A stretch of 45,857 nucleotides of DNA from Ruminococcus sp. (GTDB lineage: Bacteria; Bacillota; Clostridia; Oscillospirales; Ruminococcaceae). Below, piece by piece: positions 1-45,857 of this stretch; position 1 is the first letter of the stretch, and each line of letters begins with the position of its first letter. The stretch spans positions 1 to 45,857 of the forward strand of contig JAFTYF010000007.1 of assembly GCA_017461395.1 (NCBI GenBank), read 5' to 3'. The position numbers and the translations under genes were made by a program. The notes beneath the pieces were generated by a model. The model made no database searches, was not told the DNA's origin, and was given only the letters and a program-made list of their open reading frames with translations.

Positions 1-27
1 AGGAAACTGTTTTCAGTTTCCTTTTTT
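1..27 (+). terminator. Rho-independent terminator of an upstream gene
   Basis: A perfect 9-bp stem (AGGAAACTG at 1-9, CAGTTTCCT at 14-22) with a TTTT loop is followed by a run of six T from 22. It ends a transcript that enters from outside the window, just before the tRNA. Confidence 0.85.
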
Positions 28-38
28 CACATATCTAT

Positions 39-115
39 GGACCATTAGCTCAGTTGGTCAGAGCTCCCGGCTCATAACCGGTCGGTCCGGGGTTCGAGTC
101 CCTGATGGTCCACCA
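39..115 (+). tRNA. tRNA with CAT anticodon, probably tRNA-Ile2 (AUA-decoding)
   Basis: A complete cloverleaf is visible. The acceptor arms are GGACCAT (39-45) and ATGGTCC (105-111), the discriminator is A112 and CCA is encoded at 113-115. The anticodon loop CTCATAA puts CAT at 73-75, and the TTCGAGT T-loop is present. CAT occurs in initiator Met, elongator Met and the lysidine-modified Ile2 tRNA. The GGACC acceptor start and the CTCATAA loop recall the Firmicutes Ile2 tRNA more than elongator Met. The paired first acceptor base argues against initiator Met. The tRNA call is safe; the Ile2 identity is an inference. Confidence 0.95.
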
Positions 116-120
116 ATTAT

Positions 121-151
121 GAAATCTCCAGCAATGGGGATTTCTTTTTTT
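121..151 (+). terminator. Terminator after the tRNA
   Basis: Stem GAAATCTCC (121-129) pairs with GGGGATTTC (136-144), allowing one G-T pair, and is followed by seven T. It lies just downstream of the tRNA 3' end and should end its transcript. Confidence 0.85.
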
Positions 152-447
152 ATACACATATATATCGGACTCGAATCGCCGAGATGGCTCAGGTGTAGAG
201 AAAGCCATCAACGTGACGTCCTTGACGCCGTCCCCTACAAGCGGTTACTCTGCGTATTACAAATGCAGGGGTGAACTGTGTTTGTTCGCAAAGAATTATG
301 TTTATCGACAATCTCAGGGCACGGTATATTCGCGTACTTGAGTACAGGGCGGACATTGACTACCTTGTTTTTCAGTATTTTTATAGTTAAGACAATACCG
401 CGCAAATCTTGCCCGTAGATTTTGCGCGGTATTACTTTTATTTATTA
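152..447. other. Gene-free stretch between tRNA and ABC permease
   Basis: No convincing gene is seen. One plus-strand frame is open from about 123 to 341 but has no usable start codon or ribosome binding site; it may be a decayed fragment. A strong hairpin near 394-433 is listed separately. Confidence 0.5.
394..433 (-). terminator. Hairpin at the end of the ABC transporter operon
   Basis: A long stem, AATACCGCGCAAATCT (394-409) against AGATTTTGCGCGGTATT (417-433), has a 7-nt loop. It sits 15 bp beyond the stop codon of the minus-strand permease. The T-run on the minus side is weak, so it could be a terminator or a 3' stabilising hairpin. Confidence 0.6.
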
Positions 448-1536
448 TCAGTAATCACATACATTCGTTTTAAGAAGAACTCTGCTTCGTGTAATTATCA
501 GAGGAATTACCGTCATTATATTACAAAGAACAAGTGCTATAACTGCTATTGGAGCATAATACACAAGGTAAAGTCCCTTAGGTTCAAGAACAAGTTCATT
601 GAAAAGGTAAAGCCCGAGGAAGAATATTCCTCCGCCGATGATAAGAACTATCACATCCATGGTGATGATTTCGCCGGCGATTTTTCTTTTCAGCTTCTTT
701 TTCGGAATACCTATCGCTCTGTAAACCGCAAATTCAAATTCACGGCGCTGATACATTCCCACAAATGCGGCATTTACCGTCACTGAAAGGATAAGTGCAA
801 GGAATACGATTACCAGCATGAATATCGTATTGAAGTTACCGCACGTTTCGGATACATCCGCTCTCAGAGAAATATCGAAATTAACGGGATACTTTTCTGC
901 AAGAGCTTCAGCCTGCCGTCTTACTTCCTGAACGGAAATCCCCTCGCCAAAGAGCATCACAGTACAGTTTTGTTCCGTTTCTTCTCCAATGTAATACTGA
1001 GTATATCCCGGTTCATCGGTAAGTGCGGCTACAGTGAAATCATAATTGAAACTGTTTTCATCATCAGGAGGAATTATATCTCCGACTTTATATCCTTTTG
1101 TAGCAGCCATACGCTTATTCATTACAACAGTTTTTGGCTTCACATCCGTGAAATCACATTCAATATCGTTATACTCACAGAAATAGCGGAAATCGTCAGC
1201 TGTACGGAACGAGAGAGAGAAGCTTCCGTCCGTGAAGCCCATGACTGTTTCACGCTCGATTTGGTTATACCACGCACATTCGATAGCATGAATATTGTCT
1301 GTCTTTTTTATTTCCTCAACGAATTTATGATAATTCTTGTAATCTTCGTCATCAGCCCTTGCGTATGCAGAAACCATTTTTTCATCCAGTTCACAGGCAT
1401 AGTCCCAGTTTTCCTGCGGAGTGTAGATATAAATTCCTCCAAGATACGCTCCGAAGCTCAGGAAGATCATGAACATCAGCAGAATACAGCGTGATTTATT
1501 TTGTTTTATAAAGTACAGCGGTGAAAGCGGATTCAT
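448..1536 (-). CDS. ABC transporter permease, FtsX/MacB type
   Basis: A 362-residue membrane protein with one N-terminal membrane segment (about 17-37), an extracytoplasmic domain of about 200 residues and three C-terminal membrane segments (about 235-260, 290-310, 325-350). This is the four-segment layout of FtsX-family permeases that work as mechanotransmitters instead of forming a substrate channel. The ATG overlaps the stop of the ATPase gene as ATGA, with a GAGGAGG ribosome binding site, so the two are translationally coupled. It is the last gene of a permease-ATPase-permease set and probably pairs with the 2225-3388 permease as a heterodimer. The substrate cannot be read from the sequence; the neighbouring two-component system suggests a stress or antimicrobial-peptide response. 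Confidence 0.85.
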   Translation of the reverse strand: MNPLSPLYFIKQNKSRCILLMFMIFLSFGAYLGGIYIYTPQENWDYACELDEKMVSAYARADDEDYKNYHKFVEEIKKTDNIHAIECAWYNQIERETVMGFTDGSFSLSFRTADDFRYFCEYNDIECDFTDVKPKTVVMNKRMAATKGYKVGDIIPPDDENSFNYDFTVAALTDEPGYTQYYIGEETEQNCTVMLFGEGISVQEVRRQAEALAEKYPVNFDISLRADVSETCGNFNTIFMLVIVFLALILSVTVNAAFVGMYQRREFEFAVYRAIGIPKKKLKRKIAGEIITMDVIVLIIGGGIFFLGLYLFNELVLEPKGLYLVYYAPIAVIALVLCNIMTVIPLIITRSRVLLKTNVCDY

Positions 1537-2210
1537 GCCTCCTCACCGCCTTTTATTGCACTTACCTTTCCGTCCCACATCTCTATAATGCTGTCGGCGT
1601 CGCTGAGGATAGAACGGTCATGCGTAATAACAAGCACAAGGTTTTCTTTTGAATATTCCTTGAGGATCTTCATTACTGCGAAAGCGTTTTCGTGATCCAG
1701 AGCAGCAGTAGGCTCATCGGCAAAAAGAACCTTCGGATCATTTATCATAGCCCTTGCAATTGCTGCTCTCTGACGCTGTCCGCCGGAAAGCTTTGCGGGG
1801 CGTTTGCCGAATTCCTTTTCAGTCAGTCCGAAGCCCGCAAGGAGCTTTTTTGCCTTTTCCTCAACCTCTGGAGTCTTTGAGGCAGCCGCAACAGTTACGT
1901 TATCAACTGCGCTCATATACGGTACAAGGAAATGCCGCTGAAATACGAAACCAAATTCATTGCGACGGATGTTTTCTCTTTCGCTGTTTTTAATCTTGGT
2001 AAGCTCTCTGCCGTTGTAAATGATACTTCCGTCCGTCGGAGATTTCAGCGTTGACAGGCAGTACATAAGTGTGGATTTTCCTGAACCCGAAGGTCCTATG
2101 ATTCCTATAAGTCCTTTATCGGGGAGTTTAAGGTCAAATCCGCCGAGAGCATAAACTTTTTCAGTTTTTTCCATATCATAAATCATTGTTATTTTCTTTA
2201 TATCAAACAT
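1533..2210 (-). CDS. ABC transporter ATP-binding protein, MacB/LolD type
   Basis: A 225-residue ATPase with all the expected motifs: Walker A GPSGSGKST near residue 40, Q-loop in FVFQRHFLVPYMS, signature LSGGQRQRAAIARA, Walker B VLFADEPTAALD and the H-loop THD. The length and the EPTAALD form match the MacB/LolD/FtsE group that partners FtsX permeases. The ATG at 2210 follows a clear AGGAGG. It lies between the two permease genes and should energise both. Confidence 0.93.
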   Translation of the reverse strand: MFDIKKITMIYDMEKTEKVYALGGFDLKLPDKGLIGIIGPSGSGKSTLMYCLSTLKSPTDGSIIYNGRELTKIKNSERENIRRNEFGFVFQRHFLVPYMSAVDNVTVAAASKTPEVEEKAKKLLAGFGLTEKEFGKRPAKLSGGQRQRAAIARAMINDPKVLFADEPTAALDHENAFAVMKILKEYSKENLVLVITHDRSILSDADSIIEMWDGKVSAIKGGEEA

Positions 2211-2224
2211 TGTGATTCCTCCTA

Positions 2225-3388
2225 TCAGTAAAGGTCATCTTCCATTGCGTCTATTGTGCGTATTTTGTAAAGTGCATATCTTATCGGCAGCTGAAGCAGT
2301 CCGAAGAACAGTACGAATGCACAAAGTATCTCTGTTATCTTGTCGGGGTAGAAATACTGGCACATAATGCCTCTTGGCTTCATCATCATTGCGTCAAGAG
2401 CAAATACCATTGCCGTTGTAAGTATGATTCCAGCCACTATCGCAGCAGCGAATGTATACAGAAGCTCGCCCATTATCGAAAGATATATCGACCTTCTTGA
2501 ATAGCCGATAGAGCAGTACAGACACCATTCATTGTGACGGTCACGAAGATATGTCGTATACACAACGAAAAGCGAAATGAACAGCAGAATGAAGATTCCG
2601 ACATATATGTACTTTGTTGCGTCTACAAGCTGTTTTTTTACATATTTTTCATAGTCAAGCTTCCATGTACCATAATCCTCAACATAGTCTTCATCCTTGT
2701 TATATTCGAGTCCCATCAGCGGAAATAAGGTCGTTGCATCTTCAACGCATTCCTCTGTAAGAACATATATCCCATAATAGCTCTGATCGCCTATAATGCC
2801 GTATCCGAAATAATAATCACATTCCAGCATTGCTGTTATGGTATATTCTTCTTCGTATTTGTCTCCGACTGAATATCCCTTGTTGAGCATTGTTGCCCTA
2901 TCCAGTGCAATTTCATCCGGATTTTCAGGAAGATGTCCCTCAGCAAGCTTTGCGCCCATGTGTTCAAGCAGAATATCAGCATTTTCCGGATCAATCAACG
3001 GTATAGCAAATCCGAGCGTTGCGATAGGAGGGTTTACATGAATATAAACAGGATGATACGGAATAGCTTTTACAATATTTTCTTCTTTGTCAAGCTTCGC
3101 TGAGTTTTCTCTGTATGTTTCATTCCAGATTTGTTCCAGATCATCTTTGTCTTTATCCTCGTATTCCTCGCCCTCAAAAGCCATAGAAAAACCGATTTCG
3201 CATGATTTTTTACGAGTGTCAAGAAATACATTCTGCGCCATTGCATCCGTCGTCATTACAAGAAAGTTGACAACATAAATGATAGCAATGCAAAGGCTGA
3301 GACTTACAACAAGCACTGAAACTCTCCGCTTGTTATTGCGTATATACCGCATCGGAGAGAGCTTCTGCCCTTTGATTTTCTGTTCCAT
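2225..3388 (-). CDS. ABC transporter permease, FtsX/MacB type
   Basis: A 387-residue protein with an N-terminal membrane segment (about 22-45), an acidic extracytoplasmic domain to about residue 255 and three C-terminal membrane segments, as in FtsX-type permeases. It is the first gene of the three-gene transporter operon. A GGAGG ribosome binding site precedes the ATG at 3388, and a minus-strand TATAAT at 3423-3418 is a likely -10 box. It is only distantly similar to the permease at 448-1536, so the two probably form a heterodimer. The substrate is unknown. Confidence 0.85.
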   Translation of the reverse strand: MEQKIKGQKLSPMRYIRNNKRRVSVLVVSLSLCIAIIYVVNFLVMTTDAMAQNVFLDTRKKSCEIGFSMAFEGEEYEDKDKDDLEQIWNETYRENSAKLDKEENIVKAIPYHPVYIHVNPPIATLGFAIPLIDPENADILLEHMGAKLAEGHLPENPDEIALDRATMLNKGYSVGDKYEEEYTITAMLECDYYFGYGIIGDQSYYGIYVLTEECVEDATTLFPLMGLEYNKDEDYVEDYGTWKLDYEKYVKKQLVDATKYIYVGIFILLFISLFVVYTTYLRDRHNEWCLYCSIGYSRRSIYLSIMGELLYTFAAAIVAGIILTTAMVFALDAMMMKPRGIMCQYFYPDKITEILCAFVLFFGLLQLPIRYALYKIRTIDAMEDDLY

Positions 3389-3417
3389 TGTTTCTCCTCC
3401 ATATTTTTGATAAATTC

Positions 3418-3423
3418 ATTATA
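3418..3423 (-). promoter_or_regulatory. Possible -10 box for the ABC transporter operon
   Basis: On the minus strand a perfect TATAAT lies 30 bp upstream of the 3388 start codon. No good -35 is seen at 16-18 bp, where the sequence reads TTTTAT. A response-regulator-dependent promoter would fit, but this is inference. Confidence 0.45.
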
Positions 3424-3449
3424 CTATATTTTTCCAAAAAATAAAAGTA

Positions 3450-3481
3450 ACCGCAGTCACATTTTCAGATATGACTGCGGT
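3450..3481 (-). terminator. Terminator of the NarL-type two-component operon
   Basis: A perfect 10-bp stem, ACCGCAGTCA (3450-3459) against TGACTGCGGT (3472-3481), lies 14 bp beyond the response-regulator stop. Read on the minus strand it is followed by TTACTTTTATTTTTT. It separates the regulator operon from the ABC operon. Confidence 0.8.
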
Positions 3482-3494
3482 CATGTATAGTCAT

Positions 3495-4118
3495 CTACCC
3501 TTTCATCGCCACAATAAGCTTCGCCCTGTCGTGGATTCCTGTTTTTTCGTAGATAGAAGATATATAATTTTTTACCGTTCCCTCAGAAATATAGAGCGTT
3601 TCGGCAATCTGCCTGTTTGTAAGTCCCTGAGCAAGAAGCGAGCATACTTCCTTTTCGCGGTCGGTAATACTGTCAGGAAGCGTTTCGTTTTTTGCAGGTG
3701 AGCTCATTATTGCGGCAAGACGGCACATTACTCTGTTGTCAATGACGTTCCGTCCGCCCATTATCTGCTCAACGGCTCCGAGGATCGCATCCTTTCCGCT
3801 GTCCTTGAGGAGATAGCCGTCTGCTCCGCCCGAAATTGCCGCTGTGATATTCTTATCGTCATAGAAGGTCGTCAGCACGAGAATCTTTATTTCCGGATAG
3901 CTGCTTTTCAGTCTGCCGATAAGCTCAATTCCGCCCATACCTTTCATATTGAGGTCAACAAGCGCAAGCGAACAATCCTGTTTTTCAAGAATCGAAAGGG
4001 CCTCATTTCCGTCGTGTGCTTTCCCGATAACCTCCATGTCGTTGAGCGTGAGTATTATTTCAAGGCTTTCAAGAAGCAGTGTTTCGTCGTCAACAAGAAG
4101 TACCTTTATCTTATCCAT
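3495..4118 (-). CDS. Response regulator, NarL/FixJ family
   Basis: A receiver domain (about residues 3-120) has the acidic pair in LLVDDE, the phospho-acceptor Asp in LALVDLNMKGMGG and the conserved Lys in YLLKDSG. A C-terminal LuxR-type helix-turn-helix follows (ITDREKEVCSLLAQG, then ISEGTVKNYISSIYEKTG). The start chosen is the ATG at 4118, which has AAGGAGGT six bases upstream. An in-frame TTG at 4133 would put that binding site inside the gene. The ATG overlaps the stop of the kinase gene by 8 bp, so kinase and regulator are coupled. The adjacent ABC transporter operon on the same strand is the likeliest target. Confidence 0.92.
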   Translation of the reverse strand: MDKIKVLLVDDETLLLESLEIILTLNDMEVIGKAHDGNEALSILEKQDCSLALVDLNMKGMGGIELIGRLKSSYPEIKILVLTTFYDDKNITAAISGGADGYLLKDSGKDAILGAVEQIMGGRNVIDNRVMCRLAAIMSSPAKNETLPDSITDREKEVCSLLAQGLTNRQIAETLYISEGTVKNYISSIYEKTGIHDRAKLIVAMKG

Positions 4119-5274
4119 TGTGACCTCCTTCAAATGGCAGTGTTATCTCCGAATTAAAGCCGTTTTCATTCGAGAATACCGCCGTGCCTCCGCATTTTTC
4201 GGCATACGACCTCAGTTTTTTCAGTCCGAAGCCTTCCCTCAGTCTTTCCGACGCATTTTCAGCCGAAAAATCGCTCGTTCCGTTATCCTTTACGGTAAGC
4301 TTTATGTGATTGCTGTCGGCAGCGATATGAAGCAGAAATACATCGGCATTTCCATGTTTTACGCCATTTGAGAGAAGCTCCTTGAACGCTCCTGTGAGGA
4401 ATTCCGTATGCTCACGGGGAATGTAAAGCTCCTCATTTTTCTCCGGAATATCCATGTGTATCTTTCTCATTGTGTCCATAACAAACTCATCGGCGGCAGT
4501 ATTTATTTCACTGAGGAAATCAGCAAGCGAAATGCTTACTGCTTCGCTGTCAAGAACACGCACCGCATGACGTATGGAATCAAGTCCTGTGCGTATCCTC
4601 TCTTTTGCTGTATGAAGCTTTTCCCGTGCTTTGTCGGGAGATTTGTCAAAGAGCATATCTGCCGCTTCAAGTGTAATTATAGCCGCTGTTATTGAATGTC
4701 CGACACTGTTGTGGATACTCCGGCTGATGTTCTCACGTTCTTCAAGACGTGCATTTTTATCAGCAAGGAAATTTTTTATCACAAGCTCTTGATTGAGTTT
4801 TTTCGTATACATTTCGCTGAGAGCCGTTATGCTCACGGTTTTTGAAACGCTTCTTCTCGCATCGTAATACCGGCAGATTAGAGTTTCAAGCAAATACAGG
4901 AGCGAAGTTCCTGCTGCAAGCATGACAAACCGGAATATCAGCTGAGGAATATCTCTTTCCTCCATAAATGCCGCATATATCACATACGAAACAGAAGGCA
5001 GAAACAGCTGTATTTCACGACTGAAGCGACATTCATACATTATGAGAAATGCCGCTGTATTACCGGAAAATACCGAATAAAGCACCGTCATCAGCAGCAT
5101 TGGGAAGGAAGCTTTGCGTTTATCTTCGTCTACAAGGCTTCGTAGTGTGAGCGATATCATTATAAATCCAAAAAGAACGAGTATCGCCATAACATTCAGT
5201 GCAGTTAAAAGAGAAAATGGCGTCAGTGCTATAGCAAGCGCGGCTGAAAACAGATAAATTTCAGTTGTATGCAT
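4111..5274 (-). CDS. Sensor histidine kinase, NarX/DesK-like (HisKA_3)
   Basis: About 387 residues. The first 125 residues are strongly hydrophobic, with four or five membrane segments and almost no external loop, suggesting an intramembrane-sensing kinase. A HisKA_3 dimerisation helix follows with the phospho-acceptor His in SRSIHNSVGHS, then an HATPase domain (N-box LLSNGVKHG, G1 KDNGTSD, G2 EGFGLKKL). The residue after the His is Asn where Asp is common. I place the start at ATG 5274: a sigma-A promoter at 5291-5319 would begin transcription near 5284, leaving the GTG at 5286 outside the message. The gene is coupled to the regulator at 3495-4118. Confidence 0.9.
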   Translation of the reverse strand: MHTTEIYLFSAALAIALTPFSLLTALNVMAILVLFGFIMISLTLRSLVDEDKRKASFPMLLMTVLYSVFSGNTAAFLIMYECRFSREIQLFLPSVSYVIYAAFMEERDIPQLIFRFVMLAAGTSLLYLLETLICRYYDARRSVSKTVSITALSEMYTKKLNQELVIKNFLADKNARLEERENISRSIHNSVGHSITAAIITLEAADMLFDKSPDKAREKLHTAKERIRTGLDSIRHAVRVLDSEAVSISLADFLSEINTAADEFVMDTMRKIHMDIPEKNEELYIPREHTEFLTGAFKELLSNGVKHGNADVFLLHIAADSNHIKLTVKDNGTSDFSAENASERLREGFGLKKLRSYAEKCGGTAVFSNENGFNSEITLPFEGGHNG

Positions 5275-5290
5275 ATATATCACCACTCAG

Positions 5291-5319
5291 ATTATATCAC
5301 AGTATTCTTTTGTTTTCAA
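5291..5319 (-). promoter_or_regulatory. Sigma-A promoter of the NarL-type two-component operon
   Basis: The minus strand reads TTGAAA (5319-5314), a 17-bp spacer, and TATAAT (5296-5291). The predicted start near 5284 leaves only about 10 nt before the ATG at 5274, so the message would be nearly leaderless. Confidence 0.75.
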
Positions 5320-5345
5320 TATGTTCGCAGTAATATATCGCTGTT

Positions 5346-6128
5346 CTATTTCTCTCTGAATTTTTCACGGTACTGCGCCGGAGATACGCAGGCATATTTT
5401 GCAAACGAGCGTGAAAAATATTCATAGCTCTGATATCCGCACATAAAGGCTATTTCCTTTACGGAATAATCTGTATTCAGCAGAAGCTGCTTGGCATACT
5501 GCATACGGCTGTTGAAAACGTCGTTTATGCACGAAATACCGAATTTATTTTTATAAAGACGCTGAAAATGCGATACTGAGATATTCAGCTTATCGGCAAC
5601 AACAGGAACAGACCAGTCAAATGACGGATTATCGTAGATTTCCTTCTTGATTTTATCGAGTTCTTCATCATAATAGTTGTGTTTTTTTCCTGAGCTTGGG
5701 GTTATACACTCGCTGATACAGCGCAGAATAGCCTTCATTACATGATTAAGCGTTTCATTTTTCACAGAAATATTCGAATTGAAAATTTCTGTACCGGCAT
5801 CAATAAGCTTTGATACGCTGTCGTCATTTAGCTTTATCGGCACATTATATTCAAGGCTGAGCGAATCTATAAACTCGCTGTCCTCGGTTTCAAGACTGAA
5901 GCGTACCCAGTCGTCAGCGTATTCCTCGCCGTCAGCGTAGAGGCAATGCGGCAGGCAGCTTTCGACAATAAAGGCAGTATTTTTCTCCACTCGATACTCC
6001 TTACTTCCCATTATCAGCCTTCCCTTTGTGCGTACAAGTATTATCTGCATACCGAAATGTCCGTTTGGCCGCTCAATGCAGAAGGTTTCGGGATGCTTCC
6101 AGTTCCATCCCATCTGATATATATGCAT
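5346..6128 (-). CDS. AraC-family transcriptional regulator
   Basis: About 260 residues with an N-terminal cupin-like sensing domain (about 10-140) and a C-terminal double helix-turn-helix. The first helix pair is in WSVPVVADKLNISVSHFQRL, and the AraC signature is in DYSVKEIAFMCGYQSYEYFS followed by SPAQYREKF. I prefer the ATG at 6128, which has AAAGGGG upstream, over an in-frame TTG at 6167. It is divergent from the rhamnogalacturonan lyase gene with about 270 bp between them, so it probably senses a pectin-derived sugar and controls that gene. AraC proteins of this layout control sugar-use genes in many Firmicutes; the ligand is an inference. Confidence 0.9.
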   Translation of the reverse strand: MHIYQMGWNWKHPETFCIERPNGHFGMQIILVRTKGRLIMGSKEYRVEKNTAFIVESCLPHCLYADGEEYADDWVRFSLETEDSEFIDSLSLEYNVPIKLNDDSVSKLIDAGTEIFNSNISVKNETLNHVMKAILRCISECITPSSGKKHNYYDEELDKIKKEIYDNPSFDWSVPVVADKLNISVSHFQRLYKNKFGISCINDVFNSRMQYAKQLLLNTDYSVKEIAFMCGYQSYEYFSRSFAKYACVSPAQYREKFREK

Positions 6129-6200
6129 AAGGTGCCCCTTTCCGTCAGAACGCACGGAAATGCCCAATTATCCGGCAGTTCTATTCTTATTGTTAAGAAA

Positions 6201-6229
6201 ATTATACTCTTTCTGCGTTAAAATGTCAA
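6201..6229 (-). promoter_or_regulatory. Sigma-A promoter of the AraC regulator
   Basis: The minus strand reads TTGACA (6229-6224), exactly 17 bp, then TATAAT (6206-6201), a full consensus promoter. The predicted start is near 6194. Confidence 0.85.
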
Positions 6230-6240
6230 GTAAATGATAG

Positions 6241-6302
6241 AATTGTTCATTGCTTTTTGATAAAATTTAGTGTTATAATATAGCCACAGGAAAATTGTTC
6301 AC
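6241..6302 (+). promoter_or_regulatory. Promoter of the rhamnogalacturonan lyase with AATTGTTCA direct repeats
   Basis: TTGCTT (6250-6255), an 18-bp spacer and TATAAT (6274-6279) form a promoter with start near 6286. The 9-bp sequence AATTGTTCA occurs at 6241-6249 and again at 6293-6301, 52 bp apart (about five helical turns), bracketing the promoter. This is a plausible pair of AraC-type half-sites. The repeat is seen; its role is inferred. Confidence 0.6.
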
Positions 6303-6341
6303 ATTTTGGAAATTAATTGGCAACATTATGTAAACATTATC

Positions 6342-6382
6342 GAATCAGCACACCCTCGCGATCGGAAAAATCGTGCTGATTC
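6342..6382 (+). promoter_or_regulatory. Long-loop inverted repeat in the leader of the lyase gene
   Basis: GAATCAGCAC (6342-6351) and GTGCTGATTC (6373-6382) are a perfect 10-bp inverted repeat with a 21-nt loop that can form a smaller inner stem (GAT and ATC). It ends right at the AGAGGAGG ribosome binding site (6383-6390). It could be an mRNA stability or translation-control hairpin or an operator. There is no T-run, so it is not a terminator. Confidence 0.5.
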
Positions 6383-6398
6383 AGAGGAGGAATTATTT

Positions 6399-9149
6399 AT
6401 GAAGAAATTCAGACGCTTGACATCCATGGCAGCCGCTCTTGCAATCAGCGCAGGCGCAATTGCAGCTCCGGCTCCCAAAACTCTCACTGCTGACGCAGCT
6501 TACGGCGTAGGCGGCACAGGCAAAAACATCGTTGAATACCTTAACAGAGGCATCACAGCGATCAACACAGGAAACGGTATGCTCGTAAGCTGGAGATACC
6601 TCGCTAACGACAGCGATACCGCAGAATTCAGACTTTATCGTGACAACAACCTCATCTACACAAGTAAGTCAGGCGACGCTACCTGCTACCTCGACAAGAG
6701 CGGAAAGAGCAGCTCAGAATACAGAGTTGACTACGTTTCCGGCGGAGCTGTTGTAAATTCTGAAAAGTGCAGCTTCACATCAAACAAAGACTACTTCGAT
6801 ATCCCCCTCAGCGTTCCGACAGGATCAGGATGCACTTACTCTGCAAATGACTGTTCTGTCGGAGACGTTGACGGCGACGGAACTTATGAAATATTCGTCA
6901 AGTGGGACCCCTCCAACCAGAAGGACAACTCCCAGGACGGTAATACAGGAAATGTGTACATTGACTGTTATACCCTCAAGGGCAAGCGTCTCTGGCGAGT
7001 TGACCTCGGCAGAAATATCCGTGCCGGCGCTCACTATACACAGTTCCTCGTTGCTGACTTCGACTGCGACGGTAAGGCTGAAATGACTTGTAAGACAGCT
7101 GACGGTACTGTTGACGGTAAAGGCAAGGTTATCGGCGACGGAAGCAAAAACTACCGCAATGGCAGCGGTTACATCCTCTCAGGTCCCGAATATTACACAC
7201 TCTTTGATGGTGCTACAGGTAAGGCACTTGATACAGTTGAATACGCTTTCCCAAGAGGAAAGGTAAGCGACTGGGGCGATAACTACGGAAACCGTGTTGA
7301 CCGTTTCCTTGGTGCTGTTGTTTACTGCGACGGCGTTAAGCCCTCTGCTGTTTCTGTAAGAGGTTACTATACCCGTATGACAGCTGTTGCTTACGATGTA
7401 GTTAACAAGAAGCTCGTTAAGCGCTGGACTTTTGATTCAGGAAACGATCCCAAGAAGGGCTACCACAACGGTAACCACAACTGTATGCCGGGCGACGTTG
7501 ACAACGACGGCAAGCAGGAACTTGTACTCGGTTCAACAGCTATTGATGATAATGGTAAGCTCCTCTGGTGCAACAATCAGGGACACGGTGACGCAATGCA
7601 CCTCGGTGACTTCCTCCCCAACAGAGAAGGACTTGAACTCTGGATGTGCCATGAAAACAGTCCTTACGGCGTATCTCTTATCGACGCTAAGACAGGTAAG
7701 AACATCTTCCACAAGAATCATTCGAAGGATACAGGAAGAGCCTGCTGCGGCAATATCTACTCCAAGAACCCCGGTGCTGAATTCTGGGGTGCTACAGGAA
7801 ATGATATCTTCGACGGCTCAGGTAAGACAATTTCTACAACTAAGCCTGCTCAGAACTTCATGATTTACTGGGACGGCGACCTTGAGCGTGAAATCCTCGA
7901 CGGTACAAAGATTGACGATTTTACAGACGGCGGCAAGCTTAACAGACTTCTTACAGCTGACGGATGTGCTGCAAACAACGGTTCCAAGAACAACCCTGGT
8001 CTCGCTGCTGATATTTTCGGTGACTGGCGTGAAGAACTCGTAGTAAGAACAAGCGACAGCAAGTACCTCAGAGTTTACTCCACAAAGTATACAACAGCTA
8101 CTCGTCTTACAACTCTTATGCACGACGTTCACTACCGTACACAGGCTGCCGGTGAACAGAACTGCTACAACCAGCCTGCACACACAAGCTTCTACCTCGG
8201 TTCTGAAGCTAAGCTTCCTGAAAGACCTAAGGTAACTCTCAACAAGAACGGTGTAAGCACTCCCCCTACACCTGTTGATCCTATCGTAACAACAACAGTT
8301 AATACACCTGATCCTATCGTTACAACAACTACAGCTAAGCCTGTTACACCTGTAGAGCCTTCTCAGCTCGAGGACGGCGCTGTTTACATGATCAAGAACA
8401 AGAACAGCGGTCTCTACATGGAGGTTGCTGAGCAGAATGCAGCAAACAGCGCTAATGTTCAGCAGGCTTCTGCAAACGGCGCAGCTAACGGCAACTCATG
8501 GAAGGCTGTATCTGCTGGAAACGGCTACTACTACCTCTACACTCAGCTCGGCGACGGAAAGACATACGTTCTTGACGTTTCCGGAAAGAAAACTGACGAC
8601 GGTACAAACGTTGAGATCTACACATACAAGGGCGGCGAAAATCAGCAGTTCAAGTTTGTGAAGAACGATGACGGTACTTATACTATCCTCACAAAGATCA
8701 CAGGCGACGCTTCCGCTGTTGAAGTAAACGGAAAGTCAACTGAATCAGGTGCAAATATCCAGCAGTGGGCAGCTAACGGCGGAAACAATCAGAAGTGGGT
8801 TCTTGAAAAAGCTGATGTAAACAATCAGACTACTACAACCCAGCCAGCTCCCCAGACTACTACAACTCAGCCGACAACAACTTCATCTCAGCCCATTTCA
8901 ACTCAGACAACTACAACTCCGGCTCCTGCTTCAAAGCTCGGCGACGCAAACGGCGATGGTCAGGTTCTTCTGAATGACTCTATCATCATTCTTCAGTATC
9001 TCGGAAATCCTGACGCATATCCGCTTTCCGATCAAGCTAAGGCAAATGCTGACGTAAGCAATCCTGGTGACGGAATCACAAACAAGGACGCTCTTGCTAT
9101 CCAAAGATATATTCTTAAGATTATTCCCAGCCTGCCGGATTATTCATAA
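6399..9149 (+). CDS. Secreted rhamnogalacturonan lyase (PL11-type) with ricin-type CBM and dockerin
   Basis: A protein of 916 residues when started at ATG 6399, which follows AGGAGG by 8 bases and begins a classic signal peptide (MKKFRRLTSMAAALAIS, likely cut near ADA-A at 33). An upstream in-frame extension to 6306 would run through the hairpin and is rejected. The catalytic part (about 36-630) reads as family PL11: GVGGTGKNIVEYLNRG, then propeller loops with Ca-binding DVDGDG, DFDCDGKAEM and DVDNDGKQEL. These enzymes cleave the rhamnogalacturonan I backbone of pectin by elimination. After a Thr/Pro linker comes a ricin-type trefoil (about 665-820, CBM13-like, with QQ.W repeats), a second TTTTQP linker and a dockerin (about 846-916, two DxNxDG-type loops). 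The dockerin should attach the enzyme to a cell-surface cellulosome. Confidence 0.93.
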   Translation: MKKFRRLTSMAAALAISAGAIAAPAPKTLTADAAYGVGGTGKNIVEYLNRGITAINTGNGMLVSWRYLANDSDTAEFRLYRDNNLIYTSKSGDATCYLDKSGKSSSEYRVDYVSGGAVVNSEKCSFTSNKDYFDIPLSVPTGSGCTYSANDCSVGDVDGDGTYEIFVKWDPSNQKDNSQDGNTGNVYIDCYTLKGKRLWRVDLGRNIRAGAHYTQFLVADFDCDGKAEMTCKTADGTVDGKGKVIGDGSKNYRNGSGYILSGPEYYTLFDGATGKALDTVEYAFPRGKVSDWGDNYGNRVDRFLGAVVYCDGVKPSAVSVRGYYTRMTAVAYDVVNKKLVKRWTFDSGNDPKKGYHNGNHNCMPGDVDNDGKQELVLGSTAIDDNGKLLWCNNQGHGDAMHLGDFLPNREGLELWMCHENSPYGVSLIDAKTGKNIFHKNHSKDTGRACCGNIYSKNPGAEFWGATGNDIFDGSGKTISTTKPAQNFMIYWDGDLEREILDGTKIDDFTDGGKLNRLLTADGCAANNGSKNNPGLAADIFGDWREELVVRTSDSKYLRVYSTKYTTATRLTTLMHDVHYRTQAAGEQNCYNQPAHTSFYLGSEAKLPERPKVTLNKNGVSTPPTPVDPIVTTTVNTPDPIVTTTTAKPVTPVEPSQLEDGAVYMIKNKNSGLYMEVAEQNAANSANVQQASANGAANGNSWKAVSAGNGYYYLYTQLGDGKTYVLDVSGKKTDDGTNVEIYTYKGGENQQFKFVKNDDGTYTILTKITGDASAVEVNGKSTESGANIQQWAANGGNNQKWVLEKADVNNQTTTTQPAPQTTTTQPTTTSSQPISTQTTTTPAPASKLGDANGDGQVLLNDSIIILQYLGNPDAYPLSDQAKANADVSNPGDGITNKDALAIQRYILKIIPSLPDYS

Positions 9150-9163
9150 GCTTCAGAAAGTAA

Positions 9164-9195
9164 AAAAACCGTACATCCTCGGATGTACGGTTTTT
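9164..9195. terminator. Bidirectional terminator between convergent genes
   Basis: A perfect 15-bp stem, AAAAACCGTACATCC (9164-9178) and GGATGTACGGTTTTT (9181-9195), has a 2-nt loop and A/T flanks on both sides. It serves the lyase on the plus strand and the propeller-dockerin gene on the minus strand. Confidence 0.92.
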
Positions 9196-9197
9196 CG

Positions 9198-9371
9198 TTA
9201 TGCTGTGAGTTCAATTTTCATCAGACACAAATCGAACACATCAAGCTGACTATCATTGATTAGATTACCTGCTTTCCAGTTGATAATATCTCCTGCGCCG
9301 ATAAGCCATTTCTGGAGCATTACAGCATCGGCTATATTAAAGCTTCCGTCTGCATTTACATCGCCTCTTAT
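9198..9371 (-). repeat. Dockerin-coding repeat, copy A
   Basis: The 57-codon dockerin here is nearly the same as copy B at 10676-10849 in both protein (RGDVNADGSFNIADAVMLQ against RGDVNTDGSFNIADAVMLQ) and DNA, including a long identical stretch around TTCTGGAGCATTACAGCATC. It indicates recent duplication or gene conversion. Confidence 0.85.
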
Positions 9372-10616
9372 GGTATAAGGGAAGAAATCTGCACCAAGTT
9401 CGTTGATGTCAGAATTCAGTTCAGAAAGTGGAGTAATATTGCTGCCATCATAGCAGTAAAGATCATAGCTGCCGTTCATCGTACTGCTGAAAATCACCTT
9501 ACCGCTGTCTATAGGACAGGCATCGGAGCAGTCGTATTTATCCGAGTTGATTGGAAGCTCGTAAAGCTTTTTGCCGTCCCAGCGCACCAGCTGATCGCAG
9601 TGATTATCCTTGCTGTACCATTTTGTGAAGTACAGGTCATTGCCGTTTACAATGGGATAATATGCATTCACACCGTTTTCGCTGTAGATCGTGCTGATTT
9701 TTCCGGAAGCAATATCCATAGCGTAAATTGAGCCGATACCCTCCTTATAGCCAGTGTAGTAAATAGTTTTTCCGTCAGCGGAGAAGTCCGGCATTGCCTC
9801 CTCAGCGATATCGTCAGTCAGCATGGTAACTTCCATTGTTTTCACGTCAAGCAGCGCAAGATCATAAGCGAAGCCGTTTATATCGTTATTCCACCTGCCG
9901 CGCTTGAAAACGATGCTTTTTCCGTCCGGCGACCATTTCGGATCCTCGTTGCGGAATCCGCTGTTCTGCGTGAGATTTATGGTTTTTCCGTTTTCAGCAA
10001 TGAAAATATCCCACTCGTCAGCCTTGCTGTCTATTGCCATAAAGGTTATCTGATCGGGAGAAGTTCCGAAGCTTCCGTTCATAGCGTGGATAAAATCGCC
10101 CGTAATTTCATCTGTTTTTCCGTCAGGATTGCGCAGATATAGTTTGCTGTCAAGTGCGGAATAATTGCTGTAGCTGTGCCACAAAAGCCAGCCTTCGGGA
10201 ATTTCAGCCGATGCACTTTCCGTCAGCGACAGCAGATAGATAAGCGGAGAATTCCAGTATATCGTAATCTCATTTGTGGAATAGCTTCCATCATCATCGA
10301 CATAACACTTATCCGGCGGCACATTTTTAAGATGTTTCTGTGCTGCTGGATCAGCAAGATCAGAATTTACTCCGCCGACAAGCATTCCTGTCATAGCCGT
10401 TCCCTTTGCGATAGACGGACGATGATGCGGATGCTCCGGAGAAGCCGCCGCATCCTTGTGAGCATAATAGCTCCACCCTTTAGCATCATTGTCAAAGGTA
10501 GAATTTGTAATGAGATTTTCTGATTCAGCGTAAGGCGTCATATATCCGGCAGCACCAGTAAGCAATGCCGCTGAACATATTATTGCCGTACAGCGTTTTA
10601 GAAATTGTTTTTTCAT
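9198..10616 (-). CDS. Secreted chimera: GH9 C-terminal fragment, TolB-like propeller, dockerin
   Basis: A 472-residue protein with a signal peptide (about 1-30) and ATG at 10616 after AGGAGG. Residues about 34-55 resemble the start of a CBM4/22-like module (NLITNSTFDNDAKGW). Residues about 60-135 match only the last part of a GH9 catalytic module: HPHHRPS, GMLVGG, and KCYVDDDGSYSTNEITIY, parallel to KCYIDSDAEYTTNENTIY in the neighbouring GH9 enzyme. The DAGD motif with the GH9 catalytic Asp is absent. Residues about 150-410 contain PD40/TolB-type propeller repeats (PKWSPDGKSIVF, PDFSADGKTIYYTG). A dockerin fills about 416-472. It looks like a GH9 gene with a large internal loss joined to a propeller. 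Hydrolase activity is unlikely; a binding or scaffolding role is an inference. Confidence 0.8.
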   Translation of the reverse strand: MKKQFLKRCTAIICSAALLTGAAGYMTPYAESENLITNSTFDNDAKGWSYYAHKDAAASPEHPHHRPSIAKGTAMTGMLVGGVNSDLADPAAQKHLKNVPPDKCYVDDDGSYSTNEITIYWNSPLIYLLSLTESASAEIPEGWLLWHSYSNYSALDSKLYLRNPDGKTDEITGDFIHAMNGSFGTSPDQITFMAIDSKADEWDIFIAENGKTINLTQNSGFRNEDPKWSPDGKSIVFKRGRWNNDINGFAYDLALLDVKTMEVTMLTDDIAEEAMPDFSADGKTIYYTGYKEGIGSIYAMDIASGKISTIYSENGVNAYYPIVNGNDLYFTKWYSKDNHCDQLVRWDGKKLYELPINSDKYDCSDACPIDSGKVIFSSTMNGSYDLYCYDGSNITPLSELNSDINELGADFFPYTIRGDVNADGSFNIADAVMLQKWLIGAGDIINWKAGNLINDSQLDVFDLCLMKIELTA

Positions 10617-10675
10617 TAGATATCCTCCTGTAGAGCGTTTCTTTTTGTAATGAAATTATCGGTGATTGTCCTACA

Positions 10676-10849
10676 TTATTTTGTAAGTTCCGTTTTCATG
10701 AGACAGAGGTCGAACACATCAAGCTTATTATCGCTGAGCAGATCTCCTGCCTTCCAGTTGATAATGTTTCCTGCGCCGATAAGCCACTTCTGGAGCATTA
10801 CAGCATCGGCAATATTAAAGCTTCCGTCTGTGTTAACGTCGCCCCTGAT
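10676..10849 (-). repeat. Dockerin-coding repeat, copy B
   Basis: Second copy of the 57-codon dockerin unit described at 9198-9371, same length and same reading frame. Confidence 0.85.
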
Positions 10850-13195
10850 AATCGCCGGCTCATTCTGTGAAATCATCGCCGCTGTCAGGAAAATCATAGC
10901 TGCATTTCCGTAAATCGTGTTCTCATTTGTTGTATATTCTGCATCGCTGTCGATATAGCATTTTCCAATATACTTTGAAAGATGCGGATTATTATGATTA
11001 TTTGCGCCCTCTGTAAAATATCCGGCAGGACACTGATACGGTTCAAGCTTTGCATCCTTGGAATATATAGCGCTGTAGATATTCTCGACGCTGTTCTCGC
11101 CGAAGCCGGACACATAGCTGAATGAGATAGGATTTACGCCAAGAAGATAGTGAAAATGCCTTTCGATGACATCACGGCTTTCATCCTTCACCTCGCCGTA
11201 TGCGGCAAGATCGCCAAGTGTAAGCGTCATGGCTGTCTGGGCGACATACTTATTTGAGCCCCACCAGAATCCCCAAGTGGGAATTATAAGTCCCCAGTTA
11301 TCGTTTTTAAGATATCTTGTGCGCCATTCTGTGTACTGTTCAAAGACGTCCTTTATCGCTGGATCAGCGTTTTCGTTGTTGTAGAGGTAGTGGAAAAATC
11401 CGAGGAACGATCTTGCACTGTGGCTGTAGCTTATTGAAGCGGCTTTGAAGCACTGGTTGATATTTTCATTCTGACAGTTTTCGAGCAGATATTCCTCATA
11501 CTCAGAGGTATCTCCTCCCGTAAGTGCTGTTGCTCTGTAGAGCGCTCCTGCCGCCTGAAATGTACTGCGTTCAAAATCAGCTTTTTTGAAGGTGTATGTA
11601 CGATTTGCCGCACCTATTGAGGTATTCATTTTATTGGAAGGATCGTTTATCCATTTCCACGCACGAAGCGATGTATCAAGGCACTGCTGAGCAAAATCAG
11701 CATACTCAGGGAATTCCCTGTAGATCATGTACGCATGAGCAAGAACTGCCGCCATATCCGCAGTCGCAAGGTGACATCTCAGATCAGTTTCGGACTTGTC
11801 TGAATTGTGATCGGATGTTTTGTACAGTGTATCCTCAATGTAGATAGTTTTTGTAGTCGTGTCGTAATTTGCCGCTGTATAGAACGAACCGTCTTTGCTG
11901 CGGTGTTCAAGCTTAAGAAGCATATCAAGCTCGAATTTTGCTTCAGCAAGGATTCCGGGAGCCTTTACATAAAGCGGATTTTCAGGATCCTTTTCAGGAA
12001 TATTCATTTCAAGATCAGTGAAGACTTCCGGATAAAGCTCATACGCAAAAAGCAGATCGCTGACGGAATTTGCTCCGGGAGTAGTGTATTTTCCGTAATC
12101 GCCGGCATCATACCAGCCACCGGAAACGTCAAAGGTTTCAGCGTCTGGATTATCTCTGTCCGACCAGCGTTTAACAGTGATATCATCAGGATGAAGATTT
12201 TCTCTTGCAAATATTCCGGCATATTTTTCCTCGATATCAATGCCCTGACGCTGATAGTAGTAATATTTGGTCAGTCCGCTGAGGAGATCGTCATAAACGT
12301 TGCTGCCGACTTCAAAAGACGGAGATTTTATCATATTAAGATCAAGCTTTTCGTAGATATCACGGGGAGAGCGGACAGAAGGATCAAGTCCTGCATCAGG
12401 AATACGGATATAGTAGGTTCCAGCATCTTTCAGCTCGTCAAAATTAATTATATGAACCATTTCTCCGGAAAAAGTTTCCTCCAGCCTGCCCTCAGGGATT
12501 GTGCCGGAAAGTACAACATCTTCGTTCACGGCGTCAATTATCTCATAGGTTTTGCCGGCCAGAGAACCAAATTTTTCAAAATAGCTGATTCGGGCAGATT
12601 TTTTGGAATTTACGGGATATCCTACCTGATCGACCTTTATAACAGGATACTGCCGTTCATCATCGGTCGAGGAAATCTTTACATTGCGGAGCGAAAGTGT
12701 TGTATTTTTCGGAACAGCGCTGACATAAACCATGCGGAAATTATCAAGGCTGAAGTCTGAATCCGGAAAAGCATCAACAAGCTCCTTGATTGAGAATGAG
12801 TAAGTTTTCCAGTTCGTATCGGCAGTAATATTAGCATATTTCGCAATATCGTTCCAACAGATACGCACCTCTGCGCCGTGATCATATGAAGCAAGCCCCA
12901 GTTTAAAAGGTACAGTTCCGCTGCCATTATTTTTTACTTCAAAGCTCAGAATACCATTATCGTAATAATCACGGATAGTCAGTGACGTCCAGTTAGTATT
13001 AGGAATAAGATTTTCACCGCCCCAGCTTAGTGTGGTCCAGTCTTTGCCATCGTTGTTGATAAGGATGGTCTGGAGCTGCAGACCGGGAGTTTCTTCGACT
13101 TCTGCAGCTGTCACAGCTGAAGAAGAAAGCGAGGAAAAGATTATGACAGCACTGATAGCCGCTGCTGTGAGACGTTTGCGAATTGAATTTTTCAT
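10676..13195 (-). CDS. Secreted GH9 endoglucanase with N-terminal CBM-like and Ig-like modules and dockerin
   Basis: An 839-residue protein from ATG 13195, preceded by AGAGGTG and starting a signal peptide (MKNSIRKRLTAAAISAVII). An 18-residue upstream extension is unlikely. Modules in order: a beta-sandwich CBM-like region (about 35-165), a CelD_N-type Ig-like domain (about 180-265, IKVDQVGYPVNSKKSARIS), a GH9 (alpha/alpha)6 catalytic module (about 275-775) and a dockerin (783-839). The catalytic Asp pair is in GGWYDAGDYGKY, and the acid Glu is in YTTNENTIY. GH9 enzymes hydrolyse beta-1,4-glucan with inversion. The dockerin is almost identical to that of the next gene. It is transcribed from the consensus promoter at 13271-13299 and may share a message with the chimera, since only 59 bp separate them and no terminator is seen. 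Confidence 0.92.
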   Translation of the reverse strand: MKNSIRKRLTAAAISAVIIFSSLSSSAVTAAEVEETPGLQLQTILINNDGKDWTTLSWGGENLIPNTNWTSLTIRDYYDNGILSFEVKNNGSGTVPFKLGLASYDHGAEVRICWNDIAKYANITADTNWKTYSFSIKELVDAFPDSDFSLDNFRMVYVSAVPKNTTLSLRNVKISSTDDERQYPVIKVDQVGYPVNSKKSARISYFEKFGSLAGKTYEIIDAVNEDVVLSGTIPEGRLEETFSGEMVHIINFDELKDAGTYYIRIPDAGLDPSVRSPRDIYEKLDLNMIKSPSFEVGSNVYDDLLSGLTKYYYYQRQGIDIEEKYAGIFARENLHPDDITVKRWSDRDNPDAETFDVSGGWYDAGDYGKYTTPGANSVSDLLFAYELYPEVFTDLEMNIPEKDPENPLYVKAPGILAEAKFELDMLLKLEHRSKDGSFYTAANYDTTTKTIYIEDTLYKTSDHNSDKSETDLRCHLATADMAAVLAHAYMIYREFPEYADFAQQCLDTSLRAWKWINDPSNKMNTSIGAANRTYTFKKADFERSTFQAAGALYRATALTGGDTSEYEEYLLENCQNENINQCFKAASISYSHSARSFLGFFHYLYNNENADPAIKDVFEQYTEWRTRYLKNDNWGLIIPTWGFWWGSNKYVAQTAMTLTLGDLAAYGEVKDESRDVIERHFHYLLGVNPISFSYVSGFGENSVENIYSAIYSKDAKLEPYQCPAGYFTEGANNHNNPHLSKYIGKCYIDSDAEYTTNENTIYGNAAMIFLTAAMISQNEPAIIRGDVNTDGSFNIADAVMLQKWLIGAGNIINWKAGDLLSDNKLDVFDLCLMKTELTK

Positions 13196-13270
13196 ATCAC
13201 TGCACCTCTTTATAAGAAATAGAATATTTTTGATATTATAATTATGCAATATTTCGATACAATCAATATA

Positions 13271-13299
13271 ATTATAGCATTATAAAACATATTTGTCAA
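13271..13299 (-). promoter_or_regulatory. Sigma-A promoter of the GH9 gene
   Basis: The minus strand reads TTGACA (13299-13294), exactly 17 bp, and TATAAT (13276-13271). The predicted start is near 13264, about 70 nt before the ATG at 13195. Confidence 0.88.
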
Positions 13300-13395
13300 G
13301 GTTGATGGTTGTGTTTTGTGTATTATCAACAACCGAGAATCCTCTGATAGTGATAGGGAAGAAATATAAACCGATTGAATCAACAAGACAAGTTG

Positions 13396-13424
13396 TTGAC
13401 TATATCATTTAAATGTTATATAAT
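13396..13424 (+). promoter_or_regulatory. Sigma-A promoter of the small AT-rich gene
   Basis: TTGACT (13396-13401), a 17-bp spacer and TATAAT (13419-13424) lie about 50 bp upstream of the ATG at 13476. Confidence 0.85.
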
Positions 13425-13475
13425 TATATTGTTTGATGATTTCACCACTTTCGGAAAAAAATAGGAGGTTTTATT

Positions 13476-13880
13476 ATGGGATTTGTTAATGAACCAATAC
13501 CAAGAGATCAGAGGCAAACATATGAAATACCAGACTACAGGGATATAACTCCAGGAAGATGGACAGTAGATAAAGAAAGAAATATTTTTCTTTTTATATA
13601 TTGGACGAATATAGATAATCCAAATGAAAAATATTTTGCTTTTTATTGGAAGGATGTATGTTTTAAAGTTGTGATGTGGTCTTCTTTTGTAGATGATTAT
13701 ACTATAAAATGGGGACTTCTTAGCTTGGAACAAGCTGAAAAAAAAGATTTATTAATAAATAAACAAGAAGTTTTAAATGATCTTAGAGAAGCTTTTAAGA
13801 TTTATGGTGCTTTTGGCTATGAATATCCTGTTCCTAATGCAGTTCCACAACCACCTGTAAAAGTAATTCTATCGTTTTAA
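13476..13880 (+). CDS. Hypothetical protein, 134 aa, AT-rich orphan
   Basis: I do not recognise a family. The ATG follows AGGAGG (8-base spacing) and a good promoter, so expression is likely. The protein is soluble, rich in Trp, Tyr and Phe, has an alternating pattern typical of a small beta-rich fold, no signal peptide and no cysteine pair. Its coding sequence is clearly more AT-rich (A/T third positions, long AAAA and TTTT runs) than the flanking glucanase and signalling genes, so it was probably acquired separately. It sits beside an IS3-type remnant. By size and composition it could be an orphan immunity protein, but this is a weak guess. Confidence 0.7.
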   Translation: MGFVNEPIPRDQRQTYEIPDYRDITPGRWTVDKERNIFLFIYWTNIDNPNEKYFAFYWKDVCFKVVMWSSFVDDYTIKWGLLSLEQAEKKDLLINKQEVLNDLREAFKIYGAFGYEYPVPNAVPQPPVKVILSF

Positions 13881-14000
13881 AAAAATTTGGAGCAATAATA
13901 TTGAACGCAAAGTCGCTCGCTTGGAAGGAACTATTGGAATTTCAACCTGTACTACGAGCGTATCGTTGAAACAACTGTTATATAAAGCTGAATAATTTTA

Positions 14001-14096
14001 TGGGAAATAAAGCGTTCAATGATATGTGATGCACTGGATATTCCGAGAGGAATATTCTATAATCACTTTTTACTAAATAAGAAGGATAATACATGG
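14001..14096 (+). pseudogene. IS3-family transposase OrfA remnant
   Basis: One frame reads ICDALDIPRGIFYNHFLLN followed by KKDNTW. This resembles the conserved end of IS3-family OrfA proteins (CDALxVxRGTFYNHxxRNKxxNTWY). The frame opens only after a TGA at 13989 and lacks the N-terminal helix-turn-helix part, and no OrfB follows. It is a decayed insertion-sequence scar between two small genes. Confidence 0.55.
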
Positions 14097-14151
14097 CACA
14101 CCTCCTGTTTTCTTTACTCATGGATATCGATATATACTTCGACAGATTCCC

Positions 14152-14216
14152 GTTTACTCTTATTAAGGCACCGTTCACGGAAAAAAGCGTGACGGGGAGG
14201 CTAATATACATATAAT
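14152..14216 (+). promoter_or_regulatory. LytTR-type promoter P4
   Basis: Half-sites GTTTACTCT (14152) and GTTCACGGA (14173) start 21 bp apart, and TATAAT (14211-14216) begins 38 bp after the second half-site. Spacing and half-site sequence match the three promoters upstream of the biosynthetic operon to within 1 bp. This suggests that the gene at 14329 belongs to the same LytTR regulon. Confidence 0.65.
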
Positions 14217-14328
14217 GATATCAGGAGGATAGAATCTCCGAAAACAATAATCTGGAAGGAGGCAGAACAAAAATAAGTGGTTGCGGAACCGATCGAAGCT
14301 TTCAGAAAGGAAAAGGTGGTGAATACAA

Positions 14329-14775
14329 TTGCAGATACTTGAAAACCGTTCCCTATTTATGGAAAATATGATCTCATACAGGACAAATCTTCCTAAGGAA
14401 GATATTCCGAAGCTGGTGGATCATATCTGCCGGAATGTATCCGCATTAGGAGTTAAACTTACGAAGAAGATCTGCTTTACGTATCTGACAGATGAGAAGA
14501 ATGAAATCGAGATACTTATTCCGGTCATCGGTGATATCACAGATCATAGTGAATATGGTCATAAAGAGCTTTTCCGGCTGATAAACGCTGTTACCATCAG
14601 ACATGAGGGCAGCCTTGCTGATATCGATATTAATGAAAAGAAACTTGTGGATTATATTCGGAAGAAATCCTATGAAATGATAACAAGACCCTATTATAAT
14701 ATTGTAAGACTGTCGGAAAATCTATCTGACTGTATCGTAGATATTTATATAGGAACGAATTACAACAAGCTGTAG
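14329..14775 (+). CDS. Hypothetical protein, 148 aa, in the LytTR regulon
   Basis: I do not recognise this gene with confidence. A TTG start at 14329 has AGGTGGTG 8-10 bases upstream; an ATG at 14359 has no ribosome binding site. The protein is soluble, mixed alpha/beta, acidic, with alternating pattern ICFTYLTD, EIEILIPVI, and a C-terminal IVDIYIGTNY strand, loosely like small GyrI/SOUL-type effector-binding or DUF5085-like folds. It stands alone between promoter P4 and a bidirectional terminator shared with the kinase operon. Its promoter architecture links it to the peptide signalling system, so it may be an immunity, signal-binding or accessory protein. The function is inferred only from context. 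Confidence 0.72.
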   Translation: MQILENRSLFMENMISYRTNLPKEDIPKLVDHICRNVSALGVKLTKKICFTYLTDEKNEIEILIPVIGDITDHSEYGHKELFRLINAVTIRHEGSLADIDINEKKLVDYIRKKSYEMITRPYYNIVRLSENLSDCIVDIYIGTNYNKL

Positions 14776-14793
14776 TAAACGGATAAGAGCAAT

Positions 14794-14828
14794 AAAAGGC
14801 GTGATAAAGTTTCTTTATCACGCCTTTT
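14794..14828. terminator. Bidirectional terminator
   Basis: A perfect 16-bp stem, AAAAGGCGTGATAAAG (14794-14809) against CTTTATCACGCCTTTT (14813-14828), has a TTT loop and A/T flanks. It ends the plus-strand 14329 gene and the minus-strand kinase gene. Confidence 0.93.
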
Positions 14829-14833
14829 GCTTT

Positions 14834-16123
14834 TTATATCTCTCTATTGAGCAGAAGTTCTGTTTCGAGAATAAATTTATTGTCGGACACTGAGACATGG
14901 GCGGAACCGTTGTATTTTTTTGCGGTCTTGACTATATTAGCCACGCCGAATCCATGACAGGTCTTATCATCCTTTGATGTTTTCAGTTCGCTTCCTTTTT
15001 TGATGTCCACCTTTTCAAATACTGGATTTATAGCCTTGAAGAAGAAATATCCCTGCTTGAAGTCGGATTCAACTTTTATCTCCTTTTTCTCGTTGCCGGT
15101 ATCCTTGGCACAGGCTTCGATAGCGTTATCGAGGGCATTTGCCATAATAGTGCAGAGATCGGTGTTTTTTATTCCGTTTGTAGGGACGTATCCGCTGAAA
15201 GTTATCCTTGAGTTGCAGGCGGCAGCCTTCTCGTTCTTATCGCTCAGAAGTGCGTCTGCAATGATATTTCCTGTATCAAAGTTCTTTTTTTCAGTGTAGG
15301 ACATATTTTCTATGTCGTTCATATATTCCAGAGCGTTTTCGACTTCATTTTCTGCCAGCAGGCTTTTGAGACAGAGGAGATGGTTCTTGAAGTCGTGGCG
15401 GAAGCTCCTGAATTCAGTATAAATGTTGTTGATCTTCTCGTAGTAGCTGACCTGAGTTTCAAGCTGCTTTGAGAGTATAAACGATATCTGTTTGTTCTCG
15501 TGTTCGGATATGCTGACCTTTAGTACCCAGTAAACGATCATTATCATGAATATGAAGGCTGGAAGCAGCATCACCTTGGAGATATCTCCGTATTTCGGAT
15601 CTATGGAGGCGAATATCACAAGGTTCATAACATACAGGAATATGAGTATTACAGCATAGAGCTTCTTTGGAAGCATTTGGATATATTCATAGAATATATC
15701 CCAGAGGTTTTTCTTTTTGGTGTATAGCAGTACTGATCCCAGAATCATTGATTCCAGCAGGAAGGCTGCGATGCTGCGCCAAGTCTTGTCCGGTATCAGC
15801 AGAGTGAGGACAGTGTCGTAATTTGAGCTGGTGACCATTGACAGCAGGCAAACATATATCACCTTAAGGTTAAGTTTTCCGAATATAAGCGAGAAGAATA
15901 TCATTTTTCCTGTTATGGCCAGCAGCACTATGAGCACTCTCAGCAACGTTGGTATAGCTGATGCTGGAAGAAGTACTGAAGCAGATGTGAGTGAACACAT
16001 CAGCAGGCATACTATATTGAATATCCGCCCGTGAGCCGGTTTCATCTTCAGGAACGCGCACATTGATCTGAATATTACTGAACATAGTATAAAGTTGGAT
16101 ATAAAGTAGATGATGTATTCCAT
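14834..16123 (-). CDS. AgrC-like sensor histidine kinase (GHKL type)
   Basis: A 429-residue protein. About 200 N-terminal residues form six or seven membrane segments with short loops, as in AgrC, PlnB and BlpH-type peptide-pheromone receptors. The dimerisation helix has FRSFRHDFKNHL with the phospho-acceptor His near 243, the form typical of the AgrC/CitA-like HPK10 group. The GHKL ATPase domain shows N-box IMANALDNAIEAC and HGFGVANIV. Four bases separate it from the LytTR regulator gene upstream, so both are made together. It sits next to two tiny candidate peptide genes, so it is the likely receptor for them. Known family members sense secreted peptides; the ligand here is an inference. 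Confidence 0.9.
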   Translation of the reverse strand: MEYIIYFISNFILCSVIFRSMCAFLKMKPAHGRIFNIVCLLMCSLTSASVLLPASAIPTLLRVLIVLLAITGKMIFFSLIFGKLNLKVIYVCLLSMVTSSNYDTVLTLLIPDKTWRSIAAFLLESMILGSVLLYTKKKNLWDIFYEYIQMLPKKLYAVILIFLYVMNLVIFASIDPKYGDISKVMLLPAFIFMIMIVYWVLKVSISEHENKQISFILSKQLETQVSYYEKINNIYTEFRSFRHDFKNHLLCLKSLLAENEVENALEYMNDIENMSYTEKKNFDTGNIIADALLSDKNEKAAACNSRITFSGYVPTNGIKNTDLCTIMANALDNAIEACAKDTGNEKKEIKVESDFKQGYFFFKAINPVFEKVDIKKGSELKTSKDDKTCHGFGVANIVKTAKKYNGSAHVSVSDNKFILETELLLNREI

Positions 16124-16127
16124 GATC

Positions 16128-16838
16128 TCAGCCCTTTAAGAAGTTGTAGCGTTTTACATAGTCCAGAAAAGCCTTTTTGAAAGGAGTATACTTCAGTTTG
16201 CTGATAAGGGCACGCTCCTTATTGTCGAAAAGTATATTTGCCGCAGTATGTGAAACGATATGTTTGAAGCTGACCAGATACGTTCTGTGGCTGCGGAAGA
16301 ATGAATCCTGCGGCAGCAGCTTTTCAAATTCCGAAAGGGTGTTCTTGTAGAGGATATTCTCATCAGTCGTTCTTATATAGCAATATTTGTCGGAGGCTTC
16401 GGCATATATTATGTCATCAATATTTATTCTCCGGTTGTCATTGTCTGTCTTTATTACTATATGGTGGTTGTCGTCGAGGCTTTTTAAGTAGTCATCCATG
16501 GCTGAGGCAAGTTTTTTTTCATCTATTGGCTTGAGCAGGAAGCGATATGTGTTCACTTCAAATGCATCGAAGACTATATGCGGGAAGCTTGTTAGAAAAA
16601 TTATAACAGCCTTGATGTTCTTGTCCCTGAGCTTGCGTGAGGTTTCGAGCCCGTCCAGACCGTCCATCTGGTAGTCCATAAATATTACATCGTATTCAAT
16701 AGGGCTTGCAAGAAGGTCGAAGCCGTTACAGTAATCGTCGTATACCAGATCGAGACTTCGTTTTATCGCATAATCTTCAAGATGTTTTTTCAGGTCTCTC
16801 CGCATAGCTGCCTTATCATCACAAATTGCTATCTTCAT
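16128..16838 (-). CDS. LytTR-family response regulator (AgrA-like)
   Basis: A 236-residue protein with a receiver domain (about 1-120: acidic ICDDK, phospho-acceptor Asp in VIFMDYQMDGLDG, Lys in FLLKPID) and a LytTR DNA-binding domain (about 140-235: IIYAEASDKYCYIRT, FFRSHRTYLVSFKHI). LytTR regulators bind pairs of short direct repeats about two helical turns apart. Four such pairs occur within 3 kb (14152, 16883, 17151, 17511). The ATG at 16838 is divergent from these promoters. It should activate the peptide genes, the aminotransferase operon and the 14329 gene, and through the 16883 site perhaps its own operon. Confidence 0.92.
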   Translation of the reverse strand: MKIAICDDKAAMRRDLKKHLEDYAIKRSLDLVYDDYCNGFDLLASPIEYDVIFMDYQMDGLDGLETSRKLRDKNIKAVIIFLTSFPHIVFDAFEVNTYRFLLKPIDEKKLASAMDDYLKSLDDNHHIVIKTDNDNRRINIDDIIYAEASDKYCYIRTTDENILYKNTLSEFEKLLPQDSFFRSHRTYLVSFKHIVSHTAANILFDNKERALISKLKYTPFKKAFLDYVKRYNFLKG

Positions 16839-16882
16839 AGTGTTACCGGTGTCCTTTCAGTTGAAATGATGCAGATTGTTTT

Positions 16883-16947
16883 GTTTACTCCAAAAAATGT
16901 CAGTTTACTTTGATTAAGTTGCCAAGAACCATAGAGAGTGGTAGAAT
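16883..16947 (+). promoter_or_regulatory. LytTR-type promoter P1
   Basis: Half-sites GTTTACTCC (16883) and GTTTACTTT (16903) start 20 bp apart; TAGAAT (16942-16947) begins 39 bp after the second. No good -35 is present, as expected for an activator-dependent promoter. It precedes the first tiny reading frame. It also lies about 45 bp from the divergent regulator gene and could serve autoregulation. Confidence 0.75.
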
Positions 16948-16996
16948 TCAGTCAATGAATTAAGAAATTTTATTACTATGAAAGAAGCTGCGAAAA

Positions 16997-17032
16997 ATTG
17001 GTGAATTCTTGAATTTTATCTTTGGAAGATAA
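16997..17032 (+). CDS. Diverged copy of the tiny peptide gene, lacking an ATG
   Basis: A 12-codon frame aligned base for base with the frame at 17268-17303. The position of the ATG there is ATT here. The product would read (I/M)GEFLNFIFGR, with the same stop and the same last four residues. Three differences are silent third-position changes (GGT/GGC, TTT/TTC twice) and the nonsynonymous changes are E/G, L/W and N/D, a pattern that suggests coding constraint. Possible starts are ATT at 16997 or an in-frame CTG at 16988, which has GAAAG upstream. It may be a decayed paralogue or be translated at low level. Spacing to its -10 box (55 bp) matches the second copy (57 bp). Confidence 0.45.
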   Translation: MGEFLNFIFGR

Positions 17033-17036
17033 AATT
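17012..17036 (+). other. Hairpin over the end of the first tiny frame
   Basis: A perfect 11-bp stem AATTTTATCTT (17012-17022) and AAGATAAAATT (17026-17036) with a TGG loop spans the stop codon. A shorter version (ATCTT-CGG-AAGAT) occupies the same place in the second copy, so part of it follows from the shared codons. A transcript-end or stability role is possible. Confidence 0.5.
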
Positions 17037-17150
17037 ATACTCTCGTTAAATTATATCACAAATTCTACTGTCTGTCAATGGTTTGCTGGTGGAATGTCAC
17101 GGCAACAGCATTGGTTCACTTTATTGACATTAGAACAACTCCTCGTTCTT

Positions 17151-17216
17151 GTTTACTCCGGAAAAAGTCTCGTTTACTCCATATCAATTGAGAAAACGGG
17201 AATTATGAAATATAAT
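17151..17216 (+). promoter_or_regulatory. LytTR-type promoter P2
   Basis: Half-sites GTTTACTCC (17151) and GTTTACTCC (17172) are identical and start 21 bp apart; TATAAT (17211-17216) begins 39 bp after the second. It is the cleanest copy of the four and drives the 11-residue peptide gene. Confidence 0.82.
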
Positions 17217-17267
17217 AAGCACAACGAAACGGAAACGTTGAGAAACATACGGAAGGAAGTGCTAAAA

Positions 17268-17303
17268 ATGGGCGGATTCTGGGATTTCATCTTCGGAAGA
17301 TAA
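17268..17303 (+). CDS. Candidate signalling peptide, 11 aa (MGGFWDFIFGR)
   Basis: A 12-codon gene with ATG at 17268 preceded by GGAAGGA at 8-10 bases, 57 bp downstream of the P2 -10 box and followed by a terminator-like hairpin at 17340. The product is aromatic and hydrophobic with a C-terminal Arg. The frame stays open upstream through GTG 17259 and TTG 17238 to ATG 17206, but the last lies at the promoter -10, so a longer product of 14 or 21 residues is possible but not 32. The diverged duplicate at 16997 keeps length, stop and the FIFGR end. Its position beside an AgrC-like kinase and under a LytTR promoter suggests an autoinducing peptide. No AgrB-type processing enzyme is nearby. It does not resemble AgrD, and the function is inferred. 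Confidence 0.55.
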   Translation: MGGFWDFIFGR

Positions 17304-17339
17304 GAATGAACCGGCAGCTATGCCGTAACAGGGTTCTTC

Positions 17340-17375
17340 GGTTTCGCAGGAGCTGCGGAACCGATTTTGTTTCTG
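17340..17375 (+). terminator. Terminator-like hairpin after the peptide gene
   Basis: GGTTTCGCAG (17340-17349) pairs with CTGCGGAACC (17353-17362), ten pairs with one G-U, and is followed by GATTTTGTTTCTG. A smaller hairpin CGGCA/TGCCG is at 17312-17325. It would confine the P2 transcript to a short message of about 150 nt. Confidence 0.6.
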
Positions 17376-17510
17376 ATATATGGGAGCTGAAAGGCATCCG
17401 GATAAATGACAGTTAGTAGAGCGTGAACAGGAGCAGGAATACTTTTCCTTGTCGGAATTTATGCAATATAGCAAATATCTTTGCCAGAACTGAAATGGTA
17501 TGATCTTACC

Positions 17511-17576
17511 GTTTACTCCAGAAAATGTTTTGTTCACTCACATTTTGTTGTTGATCGCAGATGCAGGGGCTATAAT
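17511..17576 (+). promoter_or_regulatory. LytTR-type promoter P3 of the aminotransferase operon
   Basis: Half-sites GTTTACTCC (17511) and GTTCACTCA (17532) start 21 bp apart; TATAAT (17571-17576) begins 39 bp after the second, the same geometry as P1 and P2. The expected start near 17583 leaves a leader of about 70 nt to the ATG at 17654. Confidence 0.8.
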
Positions 17577-17653
17577 AAGATCACAGAAACGGAAAATACT
17601 GTGCAGTGATGATACAGATGATTTCCATGAACGATTCATCAGGAGGCTTACAG

Positions 17654-18976
17654 ATGGAATTTTCAAAAGAAGCAGGAAACAAAGTCTGGGCAGCTTTCAA
17701 GGATATGAAAGTATATCTTGAAAAGAGCTGCCGTATTCTGACAGATGTTGATTCCAATAACTACTACACAGACAGCAAGGGAAAGAAAATGTATGACGGA
17801 GTTTCAACGCTCCTCAATGCGAATATAGGACACTGCAACAAGGAGCTTATCGAAGCAGTGAACGAACAGTTCTTTCGTCTTGACAATACAACGTTATTTA
17901 CTACTACAAATGATGCGGCACTGAGATGTTCTGAAAAACTCTGTAAGCTTACAGGCGATCATTACTACAGCTGCTTTTTCACTAACAGTGGCTCTGAGGC
18001 CTGTGATACGGCAGTAAAGATAGTCAGGAAGTACGCTTATATGAAGGGGATGAAGACGTGTGGCATAGTTTCCCTGAAGGGTGCTTACCATGGCTCCAAT
18101 CTCACCGCTATGAAACTTGGTCAGGGACAGTATGAAAACGAGCAGTACTTCAATGACTGCTCAGGATACTATCAGATAGATGTTCCTTCATACGAAAGCG
18201 ATGAAGTGGAGATCAGAAAGTGTCTTGCTCAGTATGAAGATCTTATCCGCACAAAGGAGATCGGAGCAGTGTTCATGGAACTGATACAGCTTTCAAACGG
18301 TGTGAATATCCTACCAGAGAGCTTCGTAAAGGGAATGTACGATATCAGTAAGAAAAACAGTGTGCTGGTAGTCATTGATGAGGTGGCCACAGGTTTCGGA
18401 AGAACAGGAAAGATGTTCGCCTCCGAGCATTACGGCATCAGAGGGGACCTTATGATGTTTGCTAAGGGAGTGACCTCCGGATATTTCCCGATGGGAGGAG
18501 TGCTTGCCGTAAGAGAGGTGTATGAGGCCTTTGCAGGCGGCTCGGAAAAGCTCCTAGAAAACGGTTTCACCACCGGCGGACATCCAGTAGGATGTGTATC
18601 GGCGCTAAAAAATATCGAAATACTTGAAAGAGAGAATATGTCGGAAAACTCAGCAGAAATGGGCGGATACCTTCTCGGCAGACTGAAGGATGAGTTGGGC
18701 GGAAGCTTTCTCGTTGATGAGATCAGAGGAAAAGGTCTGATGCTTTCCATACTCTTCAATGATTATCAGATAATAGGTATGCCGGAGTTTGGCATTGCAG
18801 ATATACTCACAAATTTTGCTGCCGGAAGCGGTCTTCTCCTGTATCCGGACGGTCCGGATACAATGATAGTTGCACCGGTGCTGAATATAGGCAGAATGGA
18901 ATGTGACAATATAGCTGATATACTCAGGGACTGTATCGGAAAGCTGGAAAAATGCGTGAAAAGGAGAAATAAATAA
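17654..18976 (+). CDS. Class III aminotransferase (PLP-dependent)
   Basis: A 440-residue enzyme from ATG 17654, seven bases after AGGAGG. An in-frame extension to 17606 would place that site inside the gene. Motifs of fold-type I class III aminotransferases: FFTNSGSEACDTAVK (cofactor phosphate binding), AYHGS, VIDEVATGFGRTG with the pyridine-binding Asp near 242, and the Schiff-base Lys near 271 in MMFAKGVTSGYFPMGG. The family moves an amino group between an omega-amine or amino acid and a keto acid or aldehyde, or isomerises aminoaldehydes. As first gene after promoter P3, it probably makes the amine part or an amino-acyl precursor of the cluster product. The substrate is not readable. It overlaps the next gene by one base (TAATG). 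Confidence 0.92.
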   Translation: MEFSKEAGNKVWAAFKDMKVYLEKSCRILTDVDSNNYYTDSKGKKMYDGVSTLLNANIGHCNKELIEAVNEQFFRLDNTTLFTTTNDAALRCSEKLCKLTGDHYYSCFFTNSGSEACDTAVKIVRKYAYMKGMKTCGIVSLKGAYHGSNLTAMKLGQGQYENEQYFNDCSGYYQIDVPSYESDEVEIRKCLAQYEDLIRTKEIGAVFMELIQLSNGVNILPESFVKGMYDISKKNSVLVVIDEVATGFGRTGKMFASEHYGIRGDLMMFAKGVTSGYFPMGGVLAVREVYEAFAGGSEKLLENGFTTGGHPVGCVSALKNIEILERENMSENSAEMGGYLLGRLKDELGGSFLVDEIRGKGLMLSILFNDYQIIGMPEFGIADILTNFAAGSGLLLYPDGPDTMIVAPVLNIGRMECDNIADILRDCIGKLEKCVKRRNK

Positions 18977-19677
18977 TGAAAAAGATTTGCAATGTAAGCA
19001 AGCTGAACAAAACTGTGAAGACAGGAGAGGTTTCGCAGCAACTTCTCAAGAATATTGATCTTAAAATAGAAGACGGCGAATTCGTAGTCATCGTAGGTCC
19101 CAGCGGAGCCGGAAAATCCACTCTGCTTAATATCCTCGGCGGACTTGATTCCTCCACATCAGGAGATGTTGAGAGTGCAGGATTCAAGCTCAGCAATTCA
19201 CGTGAAAAGGAACTCAATGACTACCGCAGAAAGATCGGATTCGTATTTCAGGACTACTCTCTTATCGAGAACCTTACCGTAAAGGAGAATATCGAGGTCA
19301 TGAGCGTGGTTACAAAGAAAAAATGTGACGCAGACAAGGCACTGAGCCTTGTTGGTATGGAAAAACAAGCGGATAAGTTCCCAGGACAGCTCTCAGGCGG
19401 CGAAAAGCAGCGTGTAGCTATCGCAAGAGCTCTTGCAAAGGAGCCAGCTATACTCTTCTGTGATGAGCCCACAGGAGCTCTTGATGAGAAGAACGGCAAG
19501 AATGTTCTCCGCATACTTCAGGATCTTAATCGCCGTGGAACAACTGTCATTGTCGTTACACACCTTCTTGGTATGCAGAAAATGGCAGACCATGTTATTC
19601 GTATGATCGACGGCGAGATCAAGGAGGATATCAGGAATACAAATACTATCGATGCTGAAGATGTTCTCTGGAACTGA
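18976..19677 (+). CDS. ABC transporter ATP-binding protein, MacB/BceA type
   Basis: A 233-residue ATPase: Walker A GPSGAGKST, Q-loop FVFQDYSLIENLT, signature LSGGEKQRVAIARA, Walker B ILFCDEPTGALD, H-loop VTHL. The DEPTGALD form and length match the LolD/BceA group. It is translationally coupled to the aminotransferase (TAATG) and to the FtsX permease that follows. In this setting it could export the cluster product or the signal peptide, or confer self-resistance. Which of these cannot be decided from sequence. Confidence 0.93.
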   Translation: MKKICNVSKLNKTVKTGEVSQQLLKNIDLKIEDGEFVVIVGPSGAGKSTLLNILGGLDSSTSGDVESAGFKLSNSREKELNDYRRKIGFVFQDYSLIENLTVKENIEVMSVVTKKKCDADKALSLVGMEKQADKFPGQLSGGEKQRVAIARALAKEPAILFCDEPTGALDEKNGKNVLRILQDLNRRGTTVIVVTHLLGMQKMADHVIRMIDGEIKEDIRNTNTIDAEDVLWN

Positions 19678-19691
19678 TGGAGGTGCAGCAC

Positions 19692-21905
19692 ATGAATAAA
19701 ATGATATTCCGCAGCTTCTCAAAGAAAAAGATACAGACCGCAGGTATCATCCTTCTGACATTCCTCTGGATGTTCGTAGCATCGATGTCTGTGAATCTTT
19801 ATTCTGCAAATAATAAGTTCCAGAAGGAATATTTCAGTGAGACCAATGCAGAGGATCTGGAATTCGTTCCGGCAGAGGGAACTGACGTAGAAGCTTTTGC
19901 AGCAAAATACGATCTTGACTATGAGGAAAGATACATCAATGAGCTTGTTTCGGACGGCGTGAGTTACAGAGTGATATCTTCTGCCGAAAAAATCGATAAG
20001 CCTCATATAACTGACGGAAACAGCCTTTCTGCAGCAGGTGAGATCCTCGTAAATAAGGAATATGCGGATAAAAATGATGTTTCAGTATCAGATACAGTCA
20101 CTATCAGCGGCAAAAGCTATAAGGTGGCAGGTATAATGACTCTTCCGGATTATATCCGTATGCATGTAAGAAATGATTCACTCAGCTATGATCCGGAAAA
20201 GGAAGCGCTCATAATGGCTTCCGCAGAAGATACAGCAGCTATAAAGGGCGGCAAGCTCTCCGTAGTGTACAAGGCTAAGTTCAAGGACATCAGCGATGAA
20301 AAGATCAGCGATCATACATCTGAGCTGGTAAGGAGCAGGGAGATTGCTTCCGTTACCTTTAGGGCAGATAATTCCTCAATGAACGGCCTTGGAGGGAAGA
20401 TCAGCATATACTTTATGCTCACAGTTATCTCGCTGTGCATCATGTCAGTTATGATAGCAGTTATGCTGATAATGTTCATCTATATCCTCATCAACGAGAA
20501 CAAGAAGAACGTGGGGGTACTGGTAGCTAACGGACTGCCCAGAAAAAAGATGTTTTTCGGCTATCTCGGGACTGTTGCAGGGCTTATGCTCCCGTCAGCA
20601 GTTGCGGGTTATATCACTGGTTCGCTGTTTGCGCCGGTATTCAACAGGCTCCTTGAGACTGATCTCAGTCTTCCGGAGATGAAGTTCAGCTTTGAACCGC
20701 TGTTCTTTGGTTTGTTCATGTGGATAGTCCTCTTTGTAGGCATTATCGCAGCAGTTTTCGGCACACGCAGTATACTTAAGCTCAGCACTGTGGATATGCT
20801 CCGTGATACAAAGGTAGTGGGTATCAGCAGATTTGAGAAATTAGTTAAGAAGCTCACAAAAAAGAGCAGTATCGAGAAGAAGATCAAGACATCCTTTGCT
20901 ATAAGAAGCAAACTCCTCCTGATTCTGGTTCTGTTCAGTGTTTTCGCAGCAAGCGTAGAGTTCTTTCTAAGCTATTCAATATACCGCTTCCCGAAGAATA
21001 TATGCGATGCACAGGAAGAATCCATGAATTTTGAGTCGCAGGTGTACTTCCGTCAGCCAGCTGAAAAGTCAACAGAGGGCGATCAGTACTTCTATGAGCT
21101 CAAGGCTATGGGAAAGGGCGGGAAGGATGACGTTATCGTAACAGTGAACGCACTGGAGGACGGTGCTCTGCTGGATATCGGCGGACATCCTGCTGCCGGA
21201 GAGGCTATACTCAACAAAACTTCAGCAGATGTACTCAAGGCTAAAAAGGGCGACAGCATAAAGCTTGAGATATATGACAAGGAGATCGAAGTCAAGGTTG
21301 CAGGCATCTCAGACCGTGTTGCCGGCAAGGAAGTGTTCATTGATCATACATGGCTGGCAGGAGAAAATGTTATTGAAAATAAGTACAGCGGAATGTTTAC
21401 ATCAGATGCTTCCATAACCGTGGACAGCAGCGAGAATTACTCATCCGTACTCACAAGAAGCAGTATTCTCGAAAGCTATGAGAGCTCACAGCAGATAATG
21501 AAGTATGGCTCAATCATACTTGGAGTTCTTGGAATACTCATCCCTGTTATACTGATAGCAGTTACCGTTTCCGTACTCATTTCCCAGAGCAAGAAGGAGA
21601 TATATGTATTCAAGGCAAACGGTATGAAGAACAAGATAGTGAACCGCATGGTATACGGTTCATACAACGGATTCCTCCTCATAGGAGTCCTCATAAGCAT
21701 ACCGTATTCATTTTTCATCCTCAACCTTATCTGCTCCATTGCAGTAAAGGCTTCAGGAGTCAGATATCCATCTGATCTTGACGCAGCGGGCGTTGGATTT
21801 GCCGTTCTTATGACATTCATCGTATACTTCGGTACAATGCTGGTACTTCGCTTCAAGCACAACGGAAATATGGAGAAGATACTCAATGATTTTAGAGAAC
21901 TTTAA
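19692..21905 (+). CDS. ABC transporter permease with two FtsX domains (BceB/YtrF-like)
   Basis: About 737 residues from ATG 19692, six bases after GGAGGTG. The ATG at 19677 would contain that site. One N-terminal membrane segment (about 13-33), an extracytoplasmic domain, three segments around 240-360, a segment near 415-435, a second external domain, and three C-terminal segments from about 610. The two FtsX repeats carry the paired VGVLVANGLPRKKMFFGYLGT and IYVFKANGMKNKIVNRM motifs. It pairs with the ATPase before it. The last 20 bp overlap the next gene. Probable roles are export or antimicrobial-type resistance linked to the product. Confidence 0.9.
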   Translation: MNKMIFRSFSKKKIQTAGIILLTFLWMFVASMSVNLYSANNKFQKEYFSETNAEDLEFVPAEGTDVEAFAAKYDLDYEERYINELVSDGVSYRVISSAEKIDKPHITDGNSLSAAGEILVNKEYADKNDVSVSDTVTISGKSYKVAGIMTLPDYIRMHVRNDSLSYDPEKEALIMASAEDTAAIKGGKLSVVYKAKFKDISDEKISDHTSELVRSREIASVTFRADNSSMNGLGGKISIYFMLTVISLCIMSVMIAVMLIMFIYILINENKKNVGVLVANGLPRKKMFFGYLGTVAGLMLPSAVAGYITGSLFAPVFNRLLETDLSLPEMKFSFEPLFFGLFMWIVLFVGIIAAVFGTRSILKLSTVDMLRDTKVVGISRFEKLVKKLTKKSSIEKKIKTSFAIRSKLLLILVLFSVFAASVEFFLSYSIYRFPKNICDAQEESMNFESQVYFRQPAEKSTEGDQYFYELKAMGKGGKDDVIVTVNALEDGALLDIGGHPAAGEAILNKTSADVLKAKKGDSIKLEIYDKEIEVKVAGISDRVAGKEVFIDHTWLAGENVIENKYSGMFTSDASITVDSSENYSSVLTRSSILESYESSQQIMKYGSIILGVLGILIPVILIAVTVSVLISQSKKEIYVFKANGMKNKIVNRMVYGSYNGFLLIGVLISIPYSFFILNLICSIAVKASGVRYPSDLDAAGVGFAVLMTFIVYFGTMLVLRFKHNGNMEKILNDFREL

Positions 21906-22926
21906 ACATACTCAGGGAAAATCCTGCCGAACCGTTGCGATAAGAGATATTCTTGAACGCTGCGGACTTACGGTAAAGGAGGAGTTCGTGTTCGGTCTTG
22001 CAGGCGGACTTAGCTTCTCTTATGTGGATCCTGGCGGGATATTCTCAGAGAACAGGTTTTTCAAGGTGCTTGCACCAAATCTTATGCAGTTCGAGCATTT
22101 CGCTCAGAATGCAGGAGTGGATTACAGAATAGTATCCGAGGCTGACAACGACTTTTCAAAGCTGGAGTCAATGCTCAGACTTGAGGATAATCCGGTAATA
22201 TGTGAGGTGTCCCCAGAGGTTTATGCGGATTACCTTGGCAGCAAGGCTTCACTCTGGAAGGATTTAAAGATGGATTTGCCTGTTACAAGCCATGTGACTG
22301 AGATAATTGGCATAGATCAGGAAAATGTTTACATCTGCGAGAATTACAGCAGTGAGGTGTACAGCATACCAAGAGAGGTGTTCGTCAGGGCAAGGGATAT
22401 CGGTTCAGATTCCTATCTTAATCCGCACCACAGGATACATCACATCATCCTTCCGGCAGATATGAGTCAGGCAGATGTTGAGAGTATGATTTACAGAGCT
22501 GTAAGAGGCAACCTGAAGGAGTACCTGAACGGCGGCAATGAGCGGCTGGGCATGAAGGCCTTCACAAGATTCATGGAACGCTTCCATGAGCTGCCGGAAA
22601 GCTGCGGAAAGAAAATATGTCGGGTATCGCTTGAAATAACCGGCAGCCTTATAAAATTCGTCTCTCCCGGAATGTTCAGGAAGATGTATGGCAAGTTCCT
22701 TATGGAATGTGTGCCGTATATCGGCAGGGAGAAGGAGCTTTTAGAGATAAGCAGCCTTTTTTCCGGATCTGATTACCTCTGGAATAAATTTGCGGCACGG
22801 ATAATGAAGAAGGATCTGTCCGTGGAGGAACGCATGAACGGCGACACTACCATTGATCTCCTCAATAAGATCAGATCCAAGGAAGAACAGGCAATAAACG
22901 GTCTCATGGAGGTGTTTGCAGCATGA
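21886..22926 (+). CDS. BtrH-like acyltransferase (BtrH_N domain), copy 1
   Basis: A 346-residue protein. The N-terminal region reads as a BtrH_N papain-like domain: Cys14 in GKSCRTVAIRDILERCGL, EEFVFGLAGGLSFSY, and the later His in TSHVTEIIGID with a Glu/Asn partner (ICENYSSEVYSIP). BtrH of butirosin biosynthesis moves an acyl group from an acyl carrier protein onto an amine through the Cys. The C-terminal 150 residues are helical (MIYRAVRGNLKEYLNGG). It overlaps the permease gene by 20 bp and the next gene by 4 bp. In this cluster it probably transfers the carrier-bound acyl chain to an amine. A similar full-length protein is at 32005. Confidence 0.82.
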   Translation: MILENFKHTQGKSCRTVAIRDILERCGLTVKEEFVFGLAGGLSFSYVDPGGIFSENRFFKVLAPNLMQFEHFAQNAGVDYRIVSEADNDFSKLESMLRLEDNPVICEVSPEVYADYLGSKASLWKDLKMDLPVTSHVTEIIGIDQENVYICENYSSEVYSIPREVFVRARDIGSDSYLNPHHRIHHIILPADMSQADVESMIYRAVRGNLKEYLNGGNERLGMKAFTRFMERFHELPESCGKKICRVSLEITGSLIKFVSPGMFRKMYGKFLMECVPYIGREKELLEISSLFSGSDYLWNKFAARIMKKDLSVEERMNGDTTIDLLNKIRSKEEQAINGLMEVFAA

Positions 22927-23687
22927 ACAAGAATGCACAGATGCGGGCGATAGCAATGGTTCTTCCTGATAACGAAGAGGCTGATGAGATATCGGCTATG
23001 TGCTCAGAGCTGACCTTTGATCTCTGCCAGACATCACACAGCAGATTTTTCGTAAAGGCATTTACCGAAAACCGGCTTGATATCATAAGGGAATATTTCC
23101 AACTGGAAATACAGTCGGTAATCCAGAAATTCGGCAGCAAGAAGCTCAGAAGACTGAAACAGAAAATGGCATCCGGCAGCAGTGTATTCGTAAGAAAGTA
23201 CGACAAGGATGCCTCCGATAAGTGCAGCTTCACATATGAAAGAGTCAGCCGCCTTAAGAATATTGCTGGCATTGGTTTTTGGAAGCTGTCAGACGGCAGG
23301 TGGCATACCGGCCGCAGTCTTGAAAAAAGAGCGTCAGCAGCTTTTGCAGATACAAGGGACTGGGCAGTGTACGAAGATATCAACTTCGATCCTGAAAGTA
23401 TACACAGCAGGGATGAAAGCTGCCGGAAGGTTTACATAGGGAAGTTGATCTCCAGCCTGAGGTGCTTTATAAGCAGCAGGCCCGCAGGATACCTTAAGGG
23501 CTCGGTGAAAGTCAGCATAGATGATTCTTTCACTGAGCAGCGCAGGGAGGTTTTTGAGGGCATACTCGGCCTTGGAAGCGGCTGGAGAAAACTATACAGG
23601 AAGAAATATATGTCAGGCTCCGAGTTCATCAGAAGCCTTAAAAAAGAGCAGAAGATGCTTGAGGCTCTTCTTGCTGAAACTGAATGA
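22923..23687 (+). CDS. Unknown protein, 254 aa, fifth gene of the P3 operon
   Basis: I do not recognise a family. The ATG overlaps the upstream stop (ATGA), so it is coupled to the BtrH-like gene. The protein is basic, with no signal peptide or membrane segment. It has helical N- and C-terminal parts (FQLEIQSVIQKFGSKKLRRL, FIRSLKKEQKMLEALLAE) and a central stretch with conserved-looking GFWKLSDGRWHTG, DWAVYEDINFDPESIHSRD and SSRPAGYLKGSVKVSIDD. No catalytic motif is obvious. As the last gene before a promoter and a 290-bp gap, it belongs with the aminotransferase, ABC and BtrH genes and may be a tailoring or condensation partner. Confidence 0.75.
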   Translation: MNKNAQMRAIAMVLPDNEEADEISAMCSELTFDLCQTSHSRFFVKAFTENRLDIIREYFQLEIQSVIQKFGSKKLRRLKQKMASGSSVFVRKYDKDASDKCSFTYERVSRLKNIAGIGFWKLSDGRWHTGRSLEKRASAAFADTRDWAVYEDINFDPESIHSRDESCRKVYIGKLISSLRCFISSRPAGYLKGSVKVSIDDSFTEQRREVFEGILGLGSGWRKLYRKKYMSGSEFIRSLKKEQKMLEALLAETE

Positions 23688-23980
23688 CAAAAGGAAGAGT
23701 TAAGTTTGAAAAAAACAATGTTCTTCCCCTGAAACAAAAAGTGAATAGCAAAGCAAGCTATATCAAAATGGCTTAAAAAATAATTGAAAAGTAGTTATCA
23801 GCTGAAATCAGCTGCTTCATCATAGAAATGCGAGGTTGCCGCTATTCAGCCCCGTCATTCATCTCCACGATTTTTGTAGTTGACAGTTTCTTTCAACTAT
23901 ATTATATCAAATATTCATTTTTAGCGAAGACACTTTTTCATCCCTGATTGGTGCCTTTCGCAGAAAGGCGGATTATATGT
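23688..23980. other. Intergenic region between the two cluster operons
   Basis: 293 bp without a gene. It has an ATCAGCTG direct repeat near 23798-23815 and the promoter at 23880-23908. No clear terminator follows 23687, so some read-through from P3 into the second operon is possible. Confidence 0.6.
23880..23908 (+). promoter_or_regulatory. Sigma-A promoter of the PKS operon
   Basis: TTGACA (23880-23885), a 17-bp spacer and TATATC (23903-23908). No LytTR half-site pair is seen here. The strong -35 suggests activator-independent transcription of the long operon from 23981. Confidence 0.7.
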
Positions 23981-25516
23981 ATGAAGAAGATAATCGTTAT
24001 AGGCTCTGGAATATCCGGCATGACCTGTGGCTGTGCGTTGGCGAATAAGGGATACAATGTAACGGTTCTTGAAAAGCACAGCGTGGCCGGCGGCTATTGT
24101 CAGAGCTTTTCAAGAAAGGGGTTCAGGTTTGCAGCAGCGGTCCACAGGATAGGTGGTATCCATGGCAGAAACAGTGTGGATGGGATACTCAGTGCCCTTG
24201 GAGTGAAGGAACTGCCGGAATGGTATACCTTCAATGAGAACGTTCAGGTGGGCGATATCAATTTCAGTATGTGCAATTCAAGCGTCGCTGATTCCCTCAG
24301 GGAGCTTTTCTCGGAGGACAGGGTGGATATAGACCGCTTTGAAGCAGAAGTAGACAAGATCAATTCTGTACTGGATATAATTGACAAGGGTGCCAATGCA
24401 GGTATAAGCAAGTTTTCGCTGACTGACCTGAAGATACTTGACAAATACAGAAAGATGTCTGTGGACCAGTTTCTGAGAGGAATATTCAGCAATGAGAAGA
24501 TAATCAGCCTGTTGGTGGCAATATCCGATGCGATGCCCGGCGGAGCGCTGTTTGCCTTCATAAGAATGGTCTCATTTGCAAACTGCGGTGAGGAGACCTA
24601 CCAGCCCGTAGGAGGCGCAGGAGCTATAATTGAGCTTCTTCGCAAGCGTATTGAGGAACTGGGAGGAAAAGTGCTCCTGAACAGTCCAGCCGAAAGAATC
24701 ATAATGGAAAACGGCAGAGCGGTCGGAGTTGTCTGCAAGGGAGAGATACTCAAAGCAGACTATATAGTTTCCAATTGTGACCTGGGCTTCACTATACGTG
24801 AGCTGGTAGGGGAGGAAAATGTTCCTCAGCGAGTGATCGAAAAGATCAATACCAAGTTTACAGAGAGCCCGTCCTGCTTCTCGGTATGGATAGGCCTTGA
24901 CAAGGATATAAAATCTCTTGGCTATGAGCCGGTGAATATATCCTATTATCCGGACGCAATGAGCGTTCTTGACGATAAGGCAAAGCTTATCGGCGAGCAT
25001 AGCGTCCAGAGAGAAAACGATTTTCTGCTGATAAGTCTTTCAGCAAACAACGATCCTACTGCCTGTCCCGAAGGAAAAGGACAGATGATGCTTGGAATGC
25101 TTGTGAACTGGGACTTTGAGGATATGTATAAGCTCCGTGATACCGACAGGAAGCTCTACCGTGAAAAGAAAAAAACGGCAGCTATGAATCTTGTCCGTAA
25201 GGCAGAGAGATTCTTCCCCGGTATCAGCGAGCATATCGAAGTAATGGAGATAGCTTCTCCGGTCACCTTCCAGCGATATACCGGCAACAGCAAGGGTGCC
25301 TTCGGAGGTTATAAATGCACTCCGGAACTGGTGGAGAACTTCTCGCTTCTGGACTGCCGCCAGCTGGTAGACGGCTTGTTTCTCACCGGACACTGGGGAG
25401 GAGTAGGCGACGGTGTGATATTCACCACAGACGTTGCAATGAGAGTTGCAGACAAGATACTCCGTTGCGATCATATCGAAGATATATATGATTTCAGCAA
25501 AAACCATTCAGCTTGA
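23981..25516 (+). CDS. FAD-dependent desaturase, phytoene desaturase (CrtI)-like, copy 1
   Basis: About 511 residues from ATG 23981. The N-terminal dinucleotide fold reads VIGSGISGMTCGCALANKG with the acidic end VLEKHS and GGYCQSF. The C-terminal CrtI-type signature is DGLFLTGHWGGVGDGVIFTT, and PVTFQRYTGNSKGAFGG precedes it. CrtI-like enzymes remove hydrogen from, or isomerise, long hydrocarbon chains; RetSat and CrtISO are relatives. Here it probably acts on the carrier-bound or released acyl product to extend or aromatise a polyene. It is the first gene after the 23880 promoter. Three more full-length and one degenerate relatives occur in the cluster. Confidence 0.85.
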   Translation: MKKIIVIGSGISGMTCGCALANKGYNVTVLEKHSVAGGYCQSFSRKGFRFAAAVHRIGGIHGRNSVDGILSALGVKELPEWYTFNENVQVGDINFSMCNSSVADSLRELFSEDRVDIDRFEAEVDKINSVLDIIDKGANAGISKFSLTDLKILDKYRKMSVDQFLRGIFSNEKIISLLVAISDAMPGGALFAFIRMVSFANCGEETYQPVGGAGAIIELLRKRIEELGGKVLLNSPAERIIMENGRAVGVVCKGEILKADYIVSNCDLGFTIRELVGEENVPQRVIEKINTKFTESPSCFSVWIGLDKDIKSLGYEPVNISYYPDAMSVLDDKAKLIGEHSVQRENDFLLISLSANNDPTACPEGKGQMMLGMLVNWDFEDMYKLRDTDRKLYREKKKTAAMNLVRKAERFFPGISEHIEVMEIASPVTFQRYTGNSKGAFGGYKCTPELVENFSLLDCRQLVDGLFLTGHWGGVGDGVIFTTDVAMRVADKILRCDHIEDIYDFSKNHSA

Positions 25517-25596
25517 TTTTACCGTCGGAAAGACGTGTAAATATACCCGTTAGGGAAAAATTATAAAACTATATTTATTTAATGGAGGAATTAACA

Positions 25597-25881
25597 ATGG
25601 CTAATTTTGCAAACAGAAACATCGAGGAAGAAGTAAGAAACATGATCTTTGAGAGACTCAGAATCGATTACATCAACAAGGAAGACGTTGACTACGATGC
25701 ACCTATCTTCGCTTCATTCGACTCAGAGGGCGATGGCCTCGGACTTGACTCAGTTGACGCTCTTGAGCTGGTAGTAGGACTCAAGGAAGATTATGGTATT
25801 GAGGTAAGCGATGAGGAAATGGGTATCTTCCAGAGCATCTCATCTATCGCAGACTATGTTCGTGAGAACGGTCAGGAATAA
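25597..25881 (+). CDS. Acyl carrier protein
   Basis: A 94-residue acidic protein from ATG 25597, eight bases after GGAGG. The four-helix carrier signature is GLGLDSVDALELVVGLKE with the phosphopantetheine Ser at residue 52. It is slightly longer than housekeeping AcpP and has an insert (FASFDSEGDG) before the DSVD motif, as in dedicated PKS-type carriers. It directly precedes the KS gene, and an Sfp-type PPTase to activate it is encoded at 37424. Two small hairpins (CGTC/GACG and CCC/GGG) lie in the 80-bp leader. Confidence 0.93.
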   Translation: MANFANRNIEEEVRNMIFERLRIDYINKEDVDYDAPIFASFDSEGDGLGLDSVDALELVVGLKEDYGIEVSDEEMGIFQSISSIADYVRENGQE

Positions 25882-25902
25882 TGACCGTTAAGAGGTGATC
25901 GT

Positions 25903-27093
25903 ATGGAAAAGAGGATAGTTGTTACCGGTATCGGTGTAGTATCATCAAATGCCGGCAATGAGAGCGAGCTCATCGAAGCTCTTGAGGAACTCAAGGAAGG
26001 CCAGTCTGAAGTAGACCTTTATAATACAGACGGACTTGTTTCAAGACTTGGCTGTGAGATCAAGAGACCTCTCAGATATGAGGACGAGTGCGACGAGAGA
26101 ACAACAGCAGTGGCTTTCGAGGCAATTGATGATCTCTATAAGGATCAGACGCTCAGAGATATGATCGCAGAAAACAGTGAGGATGTCGTATTCTCATTTG
26201 CTACATCAATGTCAGGAAACCAGAATATGATGCGCTATGTAAACAGTGATACTCCTGAGAACGATGAGGATTATGTATACATAGTCCCCGATTTCATCAA
26301 CAAGATCAGCAGCAAACTTGGCGTGAACGGCCCTGTATATACCACAATGTCAGCCTGTGCAGCAGGTACGGCAGCAGCAGGTATCGCCTTCGACGCAATA
26401 AAGAGCGGCGAGACAGAGATCGCTATCGTCGGCGGTACAGATGCTCTTACACTTTTCTCATCAGTTGGTTTCAGCGCACTTAAAGCAGTCTCAGAGGACA
26501 AGTGCCGTCCCTTTGATCAGGAGAGAAGCGGTATTAACCTTGGTGAAGCAAGCGCATTCATAGTTCTTGAGGAACTGGATCATGCGGTTGCAAGAGGTGC
26601 TGATATATACGCTGAGGTAGCAGGATATGCTGCAAAGAACGAGGCATATCACATCACTTCTCCCAGACCTGACGGCGAGGGCGCATATATCGCAATGAAG
26701 GAAGCTCTTGAATATGCTGATATCAATATAACAGATGAGAATGTATATGTTAACGCTCATGGTACAGGTACAAAGGCAAATGATACCATGGAGATCAAGG
26801 GCATTGAGAAGCTATTCCCGAATCAGCCAAATATCTACGTTTCATCAACAAAGGCTATCACAGGTCATTGCTTGGGAGCGGCCGGCAGCATTGAACTTGC
26901 GATATCCGCACTTGCACTCAAGCATCAGTTCATGCCTGGTACCTTCAGACTTGATAATCCACTTGAAACTGAAAACGGTATCCATATTCTCGGTGCAGAA
27001 ACAGTACATCGTCCTGTGGATTATGTAATTTCCAATTCATTTGCATTTGCAGGAAATACAGCAAGCATAGTGCTCAGGAAATATGCGGGGTAA
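25903..27093 (+). CDS. Beta-ketoacyl-ACP synthase, active KS-alpha (FabF-like)
   Basis: A 396-residue condensing enzyme with an intact catalytic triad: Cys152 in TTMSACAAG, His286 in VNAHGTGTKANDT, Lys317 and His322 in STKAITGHCLGAAG, and the C-terminal NSFAFAGNTASIVLRK. It performs decarboxylative condensation of malonyl-ACP with the growing chain. It is followed six bases later by the FAD-like gene and then by a KS-like protein without catalytic residues, giving a KS-alpha/KS-beta pair as in type II PKS and aryl-polyene-type systems. The start ATG follows AGAGGTGATCGT. Its DNA is unusually rich in regular codons, suggesting high expression. Confidence 0.94.
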   Translation: MEKRIVVTGIGVVSSNAGNESELIEALEELKEGQSEVDLYNTDGLVSRLGCEIKRPLRYEDECDERTTAVAFEAIDDLYKDQTLRDMIAENSEDVVFSFATSMSGNQNMMRYVNSDTPENDEDYVYIVPDFINKISSKLGVNGPVYTTMSACAAGTAAAGIAFDAIKSGETEIAIVGGTDALTLFSSVGFSALKAVSEDKCRPFDQERSGINLGEASAFIVLEELDHAVARGADIYAEVAGYAAKNEAYHITSPRPDGEGAYIAMKEALEYADINITDENVYVNAHGTGTKANDTMEIKGIEKLFPNQPNIYVSSTKAITGHCLGAAGSIELAISALALKHQFMPGTFRLDNPLETENGIHILGAETVHRPVDYVISNSFAFAGNTASIVLRKYAG

Positions 27094-27098
27094 GGACT

Positions 27099-28256
27099 AT
27101 GGTTATTATCATAGGCAATAATATAGCTGCTCTTTCACTCAGCCGCTTCCTTGAAATGAAAGGCGTTGAGCACAGGAGGATAACTACCGGTAATATCAAG
27201 GATATCACGTTCTATTGCTGCGACAGTGCGGATGGAATGATGGCGCTGGCGGCTGAGAAGCTGGGGTATAATGTCGAACAGAAGACCGGACACGGCTTTT
27301 CTGTAAGGACCTCTGCACACAGGTATAAGGCTGACAGAGGAGCAGATGAGTTTATCCGCAGCCTTGCAGATATATCCGGTGCCGGAAATGAAGCGGCAGA
27401 CGCTTTTTCGGACACTCTCAGCAGTATAGGTGCTGAATGGAAACTAAGCGTACACAGCGGCTTCAAGGTGAACACCGCCCCTTCTTCAGTTATGGCAAAG
27501 AATTTTATGAAGGACTACGGCGGCTTTGCAGAGAAGCTCTCAGATTCGGATGAGTGGAAAAAAGTTCTCGGAGCATTTGTGCCGAGAAAGGATATCTCTC
27601 TGAATACAGCGGCAGGATATATTTCAGGGCAGGTCTTTGACAATAGCTGCCATATCGACAGCCTTGAGCATATGGCCGCATGGCTCATAAAAAAAGAGGA
27701 TCCGGAAAAGGTGATAAAGGTAAGCCGCTTTGATGATGTAATCATAAATGAAGCGGAGAAGACTCTGACTGCCGGCGGTGAAACACTGGGATACGATATA
27801 CTGATCGAGGCTTTTGATACAAACAAGTCCAAAGTAAGACTTATGACAATGTATGTGTCAGATGAGGAACTGGATACAGATTTCGAGTTCATAGTTCCGG
27901 ACAAGTCCGATGAGTACGGTATTATCCAGATGATAAGATGGAGCAGCGGCGGCTTCCAGAGAGCCGATATCTACTACGACGAGAGCGCAGATGAAGATAT
28001 GATAAGAAAGAACGCCTCTGAGCTTCTTTTCGGTGCAAAGATCATCAAGGTCGTAGGCTATGATGAACTGATAAGACAGTATGGCTGCGGAAATTTTGCT
28101 GGTTGGGCATTCAGTTGCCGTGACAATATGAAAAACCCTGTGTCCTGCATGAAAAAGAACAGGATAAAAATAGCCGGCTGGGGCAATGCACATTTTACAG
28201 CAGCCCTGCTGGGAATAAAAGAGCTTGAGAAGTCAGGCGTAATGGAAAGGACGTAA
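27099..28256 (+). CDS. Degenerate FAD-oxidoreductase-like protein between KS-alpha and KS-beta
   Basis: A 385-residue protein. The N terminus keeps a Rossmann-like pattern (VIIIGNNIAALSLSRFLEMKG), but the GxGxxG glycines are replaced (GNNIAA). The C terminus has the strand-turn-helix expected of the amine-oxidase/CrtI fold (KIAGWGNAHFTAALLGIKELE). It is about 100 residues shorter than the other desaturases here. It may have lost FAD binding and serve a structural or chaperone role with the KS pair, or bind FAD unusually. It is coupled tightly to both KS genes. The relation to flavoproteins is an inference from pattern alone. Confidence 0.7.
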   Translation: MVIIIGNNIAALSLSRFLEMKGVEHRRITTGNIKDITFYCCDSADGMMALAAEKLGYNVEQKTGHGFSVRTSAHRYKADRGADEFIRSLADISGAGNEAADAFSDTLSSIGAEWKLSVHSGFKVNTAPSSVMAKNFMKDYGGFAEKLSDSDEWKKVLGAFVPRKDISLNTAAGYISGQVFDNSCHIDSLEHMAAWLIKKEDPEKVIKVSRFDDVIINEAEKTLTAGGETLGYDILIEAFDTNKSKVRLMTMYVSDEELDTDFEFIVPDKSDEYGIIQMIRWSSGGFQRADIYYDESADEDMIRKNASELLFGAKIIKVVGYDELIRQYGCGNFAGWAFSCRDNMKNPVSCMKKNRIKIAGWGNAHFTAALLGIKELEKSGVMERT

Positions 28257-28262
28257 TGAAGT

Positions 28263-29246
28263 ATGAGCAAAACAGCAATAACCGGCTGGGGAATGATCTC
28301 AGAAATGGGCAGCACAGAGTCCGATATACTCAACAGCTGGGACAGCAGAAAAAAGCCCTCGGGCGGCGAGCTTGATTTCAGCCATTCACTGGATCCGAGA
28401 AAGATCAGACGTATGGGACGTTTCGGACGTATGTGTGCGGCTGTCACAGATAACTGCCTTAAGATGTCAGGCTGTGAAAAGGGTGATAATACAGGAATAA
28501 TAATGAATACAGACTACGGCTCGATTAATCTCAATATTGAATTCGGAAGACTTCTCCCGACACCTGAGCTGGCAAGTCCTATGGATTTTGCAAATACAGT
28601 ATCAAACGCGGCTCTCGGAAATGTGGCTCTTTATTTCGGCCTCAAGGGACCAAGCACCCTTCTTATGGGAAGCAACGTTCTTTCATATTCCATGAGACAG
28701 GTTGAGAAAAATTCGGATAACGCTATCGTAGTATGCGGCGGCGACGAATATTGCAGCCCTGTTGCTTCTGCAGCTGTAAAGAAATTCGGCAGTGATGTTA
28801 TATCAGAAGGCGTTGCAGGAGTAGTCGTTGAGAGTGAGGATTCAGCCCATGAGATCTATGGACGTATTCTCGGAGATGCAGAAACAGGTATCGGCTTCTC
28901 TCCTCTTTATCAGTCAGGCAGAGATGTGGTATCAGCATATTCAAGAGTTATAAAGAAAGCTCTCAGAAAGGCTGAGCTGGAAGCTGAGGACATTGATCTT
29001 GTACTCCTTTCAAATATTGCACAATCATCAGTAAGCGAGGACGAGAAGACCGCTGTAAATGAAATGTTTGGCAGCGGCTGTGAGGTCATAAATGCAAGGG
29101 ATATGCTGGGTGAGAGCTTTGGTGCAAGCGCAGTATCAAGCGTTATCCTTGGATCAGTCCTTGTGAAGAACAAGCGCTATGAGAAGGTATTGGTCCTTGG
29201 AACAGAGATGTCCGGTACAGTAGAAGCCTTCGTGCTCGGAGAATAA
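28263..29246 (+). CDS. KS-beta / chain-length-factor-like protein
   Basis: A 327-residue thiolase-fold protein, shorter than KS-alpha. The KS alignment is visible (TAITGWGMISEMGSTESDIL, FGLKGPSTLLMGSN), but the nucleophile position is Ser137 in place of Cys. The NAHGTGT region is replaced by LSNIAQSSVSEDEK and the KxxxGH region by NARDMLGESFGAS, so all three catalytic residues are gone. Such partners set chain length in type II PKS (CLF) and in aryl-polyene and ishigamide-type systems. It probably forms a heterodimer with the KS at 25903. Confidence 0.85.
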   Translation: MSKTAITGWGMISEMGSTESDILNSWDSRKKPSGGELDFSHSLDPRKIRRMGRFGRMCAAVTDNCLKMSGCEKGDNTGIIMNTDYGSINLNIEFGRLLPTPELASPMDFANTVSNAALGNVALYFGLKGPSTLLMGSNVLSYSMRQVEKNSDNAIVVCGGDEYCSPVASAAVKKFGSDVISEGVAGVVVESEDSAHEIYGRILGDAETGIGFSPLYQSGRDVVSAYSRVIKKALRKAELEAEDIDLVLLSNIAQSSVSEDEKTAVNEMFGSGCEVINARDMLGESFGASAVSSVILGSVLVKNKRYEKVLVLGTEMSGTVEAFVLGE

Positions 29247-29258
29247 AGGAGAAGCACT

Positions 29259-30005
29259 ATGTTTGATTTTACTGGAAAAACAGCTGTTGTAACAGGCGGA
29301 AGCCGTGGTATAGGAAGAGCTGTCGCAGAGAATTTTGCTTCCAACGGTGCAAATGTAGCATTCATCTATGGCTCTTCAAAGGGAAAAGCAGAAGAGCTTG
29401 AGGCAAAATATGCCGGCAGCAGTGTTCAGGTAAAGGGCTATTGTGCCGATGTATCTGATATCGAAAGCATAAAGGCAGCCGCCAAGCAGATCCTCAGCGA
29501 TTTCGGCAAGGTGGATATCCTGATAAACAATGCAGGTATCACTAAGGACGGATATATGATGCTCATGTCAGGAGATAACTGGGGAAAGGTAATTGAAGTG
29601 AACCTTACAGGCGCATTCAATGTTACAAAACAGTTTCTCACTCATTTCATCGGAAACCGCAGCGGCAAGATTATCAATATGACATCTGTCGGAGGTATAG
29701 CCGGTATGGCTGGACAAACCAACTACTCCGCTTCAAAGGCTGGCCTTATCGGATTCACAAAGAGCCTTTCAAAGGAGGTTGCCGGAAAGAATATCAACGT
29801 CAACGCTATTGCTCCCGGATATATCCTTACAGAGATGCTGGATACCATTCCGGACAAGATGAAGGAGAAGATAATAAAAGACATCCCTGCTTCAAGAATG
29901 GGAAATGTTGATGATATCGCCAATGCGGCAATGTTCCTTGCATCTGACTGCTCTGGATATATCAACGGGCAGGTACTTGTAGTTGACGGAGGTCTTACAG
30001 CGTGA
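29259..30005 (+). CDS. 3-ketoacyl-ACP reductase (FabG-like)
   Basis: A 248-residue classical short-chain dehydrogenase: TGGSRGIG cofactor loop, NNAG near 90, catalytic Ser143, Tyr156 and Lys160 (NYSASK), and the C-terminal VVDGGLTA typical of FabG. The length is that of FabG. It reduces the beta-keto group after each KS step with NADPH. GGAG precedes the ATG. The stop overlaps the next SDR start (GTGA). It is presumably the main ketoreductase of the iterative cycle. Confidence 0.93.
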   Translation: MFDFTGKTAVVTGGSRGIGRAVAENFASNGANVAFIYGSSKGKAEELEAKYAGSSVQVKGYCADVSDIESIKAAAKQILSDFGKVDILINNAGITKDGYMMLMSGDNWGKVIEVNLTGAFNVTKQFLTHFIGNRSGKIINMTSVGGIAGMAGQTNYSASKAGLIGFTKSLSKEVAGKNINVNAIAPGYILTEMLDTIPDKMKEKIIKDIPASRMGNVDDIANAAMFLASDCSGYINGQVLVVDGGLTA

Positions 30006-30703
30006 GCAGGAATGTGATCGTGTTCGGAGCATCAGGGCTTCTCGGCGGAAGCATAGCAGATTCATTCCGTGATGACAGATTGCTGCTTTGTGATATAAAG
30101 GAGCCGGAGGAGATTCCGGCAAACGGTGAATACATACACTGTGATGTAACAAATGAGGAGGATGTGAAAGGCGTAGCCGCATATCTTGAAAAGAACGGTA
30201 TCAGTTTTGATGTGTTCGTATATTCGGCAGGTATCTTCAACTACGGCAGTGTTACGGATATATCTCCTGAGGCATGGTCACAGGCTATGGACGTTAATGT
30301 TACCGGTCTCTACATGACTCTGCATTATCTTATCCCGTTTGTGGCAGAGGGGGCAAGCCTTATTGCAGTAGCATCACAATACGGTATCGTAGGAACCTAT
30401 GAATCTGCTTCATACTGTGCTTCAAAGGCGGCTGTCATAAATCTCATGCGTTCCGTGGCTCTTGACTACGGCAGCAGAAAGATTACTGCAAACTGTGTGT
30501 GTCCGGGATTTTTTGGATCCGACTTTCTGAAAAAGGTAGAAAAGCAGGTAAAGAAGAAGCGTGAGTGGATGACCGTTACAGCAATGCTGCCAAGGAGCAG
30601 GGTTAATGCCGATGAGATAGTGAAGGCCATAGTAATGCTGGCGGACAATCCGGCTATAACCGGACAGTGCATAGTCATTGACGGCGGATATACGGCGAGG
30701 TAA
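30002..30703 (+). CDS. Second short-chain dehydrogenase (FabG-like)
   Basis: A 233-residue SDR starting with GTG that overlaps the fabG stop (GTGA), with GGAGG upstream. The cofactor loop is the atypical FGASGLLGGS in place of TGGSRGIG. Catalytic Ser125, Tyr138 and Lys142 (SYCASK) are present, as is VIDGGYTAR. It is clearly diverged from its neighbour, so it probably acts at another step, such as one special keto group, an aldehyde, or ring formation. Two different KRs are common in aryl-polyene-type clusters. Confidence 0.88.
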   Translation: MSRNVIVFGASGLLGGSIADSFRDDRLLLCDIKEPEEIPANGEYIHCDVTNEEDVKGVAAYLEKNGISFDVFVYSAGIFNYGSVTDISPEAWSQAMDVNVTGLYMTLHYLIPFVAEGASLIAVASQYGIVGTYESASYCASKAAVINLMRSVALDYGSRKITANCVCPGFFGSDFLKKVEKQVKKKREWMTVTAMLPRSRVNADEIVKAIVMLADNPAITGQCIVIDGGYTAR

Positions 30704-30708
30704 ATGTA

Positions 30709-31146
30709 ATGGAAGCATATATCTACAAAACAAAGGCGAGATTCAGCGATACTGACCTTTACGGAGTTGTACATCACAGCAATTATTTCCGCTGGCTCGA
30801 GGAGGCAAGGATACAGCTTATGGAGGATATCCTCGGATATTCTGTAAGCTGGATGGAGGAGCACGCTTTGCGGTTTCCTGTGATCCATGTGGACGGAAAA
30901 TATAAGCAGTCTGTATTTGCCGGCGAGAATGTGGAGATAAGTGTTTATCTCAGGTATACCGGAGCCGCAAGACTTGAGTTTACATATACAGTAAGGAACG
31001 AGAGCGGAAAGGTATGCTTTACGGCTGAGACCGAGAATGCAGTATTGAGGGGGAACAGGATGCTCCTGAGAATGCCTGAGGAGATCGACAGCCGTATCAG
31101 GGAAAAGATAGAAGAGTATGGGAAAGGCTTTATCATATTATGCTGA
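30709..31146 (+). CDS. Acyl-ACP/CoA thioesterase, 4HBT hotdog family
   Basis: A 145-residue single hotdog. The 4HBT signature is complete: RFSDTDLYGVVHHSNYFRWLEEARI with the catalytic Asp near 16. YbgC/FadM and aryl-polyene thioesterases share this form. It could release the chain from the carrier protein or edit misprimed chains. It follows the SDR gene by five bases and its end overlaps the next gene by 7 bp. Confidence 0.9.
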   Translation: MEAYIYKTKARFSDTDLYGVVHHSNYFRWLEEARIQLMEDILGYSVSWMEEHALRFPVIHVDGKYKQSVFAGENVEISVYLRYTGAARLEFTYTVRNESGKVCFTAETENAVLRGNRMLLRMPEEIDSRIREKIEEYGKGFIILC

Positions 31147-32015
31147 ACGATAAGGAGATCAGGATCAAGAATGGTCTGAAAAAGGAATTTATACTGCATA
31201 CTGCCATAAGACCGGAATTCAGTGCGGCTCATACAAAGCTCTGTGCAGATGGCTTCGTTCTTACTGAGGAGCAGATGTATATTATGGGCTGCTGCTATGA
31301 AAGAGGGATACTTTTTGGTAAGCCAAAGCTTTTCAACGAAGAATGGCTCAGCGATCTTTGCAGCTGTACAGGTATATATCTTGAGGAATACTGCCACACC
31401 GACGAGGAGAATTTTTACAGCGAGATCAAGAGAAATTCCGCTATAAATATCGCTCCTCCGATGATATACGTCCGCTGGGATGACAAGGAGTATCTGGCAA
31501 TCGTTTGCAAGGTGCACGACGACCATACCTACGATATAATCTCTCCGGTGGAGAAAGAAGTCATTACAGTAGGCAGCGACCGTATAAACTGCACAAGACC
31601 CTGGTATATGATGAACAGCCCCCGATTTATGGCTCCGGTGTTTAGGGACAAACAGGAATTGGCGGAAAACGGTCTCAGGCATATGTTCCGGAACATCAGA
31701 CGGCTGGGTTCCGCTCCCGTGGGAAGCAGCTTCTTCTATGACTCAAAGAAGCTTGCGGAGCTCATAACGGCTGGTGAAGGAATACCGGAGTATGAAGAAC
31801 TGACATACTGGATAAGAACTCTCCGCTCCTATATGAACATTGCAGCGCTTGATAAGTGCGATGAACGGATAAGATTGCTTTACGATGAGCTCGTATCTGA
31901 TACAGGCGGGGTGAAGTCCGAATTGCTCGCAAAGATATTCGATGCTGAAGCTGAAACGCTGGCGGTATGGCAGGATGAATACCACAGGAACGGAGATAAA
32001 GGCAATGATACTTGA
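31140..32015 (+). CDS. Possible BtrH-family relative without catalytic Cys, copy 2
   Basis: A 291-residue protein I place only tentatively. Its middle (NIAPPMIYVRWDDKEYLAIV, HTYDIISPVEKEVITVG) runs parallel to the second half of the BtrH_N domain in its neighbours (PVICEV, then the VYICENYSSEVYSIP pattern). Its helical C terminus (LRHMFRNIRRLG and EELTYWIRTLRSYM) resembles theirs. The N-terminal SCRT or SHCATT motif with the nucleophilic Cys is missing. It is sandwiched by overlaps with the thioesterase and the BtrH gene at 32005. It may be a non-catalytic partner of the acyltransferase. If the relation is wrong, it is an unknown protein. Confidence 0.65.
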   Translation: MLNDKEIRIKNGLKKEFILHTAIRPEFSAAHTKLCADGFVLTEEQMYIMGCCYERGILFGKPKLFNEEWLSDLCSCTGIYLEEYCHTDEENFYSEIKRNSAINIAPPMIYVRWDDKEYLAIVCKVHDDHTYDIISPVEKEVITVGSDRINCTRPWYMMNSPRFMAPVFRDKQELAENGLRHMFRNIRRLGSAPVGSSFFYDSKKLAELITAGEGIPEYEELTYWIRTLRSYMNIAALDKCDERIRLLYDELVSDTGGVKSELLAKIFDAEAETLAVWQDEYHRNGDKGNDT

Positions 32016-33009
32016 AAATATAGTAAAACATCACGGTATAGGCTCTCATTGTGCAACAACAGCCCTCCGTACACTGACAAATGCAGCCGGATATCCGTTT
32101 TCTGAGGCGTTCTGCTTTGGACTCTCAGGCGGACTCGGTTTCACCTATCAGAAATACACATCTGTCAGATATCACTTCTTTACAGGAAGAAATGAGTGCC
32201 TTGAAGAGGGAATCGTCAACGCGCTGGGCGGAAAGCTGCTGAAAGGCTCGTCTGACAACAGTTCAGAGGCAATGGAGACGGTCAAAGGTTTCATCGATAT
32301 GGGTTTTCCGGTAATACTCGAAGTTGACATGATGAAGCTTGACTACATAAAGGATAAGCTCAACCTTAAAAGACCTTTCCACTTCGGCTTACATTCACTG
32401 ATAATGGTAGGCTATGACGAGGAAAACGCATATGTTCTGGACTATATGTGGTGGAAGCCTATAAAGGTCCCGCTCAGCCAGCTGGAAGCTGCCAGAGATT
32501 CCCAAGATGCACCTATAAAGCCGTCTAACCGCTGGAAGGTCATTATCTTCAACAACGATGGCGATATCAATTACGAGCCTATGCTGCGTGAAGCTATAAG
32601 AGGTAATGTACACAAGATCATGCACCCATATGCATTCAAGATGGGATATGACGGCCTCAGGGTATTTCGCAGGGAATTTGAAAGATGGTTTGGTAAAATG
32701 GACGCAGATCTGCTCCGTGAGAACTGCTACATGATGAGCGTACTGTTCGAGCGTGTCGGAACAGGCGGCGGCAATTTCAGACGTATGTACGGCCAGTTCC
32801 TTGACGAAGCTAACAGGATCCTCGATTTATCTTGTATATCCAGAGCGTCATCGGTATACTCTCAGAGCTTCAGAAAATGGAGAACATTTGCAAAGCTTCT
32901 GGATGCAGCTTCAGAGGCTGAGGAGATAGACAAGGAGCCGCTGCTGAAACTCACAGATGAGCTCATAGAGCTTGAAAAAGCAGGCATGGATGCCCTTGCA
33001 GAGGTCTGA
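32005..33009 (+). CDS. BtrH-like acyltransferase (BtrH_N domain), copy 3
   Basis: About 334 residues from ATG 32005, which overlaps the preceding gene by 11 bp; a 21-residue upstream extension is unlikely. N-terminal papain-like motifs: Cys16 in HHGIGSHCATTALRTL, AFCFGLSGGLGFTYQ, PVILEVDM, His in FGLHSLIMVGYD, and Asp in AYVLDYMWWKP. This is the better match to BtrH of the two Cys-containing copies. The C-terminal half is helical, as in copy 1. It should move an acyl chain from the ACP to an acceptor amine or alcohol. Two Cys-bearing copies plus one without suggest two transfer steps or a heteromeric enzyme. Confidence 0.85.
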   Translation: MILENIVKHHGIGSHCATTALRTLTNAAGYPFSEAFCFGLSGGLGFTYQKYTSVRYHFFTGRNECLEEGIVNALGGKLLKGSSDNSSEAMETVKGFIDMGFPVILEVDMMKLDYIKDKLNLKRPFHFGLHSLIMVGYDEENAYVLDYMWWKPIKVPLSQLEAARDSQDAPIKPSNRWKVIIFNNDGDINYEPMLREAIRGNVHKIMHPYAFKMGYDGLRVFRREFERWFGKMDADLLRENCYMMSVLFERVGTGGGNFRRMYGQFLDEANRILDLSCISRASSVYSQSFRKWRTFAKLLDAASEAEEIDKEPLLKLTDELIELEKAGMDALAEV

Positions 33010-33038
33010 ATATTAATAACCGAGAGGAAGAGATAGTA

Positions 33039-33473
33039 ATGAACAACGAGATAGTTATAGAAGAAATCATACAGGTACTTCAGCACAGAAATCCCTTTTT
33101 GCTGATTGATCGTATAAAAGAATACGAATACGGAAAGTATGTGGTAGGCGTCAAGAACGTCAGTGTGAACGAGCCCTGGGCGTCAGGACACTTCCCTGAG
33201 CATCCGGTCTATCCCGGAGCGTTCATTATAGAATCTTCCGCACAGACCGGCGGATTCCTGTTTTACGATCCGGAGGAGAGTGACAGGAAAAAGGAAGGTA
33301 TGCTTGCCAGTGTGGACAGCTTCAAGTTCGTAAGGGCAGTATACCCCGGCGATCAGCTTGTCATAAGAACTGAACTTATTTCACGCTTCGGAAAATTCGT
33401 CAAGGTAAGAGCAACTGCAACTGTTGACGGTAAACGTGCAGCGGAGGGAGAGCTGACCTATGTTATCGGGTGA
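33039..33473 (+). CDS. 3-hydroxyacyl-ACP dehydratase (FabZ/FabA-like)
   Basis: A 144-residue hotdog with the FabZ layout: HRNPFLLIDR near 16-25, catalytic His51 in GHFPEHPVYPG and Glu65 in IIESSAQTGG. It removes water from 3-hydroxyacyl-ACP to give trans-2-enoyl chains. No enoyl reductase is encoded in the window, so the double bonds would be kept and a polyene results. It overlaps the next hotdog gene by 14 bp. Confidence 0.92.
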   Translation: MNNEIVIEEIIQVLQHRNPFLLIDRIKEYEYGKYVVGVKNVSVNEPWASGHFPEHPVYPGAFIIESSAQTGGFLFYDPEESDRKKEGMLASVDSFKFVRAVYPGDQLVIRTELISRFGKFVKVRATATVDGKRAAEGELTYVIG

Positions 33474-33843
33474 AGAACTTCTTCCCCAGGGGAATGATAT
33501 GGTCTATATCGATGCATATGAGCTGAATGGCGGCAATGTAAGCTGCCAGCCCAGATTCAAGGGTATAGAGGGAAAAAACAGCGTTCCTCTTCATATGTGG
33601 ATAGAATCGATCGGACAGGCAGGCGAGATATGTCTCCGCCAGACCGAAGCTCCTTCCGGAAAGGCTTTGCTTATAAATATAGAGGGCGTGCCGTACACAG
33701 CTATAAAGGCTGATGAGGCTTCAAAGTACAGATACTGCGCCGCTGTAGAGAAGCGCTTTGGTAAGTATGTCAGAACAGAGATAGATGTTCTGAAAGAGGA
33801 AAAAACAGAATTCAGGTGCAGCTGCATACATTATCTTGGATAA
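33460..33843 (+). CDS. Second hotdog protein, FabZ/ApeP-like without the catalytic His motif
   Basis: A 127-residue protein with the general hotdog dehydratase layout: LLPQGNDMVYIDAY parallels the LLPHRGPMLLLD start of aryl-polyene dehydratases, and PLHMWIESIGQAGE parallels the central helix IExxAQ. The GHFPxxP loop with the catalytic His is absent. The His in PLHMWIE may be the functional residue, as in ApeP-like proteins, or the protein may be an inactive partner of the FabZ-like enzyme with which its gene overlaps. A heterodimer of the two hotdogs is plausible. Confidence 0.72.
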   Translation: MLSGEELLPQGNDMVYIDAYELNGGNVSCQPRFKGIEGKNSVPLHMWIESIGQAGEICLRQTEAPSGKALLINIEGVPYTAIKADEASKYRYCAAVEKRFGKYVRTEIDVLKEEKTEFRCSCIHYLG

Positions 33844-33845
33844 AA

Positions 33846-35177
33846 ATGGATATGGATAAAGAAAAATACACCGTTATCGGCGGCGGTATATCAGGCCTTC
33901 TCATAACAGCCCTGCTTGCCGCTGAGGGAAAACAGATAGATCTTATTGAAAAGAATAAACACTGCGGAGGATATCTCCGGAATTTAGGCTGCGGTGCTCC
34001 TTACGGGGCACACCATATCGGTCTCCCGGACGCAAGCCTGCTGTCAGGTATCATCGGGGGTCTTGGTATATCCGATGAAGACCTGCTCAGAAACGCAGAT
34101 ACAGTGAGGGTACTTTCGGGACAGAGAGAATACAAGCTTTCTCTCAGACTTGACGAGCAGTGCAGTCAGCTCTGCGGGCTGTTTCCGGAGGAAGCTGAAG
34201 GGCTAAGGGAATACTTCGGCTTTATGACAGATTTCGCAGAGGCTCTGTATTCTGACGATGACAAGCAGATCAAGGGCTACTTTGTAAGGCTTGCCGGAAA
34301 GTCCTTCAGGAGTTTTCTTGAGAAGTATTTTGGCAATGAGGAACTGATAGATCTGCTATCATTCCTTGGCCCGTCCTACGGCGGAGTTACTGATGAGGAT
34401 TCGGCGTTCACATTTGCTTCGCTTGCTGTTACATACGGAAAAGGCGCATACTACATGGACTGCGGAGCCCTTACGGAGAAGCTGGCAGAAAAGGCTGCCA
34501 GTATGAAAAATGTAAACATAATGACCGGCATACAGGCTTCAAGGATCAGAAGAAACGATGAGAGCGGCAGATATATTGTATATGACAGCAACGGTGCTGT
34601 ATCAGAAGCGGATAAGGTTATATTTGCGGGCAGCTTCTGCAGAATACTTGAGGAGTACTGCGAGCATACCGGTGTAAACGATACTTCCTTCAGGAAGATA
34701 TTCAGTATGGAGACCGGCCCTTCCGCATACCGCTACTATTTCCGGACAGATGTTCCGCTGAGCCGGATGGAGCATATACGCCACGGAGCAGACGGCTACA
34801 TAATGTCTACCCTTGAATCTGATGAGTGCAGCGTTATGCTGACCTGCGTGACAGACAGCAGCCAGCCTCAGTGGGATAATGAAAGGCTCATCAGCGAGAT
34901 ATCTGATACGCTTGGTATCAGAAAAGAACAGATCCATCCGTTATGCGTATGCTCACCCGCTGAGAGAGAGAACCGTACTCTCAATGAAAGTGGAGCTGTG
35001 TTCGGCTGGAAGCGCAATGCAAGGAACAATCTTGATGCAAACCTTATCTACAACATAGACAAAAAGCTGCCCGGAATCTATGTTACCGGCAACTGGAGCG
35101 CAACCTTCGGATTCTTCGGCTGCCTTTATACAGCCAACAAGCTATTCTGCAAACTCACAGCTGACAGGAGGTCATAA
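33846..35177 (+). CDS. FAD-dependent desaturase, CrtI-like, copy 2
   Basis: About 443 residues. The frame is open from 33816, but the start is most likely ATG 33846 or 33852, just after the upstream stop. Dinucleotide fold: YTVIGGGISGLLITALLAAEG, then LIEKNKHCGGYLRN. The C terminus has IYVTGNWSATFGFFGCLYTA. It is shorter than the other three copies by about 50 residues. As a member of the amine-oxidase/CrtI group it probably dehydrogenates or isomerises the product chain. It lies between the dehydratase and MBL genes. Confidence 0.83.
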   Translation: MDMDKEKYTVIGGGISGLLITALLAAEGKQIDLIEKNKHCGGYLRNLGCGAPYGAHHIGLPDASLLSGIIGGLGISDEDLLRNADTVRVLSGQREYKLSLRLDEQCSQLCGLFPEEAEGLREYFGFMTDFAEALYSDDDKQIKGYFVRLAGKSFRSFLEKYFGNEELIDLLSFLGPSYGGVTDEDSAFTFASLAVTYGKGAYYMDCGALTEKLAEKAASMKNVNIMTGIQASRIRRNDESGRYIVYDSNGAVSEADKVIFAGSFCRILEEYCEHTGVNDTSFRKIFSMETGPSAYRYYFRTDVPLSRMEHIRHGADGYIMSTLESDECSVMLTCVTDSSQPQWDNERLISEISDTLGIRKEQIHPLCVCSPAERENRTLNESGAVFGWKRNARNNLDANLIYNIDKKLPGIYVTGNWSATFGFFGCLYTANKLFCKLTADRRS

Positions 35178-35179
35178 AA

Positions 35180-35935
35180 ATGAATCATGTTTCCAACGTT
35201 ATCCCCATGTTTATGGGCGAGGTCGGATTCATATGCAAAAAAGAGACGCTTAAGGTGTACTCTTACCTGATATATACTGAAAAAGGGATATACCTTTTCG
35301 ATACAGGTCTTAACACTTTGTTTATAAGCGATATCAAAGCTATCATGGAAGACCTGGCAGTGTTCATGAACGTTAAAGTAGACGCTGAGCATATGCTCAG
35401 AAGCAAGCTTGCGGAGCATGGACTTGAGCCCGTAGATCTGAAGGGCGTTATCTGTTCTCATCTCCATTTCGACCATGCCGGAGGTCTCAGAGTGTTTGAA
35501 GGCACCGATGTTCCGCTGTATGTTAACCGCAGGGAGTATGAATACGCACAGGGCTCAGAGCGCAGCTTTGAATACAAGAAGCAGGATCATGATTTCCTGA
35601 AGAAGACAACAAATGTTGTATGGACATCTGAGGATATGAACATAGACGGTATGCCCTGTATGAAGCTTATACAGACACCGGGACATTCTGCCGGACATCA
35701 GTCGCTGATACTTACAGGTCGTGAAAGGAGGCTCCTCCTCACAGGCGATGCAGTATACTCATGGGACAATATGAAGTCCAACAGAGTGCCTCCCTATCCT
35801 TTCAAGAAGCAGCAGGCAGCCGATTCTCTTGACAGACTCAACCGCATCTCAGGAAAATGTGATCAGGTGATATGCGGTCATGACTGCGACGAGTTCATGG
35901 ACAGATCGGTCTTCCTTGACAGGCAGGCTGTATGA
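35180..35935 (+). CDS. Metallo-beta-lactamase-fold hydrolase (AHL-lactonase-like)
   Basis: A 251-residue MBL-fold protein with intact metal ligands: His94, His96, Asp98, His99 in SHLHFDHAGG, His in QTPGHSAGHQSLIL, Asp in LLTGDAVY, and His in VICGHDCDEF. The layout resembles the AiiA/AttM N-acyl-homoserine lactonase group. In a PKS operon it more likely works as an ACP-dependent thioesterase or lactone hydrolase, as MBL enzymes do in aromatic PKS pathways. A quorum-quenching role is possible but less economical. The end overlaps the next gene as ATGA. Confidence 0.9.
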   Translation: MNHVSNVIPMFMGEVGFICKKETLKVYSYLIYTEKGIYLFDTGLNTLFISDIKAIMEDLAVFMNVKVDAEHMLRSKLAEHGLEPVDLKGVICSHLHFDHAGGLRVFEGTDVPLYVNRREYEYAQGSERSFEYKKQDHDFLKKTTNVVWTSEDMNIDGMPCMKLIQTPGHSAGHQSLILTGRERRLLLTGDAVYSWDNMKSNRVPPYPFKKQQAADSLDRLNRISGKCDQVICGHDCDEFMDRSVFLDRQAV

Positions 35936-37413
35936 TGAAAAAAGTAATTGTCATCGGCGCAGGCATATCCGGACTTTCGGCAGGCATATATGCCCTGAAG
36001 AACGGATTCAGCTGCGAGATATACGAAAAGAACATAAATGCCGGCGGCGAATGTATAGCTTGGAAGAGAAAGGGCTATCTCATAGACGGCTCAATAAGCT
36101 GGCTCACCGGAGTGAAGCCCGGTACGGCGATAAATGATGTGTGGCTGGAAACAGGCGCATTCAGAAATGAGGATATAACTTTTTCAGACGTATTCTCCGT
36201 TATCAATCATAAAGGCAGAAGGTTGTACTGGTACCGAGATACCGATAAGCTTGCATCCCATCTCAAGGAGCTTTCCCCGGAGGATTCGGAGGTGATAGAT
36301 GAGCTTATCGCCATAATAAATGACCTGAGCTCATTTGAGGTTCCGGCAAAGAAGCCTATGGATATAATGAATTCTGCTGAACGAAGGGATCATATAAAAC
36401 ATATGATGCAACTCTTCAAGGCTCTGAACAAGGTCAGCAGTCTTACAACAGAGGAATATACAGAACGATTCAGCTCAGAACTGATAAGAAAGGCGATACT
36501 TTCATTTTCATTTAAGGATAATCTGGTGCAGGGAGTATTGGTGACTCTTGGGGCACTTGCAGGCTGTCATGCAGGCTGGCCTGTTGGAGGCTCACAGCGC
36601 ATTACAGACAATATGAAGGCCTGCTTTCTGAGCCTTGGCGGCGTACTTAACTGCGGAAAGGCTGCAGCTGAAATAACAGTCAATGATGGCAGGGCAGATG
36701 GTATAATCCTTGAGGACGGAACAGCGGTGAGCGGCGATTATATAGTGCCTACCTGCGATCTTGATATTACTCTCCATAAGCTCCTGAAAAGCAGGTACAG
36801 CGATCCGGTGCTGGACAGCTTCTATACCAGCGAAGGCTTCCGGACAAGCAGCATCGCTCAGGTAGCCTTCGGAGTGGAATGTGATCTTTCAGCATATCCT
36901 TCCAAGATGATATATGCTGTAAATAAGCGTGAGATAGCTGGTGAGACCATAGAGAGCGTACTCTTCACCCACTATTGCAGTGAAAAGGACTTCGCTCCGG
37001 AAGGCTGCAGTATCGTTAAGACAGGCCTTACGGTATACAATTACAACAAATGGTGTGGTCTGTCCCGTGAGGAATACCTCCGCAAAAAGGAAGAGATCAA
37101 AGAGGCATATCTTGATTATTTGTATCATTTCTTTCCTGAGACGAAGGGGAAAGTGGTGATGTGCGATGTGACCACGCCGCAGACATACGAGCGTTACTGC
37201 GGAGCATATCATGGAGCATATATGGGATTCATGCTCACACCGGCTACGTCGAAAATGTATCACAGCGGAATAATAAAAGGACTGCGCGGACTGTACGCTG
37301 CCGGACAATGGTTCAGCGTAATGGGAGGACTCCCGGATGCACTGGTCAGCGGAAAGTCAGCTATACAGCGCATATGTGCAAATGAAGGCATTTCTTTCAA
37401 AGGAGTGCAGTAA
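35932..37413 (+). CDS. FAD-dependent desaturase, CrtI-like, copy 3
   Basis: A 493-residue protein whose ATG overlaps the MBL stop. Dinucleotide fold: VIVIGAGISGLSAGIYALKNG, then IYEKNINAGGECIAW. The C terminus has TTPQTYERYCGAYHGAYMGFM and GLYAAGQWFSVMGGLPDALVSG, the CrtI/CrtISO-type end. It is closest to copy 4 at 38183 (GISGLSAGIYALQQD and GGECTGW). Bacterial relatives desaturate or isomerise polyene chains. The acceptor chain here is inferred from the PKS genes. Confidence 0.86.
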   Translation: MMKKVIVIGAGISGLSAGIYALKNGFSCEIYEKNINAGGECIAWKRKGYLIDGSISWLTGVKPGTAINDVWLETGAFRNEDITFSDVFSVINHKGRRLYWYRDTDKLASHLKELSPEDSEVIDELIAIINDLSSFEVPAKKPMDIMNSAERRDHIKHMMQLFKALNKVSSLTTEEYTERFSSELIRKAILSFSFKDNLVQGVLVTLGALAGCHAGWPVGGSQRITDNMKACFLSLGGVLNCGKAAAEITVNDGRADGIILEDGTAVSGDYIVPTCDLDITLHKLLKSRYSDPVLDSFYTSEGFRTSSIAQVAFGVECDLSAYPSKMIYAVNKREIAGETIESVLFTHYCSEKDFAPEGCSIVKTGLTVYNYNKWCGLSREEYLRKKEEIKEAYLDYLYHFFPETKGKVVMCDVTTPQTYERYCGAYHGAYMGFMLTPATSKMYHSGIIKGLRGLYAAGQWFSVMGGLPDALVSGKSAIQRICANEGISFKGVQ

Positions 37414-37423
37414 GGAGGTTAGT

Positions 37424-38161
37424 ATGGAACAGAAAATAAACAGCAGAAGCTGCGGACTTGGATTCAGATCATCAGACAGTGAATACAGGGCAGTATTCAC
37501 CTATGCTGGAAAGAATGGCAGCTGTGAGCTGAATGATCTCTCCTTCCTTGACAATGAGGACATAAAGTACATAACACCCATACGCAAGCCCTCTCACAGA
37601 GATGATGTCATAGTGGGAAGATATGCAGCCAAGAAAGCCGTCGCTGATCTTGCTGGTACAGATATGAGCAATATAAGTATAAGTAAGGGAGTGTTCAGCC
37701 AGCCTTTGGCAGTTAATGATCCCGGAGGACGCTTTCAGGTAACAGTCACTCATACCGGCGGAACTGCCGCAGCGGTGGCATATCCTGATGAGCTCATCAT
37801 AGGTATAGATATGGAAAAAGAACTGTCCACGGAGATGAAGAATAGTCTCACCCTCTCAGAAGAAGAACATAGGGCAGTGAATGAGCTGGGAATGGATATC
37901 ACAATATTCTGGACAGTGAGAGAAGCCCTGATAAAGTGCCTGAAGCTTAGCCTGTTCTTCTCGCCGAAACTGTTGGAACTAACGGAGATACGCCGTGAGG
38001 GCGAGCTTGTCACGGGAACTTTCAGATATTTCGGTCAGTACTCGTTTCAGGCCGTATCCCATGACGGCATATCCATCGGCATGGTGATACCGAAGAGAAC
38101 AAATATGCTTCCGGCATTGGATAAGATAGCAGAGAATATTGCGGATATGGTATCTGCGTAA
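37424..38161 (+). CDS. 4'-phosphopantetheinyl transferase, Sfp type
   Basis: A 245-residue protein from ATG 37424 following AAGGAGG. Sfp-family motifs: RYAAKKAV near 67-73, VTHTGG near 108, IIGIDMEKE with metal ligands Asp129 and Glu131, and FWTVREALIKCL with Glu167 and Lys171. It moves phosphopantetheine from CoA to the Ser of the ACP at 25597. A dedicated copy in the operon supports an independent secondary-metabolite pathway. An upstream in-frame extension inside the previous gene is not real. Confidence 0.92.
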   Translation: MEQKINSRSCGLGFRSSDSEYRAVFTYAGKNGSCELNDLSFLDNEDIKYITPIRKPSHRDDVIVGRYAAKKAVADLAGTDMSNISISKGVFSQPLAVNDPGGRFQVTVTHTGGTAAAVAYPDELIIGIDMEKELSTEMKNSLTLSEEEHRAVNELGMDITIFWTVREALIKCLKLSLFFSPKLLELTEIRREGELVTGTFRYFGQYSFQAVSHDGISIGMVIPKRTNMLPALDKIAENIADMVSA

Positions 38162-38182
38162 GTTGCATTAAGGAGAAAAACT

Positions 38183-39667
38183 ATGAAAAAAGTTGTTATT
38201 ATTGGCGGAGGTATATCCGGCCTGAGCGCAGGTATATATGCTTTGCAGCAGGATTTTGAGGTGGAGATATACGAAAAGAACAATGTACTGGGCGGAGAGT
38301 GTACAGGCTGGTACAGAGACGGTTATCTGGTGGATAACTGTATGCACTGGCTCACCGGCTGCCGCCCGGGTGAAAAGCTGAGAGGCCTTTGGAACAATGT
38401 CGGCGTTCTCGGCGAAGATATAGAGCTCTACAAAGAGGAACTCTTTTACAGAGGAGAATTTGACGGTGTGAAGCTTTGCTTCTGGAGAGATATCGAAAGA
38501 TCCAGAAAGGAATTTCTGGAGGTATCTCCGGAGGATGAAACGGCAATCAATGAATTCTTTGACAGCGTAAAGCGTGCGGAATGTGTGGTAGTACCCAGTG
38601 ATCAGTCAATGGCTGATATGGGCATCATAGCCAATATAAAATTCAGTATGAGTATGGCTGAAATGGGAAGAGTTCTTATGAAGCACGGCAAGGAAACTGT
38701 TGCACAGCTTGCTGAGCATTTCAGGCATCCTGCAATACAAAAGATGATCCGCAGCTATTATGAGCCGCATCACAGCGCAGTTTCGCTTATAACCTCATAC
38801 GGTTTCTTCACCAGCGGCAGTGCCGCTATTCCGGAGGGAGGCTCAATAGGACTTATAAAGAGGATGCGTGAGCGATATGAGTCTCTTGGCGGAAAGTTAT
38901 TCCTGAATTCGCCTGTTGCTTCATCCGATGTCCAGAAGGGAAATATCGTGTCGGTAACTCTTGAAAACGGTGATGTTATCACTGCTGATGCATTCCTTTT
39001 TGCCTGTGATCCCATAGTAACCTTCAACCATATACTTGATAAGAAGTACACTCCTAAGAAGCTGAAAAAGCTCTACAAGGACCGCAGTGGATATCCGGTA
39101 TCATCTGCGTTCATAGCAGCCTTCGGTATCGTTGGAACAGATGAGATCTCCATGGAGAATGGCTCTGAGCTGTTCTCTTGCGAGCCATATACCGCAGTCG
39201 GCAAGGAGTACGACTTCGTTTCTGCAAGGCTTTATGACTATGACAAGACGCTCTATCCTGATGGAAAGAGAGTCATACAGTGTACCATAATGCAGGACGA
39301 GAATGATTACGATCACTGGCGTGAGCTCCATGCAGACCGCAGTGCCTATGTTGAGGAAAAGAAGCGCATTTCAGAGGAGCTGCTCCGCAGGCTTACAGAG
39401 AAGTATCCTGAGCTGAACGGCAGGCTGGTGTTCCTCAGCGCCTGCACTCCTATCACATTCAAGCGTTATTGCGGTGCCTTCAAGGGTTCATACATGAGCT
39501 TCATCCCGGTAGAGGGCAAGAAGAGCATATACCTGAAATCCTCTGTATCTGGTATAAAGAACGCTTTTCTTGCCAGCCAGTGGCTCCAGCCTACAGGTGG
39601 TCTTCCGCTTGCAGCTACCAGCGGTAAATTCGCTGTGCAGAGCATCGTAAGAAAATGTGTAATATAA
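38183..39667 (+). CDS. FAD-dependent desaturase, CrtI-like, copy 4
   Basis: A 494-residue protein with AAGGAG before the ATG. Dinucleotide fold: VVIIGGGISGLSAGIYALQQD, then IYEKNNVLGGECTGW. The C terminus has PITFKRYCGAFKGSYMSF and FLASQWLQPTGGLPLAATSG. It is the last gene of the operon and the closest relative of copy 3, suggesting tandem duplication with the PPTase gene between. Four full-length desaturases in one cluster suggest several different dehydrogenations or isomerisations on one chain. Confidence 0.86.
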   Translation: MKKVVIIGGGISGLSAGIYALQQDFEVEIYEKNNVLGGECTGWYRDGYLVDNCMHWLTGCRPGEKLRGLWNNVGVLGEDIELYKEELFYRGEFDGVKLCFWRDIERSRKEFLEVSPEDETAINEFFDSVKRAECVVVPSDQSMADMGIIANIKFSMSMAEMGRVLMKHGKETVAQLAEHFRHPAIQKMIRSYYEPHHSAVSLITSYGFFTSGSAAIPEGGSIGLIKRMRERYESLGGKLFLNSPVASSDVQKGNIVSVTLENGDVITADAFLFACDPIVTFNHILDKKYTPKKLKKLYKDRSGYPVSSAFIAAFGIVGTDEISMENGSELFSCEPYTAVGKEYDFVSARLYDYDKTLYPDGKRVIQCTIMQDENDYDHWRELHADRSAYVEEKKRISEELLRRLTEKYPELNGRLVFLSACTPITFKRYCGAFKGSYMSFIPVEGKKSIYLKSSVSGIKNAFLASQWLQPTGGLPLAATSGKFAVQSIVRKCVI

Positions 39668-39803
39668 AAACAACGGAGTCGGCAAATTTATTATGCCTGA
39701 TCAAAATAAAAAAGTGAATCGAATCAATAAATTCGTACAGCAACAAAAAAGATCTCCTATGGTATAATAGAAACCATACTCCACTGCTGTTTTCAATAGC
39801 AAA

Positions 39804-39838
39804 GAGGTCGCAGATTTCCAAAAGAAACCTGCAACCTC
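39804..39838 (-). ncRNA. Hairpin that pairs fully only in minus-strand RNA
   Basis: GAGGTCGCAGATTTC (39804-39818) faces GAAACCTGCAACCTC (39824-39838). In plus-strand RNA two positions mismatch (C-A, A-C). In minus-strand RNA both become G-U pairs, giving 15 continuous pairs. This points to a structured transcript or transcript end on the minus strand, but no gene is seen there. Confidence 0.35.
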
Positions 39839-39910
39839 TATATACGCCAAAAAAGTCCGAAAAATCGTGTTTGCCATAGGGAACATTCACACCAAACCGA
39901 TTGAGCAAAC

Positions 39911-39953
39911 AAAGGCCATGCAGTTCACATTGACTGCATGACCTTTGTTTTTT
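39911..39953 (+). terminator. Likely terminator of the PKS operon
   Basis: AAAGGCCATGCAGT (39911-39924) pairs with ACTGCATGACCTTT (39933-39946) with one mismatch, followed by TTTGTTTTTT. It lies 244 bp after the last desaturase gene. Confidence 0.75.
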
Positions 39954-40016
39954 AGTAATCATCAAAAATACAACTCAAGGTTGTCAGTTCAGCTTGGGTT
40001 ACTGCTTCTGGAATCT

Positions 40017-40046
40017 CCCTCCTGATTATAATTCAGGAGGGTTTTG
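40017..40046 (+). terminator. Second terminator before the sigma-factor operon
   Basis: A perfect 9-bp stem CCCTCCTGA (40017-40025) and TCAGGAGGG (40033-40041) with a 7-nt loop is followed by TTTTGTT. Confidence 0.85.
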
Positions 40047-40090
40047 TTGTATGTAAAGAATTCTAACAATAAAGTTTTCGAGCTGATGTG

Positions 40091-40119
40091 TTGCTGTTCA
40101 ACTACTAATATGCTACAAT
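40091..40119 (+). promoter_or_regulatory. Possible sigma-A promoter of the ECF sigma operon
   Basis: TTGCTG (40091-40096), a 17-bp spacer and TACAAT (40114-40119) lie about 90 bp upstream of the ATG at 40209. An ECF-type autoregulated promoter may also exist but I cannot identify its motif. Confidence 0.45.
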
Positions 40120-40208
40120 GAATTTGAAAAAATATTCAGAAATTGTCTAAAATACAATTTTAAATTCGTATATAAGGTAGGATAAGTATCGAAAACAGGA
40201 GGTGTAAA

Positions 40209-40718
40209 ATGTCGTTGCTTAAAAATCGTAATGACGAGATTGCCTTTGAATATTTATACAATCACTATATTAATTTAATGCTCTATACAGCAAATTCAAT
40301 TTTGAATAATTCCGCCGATAGTGAAGATGCCGTTCAGTTGGCTTTTATGAGGATTGCAAAGCATTTTGATTCGATAGAAAAAACTATTTGTCCAAAAACA
40401 GCAAATCAGTTCGTAATTATAGTAAGAAACATTGCAATTGATATATACAGGAAAAGGCATCGTAAAGCTACCGCAGAGTTTATTGAAGAATTGTGCGAAT
40501 GCAAAACGCAGGAAATATATGCATCAAAACTTGATATATCAATGTCAGAACTGCCACAGCAGCAGAGAGATATCTTGTATCTCTATCATATCTACGGGCT
40601 GACTGTTAAAGAGATATCAAAGCTGTTAGGTATAAGTAAAGCGGCGGCATACAAACGTATTGAACGTGCTGCAAAACAATTAAAACAAATCTATGAGGAG
40701 GAGATATCTGATGAATGA
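40209..40718 (+). CDS. ECF-type RNA polymerase sigma factor
   Basis: A 169-residue protein with region 2 (FEYLYNHYINLMLYTANSIL, then DSEDAVQLAFMRIAKHF) and region 4 (SELPQQQRDILYLYHIYGLT, then ISKLLGISKAAAYKRIERAAKQL). Region 3 is absent, as in ECF sigma factors. The AGGAGGTG ribosome binding site is close to ideal. It overlaps the next gene, a DUF4367-like membrane protein and probable anti-sigma factor, by 8 bp. It should direct transcription of its own operon on a cell-envelope or antimicrobial signal. From here on, the DNA is more AT-rich than the PKS operon. Confidence 0.9.
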   Translation: MSLLKNRNDEIAFEYLYNHYINLMLYTANSILNNSADSEDAVQLAFMRIAKHFDSIEKTICPKTANQFVIIVRNIAIDIYRKRHRKATAEFIEELCECKTQEIYASKLDISMSELPQQQRDILYLYHIYGLTVKEISKLLGISKAAAYKRIERAAKQLKQIYEEEISDE

Positions 40719-41370
40719 TGAGAAGATGAAAGAGTTTCTACTAAATTCATTTGAACAAGAGTGTAATGCACTTGATAGCATTGAAGTACCTGAATATCAG
40801 ACCTCTGCAAAATTCCAATCCAAAATGAATAAAATCCTGCCAAAAGCTTATGAGATTAAAAGAGTAACCCGTAAATATGCAGCAGCTTGTGCAATGATAT
40901 TTTTTGCACTTGGTGTATTTGCAAGTTCTACTGTTTATGCAGCATCGCCCTCATTACGTTCGTTTATTATTTCAATTTTTGATGAAGAGTCTAAAATCTC
41001 TGTAACTGATGCCGAAAAATATCCTGATTACATTTTAACCCGTTATATGCCGACTTTAATTCCTGATGGCTTTGAAGAAATGAAAGAGATAAGTCAGACA
41101 AGCAGTTCATATATGACAAACTTTATAAAAGATGGAGATTTGATTTTTTTCGCTCAGTACACTAAAAAAATATATAATCAGGTCGATATGGGTTCGGATG
41201 ACATTGAGTACTATACAGCTGAAAACGGACAAGAATATATAATCGTCAAAATTGATGACGGATATAATGTTGTATGGGATAACGGTGATTATGTAATTCA
41301 GGTGTTCAGCACCTTAAGCAAGGAAGAAACACTTGAAATATGTTTTTCAGTTGAACCTGTTCAGAAATAA
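40711..41370 (+). CDS. DUF4367-like membrane protein, probable anti-sigma factor
   Basis: About 219 residues from ATG 40711 after GAGGAGGAG. The N-terminal cytoplasmic part (about 1-55) is followed by one membrane segment (YAAACAMIFFALGVFASSTVY) and an external domain of DUF4367 type (RYMPTLIPDGFEE, IIVKIDDGYNVVWDNGDYVI). This is the usual arrangement of Firmicutes ECF partners, in which the N terminus holds the sigma factor at the membrane. No zinc-binding HxxxCxxC motif is seen, so it is not a ZAS-type anti-sigma factor. Confidence 0.8.
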   Translation: MNDEKMKEFLLNSFEQECNALDSIEVPEYQTSAKFQSKMNKILPKAYEIKRVTRKYAAACAMIFFALGVFASSTVYAASPSLRSFIISIFDEESKISVTDAEKYPDYILTRYMPTLIPDGFEEMKEISQTSSSYMTNFIKDGDLIFFAQYTKKIYNQVDMGSDDIEYYTAENGQEYIIVKIDDGYNVVWDNGDYVIQVFSTLSKEETLEICFSVEPVQK

Positions 41371-41403
41371 AAATACGTGATACTTGCAGAAAGGATTACT
41401 ATT

Positions 41404-42666
41404 ATGAAAAAAACAGCTTCAATTTTACTTGCGTTAATTGTAATTACATCATCACTTAGCGCTTGTAAAAATAAAGAAAAGAACTCAAAAATAGAAACAG
41501 TAACCGTTGCAGAATTAACAAGAGATATAGAGTTTCTTAAAAACAACATTAATGCATACAAAAATCTCGCTGCAAATGATGAAATGGTAATTCTGATACC
41601 CGAAATCGAGAGCGTATATACATTTATTACCGAATTGTCTGAGAAGAAGGATTTTAATACAAAATATACACAGTTTTGTCAGTTGTTTGAAGCCTTGCAT
41701 GGTGATTATAAAATGAATGAGGACTATATATTCTATACTGGTGGATACTCTGATTCATATACGGAATTTACAGATTATCCGATAGTCAAGGATAATTTTG
41801 AAAAGCTAAGCAGTGGTGATGAAAATTGTAACGGCATGTTCTATGATGAAACGTGGTACAGAGATATGACAGATTGGTCTTCGCCTGTTTCTCTTGGTGT
41901 CGGTCAGACTATGGAATATGACACGGTTACATTCAATAAAGGAAAAGCTGTATATCTTGGCGGAAAAATCAATGGCATTTATCCATGTCTTGATTATTAT
42001 TCACCTTATGATTCTTTTGGTTGTATCGGAACATATCCCCCCGACAGCACAGAAGCCTTTAAACTTTCCGATAAAGAAATATCTATTTGTGATGCTGTTG
42101 CTTTTTACGAAAACTATATCAACTCGCTGCCTTATCCTTCGGAATTACCGATACAGATGAAGGTGCAGGAGGTTGATGTACTTACTATCCCTGAAAATGG
42201 ATACGGATATGCCTTTACAGTGTCACAGGAATACTGCGGTTTAGCATTCGATTACAGCCGAAATGAAAGTTATACCCCTTATAAAGGTTATGAGTATTAT
42301 GATTCAATACTCTTGACGGGATTTATGATAGAAAGTGATGCGGTTGATATTGGCTCTGCACTTTACGATACTCAAATTACAGAAAAAACTGAAATTGGAG
42401 TCGTACCAGTTGAAACAGCGATTGAAAAAGTCAGCACGGAGTTATCTGATTATGTAGAATTTGAAGTTAACAGTATTGAACTTGTATATTCAAGAATGCC
42501 GGAGCGTACTTCCGAAGGCTATTTTGATATTGAAACCCCATCAAGCTCTGTTGCTCCTGCATGGAAGCTCACGCTCTATAATTCCAATGACCGCTTATAC
42601 TATTGCTGTTATGTAGACGCAGCAGACTGTGAGAATTTCAGATATTATACTACTAAAGGGAACTGA
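41404..42666 (+). CDS. Lipoprotein of unknown function
   Basis: About 420 residues from ATG 41404 (AAAGGA upstream). The N terminus is a lipoprotein signal: MKKTASILLALIVI, then lipobox SLSAC with Cys near 20. The mature protein is acidic, rich in Tyr, Asp and Glu, with no catalytic motif I recognise. It lies between the anti-sigma gene and the ABC-2 permeases and should sit on the outer face of the membrane. It may sense or bind the substrate of the transporter. Confidence 0.8.
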   Translation: MKKTASILLALIVITSSLSACKNKEKNSKIETVTVAELTRDIEFLKNNINAYKNLAANDEMVILIPEIESVYTFITELSEKKDFNTKYTQFCQLFEALHGDYKMNEDYIFYTGGYSDSYTEFTDYPIVKDNFEKLSSGDENCNGMFYDETWYRDMTDWSSPVSLGVGQTMEYDTVTFNKGKAVYLGGKINGIYPCLDYYSPYDSFGCIGTYPPDSTEAFKLSDKEISICDAVAFYENYINSLPYPSELPIQMKVQEVDVLTIPENGYGYAFTVSQEYCGLAFDYSRNESYTPYKGYEYYDSILLTGFMIESDAVDIGSALYDTQITEKTEIGVVPVETAIEKVSTELSDYVEFEVNSIELVYSRMPERTSEGYFDIETPSSSVAPAWKLTLYNSNDRLYYCCYVDAADCENFRYYTTKGN

Positions 42667-42672
42667 TGATTT

Positions 42673-43569
42673 ATGACGTTTTTCAGAAATATCAAATCGT
42701 TATTGTATAAGATACTTACAGGATATGGATTTTATATCTGCATTATCTTTACAACTGTTCTTAGTTTTTCAGCTGAAATCTATATAGATTCTGTTAACGG
42801 TAATAAATATTCTGTGTTCAATGCTCTTATGAGCTTTGACAGAGATTATATGCTCAGAAACACTGTTTTTTGCTCAACAGAGGTTATGCTGAAAGGCTCG
42901 GCAAGCTGGCTTTCGTTATTTATTCCGATTGTTGCATCATTTTCATTTGTGCCTCTTATGTGCGATGAATATGAAGCAAAAGCAATTCGCTTTGAAGTGT
43001 TTCGTTCCTCAAAAGCATGCTACCATTTATCAAGGTTTATTACTGCCTGTTTTAGCGGAGGCTTGGCAATTATGCTTGGATATGGCTTATTCATGGGGAT
43101 TGCGTATCTGCTTTTTCCTGATATAAGCGAATATGAATCAGGTATGCAGGAGATATACAGAGAAATGCTGATGTATCAATTTTCTGAACTATCAGAAAGC
43201 AGTTTTACTTTGATTGTTGTGAAAAAACTGACTTTAATGTTTATGTATGGAGCTGTAAGCTGTGCACCTGTTATGATGCTCACAATTATAATTCGTAATA
43301 AGTATCTTATTATGTGTATTCCGTTTTTTATCAAGTATGCGTTGAATCAGACCTGCATAAAGCTTCAGACGCAGGCAACAGCAGATTATAATAATATGGA
43401 CACGGAGTTGCTGCATAAGGTTGAAATTATAAATCCTGATGCACTTGCACGTTTATCTGAGTACGGTGGAGATAAGAAGAATGTTTTGATTTACAGCATC
43501 ATTATCATTGTAATTTCATTTGCGGTATACAAGGTTGCATCATTAAGAAAGGTTGATAGCGGTGAGTAA
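42673..43569 (+). CDS. ABC-2-type permease, first of two
   Basis: A 298-residue membrane protein with about six membrane segments (near 20-40, 80-100, 120-150, 190-215, 220-235, 270-290). The layout of a first segment, an external loop and a block of five segments is that of ABC-2 permeases. No sequence motif is decisive. The gene overlaps the next permease and is followed by an ABC ATPase, which supports a permease role. The four-gene run (lipoprotein, permease, permease, ATPase) is typical of antimicrobial-peptide or lipid export/immunity transporters. Confidence 0.75.
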   Translation: MTFFRNIKSLLYKILTGYGFYICIIFTTVLSFSAEIYIDSVNGNKYSVFNALMSFDRDYMLRNTVFCSTEVMLKGSASWLSLFIPIVASFSFVPLMCDEYEAKAIRFEVFRSSKACYHLSRFITACFSGGLAIMLGYGLFMGIAYLLFPDISEYESGMQEIYREMLMYQFSELSESSFTLIVVKKLTLMFMYGAVSCAPVMMLTIIIRNKYLIMCIPFFIKYALNQTCIKLQTQATADYNNMDTELLHKVEIINPDALARLSEYGGDKKNVLIYSIIIIVISFAVYKVASLRKVDSGE

Positions 43570-44422
43570 GGATATTAAATGTATATTTTCCGTTGCGAGA
43601 AGCGAATACATAAAATGGATTACGAATCCAAGAGTAATTGTTATCGGAGTTCTTCTTGTTTTTATGAAAACTCTTGCAATTGAACCTTTGCTTGAAAGAG
43701 CTGATAAAATAGGAGAAAAGATAGATATTTTTGAACCGTTTGCGGCAATAGGCAATTCAGGAATGCTTGTAATGCTTATACCCTGTGTTTTTATGGTGCT
43801 TATAAGTGATTATCCTAAAATGACAGGAAACACCTTATATTTTGTGAAGCGTACAGGAAAGAAAAACTGGTTTATTGGGCAGATGCTGTTTGTATTCTTT
43901 GCGATTATCAGCTTTCTTACAGTAGTTCTGCTTGGAAGTGTACTTATGTCACAGGGGAGCTTCACGGGTAACTGGAGCGATGTAGTCACAAAATATAACG
44001 CAATGTTCCCCGATGAATCAGGAAACTTTACATCACAGCTACTGCCGTCAAATCTTTATAATCAGATACCGCTGATAACGTCCATACTACAGACAATCGG
44101 ACTTATGACAGTATATATGCTGGTTATTTCAATGATAATTTACTTTTTCAAGCTGATTCATATACAATCTTTTGGTTTGCTTGCTGCTGTATTCGTCGTG
44201 GCAGGTGGTGTTGTTACCTGTTCTCTTAAATCTGAGTTGATGTGGCTGTTCCCGATGGCAAATACCATAGTATGGCTTCATTACGACATTATTCTTGATG
44301 AACTGAATGTTCCTATGTGGTATACATATGCTTATTTTGCAGTAATACTTTCAGTGCTGACAATAGGAAATGCTATAGCGGTTAAACATCTTGAATTTAT
44401 AAATATTGAACAGGTGGAATGA
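43562..44422 (+). CDS. ABC-2-type permease, second of two
   Basis: About 286 residues. I chose the GTG at 43562 (AAAGG upstream); a TTG at 43553 is also possible. It overlaps the previous gene by 8 bp. About six membrane segments (near 25-45, 65-85, 110-135, 180-205, 210-230, 255-275). It probably forms a heterodimer with the previous permease, energised by the ATPase at 44419. The substrate is unknown. Confidence 0.78.
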   Translation: MSKDIKCIFSVARSEYIKWITNPRVIVIGVLLVFMKTLAIEPLLERADKIGEKIDIFEPFAAIGNSGMLVMLIPCVFMVLISDYPKMTGNTLYFVKRTGKKNWFIGQMLFVFFAIISFLTVVLLGSVLMSQGSFTGNWSDVVTKYNAMFPDESGNFTSQLLPSNLYNQIPLITSILQTIGLMTVYMLVISMIIYFFKLIHIQSFGLLAAVFVVAGGVVTCSLKSELMWLFPMANTIVWLHYDIILDELNVPMWYTYAYFAVILSVLTIGNAIAVKHLEFINIEQVE

Positions 44423-45078
44423 TTATGGATATTATCAAAGTTAATAATCTGTTTCTAAACTTAGGTAAAACAGAGATTTTAAAAAATATAAATGTTGCTT
44501 TTGAAGAACAGAAAATTCATGGCCTTATCGGTAGAAACGGTTCAGGCAAAACAATGCTTATGAAGTGTATCTGTGGCTTTGTAAAATCTACAAGCGGTGA
44601 GATTATTGTCAGCGAAAAAGTTATAGGCAAAGATGTGGACTTTCCGAAAGACACAGGAATTATTATCGAAACCCCTGGGTTTATTCCTTATTATTCAGGT
44701 TACAAAAACCTTAGGCTTCTTGCAGGACTTAACAACAATATAGGCAAGGAAGAAATCTTTAAAACAATGAAACAGGTAGGTCTTGATCCTAATCTCAGAC
44801 GACATGTGAAGAAGTATTCGCTCGGTATGCGTCAGCGTCTTGGACTTGCTCAAGCTATTATGGAAAATCCAAAAATTCTTATCCTTGATGAACCTTTTAA
44901 TGGCCTTGATAAAGACGGTGTTGCAGATATGCGAAAATACCTCCTTGAACTTAAAGAGCAAGGTAAGACTATCCTTATAGCCTCTCACTCATCTGAGGAT
45001 ATTGAAATCCTTTGTGATACTGTCTGCGAAATGGATAAGGGTGTGCTTTCAAAAATCATGGGATTTTCTGAAATGTAA
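44419..45078 (+). CDS. ABC transporter ATP-binding protein, BcrA/NatA-like
   Basis: A 219-residue ATPase: Walker A GRNGSGKTMLM, signature YSLGMRQRLGLAQA, Walker B ILILDEPFNGLD, H-loop ASHSSED. The SLGMRQRLGLA form is characteristic of the BcrA/NatA/LanF export group. The ATG at 44419 overlaps the permease stop (ATGA); ATG 44425 has better spacing from AGGTGG. It ends an operon that begins with an ECF sigma factor. Confidence 0.92.
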   Translation: MIMDIIKVNNLFLNLGKTEILKNINVAFEEQKIHGLIGRNGSGKTMLMKCICGFVKSTSGEIIVSEKVIGKDVDFPKDTGIIIETPGFIPYYSGYKNLRLLAGLNNNIGKEEIFKTMKQVGLDPNLRRHVKKYSLGMRQRLGLAQAIMENPKILILDEPFNGLDKDGVADMRKYLLELKEQGKTILIASHSSEDIEILCDTVCEMDKGVLSKIMGFSEM

Positions 45079-45242
45079 ACGTAGTTCGTTTTTTGACTTC
45101 TCCAGCGGTAATATTATAGAGGGTATTTTCTCAATAAATACAGTTTTATAGTAATACAAATGTCGCAAACAACAAAAAATATATGTCTCCACATTTTATA
45201 CCTTTTCTTAAAATACGGACATAGAATATATGTAAGCGTTAC

Positions 45243-45275
45243 GCACCGCAGATTTTTTCTGTGGTGCTTTTCTTT
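45243..45275 (+). terminator. Terminator near the end of the sigma/ABC operon
   Basis: GCACCGCAGA (45243-45252) pairs with TCTGTGGTGC (45258-45267), ten pairs with one G-U, followed by TTTTCTTTTT. Confidence 0.85.
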
Positions 45276-45312
45276 TTATTTCATGTAGCCGAGTTGATAA
45301 AGCGTGTCGGTA

Positions 45313-45454
45313 GTGACGGTAAATACAATGATAAAGCTACCGTCACGCAAAGGTATCTTAAAACGTCACAAACCTCTATACAGCGTTGATTGCGGTGTGT
45401 GTCAGTAGAAATTTCATTGCAGGGTTACTGTCACGGATTGAAGTTGCTGTCACG
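45313..45454. repeat. GTCAC-containing repeats with a 9-bp inverted pair
   Basis: GTGACGGTA (45313-45321) and TACCGTCAC (45338-45346) are perfect inverted repeats. Further same-orientation copies of the core follow: CGTCAC at 45364, TGTCACG at 45429 and TGTCACG at 45448. Such iteron-like clusters occur at replication or transfer regions of mobile elements; that role is an inference. Confidence 0.5.
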
Positions 45455-45728
45455 CTTAATTCAGCCGAAATTCGCCCTCATCTTTCACATAGGATAATTA
45501 CACCACTAAATCACTTGAAGGCGAAATAAGCCCATAATTTGCAGAGTGTGAGCGTAATAAAAACGCAGAAAAAAAGGATATGAATTCCGCTGAAAATATG
45601 AGGTTAGGTAGAGTCCTCTTCAGAGGGCAAGCATAGCGCATGGCATTCCGCCTGCACCTTCAAGACGGGCAGTAGCCCGAACCCACTTCACATATAAGCT
45701 TGAAAAATATAAGAATGGAGGGATCAAA

Positions 45729-45797
45729 ATGAATCACACGAATCAAACAGGAATCAGAAAAAGGAGTGTAATGCCGATTGAAAAAAACGAATCTTAA
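45729..45797 (+). CDS. Short reading frame, 22 aa, with a strong ribosome binding site
   Basis: ATG 45729 follows GGAGG by 7 bases and opens a 22-residue basic frame beginning MNHTNQTGIRKRSV. The family is unknown. It overlaps a second frame (TTG near 45778, LKKTNLKDYEFQKREH) that runs off the window end. One of the two may be the start of a mobilisation gene, or the pair may be a frameshifted gene. Confidence 0.35.
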   Translation: MNHTNQTGIRKRSVMPIEKNES

Positions 45798-45857
45798 GGA
45801 TTATGAATTTCAGAAACGAGAACACAAGGAAAATTCACATTATGTGAAAATCGAAGG

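Follow-up and report, generated by a model that had tools for sequence, protein, structure and literature searches.

Two 36-nt reading frames lie beside an AgrC-like sensor kinase and a LytTR response regulator in a Ruminococcus sp. genome (GCA_017461395.1), raising the question of whether frames this short can encode a peptide signal. The window, that is the whole stretch of DNA analysed, covers 45,857 nt of contig JAFTYF010000007.1 (positions 1–45,857, forward strand) and belongs to a genome of 2.08 Mb that is 93% complete (G000). An initial annotation had proposed the frames as a candidate peptide signal. The sequence checks reported here support that proposal, and from them we infer a pheromone role; one of the two copies turned out to be decayed, and a conserved GyrI-like partner gene had been overlooked in the gene inventory of the locus (Table 1).

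Table 1. Features of the peptide locus, in window coordinates
Feature	Position	Strand	Remarks
LytTR double box of the GyrI-like gene	14152..14180	+	14/16; -10 TATAAT 38 bp past the second half
GyrI-like (DUF5085-like) protein, 148 aa	14329..14775	+	from homologues and predicted fold
AgrC-like GHKL sensor kinase	14834..16123	-	seven helices ahead of a long linker helix
LytTR response regulator	16128..16838	-	domain match
LytTR double box of copy 1	16883..16910	+	-10 TAGAAT at 16942-16947
Peptide copy 1, decayed	16997..17032	+	first codon ATT, three missense differences from the relatives' intact copies, weaker Shine-Dalgarno
Consensus sigma-A promoter TTGACA-17-TATAAT	17050..17078	-	12/12; faces copy 1
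LytTR double box of copy 2	17151..17179	+	16/16; -10 TATAAT at 17211-17216
Peptide copy 2, intact, MGGFWDFIFGR	17268..17303	+	ATG start; same peptide in relatives
Intrinsic terminator of the copy-2 unit	17338..17364	+	12-pair stem, then T-run
LytTR double box of the operon	17511..17539	+	-10 TATAAT at 17571-17576
Class III aminotransferase, first gene of the operon	17654..18976	+	ATG behind AGGAGG; longest ORF from 17606

The two peptide copies and their relatives

The two frames were correctly located by the initial annotation; they align without gaps and share 29 of 36 bases. Copy 1 reads ATT GGT GAA TTC TTG AAT TTT ATC TTT GGA AGA TAA and copy 2 reads ATG GGC GGA TTC TGG GAT TTC ATC TTC GGA AGA TAA. 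Their differences had been listed accurately: besides the ATG/ATT first codon, three are silent and three are missense. They do not hold as evidence of constraint, since copy 1 is degenerate. A degenerate F-I-F-G-(R/S)-stop pattern occurs at two sites in the 2.08-Mb genome, namely copies 1 and 2, and the reversed control pattern has no match across the same genome.

The aminotransferase of the neighbouring operon was matched in 6 of 125 genomes of the genus; besides the window's own, the proteins of two genomes, G030 and G037 (on the contigs of loci L009 and L010), are 95% identical. The peptide frame is kept in both of these relatives having the operon. G030 carries three intact micro-ORFs and G037 two, every one of them starting with ATG and encoding MGGFWDFIFGR, in two DNA variants with two differences, both silent. 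First and later copies in these genomes have clearly distinct leaders, and the orthologous first copy in each has an ATG, encodes MGGFWDFIFGR and follows a better Shine-Dalgarno sequence than copy 1 of the window. By its sequence, copy 2 is thus an intact gene and copy 1 a decayed copy, and the reading of both as working genes was rejected. Because copy 1 has decayed, its three missense differences mean relaxed selection, and the evidence for constraint comes from the copies in relatives rather than from the window's pair.

Upstream of a LytTR gene in another genome (G016:C53, loci L015/L144), a frame encoding MGGFWDFIFGK reads through the usual stop to 20 aa. Judged by eye, the DNA past this peptide is similar to the 3' end of the aminotransferase gene in the window, so that a deletion seems to have taken out most of the locus.

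A micro-ORF family adjoining LytTR genes

Relatives of the LytTR regulator were collected from 40 of 125 genomes of the genus (E ≤ 1e-30), 78 of 396 of the family (1e-45) and 16 of 394 of the order (1e-55). Frames equivalent to those of the window are found in these genomes, as anticipated: most LytTR genes of the same clade are adjoined upstream by a Shine-Dalgarno-led micro-ORF starting with ATG. The encoded peptides include MWDWLFG, MTWSTILDFLFGNK, MGDFLDWLFGGRR, MGNFLEWLFNGR, MWRYIWQIIFG, MGWYIWHIFFGW and MIWDILRSLFGRP, among others; MQDWFDWWGW is encoded on pRUMAL03 of R. albus 7, MSWLGYLWYWILGK by two tandem copies, and MYQFFKWISRWLLG comes from another family of the same order. Lengths range from 7 to 26 aa (median 13) among 48 distinct peptides, a list that was partly hand-picked.

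We counted ORFs of 6–20 aa having a Shine-Dalgarno match of at least 5 and lying within 60–460 bp, and compared the counts with 100 dinucleotide shuffles. LytTR loci scoring 230 bits or more number 55; this threshold was set post hoc, after inspection of the data, and the window, L005 and L009 within the sample are close orthologues of one another. Such an ORF was present in 43 of the 55, and three of the 43 ORFs (L040, L041 and L067) differ from the peptide assigned to those loci; shuffles gave a mean of 6.8 and a maximum of 12. ORFs with at least 25% aromatic residues were present in 35 of the 55, with a shuffled mean of 1.15 and maximum of 4. Outside the clade, below 205 bits, 3 of 25 loci had an ORF (shuffles 2.1) and none had an aromatic one (shuffles 0.3). 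Between 205 and 230 bits ORFs were found in three of nine loci, counting the truncated duplicate L004 among the nine, and all three were aromatic. When ORFs were collected without regard to composition, which makes this the unbiased set, a Shine-Dalgarno match of at least 7 gave 27 ORFs in 54 loci where shuffled sets averaged 0.33, with 15.3% Trp against 0.6%, and a match of at least 5 gave 47 ORFs in 54 loci against 8.5, with 13.8% Trp against 1.2%. The composition of these ORFs is hydrophobic, aliphatic or aromatic, and W, F, I, L and G dominate.

On a wider look, no convincing micro-ORF was seen in 9 of the 55 clade loci, some loci spanning only about 1.5 kb on each side. These are L050, where the LytTR box precedes an unrelated longer ORF, L025/L153, L026, L060, L061, L038, L039, L068 and the second LytTR gene of L095, whose sole candidate, MKLWILLWR, is weak. 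Phage-borne spread was rejected, as the eight LytTR relatives in viral contigs are 23–30% identical and none has an aromatic micro-ORF. An extension to other orders of the class was likewise dropped; it yielded three matches of 207–224 bits, all in family f52 and none with an aromatic micro-ORF.

Substitutions in the family favour silent sites, a further expectation of the initial annotation that held. Nei-Gojobori-style pS/pN values are 0.35/0 for the GGFW cluster, 0.42/0.07 for TWST, 0.65/0.11 for GDFL, 1.15/0.11 for WRYIW, 0.43/0 for GWYIW, 0.24/0 for IWDIL, 0.27/0.03 for SWLG and 0.48/0.08 for QDW, so that pS exceeds pN in all eight clusters, which are small (two to five variants each). 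Adding window copy 1 to the GGFW cluster gives six nonsynonymous differences, and copy 1 is involved in all of them. These comparisons demonstrate coding constraint on the micro-ORF family at the level of sequence.

Genes of this size are easily overlooked. On pRUMAL03 (L011, NC_014826) the MQDWFDWWGW ORF lies at 5846–5878 (-), divergent from lytTR, and a second one, MWLWPWLP, at about 9145–9171 (+), behind a LytTR box and about 500 bp before huazacin-type RiPP genes; both are absent from the gene table of this replicon, which may be incomplete. Genes with a LytTR box on this plasmid comprise the two micro-ORFs, a GyrI-like gene at 8279–8740 and the huazacin cluster.

Promoters, kinase and GyrI-like partner

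Four LytTR promoters were found in the window, ahead of the GyrI-like gene, copy 1, copy 2 and the operon. The initial annotation had placed each copy after a LytTR-type promoter of its own, and each indeed starts 56–57 bp past the -10 box; this part of the promoter description stood, but the promoter at 14152, the copy-2 terminator and the sigma-A promoter facing copy 1 had been missed. At copies 1 and 2 the -10 box sits 39 bp past the second half of the double box, and over all four promoters of the window, that of the operon included, this distance is 38–39 bp. Across loci, half-sites resemble GTTTACTC and are spaced 21 bp start to start, and the distance from the start of the second half-site to the -10 box is mostly 39 bp and in some loci 44 bp, two values half a helical turn apart. 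Copy 2 forms a self-contained unit whose terminator precedes the operon promoter. In the window and in relatives peptide genes occur in two or three copies, each with its own box, and box-preceded extra peptide genes, for example MTWSTILDFLFGNN, lie on other contigs of G022 and G058.

A strict box/-10 pattern was matched in 19 of 125 genomes of the genus, one to three times each (in G002 and in G011 two matches fall on a single site); its reversal had no match in any of the 125. Two of the 19, G020 and G087, have no LytTR match at E ≤ 1e-30. These strict promoters are not exclusive to the module, several matches lying upstream of unrelated genes. Genes that follow box promoters at other loci include the GyrI-like gene, one radical-SAM gene (L156), genes for secreted M15 peptidases (L095, L164) and one of lectin/NlpC type (L167). 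At L117, L131, L133 and L120, LytTR-type box promoters lie off the module, before small proteins with signal-peptide-like starts.

The sigma-A promoter opposite copy 1 is probably that of the lytTR-kinase operon, whose transcription would then run through copy 1. Antisense sigma-A promoters with at least 11 of 12 consensus matches were found in 16 of 40 loci and reach 12 in eight of these; the one at L031 overlaps the end of the ORF. Only 2 of 800 shuffled controls reach 11, and none reaches 12. This set of 40 takes in window copy 1 and, except for L004, the loci whose ORF combines a Shine-Dalgarno match of 5 or more with an aromatic content of 20% or higher. The remaining 24 have fewer than 11 matches, and many of them are of the type in which the partner gene follows the peptide. 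As sequence features, the module, the promoter geometry and the face-to-face promoters are shown directly.

Both regulatory neighbours named in the initial annotation were confirmed, by GHKL/AgrC-like and LytTR matches. The kinase profile matches the catalytic module of S. aureus AgrC (E 6e-10), and the predicted seven-helix model (pLDDT 84, pTM 0.54) matches AgrC too. Among neighbour families, those present in five or more of 45 loci are LytTR (45), the kinase (44) and the GyrI-like partner (29), then an ABC ATPase (12), a radical SAM protein (6) and an 803-aa family (5); no RopB-clan (RRNPPA) gene was seen among the families at this level of recurrence. Three further ORF groups, in 18, 13 and 5 of the 45 loci, run antisense to LytTR or kinase genes and are shadow ORFs.

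Where LytTR proteins are 71–78% identical and the peptides differ, the sensor parts of the kinases are often only 22–37% identical and the catalytic halves 52–67%; as counterexamples, L165 keeps 51–56% sensor identity with L011, L164 and L095. Partial Mantel correlations with the peptides, which were assigned by hand, gave over 44 loci r = 0.11 (p = 0.008) for the sensor, r = 0.19 (p = 0.0015) for LytTR and -0.04 (p = 0.76) for the catalytic part. The idea of a clean kinase-peptide covariation is weakened by a sensor correlation smaller than that of LytTR, and with so weak a statistic the covariation is suggestive only.

The GyrI-like gene was found in 30 of 45 re-examined loci and is absent from the adjacent positions in 15. 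It lies on the same strand behind the peptide in 14 loci (12 at 2–27 nt and 2 at 223–229 nt), behind its own LytTR box in 11, and is otherwise placed in 5. The otherwise-placed group includes L149 solely for lack of an entered peptide; this locus is the second copy of L148, and genome G118 carries these two apparently identical modules on contigs C24 and C15, respectively. An iterated profile recovered homologues in 31 of 52 sources, several of them short or truncated. A Pfam scan of the 148-aa protein gave no match. The DUF5085 profile matched three of six homologues at 22–25 bits, below its curated cut-off of 30, and did not match the window's own protein. Sequence-profile matches to PDB entries are weak and include BmrR (E 0.66) and EcmrR (E 0.96). 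The AlphaFold2 model (pLDDT 91) matches CTR107, EcmrR, CtaZ, the albicidin-resistance protein STM3175 and GyrI, and the partner is thus predicted to have a GyrI-like fold of two SHS2 units.

In the passages of two papers that treat DUF5085 proteins, TipE is a cytoplasmic immunity protein (PMC10434224), and ExiA and ExiB are GyrI-like cytoplasmic immunity proteins, the cleft of ExiB being lined with hydrophobic residues and adapted to protein binding (PMC12744356); all of them target hydrophobic toxin segments in the cytoplasm. As described there, these proteins resemble the partner in size (about 150 aa), in the GyrI-like fold and in having a hydrophobic polypeptide encoded nearby. Their targets are parts of large type VII toxins (PMC10434224, PMC12744356), whereas the neighbour here is a micro-peptide in a two-component locus. 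For the partner we infer that its ligand is the aromatic micro-peptide.

A proposed circuit and its alternatives

In Agr systems, AgrB is a membrane peptidase and AgrD a propeptide with leader, a core containing Cys or Ser, and tail; AgrC is a multi-pass GHKL kinase, and the LytTR regulator has direct-repeat boxes upstream of an autoregulated promoter. The locus shares with AgrBDCA an AgrC-like kinase, a LytTR regulator, double-box promoters and an autoinduction architecture. However, as the initial annotation had noted, neither AgrB nor any likeness to AgrD is seen: PF04647 is unmatched in the window's genome, which also has no AgrD-like ORF. Of 18 genomes, five yielded no AgrB: G000 (93% complete), G016, G345, G126 and G431. 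AgrB matches occur in the remaining 13, by position none of them within the fetched module loci. Cys occurs in 7 of the 48 micro-peptides, and whole ORFs of 7–26 codons are unlike an AgrD propeptide. With AgrB and AgrD missing, an Agr system was rejected.

LCP/SIP systems, as described in passages of PMC10518010, consist of an ultrasmall ORF for an unleadered hydrophobic or aromatic peptide of 8–9 aa; the ORF adjoins its regulator, often in divergent orientation, and one of these systems controls a biosynthetic cluster. The module resembles them in its ultrasmall leaderless ORF, its hydrophobic/aromatic peptide and the adjoining regulator, and the 48 peptides of 7–26 aa likewise come from ultrasmall ORFs without leader or processing region. 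The LCP/SIP receptor is a cytosolic RRNPPA protein, whereas a membrane kinase and a LytTR regulator are the neighbours here; the terms 'two-component' and 'histidine kinase' do not appear in the main text of PMC10518010, and its relevant parts do not mention the GyrI-like partner that is present in our module. According to passages of PMC9426450, active pheromones of streptococcal Rgg/SHP and Rgg1518 systems have similarly Trp-rich C-termini such as IQLIWFETWFWG, but they derive from longer propeptides (33 aa for rio84) and are sensed by cytosolic Rgg proteins, unlike here.

We consider it probable that the locus forms an autoinducing circuit based on a leaderless micro-peptide, sensed by a two-component system and accompanied by a GyrI-like cytosolic peptide binder. 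The peptide is most likely a cell-to-cell signal that would switch on neighbouring genes. An ORF of 7–26 codons would constitute the entire signal, with neither export leader nor recurrent neighbouring maturation enzyme, and the hydrophobic Trp/Phe-rich peptide would leave the cell or insert in the membrane. The adjacent AgrC-like multi-helix kinase would sense it and activate the LytTR regulator, which in turn would bind the double box, with its half-site spacing of 21 bp, at 39 or 44 bp before the -10 box. LytTR would then switch on the peptide gene or genes, closing a positive feedback; the GyrI-like gene would be induced as well, together with a target operon that in the window is an aminotransferase/ketoacyl-synthase cluster. 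In the cytosol, the GyrI-like protein would bind the aromatic peptide as a holdase, for self-protection or as a threshold setter. In many loci the strong sigma-A promoter of lytTR-kinase faces the peptide gene, so that antisense transcripts would overlap, and this could sharpen the switch. Translation and secretion of the peptide, the kinase as its receptor and LytTR binding to the boxes are presumed in this scheme.

A broader proposal, whose chances we regard as evenly balanced, is that these loci form a separate class of Gram-positive quorum sensing, with leaderless Trp/Phe-rich micro-peptides, AgrC-type kinases, no maturation enzyme, a dedicated GyrI-like peptide binder and, in many loci, face-to-face antisense promoters. 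This class would occur in Ruminococcus, its family and other families of the order, and would control natural-product and secreted-protein genes. No published description of such a module was found in the full-text literature, covered mostly without subscription papers and without preprints. Among the AgrC-type membrane kinases of gut Clostridia there are many for which no ligand is known. If the proposal is true, the ligand is encoded next door, has 7–26 aa and can be synthesised, and is directly testable without enzymatic maturation. It would also carry the concept of leaderless peptides beyond cytosolic RRNPPA receptors into two-component systems, suggest a role as cytosolic peptide binder for the uncharacterised GyrI-like/DUF5085-like family, and offer simple chemical keys to Ruminococcus biosynthetic clusters.

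The same genes could be read differently. The micro-peptide might be membrane-active, as a tiny bacteriocin or by acting on the membrane of its producer. The GyrI-like protein would then be its immunity partner, and the two-component system would co-regulate the peptide while sensing something else. Hydrophobic, Trp-rich peptides would fit such a function, as would the immunity of TipE and ExiA/ExiB against membrane-active toxins, cytoplasmic in the passages concerned (PMC10434224, PMC12744356). The gap of 2–27 nt between peptide and partner in 12 of 45 loci points the same way, but the adjacent partner is missing in 15 of 45, and the constant association with kinase and LytTR and the box-driven promoters suit a signal better. 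Peptides of 7–8 aa are moreover short for membrane lysis, and we judge this reading unlikely. An attenuator, in which translation of a Trp-rich micro-ORF governs downstream transcription as in amino-acid operons, appears very unlikely. Trp-rich ORFs of 10–15 codons do resemble attenuation leaders, a terminator follows copy 2, and the next gene is 2–27 nt downstream in 12 loci. Nevertheless the operon of the window has its own LytTR promoter beyond that terminator, no co-oriented gene belongs to copy 1, orphan peptide copies lie on other contigs, and the peptides are constrained over their whole length and have no single-amino-acid runs.

We give very little credence to the micro-peptide being a RiPP-type substrate matured by enzymes of the neighbouring cluster into part of a product. 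A daptide-type RiPP aminotransferase is among the NCBIfam matches of the aminotransferase (227.9 bits, cut-off 450) and pRUMAL03 carries huazacin-type RiPP genes, but neighbours vary by locus, and beyond LytTR, kinase and partner only the ABC ATPase, radical SAM and 803-aa families and the shadow ORFs named above recur in at least 5 of 45 loci. That the ORFs arose by chance in a conserved regulatory region, 5' of lytTR and with two promoters, is scarcely credible. Lying between two conserved promoters in many loci, such DNA would be constrained anyway; the shuffle controls, the synonymous bias, the Shine-Dalgarno placement and the copies away from lytTR all speak for genes.

Downstream of copy 2, the target operon of the preferred autoinducing circuit includes aminotransferase and ABC transporter genes along with BtrH-like, ACP and ketoacyl-synthase ones. 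It opens a long co-oriented run (17654 to about 37413, +) holding the aminotransferase, the ABC transporter, two BtrH-like genes, the ACP and ketoacyl synthases, together with an SDR, a thioesterase and FAD oxidoreductases; this is a polyketide- or fatty-acid-like biosynthetic cluster. On the other side of the module, a full GH9 cellulase with dockerin (10676–13249) lies beside a 472-aa ORF (9198–10616, -) that combines a short GH9 C-terminal piece with PD40/DUF5050 matches and is a remnant or fusion.
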